Below, piece by piece: positions 1-64,000 of a DNA stretch of 64,000 nt; position 1 is the first letter of the stretch, and every line of letters starts with the position of its first letter. The notes under the pieces are model-generated. The model was not told the origin of the DNA. It was given only the letters and a program-made list of their open reading frames with translations, and did not search any database. Both the position numbers and the translations under genes were made by a program. Origin of the DNA: Rhodoplanes tepidamans (GTDB lineage Bacteria > Pseudomonadota > Alphaproteobacteria > Rhizobiales > Xanthobacteraceae); the NCBI RefSeq assembly GCF_030813915.1, contig NZ_JAUSUJ010000019.1:62001-126000 (forward strand), read 5' to 3'.

Positions 1-1092
1 GACGCTGCCGATCTGCCAGATCGCGTTGGTGAAGCCGGTCGCGGCGCCGGCCCGGGCGACGCCGGCCGCCTCGCCGATCAGCGCGAACATCAGCGGCGTG
101 TACACGAAGGCGAACACTCCGAGGAAGGGCGCCAGCCAGCGGAACAGGACGATGCTGTCGGCATGGCCGAACAGGATCAGGACCACCGAGAAGCCGAGGA
201 AGCAGCCGATCACCAGCGGCTTCTTCCGGTCGCCGCCGAGCCAGTCCGACAGCAGTCCGATCAGCGGCTTGGCGAACACGGCGCCGATGCCGAACATCGA
301 CACGATCGCGCCGGCCTCGATGGCCGAGACGTGGTAGCCGCGGATCATCAGCGCGTTGGCCCAGAACGCGAATCCCCAGGTGCCCCACATGGCGCCGAAG
401 CCGGCGGCGGCGAGCAGAAGCAGGTTGCGGTTCGCCACGAGGTCCCGGATCGAGGTTTCGGCGCCCGCCTTGGGGCCGTCCTCGAGGGCGGGCGGACGGC
501 GGCCGAGCACGATCCAGGCGAGGACCGCGCCGGAGAGCGTCACCAGCCCGAGCATGCGGTAGACGCCCTGCCAGCCGAACAGCGCCGTCAGGGTCGGGAC
601 CGTGGCGTTGGCGACCACCACGCCGAGCGATGTCGCCGAGGTGAGCAGGCCCATCGCGCGGCCGCGCTCGAGCTTGCCGAACCACATCATCATCAGCTTG
701 ACGCAGGCGGTTGGGTTGGCGCCGGCCGACAGGCCCATGACGGCCTGGGCCGCGAGGCCCCAGGCGACCGACGCGGTGAAGCTGAACAGGAATGTCGACG
801 CCGCGAGCGCCACCAGCGTGACCGTCAGGGTGGCACGCGGGCCGAGGCGATCGCAGGCGACGCCGCCGATGGCGTTGGAGACGACGTAGCCGACATAGAA
901 GGCCGTGACGAAGACGCCGAGCGCCGCCAGCGGCAGCGACAGCCCGTGGCCGACCTCGATGGCGACGTTGCCCCAGGCGAGGCGGTCGACGAAGGTCAGC
1001 AGGAACGAGAACCAGGCGACGAACAGCACGCCCCAGCGTGCCGCCGGCTTCGCGGGCGCCGCGACCGCGCCCTGCAGGATCGAATCCGTCAT
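1..1092 (-). CDS. MFS transporter, C-terminus cut by window edge
   Basis: This is the first 364 codons of a major facilitator superfamily permease. The reading frame is open from an ATG at 1092 to the left edge, so the C-terminus lies outside. Visible are a short polar N-terminus, then repeated hydrophobic helices (for example WGVLFVAWFSFLLTFVDRL and the VTAFYVGYVVSN segment) and the basic inter-helix loop GGVACDRLGPRATLT, typical of the MFS loop 2-3. The start lies 10 bp after the FAD oxidoreductase stop on the same strand, so the two probably form one transcript. The pair is divergent from a LysR regulator, which suggests uptake of an organic acid or aromatic substrate oxidised by the neighbour. 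The substrate is not evident from the sequence. Confidence 0.88.
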   Translation of the reverse strand, partial: MTDSILQGAVAAPAKPAARWGVLFVAWFSFLLTFVDRLAWGNVAIEVGHGLSLPLAALGVFVTAFYVGYVVSNAIGGVACDRLGPRATLTVTLVALAASTFLFSFTASVAWGLAAQAVMGLSAGANPTACVKLMMMWFGKLERGRAMGLLTSATSLGVVVANATVPTLTALFGWQGVYRMLGLVTLSGAVLAWIVLGRRPPALEDGPKAGAETSIRDLVANRNLLLLAAAGFGAMWGTWGFAFWANALMIRGYHVSAIEAGAIVSMFGIGAVFAKPLIGLLSDWLGGDRKKPLVIGCFLGFSVVLILFGHADSIVLFRWLAPFLGVFAFVYTPLMFALIGEAAGVARAGAATGFTNAIWQIGSV

Positions 1093-1102
1093 CGAGAAAT
1101 CC

Positions 1103-2470
1103 TCACCACTGTGTGCCGAGATAGGCGCCGTCCGCTTCCAGGCGCCGCTGCAGTTGCGCGACCGCGAGGTCGCGCGGCGCCACGGCGCGGTCGAGCGCCA
1201 GGGCCGCGGCCGTGCCGGCCGCCTGGCCCATCACGAAACAGGCGCCGGTCACCCGCGCGGCCGACTGTCCCTCGTGGGTCATCGAGGCGCAGCGGCCGGC
1301 GACGAGGAGGTTGTCGACGCCCTTCGGCAGGATCATCCGGTAGGGCAGGTGGTTGAAGCCTCGCCCCTGCGGATCGCTGTGCCAGCGGTAGACGACGGCG
1401 CCGTCGAGATGTGCCTCGACGGGCCAGCCGTTGACTCCCACCGTGTCGGCGAAGCTCGCCGCGTCGAGCACGTCGGACTCGGAGAGCTGATAGTCGCCGA
1501 CGATCCGGCGCGTCTCGCGGATGCCGACCTGCGGTCCGATCTCGACGATGTAGCAGTCCTCGAAGCCGGGCAGCGTGCGCAGGAACCGCAGGATCTCGAA
1601 GGCCTGGCGGCGGCCCTCGATCTCGCCGTGGCTCAGGCTCGCGGCGTCGGTCCCGTCGACCGCGGAGCCGTCCGGATTGCGCTGCTGTGTGATGTTGACG
1701 CGCCACTCGATGGCGCGCTTCTGCGGCCGCAGCACCGCGCCCTTGCGCGGGAACCGGAACTCGCCGCGCGCCTCGGCCTCCTGCATCAGGCGGTCGACCT
1801 CGCGCCAGATGTCGCCGGCGCGTGCCGGGTCGACGCCGTTGACCCGGAACATCATCGACGGGAACAGCAGATTGCCGCGACCGTCGCCCTTCTCGAACGG
1901 CGCGCCCGCCCAGGCGGCGAGATCGCCGTCGCCCGAGGCGTCGACGAACACCCCGCCCCGGATGGCCCGGCGGCCCGACTTGGTCTCGACCAGGAGGGCG
2001 TCGACGACGCCGTCCGCCGCCATCACGACGCCCGCCCCGACCGCATGGAACAGCAGATGGACCCCGTGCGACAGCAGGAGGTCGTCGGCCGCGGCCTTGT
2101 AGGCCGAGACGTCGTAGGCCTGCGCCATGATTCGGTTCATCACCTTGTGCGGCGCGTTGAGGCCGCCCAGCCGGTCGATGCGGTCGAGCAGGGCGTCGGC
2201 GACGCCGTGCACGACAGTGCGCATCTCGCCGTGCACGGTGGCGTGCAGTCCGCAGAAATTGGTGACGCCGGCGGCCGTGCCCATGCCGCCGAGGAAGCCG
2301 TAGCGCTCGATCAGGATCGTCGTGCGGCCCGCTTGCGCGGCGGCGACGGCGGCGGCGATGCCGGCGGGGCCACCGCCGAGAACCACCACCTCGTACTCGC
2401 CCAGCACCTCGACGCGGCGCTCCGGCTCGACCAGCGTCGACACCGCGTTTCGTCTCGGTTCGGAAACCAT
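1103..2470 (-). CDS. FAD-dependent oxidoreductase
   Basis: This flavoprotein oxidoreductase of about 455 residues begins with a dinucleotide-binding motif (VVVLGGGPAGIAAAVAAAQ) followed by an acidic strand end (ILIERYGFLGGMGT), the pattern of FAD-binding proteins of the FAD_oxidored type. A second FAD contact is likely near FVDASGDGDLAAWAG, and the C-terminus has a LLVAGRCASMTHEGQSAARV stretch typical of the FAD pyrophosphate site. The frame stays open to an ATG at 2521, but the ATG at 2470 is preceded by a good Shine-Dalgarno (GAAGGGG) and begins just before the fold, so I chose it. The downstream partner is the MFS gene 10 bp away. The substrate is unknown. Confidence 0.85.
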   Translation of the reverse strand: MVSEPRRNAVSTLVEPERRVEVLGEYEVVVLGGGPAGIAAAVAAAQAGRTTILIERYGFLGGMGTAAGVTNFCGLHATVHGEMRTVVHGVADALLDRIDRLGGLNAPHKVMNRIMAQAYDVSAYKAAADDLLLSHGVHLLFHAVGAGVVMAADGVVDALLVETKSGRRAIRGGVFVDASGDGDLAAWAGAPFEKGDGRGNLLFPSMMFRVNGVDPARAGDIWREVDRLMQEAEARGEFRFPRKGAVLRPQKRAIEWRVNITQQRNPDGSAVDGTDAASLSHGEIEGRRQAFEILRFLRTLPGFEDCYIVEIGPQVGIRETRRIVGDYQLSESDVLDAASFADTVGVNGWPVEAHLDGAVVYRWHSDPQGRGFNHLPYRMILPKGVDNLLVAGRCASMTHEGQSAARVTGACFVMGQAAGTAAALALDRAVAPRDLAVAQLQRRLEADGAYLGTQW

Positions 2471-2575
2471 GCCCGCCCCTTCGTTGTGTTTTTCTTGCGG
2501 GCGGACTGTAGGCTCCTCCAATCTGCGCTAAAAACAGCCGACACGAGGCATCTGCTTTCGCGAATCGAGAACAAT
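2471..2575. promoter_or_regulatory. Divergent promoter region, FAD oxidoreductase/LysR
   Basis: This 105-bp spacer separates the FAD oxidoreductase from the LysR gene. It is less GC-rich than its surroundings and contains a TTCGCGAA palindrome close to the LysR start. LysR proteins commonly bind T-N11-A sites in the gap to a divergent target gene, so this is the expected operator position. No exact site can be fixed by eye. Confidence 0.5.
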
Positions 2576-3508
2576 ATGGACGCGATGACCAACCTGAAGG
2601 CGTTCGTGGCGACGGCCCGAACCGGCAGCTTCTCGCGGGCGGCACGCGAGCTCGGGGTGGCGCCGTCGGTGGTCACCAAACGCGTCGGTCAGCTCGAGCA
2701 CGAGATCCGCCGCAGCCTGTTCGTGCGCTCGACCCGGCGGGTCGAGCTCACCGACGCCGGCCGCCGGTTCCTGCCGCGCGTTCGCGCGCTGATCAGCGAT
2801 TTCGAGGACACCTTCGCCACCATGCGGCGGCCCCGGAAGCACCTCGAGGGGCACATCCGGATCAAGTCGCCGACCACGCTGACCGTCACGCGGCTCGGCG
2901 GGCTGTTCGGCGGCTTCCAGAGCGCGCATCCGCTGGTCAGCATGGAAGTTGTGCTGATCGACGGGCCGGTCAATCCGATCGAGGAGGGATACGACGTCGC
3001 GATCGGCGCCTTCGCGCCGACCTTCCCGGACGTCGTCGACGTGCCGCTGTGCCCGCTGCGCCGGGTCGTGTGCGCGGCGCCCGCCTATCTGAACCGGCGC
3101 GGCCATCCGAAGCATCCGCGCAACCTCGTCACCCAGGACTGCCTGGTGTTCACGCCCTCCGGCACTGTGTGGGACTTCACCGGGCCGCAGGGGCCGATCA
3201 GCGTGGAGGTGCGGCCGCGTTTCGCCAGCAACGACGGCCAGCTCCTGGTCGCGGCCGCGGTCGAGGGAAACGGCATCGGCCTGCTGTCGCGCTACGCCTG
3301 CGCGGCGCCGCTCCGCGACGGCCGCTTGGTCCCCGTGCTGCCCGACTACGCCGTGCCGGACATGCTGATCAAGGCGGTAGTCCCCGAAGCCAAGATCGAC
3401 CAGCCGGTCCTCCGGGCGCTGCTGGCCTGGCTGGCCGAACGCTTGGCGCCGGCCACCGCGCCGGAGCTGGACGGCGAGCCGGCGTCTACCTGCCCGCCGG
3501 CGGGCTAG
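2576..3508 (+). CDS. LysR-family transcriptional regulator
   Basis: This 310-residue LysR-type regulator has an N-terminal winged helix at about residues 7-65, with the typical run FVATARTGSFSRAARELGV and the recognition segment SVVTKRVGQLEHEI. The effector-binding domain follows (LEGHIRIKSPTTLTVTRLGG onward). The reading frame is open far upstream, but homologous sequence starts only at the ATG at 2576; ATG 2585 is an alternative. It is divergent from the FAD oxidoreductase/MFS pair, which is its probable target. The effector is unknown. Confidence 0.9.
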   Translation: MDAMTNLKAFVATARTGSFSRAARELGVAPSVVTKRVGQLEHEIRRSLFVRSTRRVELTDAGRRFLPRVRALISDFEDTFATMRRPRKHLEGHIRIKSPTTLTVTRLGGLFGGFQSAHPLVSMEVVLIDGPVNPIEEGYDVAIGAFAPTFPDVVDVPLCPLRRVVCAAPAYLNRRGHPKHPRNLVTQDCLVFTPSGTVWDFTGPQGPISVEVRPRFASNDGQLLVAAAVEGNGIGLLSRYACAAPLRDGRLVPVLPDYAVPDMLIKAVVPEAKIDQPVLRALLAWLAERLAPATAPELDGEPASTCPPAG

Positions 3509-3669
3509 CCGGACCACACGGCCCGGATGCGGCAGGCTGACGCGGCCCGACGCCGCAGGGCGGAACTCTTGCGTCCGGCCGGACCTCCCCGGATAAACCA
3601 GAGTTCCTGCACCTCCGATCCTTCGCCGGTCGATCGCGTCACCGGCCGTCCCGAGAGAGCCGCGCCGAC

Positions 3670-4425
3670 ATGCTCGACCTCCTGACCGACCCGCACGCCT
3701 GGGCCGCCCTCGTCACCCTGAGCGCGCTCGAGATCGTCCTCGGCATCGACAATGTCGTCTTCATCTCGATCCTGGTCTCCAGGCTCGACCCGAAGATCGC
3801 CGACAAGGCGCGCAAGCTCGGCCTCGGCCTCGCCCTGGTCTTCCGCATCCTGCTCCTGTTCACGCTGACCTGGCTGATGAGCCTGTCGGCGCCGCTGTTC
3901 TCGGCGATGGGGCGGGCGTTCTCCTGGCACGACATCATCCTGATCGCCGGCGGCCTGTTCCTGATCGCCAAGGCGACCCACGAGATGCACGCCGAGATCG
4001 AGGCGGCGGCCGACGAGGAGGAGGGCGTCGAGTCCGCCGCCATCAAGGCGGCGTTCGGCCTGATCATCCTGCAGATCATCGTCATCGACCTGGTCTTCTC
4101 GATCGACTCGATCGTCACGGCGATCGGCATGGCGCAGGACATCCGCATCATGGTCGCGGCCGTGCTGATCGCCGTGACGGTGATGTTCGTGGCGTCCGGG
4201 CCGGTGGCGCGCTTCGTCGCCGCGCATCCGACCACCAAGATGCTGGCGCTGGCCTTCCTGGTGCTGATCGGCGTCGCGCTCGTCGCCGACGGCTTCGAGG
4301 TCCACATCCCGCGCGGCTACATCTACTTCGCCATGGCGTTCGCCGGCGCCGTCGAGGCGTTCAACATCATCGCGCTGCGCAAGCGCCGCCGCCGCCGGCT
4401 GATCGAGCCGCAGAAGCCGGTGTGA
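3670..4425 (+). CDS. TerC-family integral membrane protein
   Basis: This 251-residue polytopic membrane protein has seven or so hydrophobic segments. It contains the two signature motifs of the TerC family: EIVLGIDNVVFI near residue 21 (E21, D27) and DLVFSIDSIVTA in the second half. These intramembrane acidic residues are thought to handle divalent metal in this family, and relatives are linked to tellurite resistance or manganese export. A cytoplasmic loop rich in Glu (EIEAAADEEEG) separates the two halves. The C-terminus is very basic (KRRRRR). The gene stands alone; no ter cluster is present, so a role in metal homeostasis or in metalation of exported proteins is more likely than tellurite resistance itself. 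Confidence 0.9.
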   Translation: MLDLLTDPHAWAALVTLSALEIVLGIDNVVFISILVSRLDPKIADKARKLGLGLALVFRILLLFTLTWLMSLSAPLFSAMGRAFSWHDIILIAGGLFLIAKATHEMHAEIEAAADEEEGVESAAIKAAFGLIILQIIVIDLVFSIDSIVTAIGMAQDIRIMVAAVLIAVTVMFVASGPVARFVAAHPTTKMLALAFLVLIGVALVADGFEVHIPRGYIYFAMAFAGAVEAFNIIALRKRRRRRLIEPQKPV

Positions 4426-4446
4426 GCCGGCCATCGGCTGGGGCGC

Positions 4447-4484
4447 CGACCGAGAGATGAAACCGCGTCCCTGACTCTCGGTCG
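4447..4484 (+). terminator. Hairpin after the TerC gene
   Basis: A perfect 10-bp stem (CGACCGAGAG with CTCTCGGTCG) encloses an 18-nt loop, starting 21 nt after the TerC stop codon. There is no U-run, so it may be a processing or attenuating hairpin rather than a classical intrinsic terminator. Confidence 0.4.
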
Positions 4485-4542
4485 CGTGCCCCGGCACGGA
4501 TCTTGACCGCCTCGTCCGACCGAGCCGGGCCCCGGTCCTGGC

Positions 4543-4610
4543 CTCCTGTCCCGGGGTCTGCGTCCCGGGTCGCGGCGCGGTGCGCCGCGCCCGGGACACG
4601 AGGCCCGTCC
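4543..4610. repeat. GC-rich hairpin repeat (family D, copy 1)
   Basis: This palindromic block has a CCCGGGTCGCGGCGC arm matched by GCGCCGCGCCCGGG. The same design (a CCCGG arm, an inner GCGGTGCG-type stem and a flanking CACGAGG or its complement) recurs at 19869-20000. The rest of the 380-bp gap between TerC and the oxidoreductase shows no open frame that looks coding. Confidence 0.5.
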
Positions 4611-4805
4611 CGGCGCGGCGCCCGCACCCGGTCGCTGTTCTTCCCATGACAGCCCTGCAACCGGCGCCCGGCCTCGGGCCATGGTCGTGCTTGCGCGGCC
4701 GGACCCGTTTCCTATGATCGGGCTCCCGGGGGCGGCCCGCCGCCGGTCTTTCCGCACAATCGGCCCGGGCCGAGCGTCCCGGGATGCAATCCGGAGGAGA
4801 CGTCC

Positions 4806-5783
4806 ATGGTGGCTGCCGTGCGTGTGCACAAGGTCGGCGGACCCGAAGTGCTGACCTTCGAGGAGGTCGACGTTCCGGCGCCGGGTCCGGGCCAGATCCG
4901 CATCAGGCAGGCGGCCTGCGGCATCAACTTCATCGACACCTATTTCCGCCAGGGCATGTACGCCTCGCCGACCGGGCTGCCCTTCGTGGTCGGCAACGAG
5001 GGGGCCGGCACCGTCACGGCGGTCGGCCCGGACGTGACCGATTTCGCGGTCGGCGACAGGGTCGCCTATGTGATCACGCTCGGCGGCTACGCCGAGGAGC
5101 GCATCCTGCCGGCGGCGCGCGCCCTGAAGGTGCCGGACGGCGTCGACCTCGCCGAGGCCGGCGGCATGATGCTCAAGGGCATGACGGTCTGCTACCTGCT
5201 GCGCCGCACCTTCAAGGTCGAGAAGGGCCACACCATCCTGATCCACGCCGCGGCCGGCGGCGTCGGCCAGATCGTCTGCCAGTGGGCCAAGCATCTCGGC
5301 GCCACCGTGATCGGCACGGTCGGCTCGAAGGACAAGGGCGAGATCGCCACCTCGCTCGGCTGCGACCACGTCGTGTACTACCGCGACGAGGACTTCGTCG
5401 CCCGGGTCAAGGAGATCACCGGCGGGGCGCTGTGCGACGTCGTCTACGACGGCGTCGGCAAGACGACGTTTCCGGCGTCGCTCGACTGCATCCGGCCGCT
5501 CGGCATGTTCGTCTCGTTCGGCAGCGCGTCGGGCCCGGTCGAGGCCTTCAACATCAACCTGCTGCAGGCCAAGGGCTCGCTGTTCGCGACGCGGCCGACC
5601 CTCAACCACTACGCCGCGACCCGTCCCGACTACGAGGGGCTGGCGAACGAGCTGTTCGAGGTGGTGCGGAGCGGCGCCGTCAGGATCCCGGTGCAGACGA
5701 GCTACGCCCTGAAGGACGCCCGGCAGGCCCATGTCGACCTCGAGTCGCGGGCGACCACCGGCTCGTCGATCCTGGTGCCTTGA
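4806..5783 (+). CDS. NADPH:quinone oxidoreductase (MDR family)
   Basis: This 325-residue medium-chain dehydrogenase/reductase is of the quinone oxidoreductase type. The N-terminal GroES-like domain is followed by a Rossmann motif (HAAAGGVGQIVCQWAKHLGA) for NADPH. No structural zinc cysteine cluster is visible, as in QOR proteins and unlike zinc alcohol dehydrogenases. The motif GLPFVVGNEGAGTV is typical of the family. The start at 4806 has a strong Shine-Dalgarno (GGAGGAG). The stop overlaps the TTG start of the CPBP gene by three of four bases, so the two are probably translationally coupled. Confidence 0.92.
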   Translation: MVAAVRVHKVGGPEVLTFEEVDVPAPGPGQIRIRQAACGINFIDTYFRQGMYASPTGLPFVVGNEGAGTVTAVGPDVTDFAVGDRVAYVITLGGYAEERILPAARALKVPDGVDLAEAGGMMLKGMTVCYLLRRTFKVEKGHTILIHAAAGGVGQIVCQWAKHLGATVIGTVGSKDKGEIATSLGCDHVVYYRDEDFVARVKEITGGALCDVVYDGVGKTTFPASLDCIRPLGMFVSFGSASGPVEAFNINLLQAKGSLFATRPTLNHYAATRPDYEGLANELFEVVRSGAVRIPVQTSYALKDARQAHVDLESRATTGSSILVP

Positions 5784-6502
5784 GCGCCGCCGAAGACGCC
5801 GGGGCGCCGCCCTGGGGCATCCCGGCGACCCTCGCCATCGCGGTCCTGGCCTTCGGGCTCGGGCAGGCGGTGGCGGCGGTCGGCCTGTCGGCGTGGCTCG
5901 GCCCGGCGGCCCTCGCCGGGCCGGCACTGCCGACCGACGGCACCGCCGTCGTGCTGGTGGTGCTCGCCGCCAACCTGATCCAGACCGTCACGCTGGTGCT
6001 CGCGGCGCGGGTGCGGGGCGGCGCGGCCGTCGCCTATCTGGGCCTCGACGTGCCGGGCCGGCGCGACGTGCTGGTCGGCGTCGCCAGCCTGGTCGCGCTG
6101 GTGGTGGTCGCCGACATCGCCACCGTCGCGGCGGGCCGCGACCTCGTCCCGCCGGTGCAGATCGCCACCTGGCGCAGCGCCGCCGCGCAGGGCGTGCTGC
6201 CGCTGCTGTGGTTCGCCCTGGTGATCGTCGCCCCGATCGGCGAGGAGCTCCTGTTCCGCGGCTTCGTGTTCCGCGGCTGCGCCCGCTCGGACACCGGCGC
6301 GATGCCCACCATCGTGCTGACGGCCTTCGTCTTCGCGCTCCTGCACGTGCAGTACGACTGGGTCGGCATCCTGCTGATCTTCGCCGTCGGCCTGCTGCTC
6401 GGCTGGCTGCGCTGGCGGACCGGCTCGACCACGTTGGTGATCCTGCTCCACGTCCTCCTCAATCTCGAGGGGACGATCGAGACCATGCTGATGGCGGGGT
6501 AG
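5780..6502 (+). CDS. CPBP-family intramembrane glutamic endopeptidase
   Basis: This integral membrane protein of about 240 residues carries the three CPBP (Abi/CAAX-protease-like) motifs: EELLFRGFVFRG (EExxxR), FALLHV (FxxxH) and HVLLN (HxxxN). These place the catalytic glutamates and metal or water-binding histidines within the membrane. There is no ATG near the expected N-terminus. The best start is TTG at 5780, which overlaps the preceding stop in TTGA form, so it would be read by reinitiation after the quinone oxidoreductase. Family members process prenylated proteins, bacteriocins or membrane substrates; here the substrate is unknown. Confidence 0.85.
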   Translation: MSAAEDAGAPPWGIPATLAIAVLAFGLGQAVAAVGLSAWLGPAALAGPALPTDGTAVVLVVLAANLIQTVTLVLAARVRGGAAVAYLGLDVPGRRDVLVGVASLVALVVVADIATVAAGRDLVPPVQIATWRSAAAQGVLPLLWFALVIVAPIGEELLFRGFVFRGCARSDTGAMPTIVLTAFVFALLHVQYDWVGILLIFAVGLLLGWLRWRTGSTTLVILLHVLLNLEGTIETMLMAG

Positions 6503-6546
6503 GGCCGCGAGGACGAGGGCTCGTGCCCGCGGCTCGAACTTGGACC

Positions 6547-6718
6547 CGTCATCCTGAGGCGCGCGCCGAAGGCGAGCCTCGAAGGATGCGGCCCGGGCCC
6601 GTTCCGAAGGGCTCCAGCCGCTCCGGACATCGCTGGATTTCGATTGTGTCGGCGACGTCCGAATCGGGGCCGTCGCCCCTCGAGGCTCGGGCTTCGCCCG
6701 AGCGCCTCAGAGTGACGG
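6547..6718. repeat. Paired-hairpin intergenic repeat (family B, copy 1)
   Basis: The left hairpin at about 6547-6588 runs from ATCCTGAGG through a GC stem to CCTCGAAGGAT. The right hairpin at about 6676-6718 runs in the inverse sense, from CCCTCGAGG through CTCGGGCTTCGCCCGAG to CCTCAGAGTGACG. The same two-part design recurs at 37221-37335 and 62849-62968. It fills most of the 244-bp gap between the convergent CPBP and FkbM genes. Confidence 0.6.
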
Positions 6719-6746
6719 CGCGACGTTGTGCCGAAGACCGCCGTCG

Positions 6747-7673
6747 TCACTCCTCGTGGATCTGCCCGCCGTCGTAGCCGCAGGCGATGCGGCCGAGGGC
6801 GAAGCGGAACGCCTCGCTGCCGAGGTCGGGCAGGGCGGCGCCCTCGCCGCGACCGTCGGCGAGGCCGCGCTTCAGCACCGCCGCGAGGGTCGCGTCGTCG
6901 AGCCAGGGCAGGCTCGCCAGGAAGCCGCGCACCAGGGCCTTCGCCAGGGCGTGGTCGGGATGCAGGGCGTTCTCCGGGGCGCGGCCGATCTCGTACATGT
7001 GACGCACCGCGTGCCAGTCGGCGCGCTGCCGGGGCATGCGCTCCCAGACGTCCGGGCACTCCTGCGCGACGTAGAAGCGGTTGAGCGTGTCGTCGAGCGC
7101 GAAGCGGTAGCCGGCGGCGAGCAGCAGCGGCTCCCACGCCGCGTGGGTCGGCGCGTTGGTCACCGGCGCCACCGCCTCGACCAGCACCAGCTTCGGCCGG
7201 AACCGGGTCCAGTCGTTGCCGGCCAGCACGTCGGCCTCGCCGCCCTCGACGTCGACCTTGAGGAGATCGATCGGGCCGAGGTCGTGCGCGGCCAGCAGGG
7301 TCGCCAGCCGCGCCATCGGCCGCCGCTCGGTGGTGAAGGCCGCCCCGAACTCGCCGGCCTGGCGGGCGTGCGCCGCGATCGTGGTGGAGAAGCCGTGCAG
7401 GCGGTCGACCACGTGGAACGCGGCCTCGCCGTCGGTGGCGCCGACCAGGGTGCCGAGCGCGACGTCGCGCGGCCGCAGCCGGCCGTAGAGGGCGAGCAGG
7501 TCGGCCTGCGGCTCGATCACCAGGCCGCGCCAGCCGCGCTCGTAGAGCCGAAACGTGACGTTGTCGGCGACCGGATGGCCGGCGCCGACGTCGACATAGG
7601 TGCCCGGCGTCCGCCCGCCGAAGGCGAGCCAGACGTGATGGTCTTCCATGTTCTGGGTGTAGGAGAGATCCAT
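6747..7673 (-). CDS. FkbM-family methyltransferase
   Basis: This 308-residue protein carries an FkbM-type SAM-dependent methyltransferase domain in its N-terminal two thirds. It has the SAM motif YVDVGAGHPVADNVT near residues 26-40, an acidic strand end (LVIEP), and the family signature IDLLKVDVEGGEADVL near residue 135. FkbM relatives O-methylate sugars or polyketide hydroxyls, and many reside in polysaccharide loci. The C-terminal third (after VWERMPRQRADWHAVRHM) is extra and not recognised. The gene stands alone downstream of bioD on the same strand, separated by 93 bp. Confidence 0.85.
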   Translation of the reverse strand: MDLSYTQNMEDHHVWLAFGGRTPGTYVDVGAGHPVADNVTFRLYERGWRGLVIEPQADLLALYGRLRPRDVALGTLVGATDGEAAFHVVDRLHGFSTTIAAHARQAGEFGAAFTTERRPMARLATLLAAHDLGPIDLLKVDVEGGEADVLAGNDWTRFRPKLVLVEAVAPVTNAPTHAAWEPLLLAAGYRFALDDTLNRFYVAQECPDVWERMPRQRADWHAVRHMYEIGRAPENALHPDHALAKALVRGFLASLPWLDDATLAAVLKRGLADGRGEGAALPDLGSEAFRFALGRIACGYDGGQIHEE

Positions 7674-7766
7674 GGCGCCGCCCCGTCCCGCGATGACGGC
7701 GCCGAGTGGATCACGGGGCGGCGCGGCGCGCCACCCTGCGGCCGGGCCGGGGCCCGGGACCCGCCG

Positions 7767-8447
7767 TCACACCATGGCGGCGAGCCGGTCGAGCACCGGG
7801 TGCTCGGGGGCGCTCTCGGGCGGCAGGCGCGGCAGCTTCAGCACCGGGACGCCCTTGGCGAAGGTGGTCAGCGTCGACGCCGTCTCGTCGAGCGGGATCG
7901 AGCTGTCGGCGGTCTGGCTGACCACCACGGCCAGGACGCCGAGGCCGCGCCGGGCCAGCACGTCGAGCGCCGTCAGCGTGTGGCTGATGGTGCCCAGATA
8001 GCTGCCGGCGACCAGCACCACGGGGGCGCCGACCGCGACCATCAGGTCGAGCACGGTGCGGGTCTCGTCGAGCGGCGCCATGATGCCGCCGACGCCCTCG
8101 ATCACCATGGCGTCCTGCTTCTTCGCGACGCGGTCGCGGCAGAAGGCGATCACCGCGTCGGCGTCGATGCTGCGGTTCTCGCGCCGCGCCGCGAGATGCG
8201 GCGACAGCGGGGCCTCGAACCGCCACGGCGCGGCCGCCGCGATGGTCTCCTCGTTCGGCTCGGCGCCGGTGGCGGCGATCAGCAGGCCGGCGTCGCTCCC
8301 TTCGGCCTCGCGCGGATCGTAGCCGCTCTGGACCGGCTTCAGCGCCTCGACGGTGCGTCCCTTCGTCTTGAGGGCCCTGATCAGGCCGCGGGACACGAAC
8401 GTCTTGCCCACCTCGGTTCCGGTGGCGCTGACGAAAACGACTGTCAT
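7767..8447 (-). CDS. bioD: ATP-dependent dethiobiotin synthetase
   Basis: This 226-residue enzyme closes the ureido ring of biotin: 7,8-diaminopelargonate plus CO2 and ATP gives dethiobiotin. The N-terminal P-loop is SATGTEVGKTFVS. The substrate-binding stretch LKPVQSGYDP and the VIEGVGGIMAPLD loop are typical of BioD. It starts with an ATG at 8447 that overlaps the bioF stop by four bases (ATGA), so bioF-bioD are translationally coupled. bioA lies divergently 5' of bioF. bioB is not present in the window. Confidence 0.95.
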   Translation of the reverse strand: MTVVFVSATGTEVGKTFVSRGLIRALKTKGRTVEALKPVQSGYDPREAEGSDAGLLIAATGAEPNEETIAAAAPWRFEAPLSPHLAARRENRSIDADAVIAFCRDRVAKKQDAMVIEGVGGIMAPLDETRTVLDLMVAVGAPVVLVAGSYLGTISHTLTALDVLARRGLGVLAVVVSQTADSSIPLDETASTLTTFAKGVPVLKLPRLPPESAPEHPVLDRLAAMV

Positions 8448-9604
8448 GGCACGTTCCCCAGTACGCGGTCGCGGACGAGGTCCGCGAGCCGCTCGATGTC
8501 CTGGTCCGGGTGGGCGGGCGTGAAGGTCAGCCGCAGCCGTGCCGTCCCGGGCGGCACGGTCGGCGGCCGGATCGCCACCACCAGGAACCCCTCCTCGGCG
8601 AGCATGCGCGAGGCGGCGAGCGCCGCCTCGGCTTCGCCGACCAGCACCGGCACGATCGGGCTCTGCGGATCGGGGAGCCCGACGCGCCGGGTGAACAGCC
8701 GCGCCTTGTCGATCGGTGCCTCGGCGAGACGCGGATCCGCCTCGATCAGGTCGATCGCCGCGATCGCGGCGGCGACCACGGGCGGCGGCAGCCCGGTCGA
8801 GTAGACGAGGGTGCGGGCCCGGCTCTTCATCAGCTCGACGACCGGGCGCGAGGCGCACAGATAGCCGCCATAGGCGCCGATCGCCTTCGACAGCGTGCCC
8901 ATCTGCAGCGGCACGTCGGCGGGCTCGTCGAACGCGTAGGTGGAGCCGCGGCCGCCGGCCAGCACGCCGATGCCGTGGGCGTCGTCGGCCATCAGCCAGG
9001 TGTCGTGCTCCTTCGCGAGACGGCCGAGCGCCGGCAGCGGCGCCAGGTCGCCGTCCATCGAGAACACGCCGTCGGTGAGCAGCAGCGCGTTGCGGTGCGC
9101 GCCGCGATGCGCCGCCAGCAGCTCCCCGGCGTGGCCGACGTCGTTGTGGCGGAACACCTGCACGGTGGCGCCGCTCATCCGGCTGCCGGCCATGATGCAG
9201 GCATGCGCCCATTCGTCGACGACGATCAGGTCGCCCGGGCCGGCGAGCGCCGGAATCACGCCGGTGTTGGTGAGGTAGCCGGAGCCGAACACGCAGCACG
9301 CCTCGGCGCCCTTGAGGCGGGCGAGACGCTCCTCCAGCGCGCCGTAGAGCGGGTGGTTGCCGGTGACCAGCCGCGAGGCGCCGGAGCCGATGCCGTAGAG
9401 GTCGAGCGCCGCGTGCGCGGCGGCCAGCACGGCCGGATGATGCGACAGGTTCAGGTAGTCGTTGCAGGAGAAGGAGAGATAGCGCCGTCCGTCGCGCTCG
9501 ACCACGACGCCCGGCGCGCGGGCGGTGTGGACGAGGGTCCGCCGCAGGCTCTGCGCCGCGAGGGCGTCGAGCTTGGCGGTGGCGAAGGCGTCGAGAGATG
9601 TCAT
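8444..9604 (-). CDS. bioF: 8-amino-7-oxononanoate synthase
   Basis: This 386-residue PLP enzyme of the alpha-oxoamine synthase family condenses pimeloyl thioester with L-alanine in biotin synthesis. Visible are the N-terminal SFSCNDYLNLSHHP motif, the glycine-rich GSGASRLVTGNHPLY, the aspartate motif DDAHGIGVLA and the PLP-lysine segment QMGTLSKAIGAYGGY. A longer frame is open to 9844, but homology begins at the ATG at 9604 (MTSLDAF). The last four bases overlap bioD. Confidence 0.95.
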   Translation of the reverse strand: MTSLDAFATAKLDALAAQSLRRTLVHTARAPGVVVERDGRRYLSFSCNDYLNLSHHPAVLAAAHAALDLYGIGSGASRLVTGNHPLYGALEERLARLKGAEACCVFGSGYLTNTGVIPALAGPGDLIVVDEWAHACIMAGSRMSGATVQVFRHNDVGHAGELLAAHRGAHRNALLLTDGVFSMDGDLAPLPALGRLAKEHDTWLMADDAHGIGVLAGGRGSTYAFDEPADVPLQMGTLSKAIGAYGGYLCASRPVVELMKSRARTLVYSTGLPPPVVAAAIAAIDLIEADPRLAEAPIDKARLFTRRVGLPDPQSPIVPVLVGEAEAALAASRMLAEEGFLVVAIRPPTVPPGTARLRLTFTPAHPDQDIERLADLVRDRVLGNVP

Positions 9605-9632
9605 CGGGTCGGTACTGGGTCGCTGGCGTGAT

Positions 9633-9650
9633 GGCGAAACGGGTTTCGCC
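9633..9650. promoter_or_regulatory. Perfect palindrome between bioF and bioA
   Basis: GGCGAAAC and its exact complement GTTTCGCC flank a 2-base centre in the divergent bioF/bioA promoter region, 28 bp upstream of the bioF start. It is a plausible operator or 5' leader hairpin. It does not resemble the alphaproteobacterial BioR box (TTATMKATAA) as I know it. Confidence 0.4.
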
Positions 9651-9777
9651 CCGGGTGGCGGTGCGCTAGTGGGTGCGGTGCTTGGACCGTCGGCCGGGCG
9701 GGGCTGTCCCGTCGGTCGAACCGGCAGGGTGGCCGTCCGCGATGACAAGAGCAACCGACGATGGTGTGGGGCACGCC

Positions 9778-11091
9778 ATGCATGGCCCGCATGATGCTGC
9801 GCCGACGGGCGAATTGCGCCATGCCGGGTCCGCAGATCCGCCATCCTGGTTCACACGCGGTCGTGATCGGGTGTGGCTCCCCTATGCCCAGATGAAGACG
9901 GCGCCGCCGCCACTGCCGGTCGTGGCCACGAACGGCAGCCGCATCCGGCTCGCCGACGGGCGCGAGCTGGTCGACGGTGTCGCCTCGTGGTGGACGGCCT
10001 GCCACGGTTACAATCATCCGCATATGAGAATAGAGATCGCCCGTCAGCTGGAGACGATGCCGCATGTGATGCTGGGCGGGCTGCTGCACGAGCCGGCGGC
10101 GCGGCTGGCGGAGCGGCTCGCGGCGCTGCTGCCCGGCGATCTCGGTCGGGTGTTCTTCTCCGATTCGGGCTCGGTCGCCGTCGAGGTCGCCATGAAGATG
10201 GCGGTCCAGTACTGGATCAACAACGGCGTGCGCGGCCGGACGAAGTTCGTCGCGTTCCGGGGCGGCTATCACGGCGACACCACGGCCACCATGGCGGTGT
10301 GCGATCCGGACGAGGGCATGCACCGGCTGTTCAAGGGCCTGCTGCCCGAGCACCTGATCACCGACCTGCCGCGCGACGAGGCGACCACGGCGGCGCTCGA
10401 CCGGCTGCTCGGCGAGCGTGCCGACGCGATCGCCGGGATCCTGGTGGAGCCGCTGGTCCAGGGGGCCGGCGGCATGCTGTTCCACGACGCCGCGGTGCTG
10501 CGCCGCCTGCGCGCGCTCGCCGACCGCCACGGCACGCTGCTGATCTTCGACGAGGTGTTCACCGGCTTCGGCCGCACCGGATCCATGTTCGCCTGCGATG
10601 CGGCCGGCGTGGTGCCGGACATCGTCACCCTCGGCAAGGCGCTGTCGGGCGGCACCCTGCCGCTCGCCGCCACGGTGGCGAGCGAGCGCGTCTTCCGGGC
10701 CTTCTGGTCGGACGATCCCATGCAGGCGCTGATGCACGGGCCGACCTTCATGGGCAATGCGCTCGCCTGCGCCGCCGCCAATGCCTCGCTGGATCTCTTC
10801 GAGCGCGAGCCGCGGCTCGACCAGGTGAAGGCGATCGAGACGCAGATGACGGCCGGGCTGGCGCCGTGCCGCGGTCTCCCGAATGTCGTCGACGTGCGGG
10901 TGCGCGGTGCCATCGGAGTGGTCGAGCTGTCGACCATCGACATTCCCCGCCTCAAGGCGCGCTTCGTCGCCGAGGGCGTCTATGTCCGCCCGTTCGGACG
11001 GATCGTCTATCTCACGCCGGCCTTCACGATCGGCGCGGAGGATCTGGCCCGGCTCACCGGCGCCATCGTGACAGTGCTGAGCGAACCATGA
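9778..11091 (+). CDS. bioA: Adenosylmethionine-8-amino-7-oxononanoate aminotransferase
   Basis: This class III PLP aminotransferase of about 437 residues makes 7,8-diaminopelargonate. Family marks include the substrate segment DGVASWWTACHGYNHP, the glycine motif FRGGYHGDTTATM, the PLP aspartate in LLIFDEVFTGFGRTG and the Schiff-base lysine in VTLGKALSGG. The frame opens at 9673 and also has an ATG at 9742. I prefer 9778, although 20 or so residues still precede the conserved WLPYAQM stretch. It is divergent from bioF-bioD and overlaps panE by four bases (ATGA). Confidence 0.93.
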   Translation: MHGPHDAAPTGELRHAGSADPPSWFTRGRDRVWLPYAQMKTAPPPLPVVATNGSRIRLADGRELVDGVASWWTACHGYNHPHMRIEIARQLETMPHVMLGGLLHEPAARLAERLAALLPGDLGRVFFSDSGSVAVEVAMKMAVQYWINNGVRGRTKFVAFRGGYHGDTTATMAVCDPDEGMHRLFKGLLPEHLITDLPRDEATTAALDRLLGERADAIAGILVEPLVQGAGGMLFHDAAVLRRLRALADRHGTLLIFDEVFTGFGRTGSMFACDAAGVVPDIVTLGKALSGGTLPLAATVASERVFRAFWSDDPMQALMHGPTFMGNALACAAANASLDLFEREPRLDQVKAIETQMTAGLAPCRGLPNVVDVRVRGAIGVVELSTIDIPRLKARFVAEGVYVRPFGRIVYLTPAFTIGAEDLARLTGAIVTVLSEP

Positions 11092-11987
11092 CCGAGACTG
11101 CGTCCGGAACGCGCGTCGCCGTGATCGGCGGCGGCGCGATCGGCGGCCTGTTGGCCGCCCATCTCTGCGAGGCCGGGCACGCCGTGACCCTGTGCGTGCG
11201 CACGCCGTTCGAGCGGCTGGTGGTCGAGCGCGGCGGCCGGAGCGACACGGTTCCGGCCCGCATCGCCGCGACGCCCGGCGACGTGACGCCGGTGCCGTGG
11301 GTGCTGGTCACGGTGAAGTCGCAGGACACCGCGGCGGCCGGCCCGTGGCTCGCGGCGCTGTGCGGCCCCGGCACCACCGTGGTGGTGGTGCAGAACGGCA
11401 TCGGCCATGCCGAGCGGGTCGCGCCGTTCGTCGGCGGTGCGGCCGTGCTGCCGGCGCTGATCTATTCCGGGGTCGAGCGGGTCGCGGCCGGGCACATCCG
11501 CCTGCACACCGAGGGCCGAGTCACGGTGCCGGCCGGGCCGGTCGGCGAGGCCTTCGCGGCGCTGATGGCGGGCTCCGGCATCGCGGTCGCGCACGAGCCG
11601 GACTTCGTCACCGCGCTGTGGCGCAAGGTGCTGACCAATGTGGCGGCCAACCCGATCACCGCGCTGACGCTGCGCCGCATCGGCATCTTCCAGGACGACG
11701 AGGTGGCGGCGCTGGGCGAGACGCTGATCGCCGAGGCCGTCGCGGTCGGGCAGGCGGAGGGCGCGAAGATCGGCGCGGACGACGTCGCCCACACGCTCCA
11801 TCTGCACCGCACCTACAATCCGTCGACCGGCACCTCGATGCTGTACGACCGGCTCGCCGGCCGGCCGATGGAGCACGAGTTCATCACCGGCGCGGTGGTG
11901 CGCACGGCGGAGCGGCACGGCATCGCGGTGCCGTTCAACCGCGCGATCCTGACGCTGCTCAGGGCCCTCGATGCGGGACGGCCGTGA
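11088..11987 (+). CDS. panE: 2-dehydropantoate 2-reductase (ketopantoate reductase-like)
   Basis: This 299-residue NADP-dependent reductase has an N-terminal Rossmann motif (VAVIGGGAIGGLLAAHL) and the family stretch LVTVKSQDTAAA. The C-terminal helical domain carries the catalytic lysine region LWRKVLTNVAANPITAL and the NPSTGTSMLYD substrate loop. In the pantothenate pathway it would reduce ketopantoate to pantoate. It is coupled to bioA by an ATGA overlap, which puts coenzyme A and biotin steps in one transcript. The 3' end overlaps the convergent GNAT-like gene by 29 bp. Members of this family sometimes act on other 2-keto acids. Confidence 0.87.
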   Translation: MTETASGTRVAVIGGGAIGGLLAAHLCEAGHAVTLCVRTPFERLVVERGGRSDTVPARIAATPGDVTPVPWVLVTVKSQDTAAAGPWLAALCGPGTTVVVVQNGIGHAERVAPFVGGAAVLPALIYSGVERVAAGHIRLHTEGRVTVPAGPVGEAFAALMAGSGIAVAHEPDFVTALWRKVLTNVAANPITALTLRRIGIFQDDEVAALGETLIAEAVAVGQAEGAKIGADDVAHTLHLHRTYNPSTGTSMLYDRLAGRPMEHEFITGAVVRTAERHGIAVPFNRAILTLLRALDAGRP

Positions 11988-13140
11988 GGCCGCCGATCAG
12001 CTCGCTCCAGGATTCGCCGGCCAGTCCGGTCAGCATGGCGTCGCCGCGCGCGATGGCGTCGAGCACCTCCGGGTCGCGCGAATGCACCGTGGTGGCGCCG
12101 CGGTGCAGGATGACGCTGTTGGCGTAGAGCAGCGCCTCCATGATCGCCGGGTCGCTGCGCCCGACCAGGGCGGCGGCGCCGTGCGCATCGGCGTCGCGGA
12201 TCAGGCTGGCGACCACGGCGTCGGCGCCGCCGTCGCGCGCCAGCACCTGCAGCACATGGGCGAGGCCGTTGCGGCGGACGTGATAGACGAAGGCGCCGGC
12301 CGGCCCGGCGCGGTCGCTCACCACGGCGCCGACGAGCTCGCCGTAGGCCGGCAGGTGGGCCGCGTGGGCGAGCCGGCTGTCGAGCTGCGCCGCCGTCCAG
12401 GCCGGCGCCAGCGCGAAGCGCCGTACCAGCGCGGCGATCGCCGGTGCCAGCGCGGCGCGGTCGACTGGCGTCGTCACCACGCCGGCGGGTGCCGGCGGCA
12501 GCGCCCAGAAGACGCCGTCGACGCGGCGCGACACCAGCCGGTCGAGCCCGGAGGCGAGCGGGCTCAGCAGGGCGGCGCGCCGCCAGTGCGTCGCGGCGAG
12601 CGCCACGGCGGCGGCGGCCGGGCGCAGCAGGCGCACCCATTTCATGCTGTAGGCGGCGACCGACCGGCCGCCGAGGCGCGACCACAGCTTGCGCGACAGC
12701 GGGCTCGACGTCTCGCTGAACGACAGATCTTGCGGCCCGCCGACGAAGGAGCGCAGCAGCCGGGCGCCGGCGAGGTGATCGTGCGCCGGGTCGGCGACCA
12801 TCAGGCTGCAGGCGTGGGCGGCCCGGATCGACCGGCCGTTCACGACCATCGGCTGCGCCAGCGAGCCGATGAAGCCGGTGACGTCGCCGGCCGCGGTGGC
12901 GTGGACGAGCGACGGCGACGCCGGATCGTGATCCGGGCCGTCGAGAAAGAGGCGCTGGAGATAGGCGGCGACGATCTCGGTCGGCACGGCGTCGCCGGCC
13001 CGGAACGTCGACTTGAACAGCCGCGCCACCGCCGGCACGTCGGCCGCCGCGAGCGCACGGATCGCGGTGCGCGCCGCCTGCACGGCCGGGGCGGGAAGAT
13101 CGGTCGCCCGGCGCACCGGGGAGGACAGGGCCGTTCTCAT
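11959..13140 (-). CDS. GNAT-like acyltransferase, divergent from asnB cassette
   Basis: This is a 393-residue soluble protein. The first half reads like a GNAT N-acetyltransferase (AIRALAAADVPAVARLFKSTF, then strands and a VADPAHDHLAGARLLRSF segment similar to the acyl-CoA binding turn). The second half (AYGELVGAVVSDRAGPAGAFVYHVRR) could be a second, degenerate GNAT fold. I cannot assign a substrate. It faces away from the asnB-ACP-ligase-synthetase cassette across a shared 303-bp promoter region, so it may serve that pathway, for example as acceptor-side acyltransferase; this is inference. It overlaps panE tail to tail. Confidence 0.7.
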   Translation of the reverse strand: MRTALSSPVRRATDLPAPAVQAARTAIRALAAADVPAVARLFKSTFRAGDAVPTEIVAAYLQRLFLDGPDHDPASPSLVHATAAGDVTGFIGSLAQPMVVNGRSIRAAHACSLMVADPAHDHLAGARLLRSFVGGPQDLSFSETSSPLSRKLWSRLGGRSVAAYSMKWVRLLRPAAAAVALAATHWRRAALLSPLASGLDRLVSRRVDGVFWALPPAPAGVVTTPVDRAALAPAIAALVRRFALAPAWTAAQLDSRLAHAAHLPAYGELVGAVVSDRAGPAGAFVYHVRRNGLAHVLQVLARDGGADAVVASLIRDADAHGAAALVGRSDPAIMEALLYANSVILHRGATTVHSRDPEVLDAIARGDAMLTGLAGESWSELIGGLTAVPHRGP

Positions 13141-13443
13141 GCTTCACGCGCTCGCGGACATCCGGCGCCGCCGTATTCCGGCGCACGGCCGGTCGAACCC
13201 GGCGGCGCCGCACCGGAACCAAATACCAGATCGCGGCCGGCCGGGGCGGCCGGTGTAGCCGATTTGTCCGGAGAAGGTTATCACGGTCGGCGAAACGACG
13301 GCATGCGCCCCGGTCGGCATCTCCGCAGCCGGAGGTTTAAGGTTAACCCTCGAAACGCGCTGAATTAGACCGTCTGGTGACATACGGTCCGTGACGCAGG
13401 CGCCCCCGGACGCGCCGCGTCGCCCAGCGAAGGAACCGTCCCC
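13141..13443. promoter_or_regulatory. Divergent promoter region of the asnB cassette
   Basis: This 303-bp spacer contains no likely gene. The right part is AT-richer and has TTTAAGGTTAACC around 13335 and a GACCGT/ACGGTC inverted pair just downstream. A promoter for the asnB cassette is expected there and one for the GNAT-like gene further left. No motif can be named with certainty. Confidence 0.4.
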
Positions 13444-15429
13444 TTGTGCGGATTCGCCGGATATCTCGGACATGCCGATGCACCGCAGCCGCCGCGGCGG
13501 CTGCTCGCGCGGATGATCGACGCGGTGGCGCATCGCGGGCCGGACGCGAAGGGATTTCATGTCGAGGACGGCGTCGGGCTCGCCCATGCGCGCCTGAGCA
13601 TCCTGGATCTCGACGGCGGCGCCCAGCCGATGGCGGACGTCGACGGCGACCTCGTGATCAGCTTCAACGGGGAAATCTTCAACTATGTCGAGCTGCGTGC
13701 CGAGCTCCTGGCGCGCGGCGGCCGTTTCCGCACCGCCTCCGACACCGAGGTGATCCTCGAGGCGTATCGGGCCTGGGGCCCGGACTGCGTGGAGAAGCTC
13801 AACGGCGACTTCGCCTTCGCCCTGTGGGACCGGCGCCGCCGCCGGCTGATGCTGGCGCGCGACCGCGTCGGCGTGCGGCCGCTGTTCTACACGGCGCGTC
13901 CCGACGCGCTGTGGTTCGGCTCCGAGATCAAGGCGCTGCTCGCCGTGCCGGGCATCGACGCCGCGATCGACCCGGTCGCGCTCGACCAGGTGCTGACGCT
14001 GTGGGCTCCGCTGGCGCCGCGCACGATCTTCGCCGGCATCGACGAGCTGCCGCCCGGCCACGTGCTGCTCGCCGACCGCGACGGCGTCACGCTGCGGCCG
14101 TACTGGCGGCTGGAGTTTCCCGACGCCGACGACCACGCGGCGCTCGACCGCCGCGATCCGCGCGAGATCGCCGCCGAGCTGCGCGCGCTGCTCGACGACG
14201 CCACCCGCATCCGGCTGCGCGCCGACGTGCCGGTCGGCGCCTATCTGTCCGGTGGCCTCGACTCGGCGATCGTCACGGCGCTGATGAAGCGCCACGCGCC
14301 CGACCGCCTGGAGACCTTCTCGGTGGCCTTCGAGGACGCGGCGTTCGACGAGCGGCCGTTCCAGGAGACGATGGCGGCGGCGCTCGGCACCGCGCATCAC
14401 GTCGTGACCTGCGCGACCGCCGATATCGGCGAAGTGTTTCCCGCGGTCGTCGGCCATGCCGAGCGGCCGATGGTGCGCACCGGCCCGGCGCCGCTCTACG
14501 CGCTGTCGCGCCACGTACGCGAGCAGGGGCTCAAGGTGGTGCTCACCGGCGAGGGCGCCGACGAGATGTTCGCCGGCTACGACCTGTTCAAGGAGGCGAA
14601 GCTGCGCCGCTTCTGCGCCGCGCAGCCCGGCTCGCGGCGCCGGCCGCTGCTGCTGCAGCGCCTCTATCCGTACCTGCCGCAGCTCAAGGCGCAGTCGCAG
14701 CGCTATCGCGAGGCGTTCTTCCTCGGCACCGCCGACGATCTCGCCGACCCGCTGTTCTCGCATCTGCCGCGGGTGCGCACGCTGCGGGGGCTCGAGCAGT
14801 TCTACGCCGGCGACCTGCGCGCCGCGCTGGCCGGCCACGACGCGCTCGCCGCGCTGCGCGACCGGCTGCCGCCGGAGTTCGCGCGCTGGCACCCGCTGTC
14901 GCAGGCCCAGTATCTCGAGACGACGGTGCTGCTGCCCGGCTTCATCCTGTCGTCGCAGGGCGACCGGGTGTCGATGGCGCACGCGGTCGAGGGCCGCTAC
15001 CCGTTCCTCGATCCGCGGGTGATCGACTTCGCCACCCGGCTGCCGCCGCATCTCAAGCTGAAGGTGCTGCGCGAGAAGCACATCCTGCGCGAGGCGACGG
15101 CCGACCTGCTGCCCGCCGCGATCGCCACCCGGCCGAAGCAGCCCTACCGGGCGCCGGAGAGCGCCGCCGTCCTGCGGCCGCGCGCGGCCTGCGTCGACAC
15201 GGCGCTGGCGCCGGCGGCGCTCGCCGCGGCGGGGCTGTTCGACGCCGGCGCGGTCGCGAAGCTCGTCCGCAAATGCGAGACGGCGCCGGCGCCGGGCGCC
15301 CGCGACAACGCCGCGCTGATCGGCATCCTCTCCACCCAGATTCTCCACGGCCGCTTCGTGCGACGGGCGGCCGCCGATTCATCTTCCGCAACAGACCGGG
15401 CCAGAGTCCATGCCGTCCTCCCGCCGTGA
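13444..15429 (+). CDS. Glutamine-dependent asparagine synthetase-family amidotransferase
   Basis: This 661-residue class II glutamine amidotransferase is of the AsnB type. The start is TTG, which places the catalytic cysteine at residue 2 (MCGFAGYLG). The glutaminase domain shows RGPDAKG and SFNGEIFNYVEL. The synthetase domain has the PP-loop YLSGGLDSAIV and the VLTGEGADEMFAGYD motif. It can hydrolyse glutamine and transfer ammonia to an adenylated carboxylate. It overlaps the ACP gene by 20 bp and leads a cassette with an AMP ligase and an NAD-synthase-like enzyme. Together with that context, the long C-terminal part suggests a specialised amidotransferase rather than housekeeping asparagine synthesis. 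Similar enzymes occur in polysaccharide and exosortase loci. Confidence 0.88.
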   Translation: MCGFAGYLGHADAPQPPRRLLARMIDAVAHRGPDAKGFHVEDGVGLAHARLSILDLDGGAQPMADVDGDLVISFNGEIFNYVELRAELLARGGRFRTASDTEVILEAYRAWGPDCVEKLNGDFAFALWDRRRRRLMLARDRVGVRPLFYTARPDALWFGSEIKALLAVPGIDAAIDPVALDQVLTLWAPLAPRTIFAGIDELPPGHVLLADRDGVTLRPYWRLEFPDADDHAALDRRDPREIAAELRALLDDATRIRLRADVPVGAYLSGGLDSAIVTALMKRHAPDRLETFSVAFEDAAFDERPFQETMAAALGTAHHVVTCATADIGEVFPAVVGHAERPMVRTGPAPLYALSRHVREQGLKVVLTGEGADEMFAGYDLFKEAKLRRFCAAQPGSRRRPLLLQRLYPYLPQLKAQSQRYREAFFLGTADDLADPLFSHLPRVRTLRGLEQFYAGDLRAALAGHDALAALRDRLPPEFARWHPLSQAQYLETTVLLPGFILSSQGDRVSMAHAVEGRYPFLDPRVIDFATRLPPHLKLKVLREKHILREATADLLPAAIATRPKQPYRAPESAAVLRPRAACVDTALAPAALAAAGLFDAGAVAKLVRKCETAPAPGARDNAALIGILSTQILHGRFVRRAAADSSSATDRARVHAVLPP

Positions 15430-15676
15430 CAAGATCCGTGATTTCATCCGCGACAATTTCCTGTTCCGCGAAGACCTGGAGGCGATCGCCGACGGCGACT
15501 CGCTGCTCGATCTCGGGCTGATCGACTCGACCGGCATCCTCGAGCTCGTCGCCTTCCTCGAGCAGGACTTCGGGCTGGCGATCGCCGACGCCGACATCGT
15601 CCCGGAGAATCTCGACTCGATCGACCGCATCGCGGCCTTCGTCGAGGTGAAGCTCGCCACGGCGCGCGCGGCCTGA
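15410..15676 (+). CDS. Stand-alone acyl carrier protein
   Basis: This 88-residue carrier protein has the typical four-helix pattern and the phosphopantetheine attachment serine in LGLIDSTGILELVAFLE, at about residue 42. It is not the fatty acid synthase AcpP: it sits inside the asnB cassette and its helix II sequence is different. Its start lies 20 bp inside the asnB frame, which indicates translational coupling. Its likely role is to hold the carboxylate activated by the ligase encoded 31 bp downstream. It needs a phosphopantetheinyl transferase from elsewhere. Confidence 0.88.
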   Translation: MPSSRRDKIRDFIRDNFLFREDLEAIADGDSLLDLGLIDSTGILELVAFLEQDFGLAIADADIVPENLDSIDRIAAFVEVKLATARAA

Positions 15677-15707
15677 CCGGGGCCTGACAGCACAGCGGGA
15701 CACATCC

Positions 15708-17252
15708 ATGCGGGTCGAGACCTTCCTGAGCGCGAGCGCCGCCCGGCGGCCCGACAAGGTCGCGCTGGTCGCCGGCGAGCGGCGGCTGACCTGGCGGGAT
15801 CTCGACCGCGCCTCCGACCGGCTCGCCGGCGCGCTGGCGGCGCACGGCATCCGGCGCGGCGACCGCGTCGTCGTGTTCATGGACAACTGCGCCGAGGCCG
15901 TGGTCGCGATCTTCGCGATCCTCAAGGCCGGCGGCGTGTTCAGCCCGATCCACCCGTCGACCAAGGCCGACAAGCTCGCCTACGTGCTGAACAACTGCCG
16001 GGCCGCCGGGCTGGTCACGCTCGGCCGGCTCGCCCGCGTCGCCGCGGCCGCGCTGGCGCAGGCGCCGGCCGTCGGGACCGTGATGGTGGCCGAGCCGCGC
16101 GACGGCGCGCCGCCGTCCTGGCTGCGCTACGATGCGGCGCTGTCGGCCGACGCGGCGCCGCCGCCCGCACCGGGCATCGCCCTCGACCTCGCCATGCTGA
16201 TCTACACCTCGGGCACCACCGGCAGGCCCAAGGGCGTGATGATGACCCACCAGAACATGCTGGCGGCGGCGGGCGCGGTCGCCGCCTGCATCGACAGCCG
16301 CGAGGACGACGTGATCCTCAGCGTGCTGCCGCTGTCGTTCAATTACGGGCTCTATCAGGTGTTCCTGGCGGCGCGCTCCGGCGCCACGCTGGTGCTGGAG
16401 AAGTCGTTCGCCTTCCCGCAGGCCGTGGTGCAGCGGATCGCGGCGGAGCGGGCCACCGTCTTCCCGCTGGTGCCGACCATCGCGGCGCTGCTCCTGCAGC
16501 TGAAGGATCTGAAGACCGGCGACCTGCCGACGCTGCGCACCTTCACCAACACGGCGGCGGCGCTGCCGATCGGCCATATCCTGCGGCTGCGCACCCTGTT
16601 CCCGGCGGCGCGGCTGCATTCCATGTACGGGCTCACCGAGTGCAAGCGCTGCACCTGGCTGCCGCCCGACGAGCTGATGCGCCGGCCCGACTCGGTCGGC
16701 GTCGCGCTGCCCGGCACCGAGGTGTGGGTGGCCGACGAGACCGGCGCGCCGCTGCCGCCCGGCGAGGTCGGCGAGCTGGTGGTGCGCGGGCCGCACGTGA
16801 TGCAGGGCTACTGGGACGATCCCGCCGCGACCGCCAGGGCGCTGCGGCCGGGGCCGTATCCGTGGGAGCGGGTGCTGCACACCGGCGACCTGTTCCGGGC
16901 CGACGCCGAGGGCTTTTTCTACTTCGTCGCCCGCAAGGACGACATCATCAAGTCGCGCGGCGAGAAGGTGAGCCCGCAGGAGGTCGAGCGGGCGCTGCAT
17001 GCGCTGCCCGGCGTGCGCGAGGCCGCGGTGCTCGGCGTCGACGATCCGATCCTCGGCCAGGCCGTGAAGGCGATCGTGGTCGCCGCGCCGGGCGCGCTGA
17101 CGGCCCAGGACGTGATCCGCCACTGCGCCCGCGTGCTCGAGGACGTGATGGTGCCGAAGCACGTCGAGTTCCGCGACGCGCTGCCGAAGCTCGACAACGG
17201 AAAGATCGACCGCCGCGCGCTCGCGGCCCCGCTCATGGACGCCGCCGAATGA
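15708..17252 (+). CDS. AMP-forming acyl/aminoacyl ligase
   Basis: This 514-residue adenylate-forming enzyme of the ANL superfamily contains the P-loop motif MLIYTSGTTGRPKGVMMTH (about residue 163 on), the A5 region SMYGLTECKR, the A7 aspartate in LHTGDLF and the A10 lysine in KLDNGKIDRRAL. It probably adenylates a carboxylic acid and loads it on the ACP encoded just upstream. The substrate cannot be read from sequence. The stop overlaps the next gene by ATGA. Comparable ligases accompany asparagine-synthetase-like and ACP genes in exosortase-associated loci, but no exosortase is seen here. Confidence 0.85.
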   Translation: MRVETFLSASAARRPDKVALVAGERRLTWRDLDRASDRLAGALAAHGIRRGDRVVVFMDNCAEAVVAIFAILKAGGVFSPIHPSTKADKLAYVLNNCRAAGLVTLGRLARVAAAALAQAPAVGTVMVAEPRDGAPPSWLRYDAALSADAAPPPAPGIALDLAMLIYTSGTTGRPKGVMMTHQNMLAAAGAVAACIDSREDDVILSVLPLSFNYGLYQVFLAARSGATLVLEKSFAFPQAVVQRIAAERATVFPLVPTIAALLLQLKDLKTGDLPTLRTFTNTAAALPIGHILRLRTLFPAARLHSMYGLTECKRCTWLPPDELMRRPDSVGVALPGTEVWVADETGAPLPPGEVGELVVRGPHVMQGYWDDPAATARALRPGPYPWERVLHTGDLFRADAEGFFYFVARKDDIIKSRGEKVSPQEVERALHALPGVREAAVLGVDDPILGQAVKAIVVAAPGALTAQDVIRHCARVLEDVMVPKHVEFRDALPKLDNGKIDRRALAAPLMDAAE

Positions 17253-18280
17253 CCACGCCGCTCCGCCAGCACGCCATCGACGATGTCCCGGCCGGGCCGG
17301 ACGGCGCCGCGCCGCCGTTCTCGGCCGCCGTGCTCGCCATCGACGCGGCCGCCGAGACGGCCCGCATCGCCGCCGCGATCGAGACCCAGGTGCTGCGCAC
17401 GCTGCGCAGGCGCGGCGTCGTGCTCGGCCTGTCGGGCGGCATCGACTCGAGCGTCACGGCGGCGCTGTGCGTCCGCGCCCTCGGCCCCGGCCGCGTGCTC
17501 GGCGTGCTGATGCCGGAACGCGACTCCGACCCCGACAGCCTGCGGCTCGGCCGCGCGCTCGCCGAGACGCTCGGCATCGCGACCGTGGTCGAGGACATCG
17601 CCCCGATGCTCGACGCGGCCGGCTGCTACGCCCGGCGCGACGCGCTGATCCGGACGCTGGTGCCGGAGTTCGGCGACGGCTGGGGCTGCAAGGTGGTGAT
17701 CGCCGCGGCCGCCGACGGCGCGCCCTACAGCCTCACCGCGCTGGTCGTGCAGGCGCCGGACGGCGAGCAGCGCAAGCTCCGCCTGCCGCTCGACGCCTAT
17801 CTCGGCCTCGTCGCCGCCACCAACATGAAGCAGCGGACGCGCAAGCAGCTCGAATACTTCCACGCCGACCGGCTGAACCGCGCCGTCGCCGGCACGCCCA
17901 ACCGGCTCGAATACGACCAGGGCTTCTTCGTCAAGAACGGCGACGGCGCCGCCGACCTCAAGCCGATCGCGCATCTCTACAAGACCCAGGTTTACGCGCT
18001 CGCCGCCCATCTCGGCGTGCCCGACGAGATCCGCCGCCGCCCGCCGACCACCGACACCTGGTCGCTCGCCCAGACCCAGGAGGAGTTCTACTTCGCGCTG
18101 CCCTGGGACCGCATGGATCTCTGCCTCTACGCCCTGAACCACGCCGTCCCGGCCGCGGTCGCCGCCCCGGCGGTCGGCCTCGCGCCCGACCAGATCGCGC
18201 GCGTCTGGCGCGACATCGCCTCGAAGCGCCGCGTCGCCGCCTACCTGCACTCTCCGCCGCTGCTGGTGGAGGAGGTGTAG
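17249..18280 (+). CDS. NAD-synthase-like ATP pyrophosphatase (amide ligase)
   Basis: This 343-residue protein has an N-type ATP pyrophosphatase motif, VVLGLSGGIDSSVTAALC, and the family segments AATNMKQRTRK and the TDTWSLAQTQEEFYFALPW region of NadE. It lacks the nitrilase-type glutaminase domain of long NAD synthetases. It also carries an insertion of about 45 residues between the ATP loop half and the TNMKQR motif. The context (asnB, ACP, AMP ligase) and this insert suggest that it amidates or ligates a pathway-specific carboxylate rather than making NAD. A role as NH3-dependent NAD synthetase cannot be excluded, since no other nadE is in view. Confidence 0.78.
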   Translation: MTTPLRQHAIDDVPAGPDGAAPPFSAAVLAIDAAAETARIAAAIETQVLRTLRRRGVVLGLSGGIDSSVTAALCVRALGPGRVLGVLMPERDSDPDSLRLGRALAETLGIATVVEDIAPMLDAAGCYARRDALIRTLVPEFGDGWGCKVVIAAAADGAPYSLTALVVQAPDGEQRKLRLPLDAYLGLVAATNMKQRTRKQLEYFHADRLNRAVAGTPNRLEYDQGFFVKNGDGAADLKPIAHLYKTQVYALAAHLGVPDEIRRRPPTTDTWSLAQTQEEFYFALPWDRMDLCLYALNHAVPAAVAAPAVGLAPDQIARVWRDIASKRRVAAYLHSPPLLVEEV

Positions 18281-18285
18281 GCACC

Positions 18286-18387
18286 GTCATTGCGGGGCGG
18301 CGCGTAGCGCCGAACCCGGAATCCAACCGAGAATTCAGAGCTTTCCGCTCGATTCCGGGTTCGCACCTGCGGGCGCCCCGGAATGAC
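18286..18387. repeat. Paired-hairpin intergenic repeat (family A, copy 1)
   Basis: The element begins GTCATTGCGGGGCGGCG and ends CGCCCCGGAATGAC. It has two inner arms, AACCCGGAATCCAAC and ATTCCGGGTT, so the whole folds as a long imperfect palindrome. A near-copy of the same length and orientation lies at 37065-37167. It starts 5 bp after the cassette stop and lies between convergent genes, where it may block read-through or protect 3' ends. Confidence 0.8.
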
Positions 18388-18397
18388 ACCGAACTGA

Positions 18398-19774
<1,377 letters not shown>

Positions 19775-19868
19775 CGAGATCGGGGCCGTTCGGTTGCGGA
19801 AGGGCCGCTTCCTAGAGCAACGGGCGGCCCTTGGGAAGCCGCCCCCGTCGTTCCGGGGAGAAGGCCTC

Positions 19869-20000
19869 GTGTCCCGGACGCGGTGCGACGCACCGCGAGC
19901 CGGGACCCAGGGGGGCCACCGAGGCGGTGCCACGCCGCCCCTGGGCCCCGGCTCGGCGGCGCATCGGGCCTGCGGCCCGCCGCGCCTTGTCCGGGGCACG
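19869..20000. repeat. GC-rich paired hairpin repeat (family D, copy 2)
   Basis: Two palindromic blocks are seen: one with GTCCCGG, a GCGGTGCG/CGCACCGC inner stem and CCGGGAC, and a second with GGGCCTGCGGCCC inside a larger stem ending in GTCCGGGGCAC. It resembles the block at 4543-4610. It sits between rimO and the downstream gene's 3' end and accounts for most of this 271-bp gap. Confidence 0.5.
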
Positions 20001-20045
20001 CAGTGTCGCTCGTCGCGCGGCCCTCGGGACGAGCCGCTCAGCCGT

Positions 20046-20786
20046 TCACGCCGCCTCAGGCTCCACCTCCGCCTCGACGGCGGGCTTCCGCAAAAAACGC
20101 CAGGGCAGGAACACCAGCAGGAAGCCGAGCCCGGCGAGGGCGGCCATCACCGGCACCCGGAGCGGCCACGGGCCGAGCAGGGCGACGAAGGGCGGCACCA
20201 GCTTCGGGTCGGCCGGATTGCCGACATAGGCGTAGTTGGAGCCGAGCGCGATGTTCACCACGAACACCACCGCCACATAGGCCACCGTGAACACGGCGGC
20301 GCGGCGGAAGTCGGCCCAGTCGGGGCGGAAGCCGAGCACCGCGATGTCGTAGACGGCGTAGCCCAGGATGATCGAGTGGGCGATCCAGAAGCACCAGAAC
20401 AGCGGCGAGGCGGGGCCCTGGACCAGGGTCGGCTGGATGAAGGCCTGGGTGGTCAGGGCGAAGGCCCAGAAGTACAGGGCGGCGCGCAGGAAGCGGCGCT
20501 GGGTGAGCAGCGCCAGCGGGGCGATCACGCCGCCGACGTCGCAGATGTGCAGCGGCAGGCCGCTCGCCACGTCGATGCCGCCCCAGTTCCAGGCGATGTT
20601 GTAGACGACCCAGATCGTGGCCGCGAAGGCGACCAGGCCCTGCCGCAGCCGCCGCTCGCCCTCCGGCGCCAGCCGGCGGCCGAGCGTCACCACGGCGGCG
20701 ATCGCCGCGAAGCAGCACAGCACCGTGACGAGATGCATGGTGCCGAAGGCCGTGAACACGTCGAAGCGACCGGCGGTGTCCGGCAT
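20046..20786 (-). CDS. YwaF/TIGR02206-type membrane protein
   Basis: This 246-residue integral membrane protein has six to seven helices. The conserved family elements are [28 protein letters not shown] and the aromatic [15 protein letters not shown] stretch, which I associate with the YwaF family (TIGR02206). Its function is unknown. The C-terminus is an acidic tail (EAEVEPEAA). The gene stands alone. Confidence 0.78.
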
Positions 20787-21041
20787 GGGGGTCCCCTCCC
20801 GCAGCGGCGCCGGCGCGAGTCGGGCCGGCCCTCACCGAATTGTGCGGTCCGCAGATTGCACGAATAAGGCAGCCTCGCGAGAGAGGCGGCCCGCCGGCCG
20901 CCGGCGTTCCGGACTTCAGAACGGAACGCGCGTGCATGCGTGAACCGCCCGCCCGGGTCGCGGCACCGATCGCCGAACGGGGATCCGCGGAGGGGGCAAC
21001 CCCTGCAGGCGACGGCCCGCGCCGTCCGAGGAGGACTTCGC

Positions 21042-21545
21042 ATGGATGGATTGTCGAAGGCGGCACTTTCGAAGCGGCGTGCGCGGCGGGCGGCCGGCCT
21101 GTCCGGCGCCGCCGCGGTGGCGATCCTGGTGCTGGCCGGGCCGGTCCCGGCGCGGGCCCAGATGGCGGGCTTCGGCGGCTTCGGGGGCGGCGGCATGGGC
21201 GGCTTCGGAGGCGAGCAGATGATGAGCCAGATGGCGCCGCTGATGGAGATGATGAAGCAGCGCATGGGCAAGAAGCGCTACGCCCAGCTGATGCAGGCCT
21301 TCGGGCCGATGATGGCCGACATGATGGACGGAGGCGGCGGCGGAGGCGTTGGCTTCGGCGGTTTCGGTGGAGGCTCCGGCGGAGGCGTCTCCCCGGCCGG
21401 CTTCGGCGGGATGGGCGGGGGCTTCGGCGGCGGCATGGGCGGCATGGACATGGGGTCGATGATGGGCATGATGAGCGCCATCGACTGGCGCTCCATGCAG
21501 GGCCTGATGGGCTCGCCCCGCAAGGGCCGGCGCGCCCGCCGCTGA
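21042..21545 (+). CDS. Exported Gly/Met-rich low-complexity protein
   Basis: This 167-residue protein has a clear signal peptide: a basic start (SKRRARRAAG), a hydrophobic core (AAVAILVLAG) and an ARAQ cleavage region. The mature part is built of GGFGG and GGMGG runs interspersed with Met-rich segments (EQMMSQMAPLMEMMKQRMG, MMADMMDGG, GMDMGSMMGMMS), and it ends in a basic tail (KGRRARR). Roughly one residue in six of the mature protein is methionine. I do not recognise the family. Met-rich exported proteins can bind copper or silver, but no His or Cys motifs are present. The start has a strong Shine-Dalgarno (GAGGAGG). Confidence 0.75.
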   Translation: MDGLSKAALSKRRARRAAGLSGAAAVAILVLAGPVPARAQMAGFGGFGGGGMGGFGGEQMMSQMAPLMEMMKQRMGKKRYAQLMQAFGPMMADMMDGGGGGGVGFGGFGGGSGGGVSPAGFGGMGGGFGGGMGGMDMGSMMGMMSAIDWRSMQGLMGSPRKGRRARR

Positions 21546-21659
21546 GCCGGCGCCGGGTCCACGGCCGCCGGCCTGCGGCCCGGCGAGCTCCCGGTAAGGC
21601 CTTGCCGGCGGCCGTCGGCGCCGCCACATCCCGGGCCTGAGCTAGGGCGGGAGGGCGGC

Positions 21660-22550
21660 ATGGCGGCGACCGGGACGACGACCGGAACGACAGCGGCGGA
21701 CGGGTCACTGTCCGGCAAGACCGTGGTGATCACCGGCGCGACCGGCGGGATCGGGCTCGAGACCGCGGTCGGGCTGGCCCGGAAGGGCGCCCGGCTGGTG
21801 CTGGTCGGCCGCGACCGGGCTCGCGGCGAGGCGGCGCTCGCCCGCCTGCGGCAGCTCGTGCCCGGCGCCGAGGCCGAGATCGACTACGCCGACCTGGCGC
21901 GACTCGACGATCTCCGGGCGCTCGCCGCGCGGCTCGCGGCGCGGCCCCGCGTCGACGTGCTGCTCAACAATGCCGGCGGCATGTTCGCCCGCCGCGAGGT
22001 GACGGCGGACGGGCTGGAGCGCACCTTCGCGCTCAATCACATGGCCTATGTGGCGCTGACCGTGCTGCTGCGCGACACGCTGGTCCGTTCGGCGCCGGCC
22101 CGGGTCGTCAACGTCGCCTCCGAGGCGCATCGCGGCGCGACGCTCGATCTCGACGACCTCCAGGCGGCGCGCGGCTACGGCGGCTGGCCGGTCTATCGCC
22201 GCTCCAAGCTCGCCAACATCCTGTTCACCCGCGAGCTCGCCCGCCGGCTCGCCGGCACCGGCGTGACGGCGAACTGCCTGCATCCCGGCTTCGTCGCCAC
22301 CGGCTTCGGCGACAACAATCGCGGCCTCTACGGCCTCGGCATCCGGATCGCCAAGCTGTTCGCGCTGCCGCTGGCCGAGGGCGCCGCGACCTCGATCCAT
22401 GTCGCCTCGGCGCCGGAGTTCGACACGACGACCGGCGCCTATGTGGTGCGCTCGCGCCTCGCCGAGCCCTCGGCGGCGGCCCGCGACGACGCCGTCGCCC
22501 GCCGGCTGTGGGACGCGAGTCTCGCGCTCGGCGGCCTCGCCTGGGCGTGA
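21660..22550 (+). CDS. Short-chain dehydrogenase/reductase (retinol dehydrogenase-like)
   Basis: This 296-residue SDR has the coenzyme motif VVITGATGGIGLETA near residue 21, an Arg after strand 2 (LVGRDRARGEA, favouring NADP(H)) and LLNNAGGMFA. The active-site Tyr-x(3)-Lys-type motif is VYRRSKLANILF. The NASEA and VNVASEAHRGA segments place it with retinol dehydrogenase/WW-domain oxidoreductase-like SDRs. A 15-residue Thr/Ala-rich leader precedes the fold. The gene is 114 bp downstream of the Gly/Met-rich protein. The substrate is unknown. Confidence 0.88.
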   Translation: MAATGTTTGTTAADGSLSGKTVVITGATGGIGLETAVGLARKGARLVLVGRDRARGEAALARLRQLVPGAEAEIDYADLARLDDLRALAARLAARPRVDVLLNNAGGMFARREVTADGLERTFALNHMAYVALTVLLRDTLVRSAPARVVNVASEAHRGATLDLDDLQAARGYGGWPVYRRSKLANILFTRELARRLAGTGVTANCLHPGFVATGFGDNNRGLYGLGIRIAKLFALPLAEGAATSIHVASAPEFDTTTGAYVVRSRLAEPSAAARDDAVARRLWDASLALGGLAWA

Positions 22551-22578
22551 CGGGCGCGCCTGCGGCCCGACCGGGAAA

Positions 22579-22616
22579 CAATGGTTAATAAAATTCGCGG
22601 TGATCGGGAACCATTG
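22579..22616. promoter_or_regulatory. Inverted repeat upstream of small exported protein
   Basis: CAATGGTT and AACCATTG form perfect 8-bp arms around a 22-nt AT-rich centre. They lie 28 bp after the SDR stop and about 135 bp before the next start. It could be an operator or a weak terminator. Confidence 0.35.
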
Positions 22617-22701
22617 CTGAACCTTGTGGTTACCCCGTCCGACGAAGCGGGGGACGGTCGGTGGAAAGAAACCAGGTTTTCACCGATGTCGCGCATTGTC
22701 G

Positions 22702-22731
22702 CGCACCCGGTCGTTTCGCACCCGGTCGTTT
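22702..22731. repeat. Perfect 15-bp tandem duplication
   Basis: The unit CGCACCCGGTCGTTT is present twice with no spacer, ending 19 bp before the start codon of the small exported protein. It lies in the likely 5' untranslated region next to the ribosome binding site, so slippage here could change expression. Confidence 0.7.
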
Positions 22732-22750
22732 CGAGGGGAGACATCGACAG

Positions 22751-23131
22751 ATGAAGACTGCTTTCGTTCGTTGCGCCGTGGCGGCGCTCGCCGCGGGTTC
22801 GATCGGGACCGTGCTGGCCGGCGCGCAGCCGGCGGATGCGCGCACCGGCTTCGACGGGATCTGGAGCGTGGTGGTCGTCACCGAGCAGGGCGACTGCGAC
22901 CGCGCCTACCGGTACCCCATCCGCATCAACAACGACGGCAGCCTGATCAACGCCGGCAGCACCTCGTTCGACATCTCCGGCAAGGTCGCCCGCGACGGCA
23001 AGCTGATCGTCCGGCTGAGCTACGGCGGCAAGAGCGCCACCGGCCAGGGCCGCCTGTCGGGCGAATCCGGCACCGGCAAGTGGACGGGCGGCGCCTGCGC
23101 CGGCACCTGGACGGCGGAGCGCCGCAGCTAG
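22751..23131 (+). CDS. Small exported protein of unknown function
   Basis: This 126-residue protein has a signal peptide (MKTAFVRCAVAALAAGSIG to about ADAR) and a small all-beta mature domain with repeated strand-turn segments: FDGIWSVVVVTEQGDCDRAY, YPIRINNDGSLIN, GKLIVRLSYGGKSATGQG and GKWTGGACAGTWTAERR. Two cysteines could form a disulfide. Similar small periplasmic proteins are common in Hyphomicrobiales. The frame is open to 22661, but the signal peptide fixes the start at 22751. I cannot assign a function. Confidence 0.72.
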   Translation: MKTAFVRCAVAALAAGSIGTVLAGAQPADARTGFDGIWSVVVVTEQGDCDRAYRYPIRINNDGSLINAGSTSFDISGKVARDGKLIVRLSYGGKSATGQGRLSGESGTGKWTGGACAGTWTAERRS

Positions 23132-23185
23132 CCGGCGCGGCTGGCGGCGCGGCGCGAATCACTGCCGGATCTTGCGATTTCGGTT

Positions 23186-23220
23186 GCGGCGGCCGGGCCA
23201 AGCCCCGGCCGCCGCATTCG
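23186..23220 (+). terminator. Strong GC hairpin before the autotransporter
   Basis: GCGGCGGCCGGG pairs with CCCGGCCGCCGC over 12 bp around a 6-nt loop, followed by ATTCGTTTC. It is the best candidate terminator for the small exported protein gene, 54 bp after its stop. Confidence 0.65.
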
Positions 23221-23432
23221 TTTCGGCACGTCAGGGTAGGCGCTCGACGGCCTCGCGTCCGAACGCGAGCGCGGGTCCGGCACGATCTGTTGCACGGAAG
23301 CTACAACCCGGGAGCTAACCCCCCGGGACGAGGCTCCGTCGGCGTTCGCGGGTTGGCGGCGGCGGCGGCGGCTCTCTAGCCTCGTCGTCGGCGCGTGTCC
23401 GCGCGCCCCCTGCCACGCCCCGAGGTGCCCCC

Positions 23433-26400
23433 GTGATCCCGAGCCGGTCTCTCCCCGTCGCGTCGAGCGCGCGCCGGGCGTCTTCGTCCCCGTGCCGCTC
23501 GGTGCGGACGATCCTCGCGAGCGGAGTCGCGCTCGCCGCCCTGCAGGCGGCGCTGTCCGACGCGGCCGTCGCCGGCTGCACCATCACCGGCGACGTGGCC
23601 GTTGTGTCGAGCCAGTGCGACGCGAGCTTCGTCGACGTCCGCACCGGCACCGGCGCCACCTCGCTCACCGTCACGGACATGACGACGGTCGGCGTCTTCC
23701 TGGCGCCCGCCACCGGCGCGACCACGCCGACCAGCCACACGCTGACCCTCACGGGGACGACCATCGTCTCCAACCCGAGCTACAGCGCCGTCTACTCCTA
23801 CGCCGATGCGCCCGACCACGACATCGTGGTCAATCTCGGCTCCGGCGTGTCGATCACGTCGCTCGCCGGCTTCGGCGCCGTGTGGATCCGCAACGAGACG
23901 TCGGGCGACATCACCATCGACAGCGCCGCCACCGTCACGGCGACGGGCGGGCCGGGCATCACGGCGACCACCAATCTCGGCGCGGTCTCGATCACCAATT
24001 CGGGGACCGTCGTCTCGACCGACGACCGCGGCATCTACGCCGACGGCGGCTACAACAACACCAGTGCCGATCCGGTCACGGTGTCGGTCACCAACTCCGG
24101 GACGGTCTCGGGCTATCTGGCCGGCATCCGCGCGGTCAACTGGCAGGGCCTGTCGTCCATCGACAACTCCGGCACCGTCACCGCGACCACCCGCCAGGGC
24201 CTCGTCGCGTGGTCGGCGGCCGGCGACGCGACCATCGTCAACTCCGGCACCGTCACGGCCTACGACGACGTCGCCGTGCAGGCGGTGGCCGAGACCGGCA
24301 CCGTCACGGTGACCAACAGCGGCAGCCTGTTCACCTACGACGACACGACCGTGACGGATGCCGGCACGTACGGTCATGTCGGCATCTGGGCCGAGGCCGG
24401 CACCTCCGGCGATGTCGTCGTCACCAACACGGCGACCGGCACCATCTCGGCGCCGAGCGGCTACGGCATCGTCGCGCTGACGGCGTCAGGCGACGTCACC
24501 GTCACCAATGCCGGCACCGTCACGGCGCTCGGCGGCATCCGGGCGGAGAGCAGCGACGGCGACGTGACGGTCACGAACTCCGGCATCGTCACGGCGACCG
24601 CGGCGACCGATCCGGTCGCCGTCGCGCTGTCGGTGACCACCGGCACGGCGACCTTCACCAACACCGGCACCGTCAACGGCGGCCTCACCACGGCCGGCGG
24701 CACCAACGAGATCGTCAACCAGGGCACCTGGAACCTGCTGCCGACCGGCGTCACGAGCGCCAGCTGGACCCTGACCGGCACGTCGAGCTTCACCAACGAG
24801 GGCCTGGTCACCGTGGCGGCCGGCGGCTCCGCGACACTCGACGGCCTGACCACCTTCACCAACACGGCCTCGGGACTGATCTCGCTCGGCGCCGGATCGA
24901 GCCTGAACCTGATCGGGACCACCTTCTACAACGAGGGTGTGCTCTCCATCGCGGCCGGCGCCAGCCTGACGGCCACCACCGTGCAGGTCGACGGCACCCT
25001 GAACGTGAACGGCACCGTCGACGGCGCCGTGGTGGTCGGCGAGACCGGCACCCTGAATGGTTCCGGCACGATCGGCGACACCATCGTGACGTCTGGCGGC
25101 ACGGTGGCGCCCGGCAACTCGATCGGCACCCTGACGGTCGCGGGGACCTACACACAGTGGGCGTCCACGACCTACGCGGTCGAGATCGGGGCGAACGGCA
25201 CCTCCGACCTGATCCACGCCACCGGCACGGCGGACATCCAGGGCGGCACCGTCGCGGTGACGACCTACGGGATCGCCACGGTCGGCACCCGCTACACCAT
25301 CCTGACCGCCGACGGCGGCGTGACCGGCACCTACGACGCCGTCGCCAACGGCGGTGCGGTGTCGGCCTTCGCCACCGCGACCCTCGATTACGACAGCACC
25401 AACGTCTATCTCGACGTGGCGCTCACCCGCGCCTTCACGGCGGCCGCCGCGACCGCCAACCAGGCCGCCGCGGCGGGCGCGGTCGGCGGGCTGACCAATG
25501 CGAGCGCGCTCTACAACGCGGTGGCGTTCCTGCCGAGCGACGCGGCCGCGCAGCAGGCCTTCGACCAGATCTCGGGCGAGGTGCACGCCTCGCTGAAGGG
25601 CGCCCTGATCGAGACCGGCGGGCTCGTCCGCGACGCCGCCCTCGACCGCGTGCGTGGCGCCTTCGACGCGGTCGGGCCGCAGGTCGGCGCGACCACGCTG
25701 TGGAGCCGCAGCTTCGGCATGTGGGGCACGGCGCAGGGCGACGGCAACGCCCGTGCGTTCGACCGCTCGACCGGCGGCTTCGTGGTCGGCGGCGACGGCG
25801 TCGTGCTCGACGGCTGGCGCCTCGGCCTGCTCGCCGGCTACAGCCGCACCACCATGTCGGGCGCGGCCGGATCGGCGAGCGCCGACGGCTATCACGTCGG
25901 CGCCTATGGCGGCCGCCAGTGGGGCGCGCTCGGCCTGCGCGCCGGCGCCGCCTACACGCACGACGACATCGCCACGTCGCGCGCCGTGATCATGAGCGGC
26001 TTCTCCGACCTGCCGACCGCCGACTACGGCGCCGGCATGGCGCAGGGCTTCGTCGAGCTCGGCTGGAAGCTGCCGGCGGGCCGCACCGTGCTGGAGCCGT
26101 TCGCGGCGCTCGCCCATGTGAACCTGCACACCGACGCCTTCGCGGAGAGCGGCAACGGCGCGGCGCTGGCGGCCGGCTCCGACGACACCGCCGTGACCTT
26201 CACGACGCTCGGCCTGCACGGCTCCGCCGACGTGACCCTCGGCGCCGCGCTCGCCAAGCTTCGCGGGACGGTCGGCTGGCGGCACGCCTTCGGCGACACG
26301 AGCCCGCTGGCGACGCTGGCGCTCGCCGGCGGCAGCGCCTTCACGGTCGCCGGCGCGCCGATCGCCCGCGACGCCTTCGTCGGCGATCTCGGGCTCGACG

Positions 26401-26504
26401 TCGCGGTCGCCGCCAACGTCACGGCCGGGGTGTCGTGGCGCGGCCAGTACGGGCCCGACATCACCGACCACGGCGTGCGCGGCACCCTCGCGGTCCGCTT
26501 CTGA
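23433..26504 (+). CDS. Type V autotransporter with beta-helix passenger
   Basis: This 1023-residue protein starts with a GTG codon. A long signal region ends near residue 48 (ALSDAAVAG), and the passenger runs to about residue 680. The passenger is made of short repeats of the type VTVTNSGTVTA and STDDRGIYADGG, as in beta-helical autotransporters. A linker with PGNSIGTLTVAGTY, typical of the passenger-associated autotransporter repeat, leads to a C-terminal autotransporter beta-barrel of about 260 residues that ends in aromatic-terminated RGTLAVRF. It would be secreted through Sec and Bam and displayed at the cell surface. Passenger function (adhesion is common) is not visible. It is very Thr/Gly/Ala-rich with few Cys. 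Confidence 0.92.
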   Translation: MIPSRSLPVASSARRASSSPCRSVRTILASGVALAALQAALSDAAVAGCTITGDVAVVSSQCDASFVDVRTGTGATSLTVTDMTTVGVFLAPATGATTPTSHTLTLTGTTIVSNPSYSAVYSYADAPDHDIVVNLGSGVSITSLAGFGAVWIRNETSGDITIDSAATVTATGGPGITATTNLGAVSITNSGTVVSTDDRGIYADGGYNNTSADPVTVSVTNSGTVSGYLAGIRAVNWQGLSSIDNSGTVTATTRQGLVAWSAAGDATIVNSGTVTAYDDVAVQAVAETGTVTVTNSGSLFTYDDTTVTDAGTYGHVGIWAEAGTSGDVVVTNTATGTISAPSGYGIVALTASGDVTVTNAGTVTALGGIRAESSDGDVTVTNSGIVTATAATDPVAVALSVTTGTATFTNTGTVNGGLTTAGGTNEIVNQGTWNLLPTGVTSASWTLTGTSSFTNEGLVTVAAGGSATLDGLTTFTNTASGLISLGAGSSLNLIGTTFYNEGVLSIAAGASLTATTVQVDGTLNVNGTVDGAVVVGETGTLNGSGTIGDTIVTSGGTVAPGNSIGTLTVAGTYTQWASTTYAVEIGANGTSDLIHATGTADIQGGTVAVTTYGIATVGTRYTILTADGGVTGTYDAVANGGAVSAFATATLDYDSTNVYLDVALTRAFTAAAATANQAAAAGAVGGLTNASALYNAVAFLPSDAAAQQAFDQISGEVHASLKGALIETGGLVRDAALDRVRGAFDAVGPQVGATTLWSRSFGMWGTAQGDGNARAFDRSTGGFVVGGDGVVLDGWRLGLLAGYSRTTMSGAAGSASADGYHVGAYGGRQWGALGLRAGAAYTHDDIATSRAVIMSGFSDLPTADYGAGMAQGFVELGWKLPAGRTVLEPFAALAHVNLHTDAFAESGNGAALAAGSDDTAVTFTTLGLHGSADVTLGAALAKLRGTVGWRHAFGDTSPLATLALAGGSAFTVAGAPIARDAFVGDLGLDVAVAANVTAGVSWRGQYGPDITDHGVRGTLAVRF

Positions 26505-26511
26505 CCGCGGC

Positions 26512-26549
26512 ACGCGGGCGCGGCGGGCCGGGTGTCCGCGCGCCCGCGT
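26512..26549 (+). terminator. Hairpin after the autotransporter
   Basis: ACGCGGGCGCG pairs exactly with CGCGCCCGCGT over 11 bp, starting 8 bp after the autotransporter stop. There is no T-run, but position and strength make it a likely 3' end. Confidence 0.6.
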
Positions 26550-26556
26550 CATATGG

Positions 26557-26571
26557 TTCACGATTCGTGAA
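26557..26571. promoter_or_regulatory. Perfect 15-bp palindrome, possible operator
   Basis: TTCACGA-T-TCGTGAA is a perfect dyad in an AT-rich pocket (ATATGG to ATATTCGG), 254 bp upstream of the Bug-type gene. The rest of the 320-bp gap up to 26824 shows no gene. The dyad could be a repressor site for the Bug-type gene. Confidence 0.4.
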
Positions 26572-26824
26572 TATTCGGTTCGCGGAGACCGGCGCGGGGC
26601 GCGCGTCTGTCCGCGATGATACGCATGCGGGTCTACGTGATCCGACAGATTCAACTGGTTGCAGGCGAGGTTAAATAGATCCCGGACGGCCCGTGCGCCG
26701 CTCCCCGCGTGTCGGCGGACACGTTCGAAGTCCCTCCCACCGCCGATCGTCCCCCGACATGCGAGAGGCGACGGCGTGCGCCGCGAGACGGAGCCCGCGA
26801 GAGGGCCCGTGACGGGAGACGACC

Positions 26825-27853
26825 GTGTTGCGCCGACTGCTGGCCCTGATCGCCGTGGTGCTCCTCGCCGGAGGAGCCTCGACGGCCGTCTCCGAGGCCC
26901 AGATCTATCCCATCCGCCCGGTCCACATCGTGGTCGGCTTCCCAGCCGGTTCGACGACCGACATCCTGGCCCGCATCTACGCCGACAAGCTGACCGAGTA
27001 CTTCAACCAGCGCTTCATCGTCGAGAACATCCCCGGCCATTCGAGCAACGACGCGGCCGCCGCGGCGGCGATCGCCGAGCCGGACGGCTACACGCTGTTC
27101 GTCGCCAGCAACGCCCAGTCGGCCAATGCGGCGCTGCTGCCGGAGCAGCCCTTCGCGTTCCCGAACGCCTTCGCGCCGATCGCGCTGCTCGGGCGGGTGC
27201 CGACCGTCGTGGTGGTCAACCGCGCGCTCGGCGTCGGCTCGATCCGGGAGCTGGTGGCGCTCGCCAAGGCGCGGCCCGGCGCCCTGCGCTACGGCACCTC
27301 CGGGCTGGCGACCGGCCCGCACATCGCCGCCGAGCTGTTCAAGGCCTCCGCCGGCATCCGGCTGGAGCACGTCTCCTATCGCGGCAGTCACGAGGCCGCC
27401 GCCGACCTGGTCGCCGGGCGGCTCGAGGTGCTGTTCGCGCCGCTGCCGACCATCGCCGGCATCGCGGCCGACCGCCGCATCGTCCAGCTCGCCGTCACCG
27501 GCGCGCGCCGCAGCGCGGTGGCGCCGCAGCTGCCGACGCTGGCCGAGACCGGCGTCGCCGGCGTCGACGTCAGCCTGTGGTTCGGCCTGATGGCGCCGCG
27601 CGGCGTGCCGACCGAGATCCAGCGCGAGCTCGCCAACGCGATCGGCCGCGCCCTCGAGTCGCGGCTGTTCAAGGAGAACCTGACGGCGAGCGGCGCCGAG
27701 CCGGTGCGCGCCCCGATCGAAGCCTTCTCGGCCTTCCTCGAGCTCGACATGCCGCTGTGGGCGACCCAGGTGTCGCGCGCCGGCATCTCGATCGACGAGG
27801 TCGATCGCCCGGCCGTCTCGACCGCACCGGCCCTCCCGGTCAACGGCCACTGA
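26825..27853 (+). CDS. Bug/TctC-type tripartite tricarboxylate transporter binding protein
   Basis: This 342-residue periplasmic solute-binding protein has an N-terminal signal peptide (LLALIAVVLLAGGAS to SEAQ). The Bug family marks are YPIRPVHIVVGFPAGSTTDI, the VENIPGHSSN loop and TSGLATGPHIAAELFK. Such proteins bind carboxylates for the TctAB membrane components. No tctA or tctB lies nearby, which is usual for the many orphan Bug genes of these bacteria. The start is GTG at 26825; TTG at 26828 is a second choice. The C-terminal 20 residues after SIDEVDRPAV look like an added tail. Confidence 0.9.
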   Translation: MLRRLLALIAVVLLAGGASTAVSEAQIYPIRPVHIVVGFPAGSTTDILARIYADKLTEYFNQRFIVENIPGHSSNDAAAAAAIAEPDGYTLFVASNAQSANAALLPEQPFAFPNAFAPIALLGRVPTVVVVNRALGVGSIRELVALAKARPGALRYGTSGLATGPHIAAELFKASAGIRLEHVSYRGSHEAAADLVAGRLEVLFAPLPTIAGIAADRRIVQLAVTGARRSAVAPQLPTLAETGVAGVDVSLWFGLMAPRGVPTEIQRELANAIGRALESRLFKENLTASGAEPVRAPIEAFSAFLELDMPLWATQVSRAGISIDEVDRPAVSTAPALPVNGH

Positions 27854-28053
27854 GCCGCCGCGAGGCGGACCCACCGCGCGGCGACGGGCGGGCAGGGCGG
27901 GTCGCCGGGATCCGCCCTGTCGCGTCACGCCCGGCGGTTCGGCCGGCCGACGGCGGCGCCGGCCGCGTGTGATCCACCTCACGGTTGTGGCGCCGGCTGC
28001 GGCGCATCCTCGCCTTCGACACGGGCCGCCGGGCCCATCGACGGGAGGATCCC

Positions 28054-28992
28054 ATGAACACCCTTGCTCGCGCTCTTGGCCGCACGCTGGGTCGGACGTT
28101 CGGTCTCGCCGCCGCCTTCGTGGTCCTGGGCGGCGCCGCCCAGGCCGGCTCGTTCAGCGTCCCGGTCAACGGCGGCACGGTCCGCTTCGACATCGACGAG
28201 CGCTGCCGCGACAGGCTGTGCGGCTCGGTCACCTGGCGCGAGCGCGGCGCCCGCGACGCCCAGCGCTACGACCTGCCCGGGATCGGCTGGAAGGACATCG
28301 AGAGCCTCGCCAAGGGCAAGCTCGGCGGCTTCGGCGGCCTCGGCAAGGACGACGACGAGGAGGAGACCGAGACGGCCACGGTGCCGGCGCCGCAGTGGCG
28401 CTCGCGCCCGGGCACCGGGACCGCGACCGCGCCGGCCGCCCCGCCGCCGCAGCCGACCACCACGGCTCCGGCCCCGGCCACCGCGGGCGTCGTCGCCGTG
28501 CCGCCCCCGCCGCCGGCGCCTCCGCCCGTCACCGGGCGCTCCGATCCGGCGCCCGTCACGGTGACGCCGCCGGCTGCCGCGGCCGCTCCACCGCCCGCTC
28601 CGGCCCCGGCCGTGGCGCCGCAGCCCGAGCCGCGCGTCGCCGCGCTGCCGCCCGCACCCGCTCCGACGCCCGCTCCGGCGGCCGCCGCCACCGGCCCGAT
28701 CGGCCTGTGGGCGACCGAGAAGAAGGAGGGCATGGTGCGGGTCGAGGCCTGCGGCCCGAATCTCTGCGGCTACGCGGTCGACGAGAAGACCGGCCGCAAC
28801 GGCCAGAAGGTGCTGATCGACATGAAGCCGTCCGGCAGCGTTTGGAAGGGCCGCATCAAGGACACCCGCAATGGTGGCGGCGGCATCTACGACTCGACCC
28901 TCGCCATGAAGGGCGACGACCGGATGCGGGTGCAGGGCTGTGCCTTCGGCGGCATGTTCTGCGGCGGCCAGACCTGGACCCGGGTGAACTGA
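28054..28992 (+). CDS. Exported DUF2147 protein with Pro/Ala-rich linker
   Basis: This 312-residue exported protein has a signal peptide (RTFGLAAAFVVLGGAAQAG) and an N-terminal segment that itself resembles half of a DUF2147-like fold (FDIDERCRDRLCGSVTW). An acidic patch (DDDEEETET) and a linker of about 110 residues of Pro/Ala/Thr follow, then a C-terminal DUF2147-type domain (GLWATEKKEGMVRVEACGP, LCGYAVDE, GCAFGGMFCGG). The Pro/Ala linker is likely extended in the periplasm or wall. The function of DUF2147 is unknown. The start at 28054 is supported by GGGAGG and the signal peptide. A terminator hairpin follows at 29054. Confidence 0.78.
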   Translation: MNTLARALGRTLGRTFGLAAAFVVLGGAAQAGSFSVPVNGGTVRFDIDERCRDRLCGSVTWRERGARDAQRYDLPGIGWKDIESLAKGKLGGFGGLGKDDDEEETETATVPAPQWRSRPGTGTATAPAAPPPQPTTTAPAPATAGVVAVPPPPPAPPPVTGRSDPAPVTVTPPAAAAAPPPAPAPAVAPQPEPRVAALPPAPAPTPAPAAAATGPIGLWATEKKEGMVRVEACGPNLCGYAVDEKTGRNGQKVLIDMKPSGSVWKGRIKDTRNGGGGIYDSTLAMKGDDRMRVQGCAFGGMFCGGQTWTRVN

Positions 28993-29053
28993 CGCGACGC
29001 ATCTTCCCGGGCCGGCGGACCTGCGGTCCGCGTCCGGAGCGACCCGGCAGGCA

Positions 29054-29088
29054 ATCGCGGCGGCTCCAGGGGCCGCCGCGATCGTTTT
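29054..29088 (+). terminator. Intrinsic terminator of the DUF2147 gene
   Basis: ATCGCGGCGGC and GCCGCCGCGAT form a perfect 11-bp stem with a 7-nt loop, followed by CGTTTTC. It starts 62 nt after the stop codon. Confidence 0.75.
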
Positions 29089-29161
29089 CGGGTGAACGAA
29101 AAACCCGTGCGCCCGACCGGACTTGCCGGTTCCACGGTCCAGTCGAAAAGCGGTGAACGCA

Positions 29162-29250
29162 AGGTAAAACCAACCCCTCGGATTCCATCCTTAGTCGTTG
29201 GTTTACCTCGGCAAATAAACGGGTTCTTTATTGTATTGTTTAAACCGTTT
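29162..29250 (+). promoter_or_regulatory. AT-rich promoter with two inverted repeats upstream of ldtR
   Basis: This is the most AT-rich stretch of the window. One dyad is AGGTAAAACCAAC (29162-29174) against GTTGGTTTACCT (29197-29208), with one base missing in the second arm. A second is AAACGGGTT (29216-29224) against AAACCGTTT (29242-29250), with one mismatch, and it contains GTTTAAAC at 29238. MarR-type regulators bind such dyads and often control their own genes, so these are candidate LdtR operators. The ldtR start codon is 75 bp further on. Confidence 0.6.
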
Positions 29251-29325
29251 TTAGAGCGTGTCACGTAGGAATAGGACGAACGAGGAATACAGGGCCTCGT
29301 CGTACAACAACCAACAGGCGTCGTC

Positions 29326-29838
29326 ATGAAAGCAGTCGCTAGGCCGGCGGAACCCGCCGAGCGGGATATGCGCTTCGACCATATCCGGCCGCTCTACCTG
29401 GAATCGCTGACGCTCGTCGAGAGGCTGCACCGCCGGCTTCTCGACGTCATCAAGGACGAGTTCGACCGCCGCGGCCGCGCCGACATCAACTCCGTGCAGG
29501 CGCTGCTGCTCTACAACATCGGCGACAAGGAGCTCACCGCGGGCGAGCTGCGCACGCGCGGCTACTACCTGGGCTCGAACGTCTCCTACAACCTGAAGAA
29601 GCTCGTCGAGATGGGCTTCCTCGATCACCAGCGCTCGCGCGTCGACCGCCGCTCGGTGCGCATCAAGCTGACCGACAAGGGCCGCGAGGTGCGCAACATC
29701 ATCGAGGCGCTCTACCAGAAGCACGTGCGCACGGTGGAGCAGGTGGGCGGCGTCAACGCCGAGGAGTTCGCCACCCTCAACAAGGCGCTGCATCGGCTCG
29801 AGCGATTCTGGACCGACCAGATCCTCTATCGGCTCTGA
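29326..29838 (+). CDS. ldtR: LdtR-like MarR-family winged-helix regulator
   Basis: This 170-residue winged-helix DNA-binding protein is of the MarR type. The segments MRFDHIRPLYLESLTLVERLHRRLLDVIKDEFDRRG, LTAGELRTRGYYLGSNVSYNLKKLVEMG and HQRSRVDRRSVRIKLTDKG match the LdtR regulator known in Liberibacter and Sinorhizobium, which activates L,D-transpeptidase genes in osmotic or envelope stress (family knowledge). Consistently, an L,D-transpeptidase gene lies two genes downstream. The promoter carries two inverted repeats, which may mean autoregulation. A terminator follows at 29898. Confidence 0.85.
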   Translation: MKAVARPAEPAERDMRFDHIRPLYLESLTLVERLHRRLLDVIKDEFDRRGRADINSVQALLLYNIGDKELTAGELRTRGYYLGSNVSYNLKKLVEMGFLDHQRSRVDRRSVRIKLTDKGREVRNIIEALYQKHVRTVEQVGGVNAEEFATLNKALHRLERFWTDQILYRL

Positions 29839-29897
29839 TCGCGGGTCCGATCCGTCGAACACCGGCGGGTGCTCCGCACCCGACCCCCCGGACGAAC

Positions 29898-29938
29898 GCC
29901 CCGGCCGCCTTCGGCGGACCGGGGCTTCGTGCGTTTTC
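29898..29938 (+). terminator. Intrinsic terminator after ldtR
   Basis: GCCCCGG-CCGCC pairs with GGCGG-A-CCGGGGC around a TTC loop (one bulge), followed after a few bases by GTTTTC. It starts 60 nt after the ldtR stop and 47 nt from the 3' end of the convergent gene. Confidence 0.7.
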
Positions 29939-29984
29939 GGGCCACGCCCGCATGCCGAATGGGCGGGACGAGCCCGGCCCGCTC

Positions 29985-30350
29985 TCAGTCGAACGTCGCG
30001 GAGGTGGTGTCGGTCTTGCTGTTGTAGCGGAGCGTGACCCGCTCGACCCGGCACAGGTTGATGTCGTGCCAGACGGCGGAGGAGTCGTCGTCGCTGTAGA
30101 CGACCTTGAGGTCCCACAGGCAGGTCTTGCCGGCGCGGCTGAACGTGATGTTGGCGCGTTCGCCGTCCTCCAGGGTGTCGTCGCCCAGGACGTCCTCTTC
30201 CCAGTCGTCGGCCTTGCTCGGCGAGACGTAGACCTCGCTGATGTCGTAGCCGGTGCGGTTGACGAGCGTGAAGTCCTGCCGGCTCTGCGCGAGCGCCGTC
30301 GTCGCGACCATCGAGACGAGGGCCGCGGCGGACAGAACGGTCATTCTCAT
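29985..30350 (-). CDS. Small exported acidic protein
   Basis: This 121-residue protein has a signal peptide (MRMTVLSAAALVSMVATTALAQ). The mature domain is beta-rich and acidic: DFTLVNRTGYDISEVYVSP, then DDWEEDVLGDDTLEDGERANI and TCLWDLKVVYSDDDSS. The start at 30350 is chosen for the GGAG 9 bases upstream and the signal peptide; an ATG at 30365 is possible. Similar proteins without known function are widespread in alphaproteobacteria. The Asp-rich turn could bind calcium (inference). The gene lies between ldtR and the L,D-transpeptidase, on the opposite strand. Confidence 0.75.
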   Translation of the reverse strand: MRMTVLSAAALVSMVATTALAQSRQDFTLVNRTGYDISEVYVSPSKADDWEEDVLGDDTLEDGERANITFSRAGKTCLWDLKVVYSDDDSSAVWHDINLCRVERVTLRYNSKTDTTSATFD

Positions 30351-30657
30351 TGAGATCGGCTCCATTGCCGTTCGGGGGTTGCGATGCGCGGCCCTCGCCG
30401 GGGCGGACGGACTCGCGCATCGGTGCGCGGCGAACTTACGGAACACCCTGGAATACCGTCAATGCTCGCGCCCCGACACGTTTCTCGCGATCACCATGCA
30501 GGGCTGCAGAGCTGCAGAGCATCGTCGTGCGTGCACGATCGTTGCCGAGGTGACATAAAAACGCCGGCTCGGCTCCGTAATGGCCGGGATCTTCGGGATG
30601 CGGACGGGCGAGGCGCGGCAGTGTCGGGGCGCGCCTCAGAGGTCGCTGCGAGGTGAG

Positions 30658-32004
30658 ATGGACGGGGACGTGAAGAACCACGGTGGCGCGGCGGGGCTCC
30701 ACCGGAACGATGGCGCGCAGCCGATGTCGCCGCGGATCCCTGGCTTCGACCGGCGGACGGTCCTGCGCGCCCTGGCGGGCGGGGCGGCCGGCATCGCCGG
30801 GATCGGCAGCGCCGGCGCCCAGGACGCCGTGCTCGAGCAGCTCATCCAGCAGAGCCAGGGGCGCAATTTCGGCCAGGGCTTCGATTCGGCCTCGCGCACC
30901 ATCCTGATGCCCAAGGCCTCGCTGCCGACCCTCGACCCGTCGACGGCGCAGACCACCGAGCAGTTCATCCCGCGCTACGAGGCGATCGTGGCGCAGGGCG
31001 GCTGGCCGGCGGTGCCGCAGGTCGAGCGGCTGCGGCTCGGCAACCGCAATCCCGCCGTCCCGGTGCTGCGCGAGCGGCTCGCGGTGTCGGGCGACATCGA
31101 TCCGGCCGCGGCGGGGGCGGGCGACGTCTACGATTCCTATGTCGAGGCGGCGGTGCGGCGCTTCCAGGCGCGCCACGGCCTGACCGTCGACGGGGTGGTG
31201 CGCCAGCAGACCCTCAAGGCCCTCAACGTACCGGCCCAGGTGCGGCTCGCCCAGCTGCGCATCAACGTGGTGCGGCTGCGCACGCTGTCGCAGAATCTCG
31301 GCTCCAAGCTGGTGGTCGCCAACATCCCGGCCGCCCAGATCGAGGCGATCGACAGCGGCGTCGTGGTGTCGCGTCACGTCACCGTGGCCGGCAAGCCGGA
31401 CCGCCCGTCGCCCGACCTGCAGACCCGCATCGTCGAGGTCAACTTCAACCCGTACTGGACCGTGCCGGTCTCGATCGTGCGCAAGGACCTGATCCCGCGC
31501 ATGCAGGAGGAGCCGGACTATCTCACCAAGAATCACATCCGCATCTTCGACGGCCGCGGCACCGAGCTGCAGCCGACCCAGATCAACTGGAACACCAACG
31601 AGGCGGTGAACTACCGCTTCAAGCAGGATCCCGGCGACTTCAACTCGCTCGGCTCGATCCGCATCAACTTCCCCTCGAAGGACGGCGTCTACATGCACGA
31701 CACGCCGTCCAAGAACCTGTTCGGCGAGGACTTCCGGTTCCACTCCTCGGGCTGCATGCGGGTGCAGAACGTCCGCGAGCTGGTGGTCTGGCTGCTCGCC
31801 GACACGCCCGGCTGGACGCGCGCCGAGATCGACGCGGTGATCAAGTCGGGCGAGCGCAAGGACGCCCGCCTGTCGAGCCCGGTGCCGCTCTACTGGGTCT
31901 ACGTGACCGCCTGGGTGACGCCCGACGGCGTCGTCCAGTTCCGCGACGACATCTATTCCCGCGACGGCCTCGCCGCCAGCACGGCCGGCGCGACGCGCGG
32001 GTAG
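30658..32004 (+). CDS. L,D-transpeptidase (YkuD) with peptidoglycan-binding domain
   Basis: This exported enzyme of about 448 residues makes or edits 3-3 cross-links, or attaches proteins to peptidoglycan. An N-terminal twin-arginine-like segment (FDRRTVLRALAGGAAGIAG) is followed by a peptidoglycan-binding domain (VPVLRERLAVSGD, then FQARHGLTVDGVVRQQTLKA). The YkuD catalytic domain has VYMHDTPSKNLFG and the active-site HSSGCMRVQN, where Cys is the nucleophile. Start candidates are ATG 30658 (GAGGTGAG upstream) and ATG 30724, the latter just before the Tat-like motif. It is a probable LdtR target. The 3' end overlaps the convergent GlxA-type gene by 52 bp. Confidence 0.92.
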   Translation: MDGDVKNHGGAAGLHRNDGAQPMSPRIPGFDRRTVLRALAGGAAGIAGIGSAGAQDAVLEQLIQQSQGRNFGQGFDSASRTILMPKASLPTLDPSTAQTTEQFIPRYEAIVAQGGWPAVPQVERLRLGNRNPAVPVLRERLAVSGDIDPAAAGAGDVYDSYVEAAVRRFQARHGLTVDGVVRQQTLKALNVPAQVRLAQLRINVVRLRTLSQNLGSKLVVANIPAAQIEAIDSGVVVSRHVTVAGKPDRPSPDLQTRIVEVNFNPYWTVPVSIVRKDLIPRMQEEPDYLTKNHIRIFDGRGTELQPTQINWNTNEAVNYRFKQDPGDFNSLGSIRINFPSKDGVYMHDTPSKNLFGEDFRFHSSGCMRVQNVRELVVWLLADTPGWTRAEIDAVIKSGERKDARLSSPVPLYWVYVTAWVTPDGVVQFRDDIYSRDGLAASTAGATRG

Positions 32005-33110
32005 GGGGCGGCGGCACCGCCGCGCCCGGCTTCGCCACACCCCGCTTCGGCATCCTCCGCGCCGCCGGCGGCTGGCCGCCCCGGCGCGCCGCGCCCGGCG
32101 ACGAGCCGCGGCAGCTGGAACTTGCGGCGGTAGTCGCCCGGCCGCATGCCGGTGAGCCGCAGGAACAGCCGGCGGAAATAGGACACGTCCTCGTAGCCGA
32201 CCTCGGCCGCGACGGCCTCCACCGAGGCCTCGCTGGTCTCCAGGAGCTGCTTCGCCTCCTCGATCCGCAGCGCCTGCACATAGGCGAGCGGCGCGTAGCC
32301 GGTGGCGCGCTTGAAGCGCCGGTCGAAGGTGCGCTTGGGCAGCGCGGCGCGGCGCAGCATCTCGGTCAGCACGTCGTGCCGCCCGTAGTTCTCGGCCAGC
32401 CAGGTCTGCAGGGCGCCGACCACCGCGTCCTCGTGGCTCGTGTTGGCGAGCAGCGACGCGTAGGGGAGCTGCCCCTCCCGGTGCCACTGGTACAGAAAGA
32501 CCTTCGAGATGCGCAGCGCCTCCTCGGTGCCGGCGTGGCGGGCGATCAGCAGCAGGCTCAGATCCTGCCACGACGAGGCGCCGCCGCAGCAGACGATGCG
32601 ATGGCCCTCGCCGGCCTGGACCAGGATGCGGTCCGCGTGCACCCGCACGGTCGGGAAGGCCTTGCGCAGCAGCGGCGCATAGGCCCAGTGCGTCGTCGTC
32701 TCCAGCCCGTCGAGCAGGCCGGCGGCGGCCAGCACCAGCGAACCGCCGCAGGCGGCGTAGAGATGGGCGCCGCCCGCATGCATGCGGGCGATCCACGCGA
32801 CCAGGGCGGGATCGAGCCGGTCCAGCGACTCCGGGGTGTCGACCATCACGTTGGGGACGAAGACGATGTCGGTCTCGCCGATGTCCGCGGCGGCGTCCTG
32901 CGGCACGATGCTCACCCCGGTGAAGAGCACCAGCGGATCCGTGGTGGCGGCGACGATGCGAGGCTCGAACAGCGGCGGCCCCGCGGGGCGGCCCTGGAGC
33001 ATGTCCCACACCCGTCCGGCGGCCCACAGCGTGTCGAACACGCCGTAGACGATCGACGGATCGCATTCCGGGAAGACCGGGATGCTGACGCGCAGCGGCG
33101 TGGTCGGCAC
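31953..33110 (-). CDS. GlxA-type AraC regulator with DJ-1/PfpI domain
   Basis: This 385-residue regulator has an N-terminal DJ-1/PfpI (class I glutamine amidotransferase-like) domain, including the nucleophile-elbow segment YAACGGSLVLAAAGLLDG. A C-terminal AraC helix-turn-helix pair is at about residues 240-340 (LPKRTFDRRFKRATG, EVGYEDVSYFRRLFLRLTG). The start is GTG at 33110, preceded by CAGGGAG. The last 40 residues are low complexity (Ala/Gly/Pro) and read through the end of the opposite transpeptidase gene. It is divergent from a methyltransferase gene, which is its likely target. The ligand is unknown. Confidence 0.88.
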   Translation of the reverse strand: MPTTPLRVSIPVFPECDPSIVYGVFDTLWAAGRVWDMLQGRPAGPPLFEPRIVAATTDPLVLFTGVSIVPQDAAADIGETDIVFVPNVMVDTPESLDRLDPALVAWIARMHAGGAHLYAACGGSLVLAAAGLLDGLETTTHWAYAPLLRKAFPTVRVHADRILVQAGEGHRIVCCGGASSWQDLSLLLIARHAGTEEALRISKVFLYQWHREGQLPYASLLANTSHEDAVVGALQTWLAENYGRHDVLTEMLRRAALPKRTFDRRFKRATGYAPLAYVQALRIEEAKQLLETSEASVEAVAAEVGYEDVSYFRRLFLRLTGMRPGDYRRKFQLPRLVAGRGAPGRPAAGGAEDAEAGCGEAGRGGAAAPYPRVAPAVLAARPSRE

Positions 33111-33272
33111 GGCACCGCTCCCTGTTGGCTCGATACCCCCCGGTCCCGGCCAGTCTGCCCCTGAACGACGAACCGCGCCAGCGATACCAACCGTGCCGTG
33201 CGGCGGACCGCGCGCGGCGCGGGCCGTCCGTGGCCGCGCGCGGCCGTGCGACGAACCCGAAAGGACCCCCCG

Positions 33273-34331
33273 ATGGACAGCATGACCCTCGACACGCAGC
33301 GCCTGAACGCGCTGCTCGGAACCATGGTCGTCGAGCTCGGCGCCGCCGCCAACGGCGTGCTCGTCAGCCTCGGCGACCGGCTCGGCCTCTGGCGGGCCCT
33401 GCACCGGCACGGGCCGCTCACCAGCGCGGCGCTGGCGCGGGCGACCGGCACGCAGGAGCGCTACGTGCGCGAATGGCTGTCGGCCCAGGCGGCCTCCGGC
33501 TTCGTGACCTGGGAGGCGGCGGACGGGACCTTCCGGCTCACCGCCGAGCAGGCGGCCGTGCTGGCCGACGAGGACAGCCCGGTGTTCATGGGCGGCGGCT
33601 TTTCCGGGCTCGGCGCCGTCTATGCCGGCGAGGACCGGCTCGCCGCCGCGTTCCGGAGCGGCGAGGGCATCGGCTGGGGCGAGCACTGCGCCTGCCTGTT
33701 CTGCGGCACCGAGCGGTTCTTCCGCCCCGGCTACCGGGCGCATCTCGTCGCCGAGTGGCTGCCGTCGCTCGCCGGCGTGGTGGCGAAGCTCGAGGCCGGC
33801 GCCCGCGTCGTCGACGTCGGCTGCGGCCACGGCGCCTCGACCCTGATCATGGCCGATGCCTTCCCGCGCTCCGCGTTCGTCGGCATCGACTTCCACGCCC
33901 CGTCGATCGACCACGCCCGCTCGCACCTGGAGGGTCGCCGCAACGTCCGCTTCGAGGTGGCGCGGGCGCAGGACTTCGCCGGCCACGGCTTCGACTTCGC
34001 CACCCTGTTCGACGCCCTGCACGACATGGGCGATCCGGCCGGGGCCGCCCGCCACATCCGCGACAGCCTGGCGCCCGACGGCACCTTGATGGTGGTCGAG
34101 CCGGCCGCCGGCGACTCGCTCGCCGAGAACCTCGGCCCGGTCGGCCGCGCCTTCTACGCCTACTCGACCAGCCTGTGCGTGCCGGCCTCGCTGAGCCAGG
34201 AGGTCGGCGCCGCGCTCGGCGCCCAGGCCGGCGAGGCCCGGCTCGCCGCCGTGCTGCGCGAGGGCGGCTTCTCCCACGTCCGCCGCACCGTGACGACGCC
34301 GTTCAACATGGTGCTGGAGGCGCGGCCCTGA
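33273..34331 (+). CDS. Class I SAM-dependent methyltransferase with winged-helix N-terminus
   Basis: In this 352-residue protein, residues 1-100 form a winged-helix dimerisation domain (GDRLGLWRALHRHGPLT, TQERYVREWLSAQAASGF) as in Rv2258c-type methyltransferases. The SAM domain starts at about residue 165 with ARVVDVGCGHGASTLIMAD, then VGIDFHAPSIDHAR, FATLFDALHDMGDP and DGTLMVVEPAA. The stretch ACLFCGTERFFRPGYRAHLV precedes it. It is divergent from the GlxA-type regulator. The substrate is unknown. The start at 33273 has AAAGGA upstream. Confidence 0.88.
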   Translation: MDSMTLDTQRLNALLGTMVVELGAAANGVLVSLGDRLGLWRALHRHGPLTSAALARATGTQERYVREWLSAQAASGFVTWEAADGTFRLTAEQAAVLADEDSPVFMGGGFSGLGAVYAGEDRLAAAFRSGEGIGWGEHCACLFCGTERFFRPGYRAHLVAEWLPSLAGVVAKLEAGARVVDVGCGHGASTLIMADAFPRSAFVGIDFHAPSIDHARSHLEGRRNVRFEVARAQDFAGHGFDFATLFDALHDMGDPAGAARHIRDSLAPDGTLMVVEPAAGDSLAENLGPVGRAFYAYSTSLCVPASLSQEVGAALGAQAGEARLAAVLREGGFSHVRRTVTTPFNMVLEARP

Positions 34332-34447
34332 GGCCGGGCCGGGCGGCCCGCAGGCGGCCGTCCGCTCCCGCCGGGGCGGCGACGATCGGCGCCGTCGTCC
34401 CGGGGCGGAAATCTGCTAGCCTCCCGGCTCCACTGCACGAGGCCGGG

Positions 34448-34672
34448 ATGGCGGACGAATCAGCGGGTCGCGAGGTGCTGTTCGAGATGATGACGGTCGG
34501 CGGCACCGTCCGGGTGGTGGCGATCGACGCCGCCACCGGCATCGAGGTCACCGTCATGGGCCCGCTGACGGCGCCGCGCTGGGAGCTGCAGCGCCTCGCC
34601 ATGCGCAAGCTGGAGCGCCGGCTCGCCCAGGAAGGCGGCGGGCAGGGCGGCGGGCAGGGCGGCGGCCGCTGA
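34448..34672 (+). CDS. Small conserved protein upstream of glyA (DUF6898-like)
   Basis: This 74-residue protein reads [32 protein letters not shown], then [15 protein letters not shown], and ends in a Gly/Gln-rich tail. It resembles the small alphaproteobacterial DUF6898 proteins from memory. It precedes glyA by 181 bp on the same strand. The function is unknown, and it is only moderately supported because of its size. Confidence 0.62.
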
Positions 34673-34853
34673 GCCGCGGGGGCGGCCCACGAATGCAGCC
34701 GCGATCCCGGAGACCCCAGATATTGAGCCCGGCGCCGTGCCGCCGTCCCACAACTTGGCGCTTGGCGGCCGATGTGCTAATCCGGCGGCCCAAACACCCC
34801 GGCACACGCCTGTCGCAGGCGCTTCTTTGCGCGTTCCGCGGCGCCAGGAGACC

Positions 34854-36161
34854 ATGATGTCCGTGACCAACCCGGCTTCGCGCGAAGCCGAAGCCTTCTT
34901 TTCCGCGTCCGTCCGCGAGGCCGACCCCGAGATCTTCGGCGCCATCGAGCAGGAGCTCGGCCGCCAGCGCGACGAGATCGAGCTGATCGCCTCCGAGAAC
35001 ATCGTCAGCCGCGCCGTCCTCGAGGCGCAGGGCTCGGTGCTCACCAACAAGTACGCGGAAGGCCTGCCGGGCAAGCGCTACTACGGCGGCTGCCAGTATG
35101 TCGACGTCGTGGAACGCATGGCGATCGAGCGGGTTACGAAGCTTTTCGGATGTGGCTTCGCCAACGTGCAGCCGCATTCCGGCGCCTCGGCCAACGCCGC
35201 CGTGTTCTTCGCCCTGATGAATCCGGGCGACACCTTCATGGGGCTCAATCTCGCCGCCGGCGGCCACCTCACCCACGGCTCGCCCGTCAACGTCTCGGGC
35301 AAGTGGTTCAAGGTGGTGCCGTACACGGTGCGGCCGGACGACCACCGCATCGACATGGACCAGGTGCGCGAGCTCGCCCGCGCCAACAAGCCGAAGGTCA
35401 TCGTCGCCGGCGGCTCGGCCTATCCGCGGGTGATCGACTTCCGCGCCTTCCGCGAGATCGCCGACGAGGTCGGGGCCTATCTGTTCGTCGACATGGCGCA
35501 TTTCGCCGGACTGGTGGCGGGCGGGGCGCATCCGAGCCCGTTCCCGCATGCCCATGTCGTGACCACCACGACCCACAAGACGCTGCGCGGCCCGCGTGGC
35601 GGCGTCATCCTGTCGGACGACGAGGCGCTGGCCAAGAAGATCAACTCGGCCGTCTTCCCCGGCATGCAGGGCGGCCCGCTGATGCACGTCATCGCGGCCA
35701 AGGCGGTGGCGTTCGGCGAGGCGCTGCGGCCGTCCTTCAAGATCTACGCGAAGAACGTCGTCGAGAACGCGAAGGCGCTTGCGGAAACCCTGAAATCGCG
35801 CGGCTTCGACATCGTCTCGGGCGGCACCGACACGCACCTGATGCTGGTCGATCTCCGGCCGAAGCGGCTGACCGGCAAGGTCGCCGAGGCGGCGCTCGGG
35901 CGGGCCCACATCACCTGCAACAAGAACGGCATTCCGTTCGATCCCGAGAAGCCGATGGTGACGTCTGGCGTCCGGCTCGGCACGCCGGCCGGCACCACCC
36001 GGGGCTTCGGGGTCGCCGAGTTCAAGGAGATCGGCGAGATGATCTCCGAGGTGCTCGACGTGCTGTCGCAGAAGAACGCCGACGAGGACGCCCTCGTCGA
36101 GGGCGCGGTGCGCGAGAAGGTGTCGCGGCTGGTCGCCCGCTTCCCGATCTACACCACCTAG
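34854..36161 (+). CDS. glyA: Serine hydroxymethyltransferase
   Basis: This 435-residue PLP enzyme interconverts serine and glycine with tetrahydrofolate. Marks are [20 protein letters not shown], the [16 protein letters not shown] loop, the PLP region [14 protein letters not shown], and the Schiff-base lysine in [16 protein letters not shown]. The start is ATG 34854 or 34857 after CCAGGAG. nrdR follows 48 bp downstream, the usual order in alphaproteobacteria. The 180-bp leader shows no glycine riboswitch that I can recognise. Confidence 0.97.
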
Positions 36162-36209
36162 GTCGGGACCGGGCCGGCGGGCCGCCGGAGAGAGGACGGG
36201 GGACGCGGA

Positions 36210-36689
36210 ATGCGCTGTCCGAGCTGCGGCAGCCTCGATACCCAGGTGAAGGACTCGCGTCCCACCGAGGACTCCTCCGCCATTCGCCGCCGGCGGCTCT
36301 GCCTCGCCTGCGGCTTCCGCTTCACCACCTTCGAGCGCGTGCAGCTGCGCGAGCTCACGGTGATCAAGCGCAACGGCCGGCGGGTGCCGTTCGACCGCGA
36401 CAAGCTCGCCCGCTCGATCGAGATCGCGCTCAGAAAGCGAAACGTCGATCCCGACCGGGTGGAGCAGACGATCTCCAGGATCGTCCGCGAGCTGGAGAGC
36501 CTGGGCGAGGGCGAGGTGACGGCCGAGACGATCGGCGAGACCGTCATGGCCCACCTCAAGGATCTCGACGACGTCGCCTATGTGCGGTTCGCCTCGGTCT
36601 ACAAGAACTTCCGCGAGGCCAAGGATTTCGAGCAGGCGCTCGCGGAGCTCGCCGGCGACGAGGACGAGCCGGCCCCGACCGGGCGGTAG
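36210..36689 (+). CDS. nrdR: Transcriptional repressor NrdR
   Basis: This 159-residue repressor of ribonucleotide reductase genes has the N-terminal zinc ribbon MRCPSCGS...[12 protein letters not shown]. The ATP-cone domain follows ([20 protein letters not shown], then [14 protein letters not shown]). The usual partner ribD is not next to it; it starts about 1.55 kb further on, beyond a nucleotidyltransferase fragment, repeats and an opposite-strand esterase. A short acidic C-terminal tail follows the core. Confidence 0.96.
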
Positions 36690-36788
36690 GGCCGGAGCCG
36701 GCGACTCCGGCCGCGGAGGACCACGAGGGAGGGTGACAACAAGCATCGCGCCGATGCCATTGCACGCCTCAAGGAGCACGCCGGCGCC

Positions 36789-37037
36789 GTGATGGCCCGC
36801 GGGGCGACGGCGCTCTACCTGTTCGGGGCGACGGCGCGAGACGAGGCCGAGCCGGACAGTGACCTCGATCTGTTCCTCGACTACGATCCCGAAAAGAAAT
36901 TCTCCCTGGTCGACCTCGTCGGCATCAAGTTGTTCCTCGAAGAAGAACTCGGTGTCGAGGTCGATCTCACGACCCGGGACAGCCTGCATCCCGCACTGAA
37001 AAGAGCGATCGTCGACTCGGCCGTCCGCGTGTTCTGA
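36789..37037 (+). CDS. MNT-type nucleotidyltransferase domain protein, possibly 5'-damaged
   Basis: This 82-residue protein has the nucleotidyltransferase signature LYLFGATARDEAEPDSDLDL with the paired aspartates, as in antitoxins of the MNT/HEPN type. The first usable start is GTG at 36789 (ATG at 36792), with AAGGAG 12 bases upstream. However, the same frame continues 5' with a family-like helix (HRADAIARLKEHAGAVM), with no start codon in front. A GTG with a good ribosome site lies at 36733 in another frame. So a small frameshift may have cut the N-terminus. No HEPN toxin gene is adjacent. Confidence 0.62.
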   Translation: MMARGATALYLFGATARDEAEPDSDLDLFLDYDPEKKFSLVDLVGIKLFLEEELGVEVDLTTRDSLHPALKRAIVDSAVRVF

Positions 37038-37064
37038 CCCGGCATCCGCCCGATCCCTTCGGTG

Positions 37065-37167
37065 GTCATTCCGGGGCGGCGCGCAGCGCCGAACCCGGAA
37101 TCCAACCCCGACTGCAGAACTCGCCGCTGGATTCCGGGTTCGCAGCTTCGCTGCGCCCCGGAATGAC
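37065..37167. repeat. Paired-hairpin intergenic repeat (family A, copy 2)
   Basis: This is a near-copy of 18286-18387 in the same orientation: GTCATTCCGGGGCGGCGC, GCGCCGAACCCGGAATCCAAC, then ATTCCGGGTTCGCAGC and CGCCCCGGAATGAC. The centre differs between copies while the arms are kept, as expected for selection on the fold. It starts 27 bp after the nucleotidyltransferase stop. Confidence 0.8.
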
Positions 37168-37220
37168 GACTGGTCGACCGGACTCGTTCTGACTCGCTCC
37201 ATACGGCGAACGCCGTTTCC

Positions 37221-37335
37221 GCCCTCACCCTGAAGAACCCGCGCAGCGGGCGTCTCGAAGGGCGAGGGCGGACCGGAGTCCAGGCCTCGTGGTTCGAGAC
37301 GCGTTCCTTCGGAACGCTCCTCACCATGAGGGGGA
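37221..37335. repeat. Paired-hairpin intergenic repeat (family B, copy 2)
   Basis: The left hairpin (CCCTCACCCTGAAGAA, GCGCAGCGGGC, GTCTCGAAGGGCGAGGG) and the right hairpin (GGTTCGAGACGCG, TTCCTTCGGAA, CGCTCCTCACCATGAGG) lie in inverse orientation. The design equals 6547-6718 and 62849-62968. With the family A element, it occupies the gap between the nucleotidyltransferase and esterase genes. Confidence 0.65.
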
Positions 37336-37370
37336 AGGCTGCGATACCCGGCCCTCCGGCTCTATCTGCC

Positions 37371-38069
37371 TCACACCGCCGCGAGAATCCGCGCCACCCC
37401 GTCCGGGTCGGCCACCATGGCGTCGTGGCCGCAGGCGAGCTCTTCCACCCGCCAGGACGGGTCGGCGGCGAGCTTCGCCACCACGGCGTCGAACGGGGCG
37501 CTCGGGAAGCCCTTGGCGCGGATGAACACCTTCCGGGCCACCCGGTCGGCCGCGCCGGTGAGGGCGATGCGGTCCGTGTAGGTCTTCATCGGGTGCAGCG
37601 TGCACAGGCCGTCGACCCACGGCCGGTCCGCCTCGGCGACCCCGAGCGCGGCGGCCGGGTAGGGCTTCAGCGCGATCTCGCCGGTCTTCGGCGCGTTGGC
37701 GATGGCGTCGCGCATGCCCTGCGAGGTGCCGTCGATCATGGCGGCGCCGTTCTCCGGCATGAAGGCGTCGAGATAGACCAGCGCCCCGATCGACGGGCCG
37801 ACCGCCTCGGCGGCGCCCGAGATGATGAAGCCGCCATAGGAGTGGCCGACCAGGATCACGTCCTCGAGCCGCTCCCACTTGATCACGTTGACGACGTCGG
37901 CGATGTGCGTGTCGAGCCCGACCGCGGGGCTCAGCAGATGCGAACGCTCGCCGAGCCCGGTCAGGGTCGGGGCGAAGACGCGGTGTCCCTGGGCGACGAG
38001 CAGGTCGGAGACGCGGCGCCAGCACCAGCCGCCGTGCCACGCCCCGTGCACCAGCACGAAGGTCTTCAT
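37371..38069 (-). CDS. Alpha/beta hydrolase (salicylate-esterase/EstC-like)
   Basis: This 232-residue hydrolase has the oxyanion region TFVLVHGAWHGGWCWRRV, nucleophile elbow VGHSYGGFI (catalytic Ser) and C-terminal catalytic His in LACGHDAMVADPDG. The overall length and the HGAWHGGWCW motif match the SABP2/EstC-type esterase group. The ATG at 38069 opens directly on the first strand. It is transcribed against its neighbours, between nrdR and ribD, so it interrupts the standard glyA-nrdR-rib order. The substrate is unknown. Confidence 0.88.
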   Translation of the reverse strand: MKTFVLVHGAWHGGWCWRRVSDLLVAQGHRVFAPTLTGLGERSHLLSPAVGLDTHIADVVNVIKWERLEDVILVGHSYGGFIISGAAEAVGPSIGALVYLDAFMPENGAAMIDGTSQGMRDAIANAPKTGEIALKPYPAAALGVAEADRPWVDGLCTLHPMKTYTDRIALTGAADRVARKVFIRAKGFPSAPFDAVVAKLAADPSWRVEELACGHDAMVADPDGVARILAAV

Positions 38070-38243
38070 CGATTGCACTCCGGAATGCCGCGCGAGTCGC
38101 GGCCATGAGGCGGGGGTGGGGGGATTACACACCGCGGCACCGCGGCCGTCCATGCGGGCGGCCCCGCAGCGACGATGCGGATTTCGCGCGACACGCCTGG
38201 CCGGCGCGCCGCCCGGCCCTTGCCGCGGCGGCGCGGCGCCGGC

Positions 38244-39434
38244 ATGGTCGCAGCCCTGATGCACCGCTCCGACCCCGCCGCGGCCCCGCCCGCGCCCGCC
38301 GACCGATCCGACCCCGCCGTCGACGCCCGCTTCATGGCGCTGGCGCTGGCGCTCGGCCGGCGCGGCCTCGGCAACACCTGGCCGAACCCGGCGGTGGGCG
38401 CCGTGGTGGTCCGGTTCGACGGCGGGACGCCGCGGATCGTCGGCCGCGGCTGGACCCAGCCGGGCGGCCGCCCGCATGCCGAGACCGAGGCGCTGAAGCG
38501 GGCGGGCGGGGCGGCCCGCGGCGCCACCCTCTACGTGACGCTGGAGCCGTGCTCGCATCACGGCAAGACGCCGCCCTGCGTCGACGCCATCCGGGCCGCC
38601 GGCATCGCCCGGGTCGTCTCGGCGATCGAGGACCCGGACACCCGGGTGGCCGGGCGCGGCCACGCGATTCTCCGCGCGGCCGGCCTCGTCGTGGACGTCG
38701 GGGTGGGCGCCGACGCGGCGCGCGAGGCCCATGCCGGCCACGTCCGCCGCATCCTCGACGGCCGGCCGCACGTCACCCTGAAGATGGCGCTGTCGGCCGA
38801 CGGCAAGGTGGCGCTCGCCGGCCGGCGGCCGGTCGCCATCACGGCCGAGGCGGCGAACGCCCGCGTCCACATGATGCGGGCCATGCACGACGCCATTCTA
38901 GTCGGCATCGGCACGGCGCTGTCCGACGACCCGCTCCTGACCTGCCGGCTGCCCGGCCTCGCGCACCGCTCGCCGGTGCGGGTGGTGGTCGACGCGGGCC
39001 TGCGGCTGCCTGCCGCCGCGCGGCTGGTGCGGACCGCCGGCGAGACGCCGCTGTGGATCGTGACCCGCCCCGACGCGCCGGCCGAGGCCGCCGCGCGGCT
39101 GCGCGCCGCCGGCGCCCACCTGATCCATGTGGCGCCCGCCGCCGGCGGTCCCGGGGTGGACCCGGATGCCGCGCTGCGCGCCCTCGGCGCCCTCGGCGTG
39201 ACCCGGCTGCTGGTGGAGGGCGGCCCGACCGTCGCGGCCGTCCTGGTGCGGGCCGACCTCGTGGACGCTGCCGTGCTGCTCACCGGGGAGCGGCCGATCG
39301 GGCCGGACGGGCTCGACCCGCTGGAGGGCCTGCCGCTCGCCGCCCTCACCGGCGGGCCGGCCCTGGCCCTGCGGGCGACCGCGCGGCTCGGCCCGGACCG
39401 GATCGACACCTACGGCCGCGCCGCTCCCGCGTGA
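38244..39434 (+). CDS. ribD: Riboflavin biosynthesis deaminase/reductase
   Basis: This is the bifunctional RibD, about 396 residues. The N-terminal deaminase domain has HAETEALKRAG and the zinc site LEPCSHHGKTPPC; the C-terminal reductase domain has VTLKMALSADGKVAL and VEGGPTVAAVLV. It converts 2,5-diaminopyrimidine phosphate to the ribitylamino uracil precursor of riboflavin. ATG 38244 or 38259 are the likely starts. ribE, often adjacent, is absent here; a Pat-like gene follows. I see no FMN riboswitch in the upstream 174 bp. Confidence 0.94.
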   Translation: MVAALMHRSDPAAAPPAPADRSDPAVDARFMALALALGRRGLGNTWPNPAVGAVVVRFDGGTPRIVGRGWTQPGGRPHAETEALKRAGGAARGATLYVTLEPCSHHGKTPPCVDAIRAAGIARVVSAIEDPDTRVAGRGHAILRAAGLVVDVGVGADAAREAHAGHVRRILDGRPHVTLKMALSADGKVALAGRRPVAITAEAANARVHMMRAMHDAILVGIGTALSDDPLLTCRLPGLAHRSPVRVVVDAGLRLPAAARLVRTAGETPLWIVTRPDAPAEAAARLRAAGAHLIHVAPAAGGPGVDPDAALRALGALGVTRLLVEGGPTVAAVLVRADLVDAAVLLTGERPIGPDGLDPLEGLPLAALTGGPALALRATARLGPDRIDTYGRAAPA

Positions 39435-39774
39435 CCCGCCGCCGCGGGCGCATGCTGCGGCGCGGCGCTGGGTCGCGCTCCGGGAAACTGCGCACGCGCC
39501 ATGAGTGCGAGTCGGTCTAGACACGCCCGTGGCCGATCGCTTCGCCGGCGGCCGCGTCCGGTGTCGTGCGAGTGCAGGTCCCCCGCGTGGTCGGTCACCC
39601 GAGACAGCCTGTCGCCCCTCCCTCGCGTCCGTCGCCTTTCTGTTTTCGCATCCCGCCAGTATTTTTGCGTCGCAGCCCTGTCGCGTCGTGCCGCGCGCTC
39701 GTCGCATCGAGCCGACGACCCTTCCGCCGGGCGGCCGACAGCCGCGGCCCCCAGGTTCCAGACGAGGCGAATTC
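39435..39774. other. 340-bp gap between ribD and the Pat-like gene
   Basis: No convincing gene is seen. The last 130 bp are less GC-rich (TTTCTGTTTTCGCATCC, CCAGTATTTTTGCGTCG), which suggests that the promoter of the following gene lies here. No motif can be named. Confidence 0.4.
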
Positions 39775-42486
39775 ATGAGCACCTACCGCCTTCAGTCGCT
39801 CTTCGCCCCGAGGTCGCTGGCGCTCGCCGGAGCGAGCCCGCGCGACCTCTCGCTCGGCCGTATTGTTCTACGAAACATCCGCGAGGGCGGATTCAAGGGC
39901 AGGCTGCAGCTCGTCAACCCGCGCCATGCCGAGATCGACGGGGTGCCGTCGGTCGCCGGGCTCGACAGGCTCGACGGCCTCCCGGACATGCTGGTGATCA
40001 CGGCGCCGCCGGGCGAGGTGCCGGGCCTCGTCGCCCAGGCGGGCGCGCGCGGCATTCCGGCCGCCGTCATCATCACCTCGGGGCTCGGCCACGGCCCGGG
40101 ATCGCTCGCCGAGGCGACCGCCCAGGCGGCGCGGCCGCACGGCCTGCGCGTCCTCGGCCCCAACTGCCTCGGCGTCCTGGTGCCGAGCCTCGCGCTCAAC
40201 GCCAGCTTCGCCACCCGCATGCCGAAGGTCGGCGACCTGGCGCTGATCTCGCAGTCGGGCGCCATCGCCTCCAGCCTGGTCGAATGGGCCGGCAGCCGCT
40301 CGATCGGCTTCTCGGCCGTCGCCTCGATGGGCGACGCGGTCGACGTCGACTTCGGCGACCTGCTCGACTACTTCGCCCTCGACCGCAAGACCCGCGCCAT
40401 CCTGATGTACGTCGAGTCGATCACCGACGTGCGCAAGTTCATGTCGGCGGCCCGCGCCGCCGCCCGCGTCAAGCCGGTCATCGTGGTCAAGTCGGGCCGC
40501 CATCCGCTCGCCGCCCAGGCGGCTGCCACCCACACCGGTGCGCTGGCCGGCGCCGACGCCGTCTACGACGCCGCCTTCCGGCGCGCCGGCCTGCTGCGGG
40601 TGCTCGACCTCGACGAGCTGTTCGCCGCCGCCGAGACGCTCGGCCATCTCAGCCCGTTCGAGGGCAAGCGGCTGGCCATCCTGACCAATGGCGGCGGCAT
40701 CGGCGTGCTGGCGGTCGACCGGCTGGTCGACTTCGGCGGCACGCTGGCGACCCTGTCGGAGAAGCGCATCGCCGAGCTCGACGCGGTGCTGCCGAAGAGC
40801 TGGTCGCACGGCAACCCGGTCGACATCATCGGCGACGCCGACGCCAGGCGGTACCGGGCGGCGCTCGAGCAGCTGGTCGCCGACCGCGACAACGACGCCG
40901 TGCTGGTGATGAACTGTCCGACCGGCCTCGCCTCGCCGGCCGAGTCGGCGGCCGCCGTCGTCGAGGTGATCCAGCGCGAGCGCGCCCGCAGCATGACCCG
41001 CAAGCCGGTGCTGTGCGTGTGGGTCGGCGACCGCGGCGAGGCGACCCGCATCTTCGACGCCGCCGGCATCCCGCATTACGACAGCGAGACCGAGGCGATC
41101 CGCGGCTTCATGCACCTCGTCCGCTACCGCGAGGCGAACGACTCGCTGATGGAGACGCCGCCCAGCGTCCCGACCCAGTTCGTCTCCGACACCGAGACGG
41201 CGCGCGAGGTGGTGACCCGGGCGCTCGCCGCCGGCAAGACCTGGCTCGACCCGATGGAGATCGAGACGCTGCTCGGCGCCTACGGCATCCCGATCGCGCC
41301 GAGCCACCTGGCCCGCAACGGCTTCGAGGCGGCGCGCGCCGCCCGGCCGTATTTCGCCAAGGGGCAGGCCGTGGTGCTCAAGATCCTGTCGCCCGACATC
41401 GTCCACAAGTCGGAGATCGACGGTGTCCGGCTCAACATCCTCAACGAGGAGGCGGTCCGCCGCGAGGCCGACGACATCCTGACGCGCGCCCGCAGGACGC
41501 ATCCGCAGGCGCGCCTGATCGGCGTCACGGTCCATCCCATGGTGGTGCGGCCGAAGGCCCGCGAGCTGATCGTCGGCACCACCGACGACCCGGTGTTCGG
41601 GCCCGTGGTGGTGTTCGGCCGCGGCGGCATGGCCGTCGAGGTGCTCAACGACAAGGCGCTGGCGCTGCCGCCGCTCGACATGAAGCTCGCCCGCGATCTG
41701 ATCGACCGCACCGGCGCCGGCCCGCTGCTCGGCGCCTACCGCAACGTCCCGCCGGCCGACCGGCAGGCGATCGAGCTGGTGCTGGTGAAGGTGTCGCAGC
41801 TCCTCGCCGACGTGCCCGAGGTGCGCGAGATGGACCTCAACCCGGTGCTGGCCGACGACAGCGGCGTGATCGCGGTCGACGCCCGCGTCACCATCGCGCC
41901 GGTCGCCGCCGGGGCGCGGACCCGGTTCGCGGTGCGGCCCTATCCGAAGGAGCTGGAGACGCATGTTCCGGGCTGGGACGGCCATCCGGTGCTGCTGCGC
42001 CCGGTGCGCCCGGAGGACGAGAACCTCTATCTCGACTTCTTCAGGCACGTCAGCGAGAACGACCTGCGGCTGCGGTTCTTCGCCCCGGTGAAGGAGTTCA
42101 GCCACACCTTCATCGCCCGCATGACACAGATCGACTACGCCCGCGCCATGGCGTTCGTCGCCATCGAGGAGCGCACCGGCGAGATGCTGGGCGGCGTGCG
42201 CATCCACTCCGACGCGAACTACCAGAAGGGCGAGTACGCCGTGCTGGTGCGCTCCGACCTCAAGGGGCGCGGGCTCGGCTGGATCCTGATGCAGCGGATG
42301 ATCGACTACGCCAGGGCCGAGGGACTCGCGGAGGTGGAGGGCCAGGTGCTGCGCGACAACACCACGATGCTCCGCATGTGCACGGATCTCGGCTTCCGCA
42401 TCGAGCACGATCCCGAGGACCCGGGCCTGTGCAAGGTCGTGCTCGACCTGACCGCCGCCGGGGCGGTCGCGAGCGCCGCGGAGTGA
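39775..42486 (+). CDS. NDP-forming acyl-CoA ligase/GNAT fusion (Pat-like protein acetyltransferase)
   Basis: In this 903-residue protein, a CoA-binding domain (about 1-130) and a succinyl-CoA-ligase-like domain with ISQSGAIASS and THTGALAG (His253) come first. An ATP-grasp domain follows (about 490-715, VLKILSPDIVHKSEIDGVRL), and a C-terminal GNAT domain ends the protein (about 735-890, VLVRSDLKGRGLGWILMQRMI). This order is that of the Pat/PatZ lysine acetyltransferases, which acetylate and switch off acyl-CoA synthetases. Some family members have lost the ligase histidine; here a His is kept in the HTGAL loop, so ligase activity is possible. Start ATG 39775. Confidence 0.9.
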   Translation: MSTYRLQSLFAPRSLALAGASPRDLSLGRIVLRNIREGGFKGRLQLVNPRHAEIDGVPSVAGLDRLDGLPDMLVITAPPGEVPGLVAQAGARGIPAAVIITSGLGHGPGSLAEATAQAARPHGLRVLGPNCLGVLVPSLALNASFATRMPKVGDLALISQSGAIASSLVEWAGSRSIGFSAVASMGDAVDVDFGDLLDYFALDRKTRAILMYVESITDVRKFMSAARAAARVKPVIVVKSGRHPLAAQAAATHTGALAGADAVYDAAFRRAGLLRVLDLDELFAAAETLGHLSPFEGKRLAILTNGGGIGVLAVDRLVDFGGTLATLSEKRIAELDAVLPKSWSHGNPVDIIGDADARRYRAALEQLVADRDNDAVLVMNCPTGLASPAESAAAVVEVIQRERARSMTRKPVLCVWVGDRGEATRIFDAAGIPHYDSETEAIRGFMHLVRYREANDSLMETPPSVPTQFVSDTETAREVVTRALAAGKTWLDPMEIETLLGAYGIPIAPSHLARNGFEAARAARPYFAKGQAVVLKILSPDIVHKSEIDGVRLNILNEEAVRREADDILTRARRTHPQARLIGVTVHPMVVRPKARELIVGTTDDPVFGPVVVFGRGGMAVEVLNDKALALPPLDMKLARDLIDRTGAGPLLGAYRNVPPADRQAIELVLVKVSQLLADVPEVREMDLNPVLADDSGVIAVDARVTIAPVAAGARTRFAVRPYPKELETHVPGWDGHPVLLRPVRPEDENLYLDFFRHVSENDLRLRFFAPVKEFSHTFIARMTQIDYARAMAFVAIEERTGEMLGGVRIHSDANYQKGEYAVLVRSDLKGRGLGWILMQRMIDYARAEGLAEVEGQVLRDNTTMLRMCTDLGFRIEHDPEDPGLCKVVLDLTAAGAVASAAE

Positions 42487-42983
42487 CCCGGCCGCGGGGC
42501 AGGGGCGGGGCGGGCGTCGCCGGACCGCGGGTTCGATCGGCCGCGGCGCCTGATTCGGCGCGCACCGCACCGCAGCATCGCGGCGTTCTGGATCGAGGCA
42601 CCATCGTCGCGGTGCCGGTCCGGCAGCCGCGGCCGGCGCTGCGAAAATCTCTCGCCGCCGGCTGGAAAAGCCGACGGACGTGTCTATTTTCTGGTCTCCC
42701 GGGCGCCCGCCGCCATCCTCCACGCCACCGCCCGGGCGACCGGTCCGCCGCTGCAAGGCCGCTGCCACTTCTTGTGGCATCGGCGCCGCTTGCGGCCGTG
42801 GGGGCACTGCGGTAAGCGTCACGCGACACCGCCCTGGAACCGCTCAAAAGCAGGACCGAGCGGCCGCGACGCGGGCACAGCGGGGATGACCGGACTGGAG
42901 CCGTCCGGGACCAGAAACACGAAAACGACCGCCGGCAGGGACCTCCCTCCCGTCGGGATGTCGATCGCGATCAGGGGTCTCGA
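42487..42983. promoter_or_regulatory. Leader and promoter region of the nuo operon
   Basis: This 497-bp gap has no likely gene. It contains GAAAATCTCTCGCC and CTATTTTCTGG stretches around 42640-42700 that are AT-richer than the rest, and a TGCCAC/GTGGCA hairpin at about 42765. The nuo promoter must lie here. I could not identify a -35/-10 pair with confidence. Confidence 0.45.
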
Positions 42984-43349
42984 ATGAACGCCTTGCTGCT
43001 CGACTATCTGCCCATCGTGGTGTTCATCGGCATTTCGCTGGTCATCGTGCTCGGCCTGATGGTCGCGCCGTTCCTGCTCGCCCACAAGAATCCCGACGCG
43101 GAGAAGCTTTCGGCCTATGAATGCGGGTTCAACGCATTCGACGACGCCCGCATGAAATTCGACGTCCGATTCTACCTCATCTCCATCCTGTTCATCATTT
43201 TCGACCTCGAGGTTTCCTTCCTTTTTCCCTGGGCGGCGGCATTCGGCGAGATCGGCTTGTTCGGTTTCTGGTCGATGATGGTCTTTCTCGGAGTCCTGAC
43301 CATCGGCTTCGTCTACGAATGGAAGAAGGGAGCCCTCGAATGGGACTGA
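42984..43349 (+). CDS. nuoA: NADH-quinone oxidoreductase subunit A
   Basis: This 121-residue ND3-type membrane subunit of complex I has three transmembrane helices. The conserved loop [24 protein letters not shown] carries the cysteine known from the ND3 loop. It heads the nuo operon. The stop overlaps nuoB by 10 bp. Confidence 0.97.
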
Positions 43350-43930
43350 CCGATCGGACCCAAGCCGACCGGACCTTGGTGGCGCCCGCCGCGACCGGAG
43401 TTCTCGACCCGCGCACCGGCAAGCCGGTCGGCGCCGACGATCCGTTCTTCGTCGGGGTCAACGACGAGCTCGCCGACAAGGGCTTCATCGTCACGGCGAC
43501 CGACGAGATCATCAACTGGGCCCGCACCGGCTCGCTGATGTGGATGCAGTTCGGCCTCGCCTGCTGCGCCATCGAGATGATCCACGCGGCGATGCCGCGC
43601 TACGATCTTGAGCGCTTCGGCTTCGCGCCGCGTGCCTCGCCGCGCCAGTCCGACGTGATGATCGTGGCCGGCACGCTGACCAACAAGATGGCGCCGGCGA
43701 TGCGCAAGGTCTACGACCAGATGCCGGAGCCGCGCTACGTCATCTCCATGGGCTCCTGCGCCAACGGCGGCGGATACTACTACTACTCCTACTCGGTGGT
43801 GCGGGGATGCGACCGCATCGTCCCGGTGGACGTCTACGTCCCGGGCTGCCCGCCGAGCGCGGAGGCGCTTCTCTACGGCGTGCTGCTGCTCCAGAAGAAG
43901 ATCCGCCGTACCGGCACAATCGAACGATAG
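43340..43930 (+). CDS. nuoB: NADH-quinone oxidoreductase subunit B
   Basis: This 196-residue PSST subunit carries the N2 4Fe-4S cluster next to the quinone site. The ligands are the tandem cysteines in [20 protein letters not shown] and [10 protein letters not shown]. An N-terminal extension of about 30 residues ([20 protein letters not shown]) precedes the fold. Its ATG lies within the nuoA 3' end. Confidence 0.97.
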
Positions 43931-43946
43931 GCGCGAGGTCAGCGTC

Positions 43947-44561
43947 ATGGACGACAAGGTCGTCGTGGACAGGCTCGACGAGCTCGGACAGGCCATCCTG
44001 CGCGCGCTGCCCGGCGCGGTGACGGGCTACACGGTCGCGGTGGGCGAGCTCACCGTGACGGCGAAGGCGTCCGAGATCGTCGCGGTGACGACACGGCTGC
44101 GCGACGATCCGGAGTTCGCCTTCGTCGGCTTCGTCGACGTGACGGCTGTCGACTGGCCGCAGCGCGCGAAGCGCTTCGACGTGGTCTACCATCTGCTCTC
44201 GCCGACCAGGAACTGGCGGGTGCGGATCAAGACCGAGACCGACGAGACGACGCCGGTGCCGTCGATCATCTCGGTGTTCCCGGGCGCCGACTGGTTCGAG
44301 CGCGAGGCGTTCGACCTCTACGGCGTGGTGTTCGAGGGCCATCCGGATCTCCGCCGCATCCTCACCGACTACGGCTTCGAAGGGCATCCGCTGCGCAAGG
44401 ACTTCCCGCTCACCGGCTTCCTCGAGGTGCGCTGGGACGACGAGCAGAAGCGGGTCGTCTACGAGAAGGTGCAGCTCGGCCAGGAGTTCCGCAACTTCGA
44501 CTTCCTGTCGCCCTGGGAAGGGACCGACTACGTGCTGCCGGGCGACGAGAAGGCGAAGTGA
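43947..44561 (+). CDS. nuoC: NADH-quinone oxidoreductase subunit C
   Basis: This 204-residue 30-kDa subunit of the peripheral arm shows the signature [23 protein letters not shown]-type motif (here [23 protein letters not shown]) and LRKDFPLTG. It is separate from NuoD, as in alphaproteobacteria, not the fused NuoCD of enterics. The stop overlaps a possible GTG start of the next gene. Confidence 0.96.
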
Positions 44562-44575
44562 GGGCCGGATCGAGC

Positions 44576-45010
44576 ATGAAACCCACCCTTCAGCCCGGGC
44601 TGACGCATCGCTTCTCGTTCGCCGTTCCGGCGAGCAAGACGGTGCCGCACCTCTATCCGGAGGCGCCCGAGTTCCAGGCCATGCCGGAGGTGTTCGCCAC
44701 CGGTTTCATGGTCGGGCTGATGGAGTGGACCTGCGTCCAGCTCCTCGCCCCGCATCTCGATGCGGGCGAGGGCAGCCTGGGCACCCACATCGACGTCAGC
44801 CACCTGGCGGCGACGCCGCCCGGCCTGACCGTCACGGTCGAGGCGGAGTGCGTCTCGGTCGAGGGCCGCAAGCTCGGCTTCCGGGTCAGGGCGCACGACG
44901 GGGTCGACGCGATCGGCGAGGGCCGCCACGAGCGGGTGGTCGTCGCGTGGGACAAGTTCAATGCCCGGGTGGGCGAGAAGGCGCGCGCGGCGCAGGCCGC
45001 CGGGGTTTAG
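44576..45010 (+). CDS. FlK-like hotdog thioesterase inside the nuo operon
   Basis: This 144-residue thioesterase has ATG at 44576; GTG at 44558, overlapping the nuoC stop, is the alternative. It is strikingly close to fluoroacetyl-CoA thioesterase FlK as I remember it: the stretches EVFATGFMVGLMEW, GEGSLGTHIDVSHLAATPPG and LTVTVEAECVSVEGRKLGF align throughout. The FlK catalytic Thr, Glu and His are all present (residues 48, 56 and 82 counted from the GTG start). The lid phenylalanine of FlK (Phe36) is Met here. It lies between nuoC and nuoD in the same transcript. The likely substrate is a small acyl-CoA; defluorination specificity is not implied. Relation to complex I is unclear. Confidence 0.88.
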   Translation: MKPTLQPGLTHRFSFAVPASKTVPHLYPEAPEFQAMPEVFATGFMVGLMEWTCVQLLAPHLDAGEGSLGTHIDVSHLAATPPGLTVTVEAECVSVEGRKLGFRVRAHDGVDAIGEGRHERVVVAWDKFNARVGEKARAAQAAGV

Positions 45011-45019
45011 AGGGTCGAA

Positions 45020-46210
45020 ATGGCCGAGACTTCGGTTCGTAGCTTCACGATCAACTTCGGTCCGCAGCATCCGTCCGCGCACGGCGTGCTGCGGCTGCTG
45101 CTCGACCTCGACGGCGAGGTGGTGGAGCGGGCCGACGCGCATGTCGGGCTCCTGCATCGCGGCACCGAGAAGCTGATCGAGTACAAGACCTACATGCAGG
45201 CGATCCCGTATTTCGATCGCCTCGACTATTCGTCGCCGATGTCGCAGGAGCACGTCTTCTGCATGGCGATCGAGAAGCTGCTCGGTCTCGAGGTGCCGCG
45301 CCGCGGCCAGCTCCTGCGGGTGCTGTTCCTCGAGCTGACCCGCATCAAGAACCACATCCTCAACATCACCACGGGCGCGCTCGACATCGGCGCGCTGACG
45401 CCGCCGCTGTGGGGCTTCGAGTTCCGCGAGCAGATCATGGGCTTCTACGAGCGCGCCTCGGGAGCCCGCATGCACGCGAACTACTTCCGGCCCGGCGGCG
45501 TGCACCAGGACGTCCCGCAGAAGCTGCTCGACGACATCGAGGCGTTCTGCGATCCGTGCCTCGACATGATCGCGGATCTGGACGCGCTGCTGACCGAGAA
45601 CCGCATCTTCAAGCAGCGCATGGTCGACATCGGCATCATGACGCTCGACGAGTGCTGGGGCTGGGGCTATTCGGGGCCGCTGGTGCGGGCCGCCGGCGGT
45701 GCCTGGGACCTGCGCCGCGCGCAGCCCTACGAGTGCTACGACGAGATGGAGTTCGACATCCCGGTCGGCAAGCACGGCGACTGCTACGACCGCTACCTGG
45801 TGCGCATGGAGGAGATGCGGCAGTCGATCCGCATCATGCGCCAGTGCCTCGCCAAGCTGAAGCAGCCGGACGGGCAGGGGCCGGTGCTCGCCGAGGACAA
45901 CAAGATCACGCCGCCGCGGCGGGGCGAGATGAAGCGCTCGATGGAGTCGCTCATCCACCATTTCAAGCTCTACACCGAGGGCTTCCATGTCCCGGCCGGC
46001 GAGGTCTACGCCGCCGCCGAGACGCCCAAGGGCGAGCTCGGCGTCTATCTCGTGTCCGACGGCACCAACAAGCCCTACAAGTGCAAGATCCGGGCGACCG
46101 GCTTCGCCCATCTGAGCTCGATCGACCACATCAGCAAGGGCCACATGCTGGCCGACATGACCGCCATCATCGGCTCGCTCGACCTGGTGTTCGGGGAGGT
46201 CGACCGATGA
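45020..46210 (+). CDS. nuoD: NADH-quinone oxidoreductase subunit D
   Basis: This 396-residue 49-kDa subunit lines the quinone cavity. Marks are [26 protein letters not shown] (quinone-site His region) and the C-terminal [13 protein letters not shown]. It starts 10 bp after the thioesterase stop. The last bases overlap the Uma2 gene by ATGA, so ribosomes finishing nuoD are positioned to read that insert gene. Confidence 0.98.
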
Positions 46211-46791
46211 ACGCGCCGCTTCCCTCGGTCCCCATGACGGTGCCGGAGTTCCTGGCCTGGAGCGAGCGGCAGCCCGAGACCGACCGCTACGAGCTGGTCG
46301 ATGGGAAGGTCGTCGCCATGTCGCCGGAACGCAATCGCCACAACCTGGTGAAGCTCGAGGTCGCTATCGCCCTGCGCGAAGCGGTCCGCCGCGCCGGAGT
46401 GCCTTGCACGGTCTTCACCGACGGAGCCAGTGTGGCGATCGACGAGCGGACCGTCCGCGAGCCCGATGCCGCCGTTCAGTGCGGGGGCGACGTCGATCTC
46501 GACTCGATGCTGATCGAGGCGCCGTGCATCGTCGTCGAGGTGGTGTCGCCGTCGAGCGAGCGCGACGACGTGCAGACCAAGTTCATCGATTATTTCGTCG
46601 TTCCGACGATCCGCCACTATCTGATCGTGTTCTCGGAAAAGCGGACCGTCATCCATCACCGTCGCAACGACCAAGGCACCATCGACACCCGCATCGTCAA
46701 GGATGGCGACATCGTGCTCGACCCGCCCGGCATCACGGTCGCGGTCGCGTCGCTGCTCGGGCCGGCTCCGGCTGCGAAGGAGATCCACTAG
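46207..46791 (+). CDS. Uma2-family (DUF820) nuclease-fold protein inside the nuo operon
   Basis: This 194-residue protein of the Uma2 family has a PD-(D/E)XK-like core. Visible are [27 protein letters not shown], the acidic EPDAAVQC, the motif [16 protein letters not shown] (Glu-x-Val of the active site) and [16 protein letters not shown]. It overlaps nuoD by ATGA and its stop directly touches the nuoE ATG. Uma2 genes are usually scattered singletons. Its in-frame, gapless fit within a complex I operon suggests an old insertion held in by coupling. Nuclease activity is inferred from the fold. Confidence 0.88.
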
Positions 46792-47547
46792 ATGGCCGTC
46801 CGTCGTCTCGCTCCCGCCGAGAAGCAGCCGAAGGAGTTCGCCTTCACGGCCGAGAATCTCGACTGGGCCAAGGGCCAGATCGCCAAGTATCCGGAAGGGC
46901 GCCAGGCCTCCGCCGTGATCCCGTTGTTGTGGCGGGCCCAGGAGCAGGCCGGCGGCTGGGTGCCGCAGAAGGCGATCGAGCACGTCGCGGCGCTGCTCGG
47001 CATGCCGACCATCCGGGTGCTCGAGGTCGCGACCTTCTACACGATGTTCAACCTCGAGCCGGTCGGCAGGCACCACGTCCAGCTCTGCGGCACCACGCCC
47101 TGCGTGCTGCGCGGCGCCGACGCGCTCAAGAAAGTCTGCAAGGAGAAGATCGGCGACGAGCACCACGTCTCCGCCGACGGCACCTTCTCCTGGGTCGAGG
47201 TCGAGTGCCTGGGCGCCTGCGTCAACGCCCCGATGGCCCAGATCAACTACGACTACTACGAGGATCTGACGCCGGAGAACTTCTCCAGGCTGCTCGACGA
47301 TCTGGCGGCGGGTCGCGAGGTGAAGACCGGACCGCAGATCGACCGGCAGTTCTCGGCACCGGTCGGCGGGCCGACGACGCTGACCGGCGAGGTCGGGACC
47401 GGCGGGCCGGCGCCCGCGAAGGAGCCGGCGCTCGCCGATGCCGACGCCAAGCGGCCGGGCGAGGCCGCCAACGTGCGTGACGAGGGCACCCCGAAGCCGC
47501 CGGTCGGCGACGGATCCAAGCGCCGCAAGACCACCAGGCGGGAATGA
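46792..47547 (+). CDS. nuoE: NADH-quinone oxidoreductase subunit E, with C-terminal extension
   Basis: This 251-residue 24-kDa subunit binds the N1a 2Fe-2S cluster; ligands lie in [11 protein letters not shown] and [10 protein letters not shown]. The core ends near residue 170. It is followed by about 80 residues rich in Pro, Ala, Lys and Glu ([20 protein letters not shown], then [10 protein letters not shown]) that look disordered. The start codon immediately follows the Uma2 stop, and the end overlaps nuoF by ATGA. Confidence 0.96.
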
Positions 47548-48869
47548 TGCTGCACGATCGCGATCGCATCTTCACCAATCTGTACGGCCTCCACGACTGG
47601 GGGCTCGAGGGCGCGCGCAAGCGCGGCGCCTGGGACGGCACCAAGGCGCTCCTGGAGAAGGGGCGCGACGGCATCATCAACGAGATCAAGGCGTCCGGCC
47701 TGCGCGGCCGTGGCGGCGCCGGCTTCCCGACCGGCCTCAAATGGTCGTTCATGCCGAAGACCTCGGCGGACGGCCGGCCGAGCTATCTCGTCGTCAACGC
47801 CGACGAGTCCGAGCCAGGCACCTGCAAGGACCGCGAGATCCTGCGCCACGACCCGCATCTGCTCGTCGAGGGATGCCTGGTCGCCGGCTTCGCCATGGGC
47901 GCCAGCGCCGGCTACATCTACGTGCGCGGCGAGTTCATCCGCGAGCGCGAGCGCTTGCAGGCGGCGATCGACCAGGCCTACGAGGCCCGGCTGATCGGCA
48001 AGAACAACATCCACGGCTACGACTTCGAGCTCTACGTCCATCACGGCGCCGGCGCTTATATCTGCGGCGAGGAGACGGCGCTGCTGGAGAGCCTCGAGGG
48101 CAAGAAGGGCATGCCGCGGCTGAAGCCGCCGTTCCCGGCCAATGTCGGCCTCTACGGCTGCCCGACCACGGTCAACAACGTCGAGAGCATCGCGGTCGGT
48201 CCGACCATCCTGCGGCGCGGCGCGTCGTGGTTCTCCTCCATCGGCCGGCCCAACAACACCGGCACCAAGCTCTTCTGCATCTCCGGGCACGTCGAGAAGC
48301 CGTGCAACGTCGAGGAGGAGATGGGCATTCCGCTGCGGGAGCTGATCGACCGCCATGCCGGCGGCGTGCGCGGCGGCTGGGACAACCTGCTCGCCGTCAT
48401 CCCGGGCGGCTCTTCGGTGCGCTGCCTGCCGGCCGATCTCTGCAACGACCTGCCGATGGACTTCGACTCGCTGATGAAGCTGAAGTCGGGTCTCGGCACC
48501 GCCGCCGTGATCGTGATGGACAAGTCGACCGACATCGTCCGGGCGATCGCGCGCATCTCCTACTTCTATCGCCACGAGAGCTGCGGTCAGTGCACGCCGT
48601 GCCGCGAGGGGACGGGGTGGATGTGGCGCGTCGTCTCCCGGATGGCGGAGGGGCGGGCGCACAAGCGCGAGATCGACATGCTGCTTGAGGTGTCGAAGCA
48701 GGTCGAGGGCCACACCATCTGCGCCCTCGGCGACGCCGCGGCGTGGCCGATCCAGGGCCTGATAACCCATTTCCGCCACGAGATCGAGAAGCGCATCGAC
48801 GAGTACGCGGGGCGTCCCGACGACGAGGGCGTGCGCGATCCCGACACGGTCGCCGAGGCGGCGGAGTAG
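47544..48869 (+). CDS. nuoF: NADH-quinone oxidoreductase subunit F
   Basis: This 441-residue 51-kDa subunit holds FMN, NADH and the N3 4Fe-4S cluster. Marks are [16 protein letters not shown] (NADH/FMN binding), [17 protein letters not shown] and the cluster motif [15 protein letters not shown] with the later Cys in [13 protein letters not shown]. The start overlaps the nuoE stop. Confidence 0.98.
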
Positions 48870-48873
48870 GGCG

Positions 48874-49077
48874 ATGGCCGACGCTCCCGAAAGCCCGATG
48901 CTCGTCCCGCTGCGTCGCATCGACGAGCGGACCGGGCGCATGGCCCAGGACCTTCACGATCTGAAGGTTCGGGTGACGGCGATCGAGGACGGTTTCGCGG
49001 GCGTGTATCGCCGGATGGATCGGTTCGAGCAGAGACTGGAGCGCGTCGAGCGCCGGCTCGAGCCATCGGACGCGTAG
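48874..49077 (+). CDS. Small coiled-coil protein between nuoF and nuoG
   Basis: This 67-residue protein is predicted to be mostly helical: DERTGRMAQDLHDLKVRVTAIEDG, then GVYRRMDRFEQRLERVERRLEP, a heptad pattern of charged and hydrophobic residues. It starts 4 bp after nuoF. I do not recognise a family with certainty; similar short coiled-coil proteins recur in Hyphomicrobiales. No enzyme motif is present. The 109 bp after it, up to nuoG, holds only a short GC-rich palindromic segment. Confidence 0.68.
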   Translation: MADAPESPMLVPLRRIDERTGRMAQDLHDLKVRVTAIEDGFAGVYRRMDRFEQRLERVERRLEPSDA

Positions 49078-49186
49078 GCAGGGGATTTGACGTCATGGCC
49101 GGGCTCGTCCCGGCCGTCCACGGTTTCGGATCATGGATGCCCGGCACCGGGCGGGGCGTGACGATGGAGAGGACAAGGGAAGCGCG

Positions 49187-51268
49187 ATGACCAAGATCGT
49201 CGTCGACGGCATCGAAGTGGACGTCCCGCCCGAATACACGCTGTTGCAGGCGTGCGAGGCGGCGGGCGCCGAGATTCCGCGCTTCTGCTTCCACGAGCGC
49301 CTGTCGATCGCCGGCAACTGCCGCATGTGCCTGGTCGAGCTGAAGGGCTCGCCGAAGCCCGTCGCCAGCTGCGCCTGGGGCGTGCGCGACTGCCGGCCGG
49401 GCCCGAACGGCGAGCCGCCGCAGGTCGAGACCCGCTCGCCGATGGTCCGCAAGGCGCGCGAAGGCGTGATGGAGTTCCTGCTGATCAACCATCCGCTCGA
49501 CTGTCCGATCTGCGACCAGGGCGGCGAGTGCGACCTGCAGGACCAGGCGATGGCCTACGGGGTCGACTCCTCGCGGTTCCAGGAGAACAAGCGGGCCGTC
49601 GAGGACAAGTACCTGGGCGCCCTGGTCAAGACCTCGATGAACCGGTGCATCCAGTGCACCCGCTGCGTGCGCTTCGTCACCGAGGTGGCCGGCGTGCCCG
49701 AGCTCGGCGCCATCGGGCGCGGCGAGGACATGGAGATCACCAGCTATCTCGAGCAGGCGCTGACCTCCGAGCTGCAGGGCAACGTGGTCGACCTCTGCCC
49801 GGTCGGTGCGCTCACCTCCAAGCCCTACGCCTTCACGGCGCGGCCGTGGGAGCTGTCCAAGACCCAGTCGGTCGACGTGATGGACGCGGTCGGCTCGGCC
49901 ATCCGGGTCGACTCGCGCGGCCGCGAGGTGCTGCGCATCCTGCCGCGCCTCAACGAGGACGTGAACGAGGAGTGGATCTCAGACAAGACCCGCCACGTCG
50001 TCGACGGGCTGCGGGTCCAGCGCCTCGATCGCCCCTATGTGCGCGAGAACGGCCGGCTGCGGCCGGCCTCGTGGGCGGAGGCGTTCAAGGCGATCGCCGC
50101 CAGGATCGACACCACCGGCCCGGGCCGCATCGGCGCCATCGCGGGCGATCTCGCGACCGTCGAGGAGATGTTCGCGCTCAAGGAGCTGCTCTCCGGGCTC
50201 GGCTCGGCGAACATCGACTGCCGCCAGGACGGCGCGGCGTTCGACCCGGCGCTCGGTCGCGGCACCTATCTGTTCAACCCGACCATCGCCGGCATCGAGA
50301 AGGCCGACGCGCTGGTCGTGGTCGGCGCCGATCCGCGGCGCGAGGCGGCGGTCCTCAACGCCCGCATCCGCAAGCGCTGGCGCATGGGGCCGTTCGCGGT
50401 CGGCCTGATCGGCCCGCGCGTCGACCTCACCTATCCGGTGCACTATCTCGGCGCCGGCCCGGACACGCTCGCCGACCTCGCCGCCGGCAAGGGCGACTTC
50501 GCCCCGATCCTCTCGGCGGCCGAGCGGCCGATGCTGCTGCTCGGCGCCGGCGCGACGGCGCGGCCCGACGGGGCGGCGGTCGCCGCGCTCGCCGCCAAGG
50601 CGGCCGTGGCGGCCGGGGCCGTCACCGACGAGTGGAACGGCTTCGGCGTGCTGCACACCGCGGCCTCGCGGGTCGGCGGCCTCGACATCGGCTTCGTGCC
50701 GGGGCAGGGCGGTCTCGACGCCGCCCGGATGGCGGCCTTCGGCACCCTCGACGTGCTGGTCCTGCTCGGCGCGGACGAGATCGAGGTCGCGCCCGAGACC
50801 TTCGTGGTCTACATCGGCACCCACGGCGACCGCGGCGCCCACCGGGCCGACGTGATCCTGCCGGGCGCCGCCTACACGGAGAAGTCCGGGATCTGGGTCA
50901 ACACCGAGGGCCGGCCGCAGATGGGCCTGCGCGCCGCCTTCCCGCCCGGCGACGCCCGCGAGGACTGGGCGATCCTCCGCGCGCTGTCCGACGTGCTCGG
51001 CCGCAAGCTGCCCTACGACAGTCTCGCCGCGCTGCGGGCCGCGCTGTTCAAGGCGCATCCCCATCTGCAGCGGATCGACCGCATCACGCCGGCGAGCGCC
51101 GACGACGTGCACCGGCTCGCCTCGCGGGCCGGCAGCGTCGACGCGGCGCCCTTCGCCCCGACCATCACCGACTTCTACCTGACCAACCCGATCGCCCGCG
51201 CGTCCGCCGTCATGGCCGAGTGCTCCGCACTCGCCCAGGGCTCCGCCGCGCTGCGCGCCGCGGAGTAG
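49187..51268 (+). CDS. nuoG: NADH-quinone oxidoreductase subunit G
   Basis: This 693-residue 75-kDa subunit binds clusters N1b, N4 and N5. The 2Fe-2S ligands lie in RFCFHERLSIAGNCRMCLVE, the His-Cys cluster in NHPLDCPICDQGGECDLQDQ and the 4Fe-4S in MNRCIQCTRCVRF with DLCPVGALTSKP. A molybdopterin-oxidoreductase-like but cofactor-free domain follows (about 220-693). The frame opens at 49133, but ATG 49187 after AAGGGAAG is the start, directly at the ferredoxin fold. Confidence 0.97.
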   Translation: MTKIVVDGIEVDVPPEYTLLQACEAAGAEIPRFCFHERLSIAGNCRMCLVELKGSPKPVASCAWGVRDCRPGPNGEPPQVETRSPMVRKAREGVMEFLLINHPLDCPICDQGGECDLQDQAMAYGVDSSRFQENKRAVEDKYLGALVKTSMNRCIQCTRCVRFVTEVAGVPELGAIGRGEDMEITSYLEQALTSELQGNVVDLCPVGALTSKPYAFTARPWELSKTQSVDVMDAVGSAIRVDSRGREVLRILPRLNEDVNEEWISDKTRHVVDGLRVQRLDRPYVRENGRLRPASWAEAFKAIAARIDTTGPGRIGAIAGDLATVEEMFALKELLSGLGSANIDCRQDGAAFDPALGRGTYLFNPTIAGIEKADALVVVGADPRREAAVLNARIRKRWRMGPFAVGLIGPRVDLTYPVHYLGAGPDTLADLAAGKGDFAPILSAAERPMLLLGAGATARPDGAAVAALAAKAAVAAGAVTDEWNGFGVLHTAASRVGGLDIGFVPGQGGLDAARMAAFGTLDVLVLLGADEIEVAPETFVVYIGTHGDRGAHRADVILPGAAYTEKSGIWVNTEGRPQMGLRAAFPPGDAREDWAILRALSDVLGRKLPYDSLAALRAALFKAHPHLQRIDRITPASADDVHRLASRAGSVDAAPFAPTITDFYLTNPIARASAVMAECSALAQGSAALRAAE

Positions 51269-51274
51269 CCCCCG

Positions 51275-52300
51275 ATGGCCGAGCTGTGGACCAACTATCT
51301 CTGGCCGCTCCTCCTGATCGTCGTGCACAGCGTCGCCGTGCTGCTGATCCTGATGACGGCCATCGCCTACATCCTCTACGCCGACCGCAAGATCTGGGCG
51401 GCCGTGCAGATCCGGCGCGGCCCCAACGTGGTCGGGCCGTGGGGACTGCTGCAGTCGTTCGCCGACATGCTGAAGTTCGCCATCAAGGAGCCGATCATCC
51501 CGGACGGGGCCAACAAGGGCCTGTTCATCCTGGCACCGATCGTCACCTGCGTGCTGGCGCTGTCCGCCTGGGCCGTGATCCCGGTGGCGGAGGGCTGGGC
51601 CGTGGCCGACATCAATGTCGGCATCCTCTACATCTTCGCGATCTCGTCGCTCGGCGTGTACGGCATCATCATGGCCGGCTGGGCGTCGAACTCGAAATAC
51701 GCCTTCCTGTCGTCGCTGCGCTCCGCCGCCCAGATGGTGTCCTACGAGGTCTCGATCGGCTTCGTCATCATCACGGTGCTGCTCTGCGTCGGCTCGCTGA
51801 ACCTGACCGCGATCGTCAAGGCGCAGGACACTCAGTGGGGCCTGCTCGGCTGGTACTGGCTGCCGCTGTTCCCGATGTTCATCATCTTCTTCGTCTCGGC
51901 GCTGGCCGAGACGAACCGGCCGCCCTTCGACCTGGTCGAGGCCGAGTCCGAGCTGGTCGCCGGCTTCATGGTCGAGTACGGCTCGACCCCCTACGTGCTG
52001 TTCATGTTGGGCGAGTACGTGGCGATCACCACCATGTGCGCCATGTGCGTCATCCTGTTCATGGGCGGCTGGCTGTCGCCGATCCCGTTCCCGCCCTTCA
52101 CCTGGGTGCCCGGGGTGATCTGGTTCACCCTCAAGGTGCTGTTCGTCTTCTTCATGTTCGCCCTGGTGAAGGCGTTCGTTCCGCGCTACCGCTACGATCA
52201 GCTCATGCGGCTCGGCTGGAAGGTGTTCCTGCCCATCTCCCTCGTCATGGTCGTGATCGTGGCCGGGGTGCTGCAGTACACCGGGCTGGCGCCGAAGTGA
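51275..52300 (+). CDS. nuoH: NADH-quinone oxidoreductase subunit H
   Basis: This 341-residue ND1 subunit is the membrane side of the quinone site, with eight hydrophobic helices. Marks are [25 protein letters not shown] and the acidic loop [21 protein letters not shown]. It lies 6 bp after nuoG. Confidence 0.98.
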
Positions 52301-52310
52301 GGACCCCCCG

Positions 52311-52799
52311 ATGAGACTCGACCTCGCCGCCAAGCAGCTCTTCCTGTGGGAGTTCGTGCAGGCCATCGGCCTGTCGATGCGCTACTTCTTCAAGCCGAAG
52401 CCGACCATAAACTATCCGTTCGAGAAGAATCCGCTGTCGCCGCGCTTCCGCGGCGAGCACGCGCTGCGCCGCTACCCGAACGGCGAGGAGCGCTGCATCG
52501 CCTGCAAGCTGTGCGAGGCGATCTGCCCGGCCCAGGCCATCACCATCGAGGCGGGCCCGCGCCGCAACGACGGCACGCGGCGCACCACCCGCTACGACAT
52601 CGACATGGTGAAGTGCATCTACTGCGGCTACTGCCAGGAGGCGTGCCCGGTGGACGCCATCGTCGAGGGGCCGAACTTCGAGTTCGCCACCGAGACCCGC
52701 GAGGAGCTCTACTACGACAAGGCGCGCCTGCTCGCCAACGGCGACCGCTGGGAGCGGGAGATCGCCCAGAACATCGCGCTCGACGCGCCGTACCGGTGA
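52311..52799 (+). CDS. nuoI: NADH-quinone oxidoreductase subunit I
   Basis: This 162-residue TYKY subunit has two 4Fe-4S ferredoxin motifs for clusters N6a and N6b: [16 protein letters not shown] and [18 protein letters not shown] membrane-contact helix is at the N-terminus. After its stop comes a 256-bp gap filled by a large inverted repeat before nuoJ, the only large gap in the operon. Confidence 0.98.
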
Positions 52800-52864
52800 G
52801 CGGGATGAACGCAGGCGGAACGATCGAGTTCGGAACCGGAGCCGCGACGGGCTTCTCCCCTTGG

Positions 52865-52990
52865 TTCCCTCCCCCCTCGTGGGGGAGGGACGCCGCCGCG
52901 AAGCGGCGACCGGAGAGGGGGCAGGCCGCTGGCTCGGTGCTCGTGGCCACCCCCCACCCCAACCCTCCCCCACGAGGGGGGAGGGAGCAG
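52865..52990. repeat. Paired inverted repeat (family C) between nuoI and nuoJ
   Basis: The arm TCCCTCCCCCCTCGTGGGGG at about 52866 is matched inversely by CCCCCACGAGGGGGGAGGGA ending at about 52986. A smaller hairpin (CGCCGCCGCG/AAGCGGCG) lies between. A similar pair is found at 59184-59336 and a variant at 62357-62512. The element interrupts the nuo transcript and leaves 69 bp to the nuoJ start. Confidence 0.8.
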
Positions 52991-53055
52991 GCCGTGCTCG
53001 CGGCGAGCGAGTCGCCTCTTTCGATCGTCCCGTGCCCCACCACAAGGGCGACCCC

Positions 53056-53661
53056 ATGATCCCCGCGCTGTTCTTCTATCTCTTCGCCGGCGTCTGCGTG
53101 GCCTCCGCCGTGATGGTGGTGGCGTCGCGCAACCCGGTGCATTCGGTGCTGTTCCTGATCCTGGCCTTCGTCAACGCGGCCGGCCTGTTCGTGCTGATGG
53201 GCGCCGAGTTCCTGGCCATGATCCTGGTGGTCGTCTATGTCGGCGCCGTCGCGGTGCTGTTCCTGTTCGTCGTCATGATGCTCGACGTCGACTTCCGGGA
53301 GCTCAGGCGCGGGGTCGGCAACTACCTGCCGATCGGCGCCCTGATCGGGGTCGTGCTGCTGGTCGAGCTGCTGCTGATCGCCGGCGCCTGGGCGATCGGC
53401 CCCGGCCTGCCGAAGACCACCGGCCTGCCGATCCCGACCGGCATCACCAACGCCGAGGCGCTCGGCCTCGTGCTCTACACGCGCTACGTCTACTTCTTCC
53501 AGGCGGCCGGCCTCGTGCTCCTGGTCGCCATGATCGGCGCCATCGTGCTGACGCTGCGCCACAAGCCCGGAGTCAAGCGGCAGTCGATCCCGGACCAGCT
53601 GCTGCGCCGGAAGGAAGCCATCATCGAGCTCCGGAACGTCCGGCCGGGGCAGGGGCTGTGA
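53056..53661 (+). CDS. nuoJ: NADH-quinone oxidoreductase subunit J
   Basis: This 201-residue ND6 membrane subunit has five helices with the conserved [25 protein letters not shown] stretch, including the TM3 pi-bulge region. The C-terminal 30 residues are a soluble basic tail ([19 protein letters not shown]). The ATG at 53056 is the first start that keeps the first helix; the longer frame runs into the repeat. Confidence 0.96.
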
Positions 53662-53674
53662 GGGGGACCGCCGC

Positions 53675-53983
53675 ATGACCATCGGCCTCGGCCACTATCT
53701 CGCGGTCGCCGCGATCCTGTTCACGATCGGGATCTTCGGCATCTTCCTCAACCGCAGGAACGTCATCATCATCCTGATGTCGGTCGAGCTGATCCTGCTC
53801 GCCGTCAACATCAACATGGTGGCCTTCTCGACCCATCTGGGCGACCTGGTCGGGCAGGTGTTCGCGCTCCTGATCCTCACCGTGGCCGCCGCCGAGGCGG
53901 CCATCGGGCTCGCCATCCTGGTCGTGTTCTTCCGGAACCGCGGCTCGATCGCGGTCGAGGACATCAACCTCATGAAGGGCTGA
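53675..53983 (+). CDS. nuoK: NADH-quinone oxidoreductase subunit K
   Basis: This 102-residue ND4L subunit has three helices with the two conserved membrane glutamates, in [13 protein letters not shown] and [11 protein letters not shown]. It is tightly packed, 13 bp after nuoJ and 8 bp before nuoL. Confidence 0.97.
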
Positions 53984-53991
53984 GCGGCGCG

Positions 53992-56112
53992 ATGTACCAG
54001 GCCATCGTCTTCCTGCCCCTGCTGGGCTTCCTGATCGCCGCCGCGATCGCCGTCGTCGGCGCCCGCTCGCTCCATCCGGGCGGCTACCCGTCGCCCGACG
54101 AGGACCACCACGCCGACCCGCACGGCCACGGCGCCCCGACGCCGCACGGCAGCCACGCCGCCGTCGCGGTGTCCCACGACGAGCATTCGCACGGCGCCCA
54201 CGGCGCGCACGCGCACGACGACCACCACGCCGCCGAGCCGGCCGCGCCGGGCTCGCGCGCCGCCGAGGTGGTGACGACCGTCCTGCTGTTCGTCTCCATG
54301 GCGTTGTCGTGGATCGCCTTCGCCCGCGTCGGCTTCGGCGGGGCGGAGGTGCGCGAGGCGATCGCCCCGTGGATCCTGTCCGGCGACCTGAAGGTCGAGT
54401 GGGCGCTACGCGTCGACTCCCTCACCTCGGTCATGCTGGTGGTGGTCACCACCGTGTCGGCTCTCGTCCACCTCTACTCGATCGGCTACATGGCCGACGA
54501 TCCGGACCGGCCGCGCTTCTTCGGCTACCTGTCGCTGTTCACCTTCGCCATGCTGATGCTGGTGACGGCCGACAACCTGGTGCAGCTGTTCTTCGGCTGG
54601 GAGGGCGTCGGCCTCGCCAGCTACCTGCTGATCGGCTTCTGGTACAAGAAGCCGTCCGCCTGCGCCGCCGCCATCAAGGCCTTCGTGGTCAACCGGGTCG
54701 GCGACTTCGGCTTCATGCTCGGCATCTTCGCCGTGTTCGTGATGACCCAGGCGGTCGACTTCGACACCGTCTTCGCCCAGGCCCCGTCGCTCGTCGGCAA
54801 GACGATCCACTTCCTGAGCTGGGACCTCGACGCGCTGACCGTCATCTGCCTGCTGCTGTTCATGGGCGCGATGGGCAAGTCGGCGCAGTTCCTGCTGCAC
54901 ACCTGGCTGCCGGACGCCATGGAGGGCCCGACGCCGGTGTCGGCCCTCATCCACGCCGCCACCATGGTGACGGCCGGCGTGTTCATGGTCGCCCGCCTGT
55001 CGCCGCTGTTCGAGCTGGCACCGGTGGCGCTCGCCGTCGTCACCTTCATCGGCGCCACCACGGCGCTGTTCGCGGCGACGATCGGCCTCGTGCAGAACGA
55101 CATCAAGCGCATCGTCGCCTACTCGACCTGCTCGCAGCTCGGCTACATGTTCGTCGCGATGGGGGTGGGGGCCTACTCGGTCGGCATGTACCACCTGTTC
55201 ACCCACGCCTTCTTCAAGGCGCTCCTGTTCCTCGGCTCGGGCTCGGTGATCGTCGCCATGCACCACGAGCAGGACATCCGGATGATGGGCGGGCTGCGCC
55301 GGAAGATCCCGTTCACCTACTTCATGATGCTGGTCGGCACCCTGGCCCTCACCGGCTTCCCGCTGACCGCCGGCTACTTCTCCAAGGACGCCATCATCGA
55401 GTCCGCCTTCGCGAGCGAGCACGCCGGCCACAACCCGATGGCGCTCTACGCCTTCGTGTGCACCGTGGCGGCGGCGGCGCTGACCTCGTTCTACTCCTGG
55501 CGCCTCGTCTTCAAGACCTTCCACGGCGAGCCGCACGACCGGCACCACTACGACAAGGCGCACGAGAGCCCGCTCGCCATGCTGATCCCGCTCGGCGTGC
55601 TGGCCGCCGGGTCGATCCTGGCCGGGCTGCCGTTCAAGAACGCCTTCGCGGGCGAGGGCGTGAAGGAGTTCTTCCGCAACTCGCTGGTGGTCGGCGACAT
55701 CCTCGAGGAGATGCACCACGTGCCGGCGACCGTCGTGTATCTCCCGACCGTCATGATGGTCGGCGGCTTCCTGGTCGCCTGGCTGTTCTACATCAAGGCG
55801 CCGTCGATCCCGCGGGCGCTGGCCCGGGGGCTCAAGCCGATCTACCTGTTCCTGCTGAACAAGTGGTACTTCGACGAGCTCTACGACGCGATCTTCGTGC
55901 GCCCCGCGATGTGGCTCGGCCGGACCCTGTGGAAGCAGGGTGACGGCGCCGTCATCGACGGCCTCGGGCCCGACGGCATCTCGGCCCGGGTGATCGACGT
56001 CACCCGCAACGTCGTCCGGCTGCAGACCGGCTATCTCTACCACTACGCCTTCGCCATGCTGATCGGCGTCTCGGCGCTGGTGACGTGGTTCATGATCTGG
56101 GGAGCCCGGTGA
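53992..56112 (+). CDS. nuoL: NADH-quinone oxidoreductase subunit L with His-rich insertion
   Basis: This 706-residue ND5 antiporter-like subunit has the usual core, for example [56 protein letters not shown] and the C-terminal lateral helix. Unusual is the loop after the first helix: residues 36-83 contain 14 histidines with Asp, Gly and Ala ([32 protein letters not shown]), about 45 residues longer than usual. The next gene starts in the stop codon (TGATG). Confidence 0.97.
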
Positions 56113-57683
56113 TGACGAGCTGGCCCGTCCTTTCCGTCACCACCTTCCTGCCGCTGCTCGGCGCGATCCTGATCATGCTGCTGCGCGCCGAGGACGACTC
56201 GGTGAAGCGCAACGCGCGCTGGATCGCGCTGTGGACCACGGTGATCACCTTCGCGGTGTCGCTCGTCATGGTCTGGCGCTTCGACCCGGGCTCGCCCGAG
56301 TTCCAGTTCGTCGAGAAGCAGCCCTGGCTCGCCGGCACGATCAGCTACCATGTCGGCGTCGACGGCATCTCGCTGCCCTTCGTGATCCTCACCACGGCCC
56401 TGATGCCGCTGTGCATCGTCGCCAGCTGGAAGCCGATCCAGCGCCGGGTGAAGGAGTACATGATCGCGTTCCTGGTGCTCGAGACCATGATGGTCGGCAC
56501 CTTCGCGGCGCTCGACGTCGTCGTCTTCTACCTGTTCTTCGAGGGCGGCCTGATCCCGATGTTCCTGATCATCGGGGTGTGGGGCGGCCCGCGCCGGGTC
56601 TATGCGAGCTTCAAGTTCTTCCTCTACACGCTGCTCGGCTCGGTGCTGATGCTGCTCGCCATCATGGCGATGTACGGCAACGCCGGCACCACCGACATCC
56701 CGACCCTGCTGGAGCACGACTTCCCGCGCTCGCTGCAGACCTGGGCGTGGCTCGCCTTCTTCGCCTCGTTCGCGGTCAAGATGCCGATGTGGCCGGTGCA
56801 CACCTGGCTGCCGGACGCCCATGTCGAGGCGCCGACCGCCGGCTCGGTGATCCTCGCCGCCATCCTGCTGAAGATGGGCGGCTACGGCTTCCTGCGCTTC
56901 TCCATCCCGATGTTCCCGGACGCCTCGGAGTTCTTCGCCCCGATGGTGTTCGTGCTCTCGGTGGTGGCGATCGTCTACACGTCGCTCGTCGCCCTCATGC
57001 AGGAGGACGTGAAGAAGCTGATCGCCTACTCGTCGGTCGCCCACATGGGCTTCGTCACGATGGGCATCTTCACCGGCAACACGCAGGGCGTCGCCGGCAG
57101 CGTCTTCCAGATGATCTCGCACGGCATCGTGTCGGGCGCGCTGTTCCTCTGCGTCGGCGTCATCTACGACCGCATGCACACCCGCGAGATCGCCGCCTAT
57201 GGCGGCCTCGTCAACCGCATGCCGGTCTACGCGACGATCTTCATGATCTTCACGCTCGCCAATGTCGGCCTGCCGGGCACCTCGGGCTTCATCGGCGAGT
57301 TCCTCACCCTCATGGGGGCGTTCCGGGTCAACACCTGGGTGGCTTTCTTCGCCAGCTTCGGCATCATCCTGTCGGCCTGCTACGCGCTGTGGCTGTACCG
57401 AAAGGTGGTGTTCGGGGCGCTGGAGAAGCCGTCGCTGGCCGCCATCCGCGACGTCGAGCCGCGCGAGATCGCGATCTTCGCGCCGCTGATCGTCCTGACC
57501 ATCTGGTTCGGCGTCTACCCGAAGCCGGTGATCGACATGTCGGCGGCCTCGGTGACGGCACTCGTGCAGAGCTACCAGGAGGCGATCAGGACCGCGGCCG
57601 CGCGCGACGGCGCCTCCGAAGCCGCCGCCGCCACCGCCGCCAAGATCGCCGCATCCAAGACCGCCGCCGCCCTCGGCCACTGA
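56112..57683 (+). CDS. nuoM: NADH-quinone oxidoreductase subunit M
   Basis: This 523-residue ND4 subunit has 14 helices with the proton-channel signature [30 protein letters not shown] and [20 protein letters not shown]-like segment. An ATG earlier in the frame lies inside nuoL, but ATG 56112, sharing one base with the nuoL stop, is the natural start. A C-terminal Ala-rich tail ([20 protein letters not shown]) follows the last helix. Confidence 0.97.
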
Positions 57684-57699
57684 CCGGCAAGGCATCCCG

Positions 57700-59136
57700 A
57701 TGAACACTGTCGCCGAGCTTCCCGCCCTGTACCCGGCCCTGCCCGAGATCGTTCTCGCGGTCGGGGCCATGGTGCTGATCCTGATGGGCGCCTACCGGGG
57801 CAACCAGTCGACCGGCGCCGTCTCGGGCTTCGCCGTGATGCTGCTGATCGCGGCCGGCGTGCTGGTCGCGCTGATGCCGGCGGAGACCCAGACCACCTTC
57901 GGGGGCAGCTTCGTGCTCGACCCCTTCGCGCGGTTCTTCAAGGTCCTGGCGCTGATCGGGTCGGCCGTCGCCGTCGTCATGTCGAGCGAGTTCCTGTCCA
58001 GCCCGGACCGGCAGCGCTTCGAATATCCGGTGCTGATCGTGCTCTCGACCACCGGCATGCTGATGCTGATCTCGGCCGGCGACCTGATCGCGCTCTATCT
58101 CGGCCTCGAGCTGATGAGCCTGTCGCTCTACGTCGTCGCCGCCATCGACCGCGACCAGGTGAAGTCCACCGAGGCGGGCCTCAAGTACTTCGTGCTCGGC
58201 GCGCTGTCGTCCGGCATGCTGCTCTACGGCGCCTCGCTGGTCTACGGCTCGACCGGCAGCGTCACCTTCGCCGGCATCGCGCAGGGCGCCCAGGCGGGCG
58301 GGGTGGGGCTCACCTTCGGCCTCGTCTTCCTGCTCGCCGGCCTGTGCTTCAAGATCTCGGCGGTGCCGTTCCACATGTGGACGCCCGACGTCTACGAGGG
58401 CGCGCCGACCCCGATCACGGCGTTCTTCGCGGCCGCCCCCAAGGTCGCCGCCATGGCCGTGTTCGTGCGGGTCGCCACCACGGCCTTCCCCACCGTGGTG
58501 CCGCAGTGGCAGCAGATCGTGGTGTTCGTCTCGATCGCCTCGATGGCGCTCGGCTCGTTCGCGGCGATCGGCCAGACCAACATCAAGCGGCTGATGGCCT
58601 ACTCGTCGATCGGCCACATGGGCTTCGCGCTGATCGGGCTGGCCGCCGGCACGGCCGAGGGCGTGCAGGGCGTGATGATCTACATGGCCATCTACGTCGC
58701 CATGACGCTCGGCACCTTCGCCTGCATCATCGCCATGAAGCGGGAGGAGGGGCCGGTCGAGAACATCTCCGATCTGGCCGGCCTGGCGCGGACCAAGCCG
58801 GGCGTCGCCTTCCTGCTCGGCATGATGATGTTCTCGCTCGCCGGCATCCCGCCGCTCGCCGGCTTCTTCGCCAAGTTCTACGTGTTCCTGGCCGCCGTGA
58901 ACGCCGGGCTCTACGCCCTCGCCGTGATCGGCGTCGTCACCAGCGTGGTGGGGGCCTACTACTATCTCGCCATCGTCAAGGTGATGTATTTCGACGAGCC
59001 CGCTCCCGCCTTCTCGCCGATGCGCGGCGAGCTCGGCGTGGTGCTCGCCGTGACGGGACTGTTCGTGCTCCTGTTCTTCGTCTGGCCGGCCCCCCTGGTC
59101 GACGCCGCCGGAGCCGCCGCGAAGTCGCTGTTCTGA
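57700..59136 (+). CDS. nuoN: NADH-quinone oxidoreductase subunit N
   Basis: This 478-residue ND2 subunit is the last of the 14 complex I genes. Core motifs are [46 protein letters not shown] and [19 protein letters not shown]. It ends 48 bp before a large inverted repeat that separates the operon from birA. Confidence 0.97.
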
Positions 59137-59183
59137 CGTTGGACGGCGAGCGGACGGTCTCGACGGTCACGGGGTGGGGCTCA

Positions 59184-59336
59184 CCCCCCTCCCTGACCCT
59201 CCCCCACAAGGGGGGAGGGAACGCAATAGCCGCGGCCTTGTCTCCTTGGACTCCGTATGAGCTAAGCTTTGCACAGGGCTGCGTCTCGCCGCAGCCTGCT
59301 CCCTCCCCCCTTGTGGGGGAGGGTCGGGGAGGGGGG
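59184..59336. repeat. Large inverted repeat (family C) between nuoN and birA
   Basis: Two 37-nt arms (59184-59220 and 59300-59336) pair with one mismatch. They begin CCCCCCTCCCTGACCCTCCC and read back as the complement on the right, with a 79-nt centre containing CTAAGCTTTGCACAGGGC. The right arm ends 29 bp before the birA ATG. It may act as a bidirectional stop or attenuator between nuo and birA. Confidence 0.85.
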
Positions 59337-59365
59337 TGGCCCCGGGCGACAGAGTCTCGATCCCC

Positions 59366-60184
59366 ATGACCTCATACGCCGTCGGCGAAAATGCTCCGAC
59401 CCTCGACCCCGCCGCCGTGGCGGCGGGCGTGTCGCTCGTCGCCTTCGACACGCTCGACTCCACCAACGCCGAAGCGCTTCGCCGCGCCCGCGAGGGCGAG
59501 GCCGGGCCGCTGTGGATCACGGCGGCGCGGCAGACCGCCGGGCGCGGCCGGCGCGGCCGGGCCTGGACGTCGGCGCCCGGCAACCTGTTCGCGAGCCTCC
59601 TCCTGTCGGATCCGGCGCCGATCCCGGAGGCGTCGCAGATCTCCTTCGTGGCGGCGCTCGCCGTGCACGACGCCGTCCGCGCCGTCGCCCCCGCGCTGGC
59701 CGGGCGGCTGACGCTCAAATGGCCCAACGACCTGCTGTGCAGCGGCAAGAAGCTCGCCGGTATCCTGGTCGAGGGCGAGACGCGCCGGACCCTCGCCGTG
59801 GTGGTCGGGATCGGGATCAACTGCCTCCACCACCCGGACGAGGCGCTCTATCCCACCACCGACCTCGCCGCCGAGGGGGAGCCGGCCAGCGCCGCCGCCG
59901 TGTTCACGGCGCTCGCCGCCGCCATGCAGGCGCGGCTCGCCGAGTGGGACCGCAGCCGCGGCTTCCCGTCGATCCGGGCCGCCTGGCTGGCCCGCGGGCC
60001 GGCGCCCGGGACGCCGCTGAGGGTGCGATTCGAGGGCACCGAGACGGCCGGGGCCTTCGAATCCATCGACGACCACGGGAATCTGCTAATCAGCGGGGAC
60101 GAGGGTGTCCACAAGATCGCCGCCGGCGACGTGTTTCCGCTGGCCCAGCCGGACGCGCTCTCCTCGAACCGAAGACGCCCATGA
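59366..60184 (+). CDS. birA: Biotin--[acetyl-CoA-carboxylase] ligase, no DNA-binding domain
   Basis: In this 272-residue biotin protein ligase, the catalytic domain begins directly (FDTLDSTNAEALRRAREG) with the biotin/ATP motif ARQTAGRGRRGRAWTSAPGN and the KWPNDLLCSGKKLAGILVE stretch. The C-terminal SH3-like domain ends with GVHKIAAGDVFPL. The N-terminal helix-turn-helix of E. coli BirA is absent, so it cannot repress bio genes itself. The frame is open to 59336 inside the repeat; I chose ATG 59366. It overlaps rnj by ATGA. Confidence 0.95.
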   Translation: MTSYAVGENAPTLDPAAVAAGVSLVAFDTLDSTNAEALRRAREGEAGPLWITAARQTAGRGRRGRAWTSAPGNLFASLLLSDPAPIPEASQISFVAALAVHDAVRAVAPALAGRLTLKWPNDLLCSGKKLAGILVEGETRRTLAVVVGIGINCLHHPDEALYPTTDLAAEGEPASAAAVFTALAAAMQARLAEWDRSRGFPSIRAAWLARGPAPGTPLRVRFEGTETAGAFESIDDHGNLLISGDEGVHKIAAGDVFPLAQPDALSSNRRRP

Positions 60185-61854
60185 TCCAGAAAGCCGACGA
60201 CCTCGTCTTCGCTCCGCTCGGCGGGGTCGGCGAGATCGGCATGAACCTCTCCGTCTACGGCTACGGCAGCGGCCGCAAGAAATCCTGGATCGCCGTGGAC
60301 TTCGGTGTCTCCTTCGGGGGCGGCGAGGACCTGCCGGGCGTCGACCTGGTGATGCCCGACATCCGCTTCCTCCTGGAGGAGCGCAAGAACCTCCTCGGCC
60401 TCATCCTCACCCACGGCCACGAGGACCATTTCGGCGCCATCATCGACCTGTGGCCGCGCCTCAAGGTGCCGATCTACGCCACCCCGTTCACGGCGGCGCT
60501 GTTCGAGGCGAAGCGCGAGGCGGAGCCCGGCGCCTCCGAGATCCCGGTCAACGTGGTGCCGGTCGGCGGCACCCTGAAGCTCGGGCCGTTCGTGATCGAG
60601 CTGTGCTCGATGTCGCACTCGATCCCCGAGTCGAACGCCCTGATCATCGGCACGCCGCTCGGCAAGGTGCTGCACACCGGCGACTGGAAGCTCGATCCGA
60701 CCCCGGTGGTCGGGCCGGCGACCGACGAGGCGCGGCTGCGCCGGCTCGGCCACGAGGGCTGCCTGGCCCTGGTCGGCGATTCGACCAATGCGGTGCGGGA
60801 CGGCCGCTCGCCCTCCGAGACCGAGGTCGGCGAGACGCTCGCCCGGCTGATCGCGCAGGCGCCCCAGCGGGTCGCCATCACCACCTTCGCGTCGCACGTC
60901 GCCCGCATCCGCTCGATCGCGCTCGCCGCCAAGGCCTGCGAGCGCGAGGTCGTGCTGGTCGGCCGCGCCATGGAGCGCGTCGTCCAGGTGGCGCGCGAGA
61001 CCGGCCATCTCGACGGCGTGCCCGAGTTTCGCTCCGCCTCGACCTACGGCTACCTGCCGCGCGACAAGGTGGTGGCGCTGTGCACGGGCAGCCAGGGCGA
61101 GCCGCGCGCCGCGCTCGCCCGGATCGCCGCCGACGCCCATCCGGACATCGGGCTGGCCAAGGGCGACCGGGTGATCTTCTCGTCGCGCACCATCCCGGGC
61201 AACGAGAAGGCCGTGAACCGGATCATCAACGGCCTGGTCGCCCAGGGCGTCGAGGTGATCACCGAGCGCGATCATCTGGTCCATGTCTCGGGCCATCCCC
61301 GGCGCGACGAGCTGAAGGAGCTGTTCGGCTGGGTGAAGCCGAGCGTGATGATCCCGGTGCATGGCGAGCCGCTGCACCTCGCCGAGCACGCCAGGCTCGC
61401 CCGCTCGCTCGGCGTTCCCGAGGTGGTGGGCTGCCGCAACGGCGACCTGGTGCGCATCGCCCCGGGCCCGGCCGGCATCGTCGACGAGGTGCCGCAGGGC
61501 CGGCTCTACAAGGACGGCCACCTGATCGTCGAGGCCGAGGCCCGCACCGTGCCGGACCGCCGGCGGCTCGCCTTCGTCGGGGTCGTCTCGGTCGCCGTGG
61601 CGCTCGACGAGACCGGTGTCATCGCCTCCGATCCGGAGGTCGCCCTGATCGGCATCCCGGAGACCGACGGGCGCGGCCGCAGCTTCGCCGAGCAGGTGCT
61701 GGCGACCGTCGCCGAGACGGTCGAGCACCTCCCGCGGGCGCGGCGGCGCGATCCCGACACCGTGGCGGAGGCCGTCCGGCGTGCCGTGCGGGGCGGCATT
61801 GCGGCGTCCTGGGGCAAGAAGCCCCTCTGCCTCGTACACGTACTGACAGTATGA
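60181..61854 (+). CDS. rnj: Ribonuclease J
   Basis: In this 557-residue metallo-beta-lactamase/beta-CASP RNase, the zinc site is in LILTHGHEDHFGAI, HTGDWKLDPTP and CTGSQGEPRAAL, with the beta-CASP HVSGHPRRDELKEL and PVHGEPLHL segments. It degrades and matures RNA 5' to 3'. The birA-rnj-mce-DUF1467-proS order is common in Hyphomicrobiales. Its ATG overlaps the birA stop. Confidence 0.96.
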   Translation: MIQKADDLVFAPLGGVGEIGMNLSVYGYGSGRKKSWIAVDFGVSFGGGEDLPGVDLVMPDIRFLLEERKNLLGLILTHGHEDHFGAIIDLWPRLKVPIYATPFTAALFEAKREAEPGASEIPVNVVPVGGTLKLGPFVIELCSMSHSIPESNALIIGTPLGKVLHTGDWKLDPTPVVGPATDEARLRRLGHEGCLALVGDSTNAVRDGRSPSETEVGETLARLIAQAPQRVAITTFASHVARIRSIALAAKACEREVVLVGRAMERVVQVARETGHLDGVPEFRSASTYGYLPRDKVVALCTGSQGEPRAALARIAADAHPDIGLAKGDRVIFSSRTIPGNEKAVNRIINGLVAQGVEVITERDHLVHVSGHPRRDELKELFGWVKPSVMIPVHGEPLHLAEHARLARSLGVPEVVGCRNGDLVRIAPGPAGIVDEVPQGRLYKDGHLIVEAEARTVPDRRRLAFVGVVSVAVALDETGVIASDPEVALIGIPETDGRGRSFAEQVLATVAETVEHLPRARRRDPDTVAEAVRRAVRGGIAASWGKKPLCLVHVLTV

Positions 61855-61927
61855 TGGGCCCCGATGGGGCATATAGGGGCCCGACGACGGCGCGGGTGGT
61901 CCGCGACGCGAGCCAGAGGGGACCGTC

Positions 61928-62332
61928 ATGATCGGACGTCTCAACCATGTCGCGATCGCCGTGGGCGATCTGGACAAGGCCGTGAAGCTCTATCGCGAGA
62001 CGATGGGAGCGAAGGTGTCGGAGCCGCTGCCGCAGCCGGCGCACGGCGTCACCGTGGTGTTCATCGAGCTGCCCAACACCAAGGTCGAGCTCCTGCATCC
62101 GCTCGGCGAGAACTCGCCGATCGCCAAGTTCCTGGAGAAGAGCCCGGACGGCGGCATCCACCACATCTGCTACGAGGTCGACGACATCCTCGCCGCCCGC
62201 GACAAGCTGAAGGCCGGCGGCGCCCGCGTGCTCGGCGACGGAAACCCGAAGATCGGCGCCCACGGCAAGCCGGTGCTGTTCCTCCACCCGAAGGACTTCA
62301 ACGGCACGCTCGTCGAGCTCGAGCAGGCCTGA
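61928..62332 (+). CDS. mce: Methylmalonyl-CoA epimerase
   Basis: This 134-residue vicinal-oxygen-chelate enzyme interconverts (R)- and (S)-methylmalonyl-CoA in propionate metabolism. Marks are RLNHVAIAVGDLDKAVKLYRE, FIELPNTKVELLHPLGE and GGIHHICYEVDDI, with the metal-binding His and Glu. It is 73 bp after rnj. The mutase genes are not in the window. Confidence 0.93.
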   Translation: MIGRLNHVAIAVGDLDKAVKLYRETMGAKVSEPLPQPAHGVTVVFIELPNTKVELLHPLGENSPIAKFLEKSPDGGIHHICYEVDDILAARDKLKAGGARVLGDGNPKIGAHGKPVLFLHPKDFNGTLVELEQA

Positions 62333-62356
62333 GGGCAGGGGGGGCGCACTGTCCTT

Positions 62357-62512
62357 CTCACCCTCTTCCCTCGTGGGAGAGGGTGCCGAGCGAAGCGAGG
62401 CGGGTGAGGGGGCGTGCCACGGGCTCGGAGTCTGCGGCCCGCCCCCTCACCCGGCTCGGACCTTCGGTCCGAGCCACCCTCTCCCGCGAGGGGAGAGGGT
62501 GGCTTCGTGCCG
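62357..62512. repeat. Paired inverted repeat (family C variant) before the DUF1467 gene
   Basis: The left arm runs from CTCACCCTCTTCCCTCGTGG to GGCGGGTGAGGGGGC. The right arm reads back from GCCCCCTCACCCGGCTCGG through CCTTCGGTCC to CTCTCCCGCGAGGGGAGAGG. It differs in detail from the two copies near nuo but has the same layout. It fills the 237-bp gap between mce and the next gene. Confidence 0.7.
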
Positions 62513-62569
62513 TGCACGACCGCCTCGCGTTTCGATCCGATCTCGCGCTCACAACGGGCACTCACCCCC

Positions 62570-62845
62570 ATGCCCTGGACGACCTTCGCGGCCATCTATT
62601 TCGTCACCTGGTGGATCGTGCTGTTCGCGATCCTGCCGTTCGGCGTCCGCTCGCAGCACGAGACGGGCGACATCGCGCCGGGCACCGATCCGGGCGCGCC
62701 GTCGGCGCCGGCCCTGCTCGTCAAGGCGGGGTGGACGACGCTCGTCACCACCGTGCTGGTCGGCGCCTTCTGGTGGACCGTGCAGAGCGGCCTGATCGAC
62801 ATGGAGCGCTTCGCGACGCTCTGGGGGCTGTTCCCACGGCGGTGA
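62570..62845 (+). CDS. DUF1467 family membrane protein
   Basis: This 91-residue protein has two transmembrane helices (FAAIYFVTWWIVLFAILPFG and TLVTTVLVGAFWWTVQSG) and the motif FGVRSQHETGDIAPGTDPGAP between them. This matches the small DUF1467 proteins that lie between mce and proS in alphaproteobacteria. Function is unknown. ATG 62570 was chosen because the longer frame is in the repeat. Confidence 0.85.
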   Translation: MPWTTFAAIYFVTWWIVLFAILPFGVRSQHETGDIAPGTDPGAPSAPALLVKAGWTTLVTTVLVGAFWWTVQSGLIDMERFATLWGLFPRR

Positions 62846-62848
62846 CCA

Positions 62849-62968
62849 TCCCCTCATGGTGAGGAGGCCGCGTAGCGGCCGTCTCGAACCATGAGGCCAC
62901 TGGCGCTCCGGACGCCTCCGGGCCGCGTCCTTCGAGACGCGCCTTCGGCGCTCCTCGGGACGAGGTCG
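62849..62968. repeat. Paired-hairpin intergenic repeat (family B, copy 3)
   Basis: The left hairpin (CCTCATGGTGAGGAGGCC, GCGTAGCGGCC, GTCTCGAACCATGAGG) and the right hairpin (CCTTCGAGACGCGCC, TTCGGCGCTCCTCGGGACGAGG) lie in inverse order. It starts four bases after the DUF1467 stop. The same design is seen at 6547-6718 and 37221-37335. Confidence 0.65.
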
Positions 62969-63025
62969 ACGGTTGGAGGTCGCCGCGGGCGCGATGCTCG
63001 CGACGCCGCCGACGCCCCCGCAGGC

Positions 63026-63052
63026 AAAAAAAAAGCAGGACGGTGGTCCTGC
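63026..63052 (-). terminator. Strong intrinsic terminator on the minus strand
   Basis: On the minus strand GCAGGAC-CACC-GTCCTGC (7-bp perfect stem, 4-nt loop) is followed at once by nine T. This is the clearest Rho-independent terminator in the window. It implies a minus-strand transcript coming from the right, from the gene-free stretch before proS. On the plus strand the next T-run is 12 nt from the stem, so it may work weakly in that direction too. Confidence 0.75.
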
Positions 63053-63389
63053 CTGTACGCCGAGTTTTTTGCCATTTCCCCGCTATATTGTTCTCGGGGC
63101 GGCTGCGATCGAGCGCGCCGTTTGGCTCTTCCTCCCACAGACCTGGACCGCGCTCCTGACGCAACAAAGTTTCATTCCCGGACGCCAGGAGCGACCTTCG
63201 TTTCATAGCTAAAGGATTCTTGCTTGTCATCCCAGTTGTCTCGCGCTGCAGCATCATTCGTGGTTGTCTTGGTAAACGATCCCGCGAGCCCGCCGAGCAT
63301 CTCGCGCGGCATCGCGGCCGGTCGTGGATCGCCCTTGTAATTTCGACGCTAATCCGGTTTCTCTGCACCATTCCTCGAGGAGTTTCGAC
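63053..63389 (-). ncRNA. Candidate minus-strand small RNA or leader region
   Basis: This 337-bp stretch before proS has no plausible plus-strand gene and is less GC-rich than its flanks. A minus-strand terminator closes its left end, so a small RNA of up to 300 nt could be made from the minus strand. An open minus-strand frame through it (GMTSKNPLAMKRRSLLASGN) shows no recognisable family. The right part must also hold the proS promoter. Boundaries are a guess. Confidence 0.3.
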
Positions 63390-64000
63390 ATGCGTCTGTC
63401 CCGGTTTTTCCTGCCGATTCTGCGTGAGACGCCGAAAGAGGCGGAGATCGTGTCGCACCGGCTGCTCCTGCGCGCCGGCATGATCCGGCAGGAGTCGGCG
63501 GGCATCTACGCGTTCCTGCCGCTGGGGCTGCGCGTCCTGAACAAGGTCTGCCGAATCATCCGCGAGGAGCAGGACCGCTCCGGCGCGATCGAGCTCTTGA
63601 TGCCGACCATCCAGTCGGCCGAGCTGTGGCGGGAGAGCGGGCGCTACGACGCCTACGGCAAGGAGATGCTGCGCATCAAGGACCGGCACGAGCGCGAGAT
63701 GCTCTACGGTCCGACCAACGAGGAGATGGTCACCGAGATCTTCCGGGCCTATGTCCGCTCGTACAAGGATCTGCCGCTCAACCTGTATCACCTGCAGTGG
63801 AAGTTCCGCGACGAGGTGCGGCCGCGATTCGGCCTGATGCGCGGGCGCGAGTTCCTGATGAAGGACGCCTACTCGTTCGATCTCGACTACGCCGGCGCCA
63901 AGCACGCCTACAACAAGATGTTCGTGGCGTATCTGCGCACCTTCGCGCGGCTCGGCCTGCGCTCGATCCCGATGGTCGCCGACACCGGGCCGATCGGCGG
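63390..64000 (+). CDS. proS: Proline--tRNA ligase, 3' end cut by window edge
   Basis: The first 203 codons of a class II aminoacyl-tRNA synthetase are present. Marks are [37 protein letters not shown] and motif 2 [28 protein letters not shown]. An ATG at 63390 is preceded by CGAGGAG. The shape follows the short alphaproteobacterial proS without the editing insertion, as far as can be seen. The remainder lies past 64000. Confidence 0.95.

Follow-up and report, generated by a model that had tools for sequence, protein, structure and literature searches.

In Porphyromonas gingivalis and Tannerella forsythia, an AsnB-type amidotransferase (WbpS), a putative polysaccharide deacetylase (VimE) and a GNAT-like transferase (VimA) are reported to give an amidated, aminoacylated amino sugar, and in the parts of that paper drawn on here the amino acid is not described as ACP-borne (PMC7468200). 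In the Caulobacter holdfast, HfsK was proposed to acylate the amines that HfsH frees, with no linked ACP, ligase or amidating enzymes described in the sections consulted (PMC5362036). A free-standing ligase working with a free ACP is described in part of a study of the cispentacin pathway, where AmcH loads 2-oxoglutarate on AmcB (PMC10698177). A further setting to be compared is that of the XrtA/PEP-CTERM exopolysaccharide loci; the 2006 PEP-CTERM paper (PMC1569441) does not contain the terms amidotransferase, asparagine, ligase or acyl carrier.

Organization of the cassette and comparison with described systems

The locus lies in a window of 64 kb, the whole stretch of Rhodoplanes tepidamans DNA that was analyzed, and consists of the following genes.

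13444 to 15429, plus strand: AsnB-type glutamine amidotransferase/synthetase, 661 aa; TTG start followed by Cys2; TIGR01536 match
15410 to 15676, plus strand: free acyl carrier protein (ACP), 88 aa; PF00550 match; phosphopantetheine Ser in IDSTG
15708 to 17252, plus strand: class I adenylate-forming ligase, 514 aa; PF00501 match; PDB matches like NRPS adenylation domains
17249 to 18280, plus strand: NadE-like amide ligase of the ammonia-dependent type (PRK00876), 343 aa; NF002048 match; insert at about residues 123-186
11959 to 13140, minus strand: predicted tandem-GNAT acyltransferase, divergent from asnB, 393 aa; assigned from the fold model and recurrent linkage

A sequence-only reading of this DNA had described the first four genes as overlapping or nearly touching, and this was correct to the base: the ORF list of the window gives a 20-base overlap of AsnB and ACP, a 31-base gap between ACP and ligase, and an ATGA overlap at the ligase/NadE-like junction, where the NadE-like start is the ATG at 17249 in the ORF ending at 18280. 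The GNAT-like ORF is divergent from them, as had also been stated. A promoter and terminator scan gave no signal above shuffled sequence.

By analogy, the cassette is best read as an ACP-dependent analogue of the Porphyromonas Wbp/Vim sugar decoration. An AsnB-type amidotransferase, a deacetylase and a GNAT-like transferase, as far as the consulted parts of the Wbp/Vim report go, are common to both sides, the deacetylase on the cassette side only in loci of relatives; the placement of the deacetylase next to the transferase is found in other cassette loci and not in the window. To this set the cassette adds the free ACP, the ligase and the NadE-like amide ligase; a HemK/PrmC-type methyltransferase is a further addition, present in 26 of 84 loci. 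What it shares with HfsK/HfsH, as partly consulted, is a tandem-GNAT protein and a polysaccharide deacetylase, the GNAT likeness being one of predicted fold. With AmcH/AmcB, on the portions of the source used, it shares a free-standing ligase and a free ACP that weakly matches the AmcB model (NF058660, 42.2 bits against a cut-off of 80, a score that rules out AmcB itself), but it has no ketosynthase-like genes. As to the XrtA/PEP-CTERM loci, TIGR03098 (XrtA ligase) is the best NCBIfam model for the window ligase and TIGR03108 (XrtA amidotransferase) the second-best for AsnB. However, neither the window nor L158 reaches the curated cut-offs (453.4 against 592.35 bits and 459.7 against 816.9 bits in the window, where membership of both families is thereby ruled out), and the cassette has the NadE-like gene and the tandem GNAT in addition. 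In L158, which belongs to another family of the phylum, the four genes have neighbours related to the chain-length, kinase, porin and ATPase genes of XrtA type, and no exosortase is among the matches listed for ten scanned proteins of that locus.

Conservation of the cassette as a unit

The NadE-like family, a close ligase ortholog (at least 50% identity) and AsnB (at least 49%) occur in the same 7 of 60 genomes, the own genome counted (Fisher 2.6e-9, kinship ignored), and this joint presence rules out that the cassette genes are independent of one another. At least 572 stretches, with one genome per species, encode a NadE-like relative. The best 80 of these were examined, and therefore counts over the 84 loci (the window, L036, L039, L043 and L044-L123) lean to close relatives; the Sinorhizobium plasmid loci L041 and L042 were excluded, as were L035, L037, L038 and L040, duplicates of L102, L045, L044 and L049. 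The search for the four-gene order and its neighbours that had been proposed with the sequence-only reading linked all four genes in 67 of the 84 loci, and the unit is found repeatedly in both the order and the phylum. The earlier view of the four genes as one functional unit is thus borne out; independent occurrence in relatives, which would have spoken against it, was not found in those searched.

ACP, ligase and NadE-like genes without a linked AsnB were found in 14 of the 84 loci, one of which (L116) is cut by a contig end. Dispensability of AsnB is ruled out for the 12 genomes of this kind that were searched (L068 was left out), because every one holds an ortholog outside the cassette (56-60% identity for the main matches). 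Of six such orthologs whose surroundings were fetched, three stand at the margin of a Wzz/Wzy/deacetylase locus. A second architecture, NadE-AsnB-ligase-ACP, is present in L039, L100, L161 and L163, in none of which a GNAT was seen.

No more than 2 kb separates a homolog of the GNAT-like gene from the cassette in 70 of the 84 loci, the window counted, whereas 0 of 40 control stretches contain one. In the 70 loci it occurs in three arrangements, downstream and convergent (44 loci), upstream on the same strand (21) and upstream divergent (5). Because of this linkage the tandem-GNAT gene is, as judged from gene neighbourhood, a fifth member of the cassette, in agreement with the earlier suggestion that it belongs with the other four. 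Four further matches lie 2-10 kb away; two of them (L074 and L109, 28-30% identity) may correspond to another GNAT, the second one encoded in the polysaccharide locus, whose S. meliloti version is 30% identical to the window GNAT.

The four-gene cassette is also carried by pSymB of S. meliloti 1021 (L042). Its ACP and ligase are very likely SMb20651 and SMb20650; the locus tags were matched by inference, because the pSymB record is without annotation. The ACP SMb20651 is reportedly named in a 2009 paper. Part of a later report describes the two as a cotranscribed ACP-ligase pair on pSymB (PMC7232532), and a passage from 2017 states that the function of SMb20651 needed more investigation (PMC5686131).

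The encoded proteins

Motif conservation was assessed over 98 loci (L068 and L162 being one locus taken twice), with AsnB at no less than 45% identity, ligase at no less than 40% and query coverage of at least 60% for all. AsnB scores 505.5 bits against the asparagine synthase model TIGR01536 (cut-off 267.1). Its glutaminase Cys2 is present in 78 of 80 homologues, the other two having gaps, and the SGGLDS-type loop and the GEG[AS]DE motif are conserved. The ACP matches PF00550 (PP-binding) at 25.5 bits against a cut-off of 20.8, and the DST of its motif is invariant in 90/90 sequences; an identity with the ornithine-lipid OlsHI ACP (NF052616) is ruled out by a score of 51.3 bits, the cut-off being 130.

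The NadE-like protein scores 512.9 bits against the PRK00876 NAD(+) synthase subfamily model NF002048 (cut-off 313) and is also above TIGR00552. It has no glutaminase domain. The ATP-pyrophosphatase loop SGGxDS is kept in 92/92 sequences, and the structure model (pLDDT 85.4) is predicted to have the NAD synthetase fold, matching 2e18 and other NAD synthetases. The family has invariant residues and an insert of its own, the latter conserved at about residues 123-186 in alignment A1 and interrupting the PDB alignments. A separate NadE is encoded on contig C7 of the same genome (589-aa ORF, PF02540 at 242.2 bits), so the genome has an NAD synthetase besides the NadE-like enzyme; had the latter been the sole one, that would have counted against the earlier reading.

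The ligase matches PF00501 (AMP-binding) at 335 bits. Long-chain fatty-acid ligase models rank second in NCBIfam (398.6 bits, under the cut-off), above the amino-acid adenylation model (288.8 bits). Among PDB sequence matches the top eight are peptide synthetases, that is NRPS adenylation domains, and the first fatty-acid ligase is ninth; the residue-level comparison with NRPS rests on five near-identical gramicidin synthase entries. The Lys of the final domain is present in 87/87 ligases. The amino-acid-binding A4 position is Asp in 60 of the 87 and Gly, Asn, Thr or Ser in the other 27. In the window it is Asn and, since the fatty-acid models also outrank the amino-acid adenylation model, an amino-acid substrate is doubtful in the window lineage.

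The GNAT-like ORF has no match in Pfam or NCBIfam. Its model (pLDDT 87.9) is predicted to have a tandem-GNAT fold with two GNAT domains, and the structural neighbours listed for the model are Eis (Z about 20) and N-myristoyltransferase (Z about 19). FemX, taken as the nearest solved structure in the case of HfsK, is not among these listed PDB matches; this excludes nothing.

Polysaccharide genes beside the cassette in relatives

Neighbour clustering took in antisense ORFs, and families were then selected by profile search. At least three of six polysaccharide families were found beside the cassette in 19 of the 84 loci compared with 0 of 40 control stretches (Fisher 0.0003, kinship ignored), the controls being arbitrarily chosen positions in long-contig genomes, partly other genomes than those of the 84 loci, with no formal random draw. 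Each of these 19 adjoins a Wzx/Wzy polysaccharide locus, in which an HfsH-like deacetylase is usually present; the remaining 65 have fewer than three of the families within reach, and nine of the 84 are shorter than 15 kb. In S. meliloti ml46, a run of genes beginning about 10 kb from the cassette encodes two GNATs (one before and one after Wzx), a methyltransferase, Wzx, Wzz, Wzy, a deacetylase and glycosyltransferases. The Wzy family is found in only 7 of 21 NadE-like-positive genomes among 247 of the order (2.5 expected, P = 0.005). An ABC-transporter ATPase neighbours the cassette in 13 loci.

The HemK/PrmC-type methyltransferase carries the NPPY motif in 29/29 sequences and leaves the start of the PrmC model unmatched. 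The L098 protein scores 181.3 bits against PrmC TIGR03534, below the cut-off of 199.1, and 150 bits against the HemK family TIGR00536, above the cut-off of 115.5. The L117 deacetylase scores 164.2 bits against the HfsH model, under the cut-off of 400.

Seven query families, the deacetylase included, gave zero matches in the 64-kb window and none in L146, a 19-kb stretch whose final 2 kb belong to the window. In the own genome the Wzy query had no match, all methyltransferase matches were at 35% identity or less, and the best HfsH score was 24.8 bits, compared with 164.2 for the L117 deacetylase; Wzz genes are present on its contigs C1 and C27. The earlier statement that no context predicts the product thus holds for the window with respect to these families, but not for those relatives that have a Wzx/Wzy exopolysaccharide locus, an HfsH-like deacetylase and, often, the methyltransferase.

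A possible route and its alternatives

The cassette could specify an ACP-dependent route by which an amino sugar in a surface polysaccharide receives an amidated acyl, often aminoacyl, group, a proposal to which we give slightly less than even weight. The ligase would adenylate an acid, which would be an amino acid in most lineages but a close analogue of one in that of the window, and would then load it on holo-ACP; this second step has been reported in the likely S. meliloti counterpart, SMb20650 acylating SMb20651 in E. coli (PMC7232532, consulted in part). AsnB, fed by glutamine, and the NadE-like enzyme would each turn a carboxylate into an amide. One of them may amidate the acid while it is ACP-bound and the other, in the manner of WbpS, a uronic acid in the sugar, either enzyme being a candidate for either role. 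Where present, the NPPY enzyme would, going by its family, N-methylate the amide. The HfsH-like deacetylase of the polysaccharide locus would expose an amine, onto which the tandem-GNAT protein would move the ACP-bound group. The more specific proposal, that a relative of NAD synthetase has turned amide ligase in a polysaccharide decoration whose acyl carrier is an ACP and not tRNA or CoA (the NRPS-like ligase charging the ACP with an amino or dicarboxylic acid, which is amidated by AsnB and the NadE-like enzyme, N-methylated in some lineages and transferred by the GNAT to an amino sugar), is put forward more tentatively and is, taken as a whole, rather unlikely. Against sugar decoration stand the 65 loci with fewer than three polysaccharide families, the lack of matches to these queries in the window and of close Wzy, HfsH or methyltransferase matches in the own genome, the Asn at A4 and the second architecture, in which no GNAT was seen. 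In the part drawn on of a study of Hirschia, HfsK and its paralogs are likewise described as not affecting how the holdfast binds, in the assay employed there (PMC8449245).

The main alternative is a free secreted small amide. The ligase would again load the ACP and AsnB and the NadE-like enzyme amidate the acid, possibly with methylation, before the GNAT or a thioesterase sets it free, either as the amide itself or joined to a small amine. A free ACP with an NRPS-like ligase suits this, as does a window without the polysaccharide query families. In L161, of the second architecture, a ligase-thioesterase protein encoded upstream fits a released product, and fungal SoaC, in the section of the report used, is a precedent for a dedicated AsnB-type amide synthetase acting on a small acid (PMC13284220). 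However, the linkage to Wzx/Wzy loci is repeated and was absent from all 40 controls, and the recurrent neighbours among the families profiled are polysaccharide genes and the methyltransferase; we rate a free amide as rather unlikely. Since relatives have Wzx/Wzy, deacetylase and methyltransferase neighbours, a polysaccharide substituent appears, on genomic context, more likely than a free small amide. Of the sequence-only proposal that an acid is loaded on the ACP, amidated and passed on, the outline thus persists, with an ACP, a ligase, two amide-forming families and a likely S. meliloti ortholog that loads its ACP, while its free small amide has lost ground. The description of the pathway as undescribed is limited to the cassette within the literature searched, where no account of it was found, because work on S. 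meliloti has very likely dealt with two of its genes already.

A fatty-acyl product is distinctly improbable. Here a fatty acid would be carried by the ACP and passed by the GNAT to an amino group on a lipid, protein or sugar, with AsnB and the NadE-like enzyme amidating a head group. SMb20650 is a predicted long-chain ligase that acylated its ACP, but according to the same partly consulted report it fails to replace FadD (PMC7232532). The second rank of the fatty-acid ligase models in NCBIfam is set against the eight peptide synthetases that lead the PDB matches, and the resemblance of the GNAT model to N-myristoyltransferase against a fold common to acetyltransferases such as Eis; the ACP also weakly matches the ornithine-lipid model. 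Finally, the family names, the AsnB and NadE-like scores above TIGR01536 and TIGR00552 and the intact state of the catalytic motifs examined would suit ordinary metabolism, in which an additional asparagine synthetase and an additional NAD synthetase happen to stand beside an ACP and a ligase. Given the separate NAD synthetase of the genome, the inheritance of the unit as a whole and the invariant residues and insert particular to the NadE-like family, this is very improbable.

To judge from gene order, the five-gene set is kept together in many soil and root-nodule bacteria. Public records label such genes 'NAD(+) synthase' and 'asparagine synthase', and they may perform neither job. If the polysaccharide decoration proposed here is correct, annotation of NAD and asparagine metabolism would be corrected, SMb20651 of S. 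meliloti would gain a function, and a polysaccharide modification possibly affecting attachment or symbiosis would be recognized; many of the NadE-like loci examined (the best 80 of at least 572) are in plant symbionts.

Cassette genes and their products

The cassette comprises four genes, each assigned to its family by profile search, and a fifth ORF that is divergent from them:

11959-13140, divergent from the four genes, GNAT-like ORF of 393 aa
13444-15429, + strand, asnB
15410-15676, + strand, free ACP
15708-17252, + strand, AMP ligase
17249-18280, + strand, nadE-like gene

The asnB/ACP overlap, the ACP/ligase gap and the ATGA between the ligase and nadE-like genes, described in the sequence-only reading, were all found as given in the ORF coordinates. 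The asnB start codon is TTG, with the catalytic cysteine codon directly next. The NadE-like protein is a member of PRK00876, a NAD(+) synthase subfamily (model NF002048, 512.9 bits; cut-off 313). Profile search gave no glutaminase domain for it, and its structural model (pLDDT 85.4) has the fold of an ammonia-dependent NAD synthetase. Its alignments to PDB entries are interrupted by an additional conserved segment (roughly residues 123-186). The 393-aa ORF had no match in Pfam or NCBIfam; judged by its model (pLDDT 87.9), it is a tandem-GNAT acyltransferase resembling Eis and N-myristoyltransferase.

All 92 NadE-like proteins have the motif SGG[IV]DS, all 90 ACPs the carrier motif DST and all 87 ligases the C-terminal lysine. 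The ATP loop and acidic site of AsnB were retained in 80 of 80 sequences, save one glycine substitution; 78 of these also have Cys2, and the remaining two have alignment gaps there. Since these catalytic motifs are conserved, each cassette enzyme should be active, as predicted from sequence. The sequence-only reading would have been refuted if the NadE-like enzyme were the only NAD synthetase of the genome; a separate gene (a 589-aa ORF) was found. The NadE-like protein is probably a repurposed NAD synthetase relative.

A bioA-type gene (window 9673-11091) upstream of the cassette has the same placement in the nearest relative, L038 (81% identity), and looks like a genus-level neighbour rather than a pathway member. 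A RimO-like gene was recognised by eye in the surroundings.

Conservation of the cassette

The cassette is real, widespread and conserved, and no description of it as a unit was found in the literature searched. Among 60 genomes, NF002048 scored over its cut-off in seven, the window's own counted, and exactly these seven and no other carried a ligase of at least 50% identity and an AsnB of at least 49%. The runner-up identities were 43% for the ligase and 47%, across just 383 residues, for AsnB (Fisher 2.6e-9 for co-occurrence of the three genes, kinship uncorrected). Phylum-wide, NF002048 was found in 12 of 299 genomes; the four genes were complete in six of seven regions retrieved, the other (L162, the same as locus L068) being without a linked AsnB.

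With one genome scanned per species, at least 572 relatives of the NadE-like gene were detected, and the best 80 were retained. In a comparison of 84 loci (the window's plus 83 more), which lean to close relatives, all four genes were linked in 67, ACP, ligase and NadE in 14, and partial sets in three. Where AsnB was not linked, an ortholog (56-60% identity) was found elsewhere in all 12 genomes searched. The GNAT gene lay within 2 kb of the cassette at 70 of the 84 loci and at 2-10 kb at four; it was not found at ten, five of which have short flanks, nor in any of 40 control stretches at arbitrarily chosen positions. It was downstream and convergent in 44 cases, upstream on the same strand in 21 and upstream and divergent in five, so the association has been re-formed or retained across rearrangements.

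Some individual records differ in detail. The Devosia crocina cassette (L097) had no ligase homolog within reach, the ligase of L105 is upstream on the opposite strand, and one genome of the order (G548) has two copies of the NadE-like gene, on contigs C77 and C37. The PRK00876 family also scored over cut-off in the archaeon Methanosarcina acetivorans. Locus L080, titled Bacillus subtilis SK6B4, has cassette identities to the window resembling those of Pseudochrobactrum sp. sp1633 (L084) and is probably mislabelled or contaminated. L077, a 6-kb contig binned as Armatimonadetes, probably in error, bears a cassette whose NadE-like gene shares 68% identity with that of the window.

Genomic context in relatives

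Neighbouring ORFs were clustered, and profile searches were run as well. Wzx, Wzy, Wzz and glycosyltransferases recurred near the cassette, together with a HemK/PrmC-type methyltransferase and an HfsH-like deacetylase (164.2 bits, below the HfsH model cut-off of 400). At least three of six polysaccharide families occurred at 19 of 84 loci versus 0 of 40 control stretches, and the methyltransferase at 26 of 84 versus 0 of 40. Unlinked AsnB genes stand at the edge of such a polysaccharide locus in three of six genomes (L140, L141, L143) and next to a glycosyltransferase in L145; around those of L142 and L144 none of the polysaccharide queries matched. In L158, from another family of the phylum, the cassette lies amid relatives of XrtA-type genes, all under curated cut-offs. 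All 29 methyltransferases have NPPY, and in the PDB the methyltransferase matches N5-glutamine methyltransferases, which makes amide methylation a reasonable guess; that of L098 is without a match to positions 1-52 (of 253) of the PrmC model.

Sinorhizobium meliloti bears the cassette on pSymB in strains 1021 (L042) and ml46 (L164). In ml46 a polysaccharide locus begins about 10 kb from it, in the order GNAT, methyltransferase, Wzx, second GNAT, Wzz, Wzy, deacetylase and two glycosyltransferases. The second GNAT (L164:25870-27018), beside Wzx, has 30% identity to the window's, and a gene behind the glycosyltransferase is annotated as a glycoside hydrolase. The ml46 AsnB match is split into two frames (L164:7253-9185), where the annotation has no AsnB gene, unlike strain 1021 with its single full-length match. 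Big ORFs in two other polysaccharide loci (L117:11017-13455, L104:15612-17801) had no Pfam match.

Substrate of the ligase

Peptide synthetases fill the first eight places among the solved relatives of the ligase, and a fatty-acid ligase first appears in ninth place. In NCBIfam the ligase scored higher against a subfamily of long-chain fatty-acid ligases (398.6 bits) than against the amino-acid adenylation model (288.8); neither score reached its cut-off, and TIGR03098 ranked above the two. The A4 position of NRPS domains is an aspartate that holds the amino group. In 87 ligases the residue was Asp in 60, Gly in 19, Asn in four, Thr in three and Ser in one, and in the window it is Asn. We read this residue as pointing to an amino acid as the probable substrate of most lineages and to a related acid in the window's.

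In S. meliloti, SMb20650 and SMb20651 are reported to be cotranscribed (PMC7232532), the ligase acylating the ACP in E. coli and being no substitute for FadD. These are presumably the ligase and ACP of the S. meliloti cassette, an identity we infer since the strain 1021 record is without annotation.

Proposed pathway and its alternative

The closest worked-out parallel is in Porphyromonas (PMC7468200): the AsnB relative WbpS produces a uronamide, VimE is putatively a deacetylase, and the amine set free is inferred to receive serine or glycine from the GNAT-like VimA. The authors note similar gene sets in exosortase loci. For HfsK, a tandem GNAT of Caulobacter, acylation of amines that HfsH frees has been suggested (PMC5362036), and in AmcH/AmcB a free ligase was shown to load a dicarboxylic acid on a free ACP (PMC10698177). 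By analogy with these precedents, we propose that an amidated group, borne by the ACP, would be delivered to an amino sugar. The analysis shows the gene families, their joint inheritance, the intact motifs and, for some of the relatives, the context, and ACP loading is reported for S. meliloti; the substrate, the amide made by each enzyme, any methylation, the transfer and the acceptor are all putative. On this reading the cassette would vary a known kind of sugar decoration, the carrier-protein step being unusual.

Several findings count against this proposal, and a released small amide is a serious rival. None of the polysaccharide query families matched around the window's cassette, bioA surroundings included. 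Elsewhere in that genome Wzz genes are present, the Wzy query had no match, the HfsH model reached at best 24.8 bits and no close methyltransferase was found. In the order, the Wzy family occurs in 7 of 21 NadE-like-positive genomes versus 22 of 226 negatives (P = 0.005); the other 14 positives, the window's genome among them, are without it. There is also a second architecture with no GNAT in reach (L039, L100, L161, L163): in L161 a 918-aa AMP-binding and thioesterase protein (L161:2359-5115) stands directly upstream of the NadE-like gene, and in L163 a second ligase homolog occupies the same spot.
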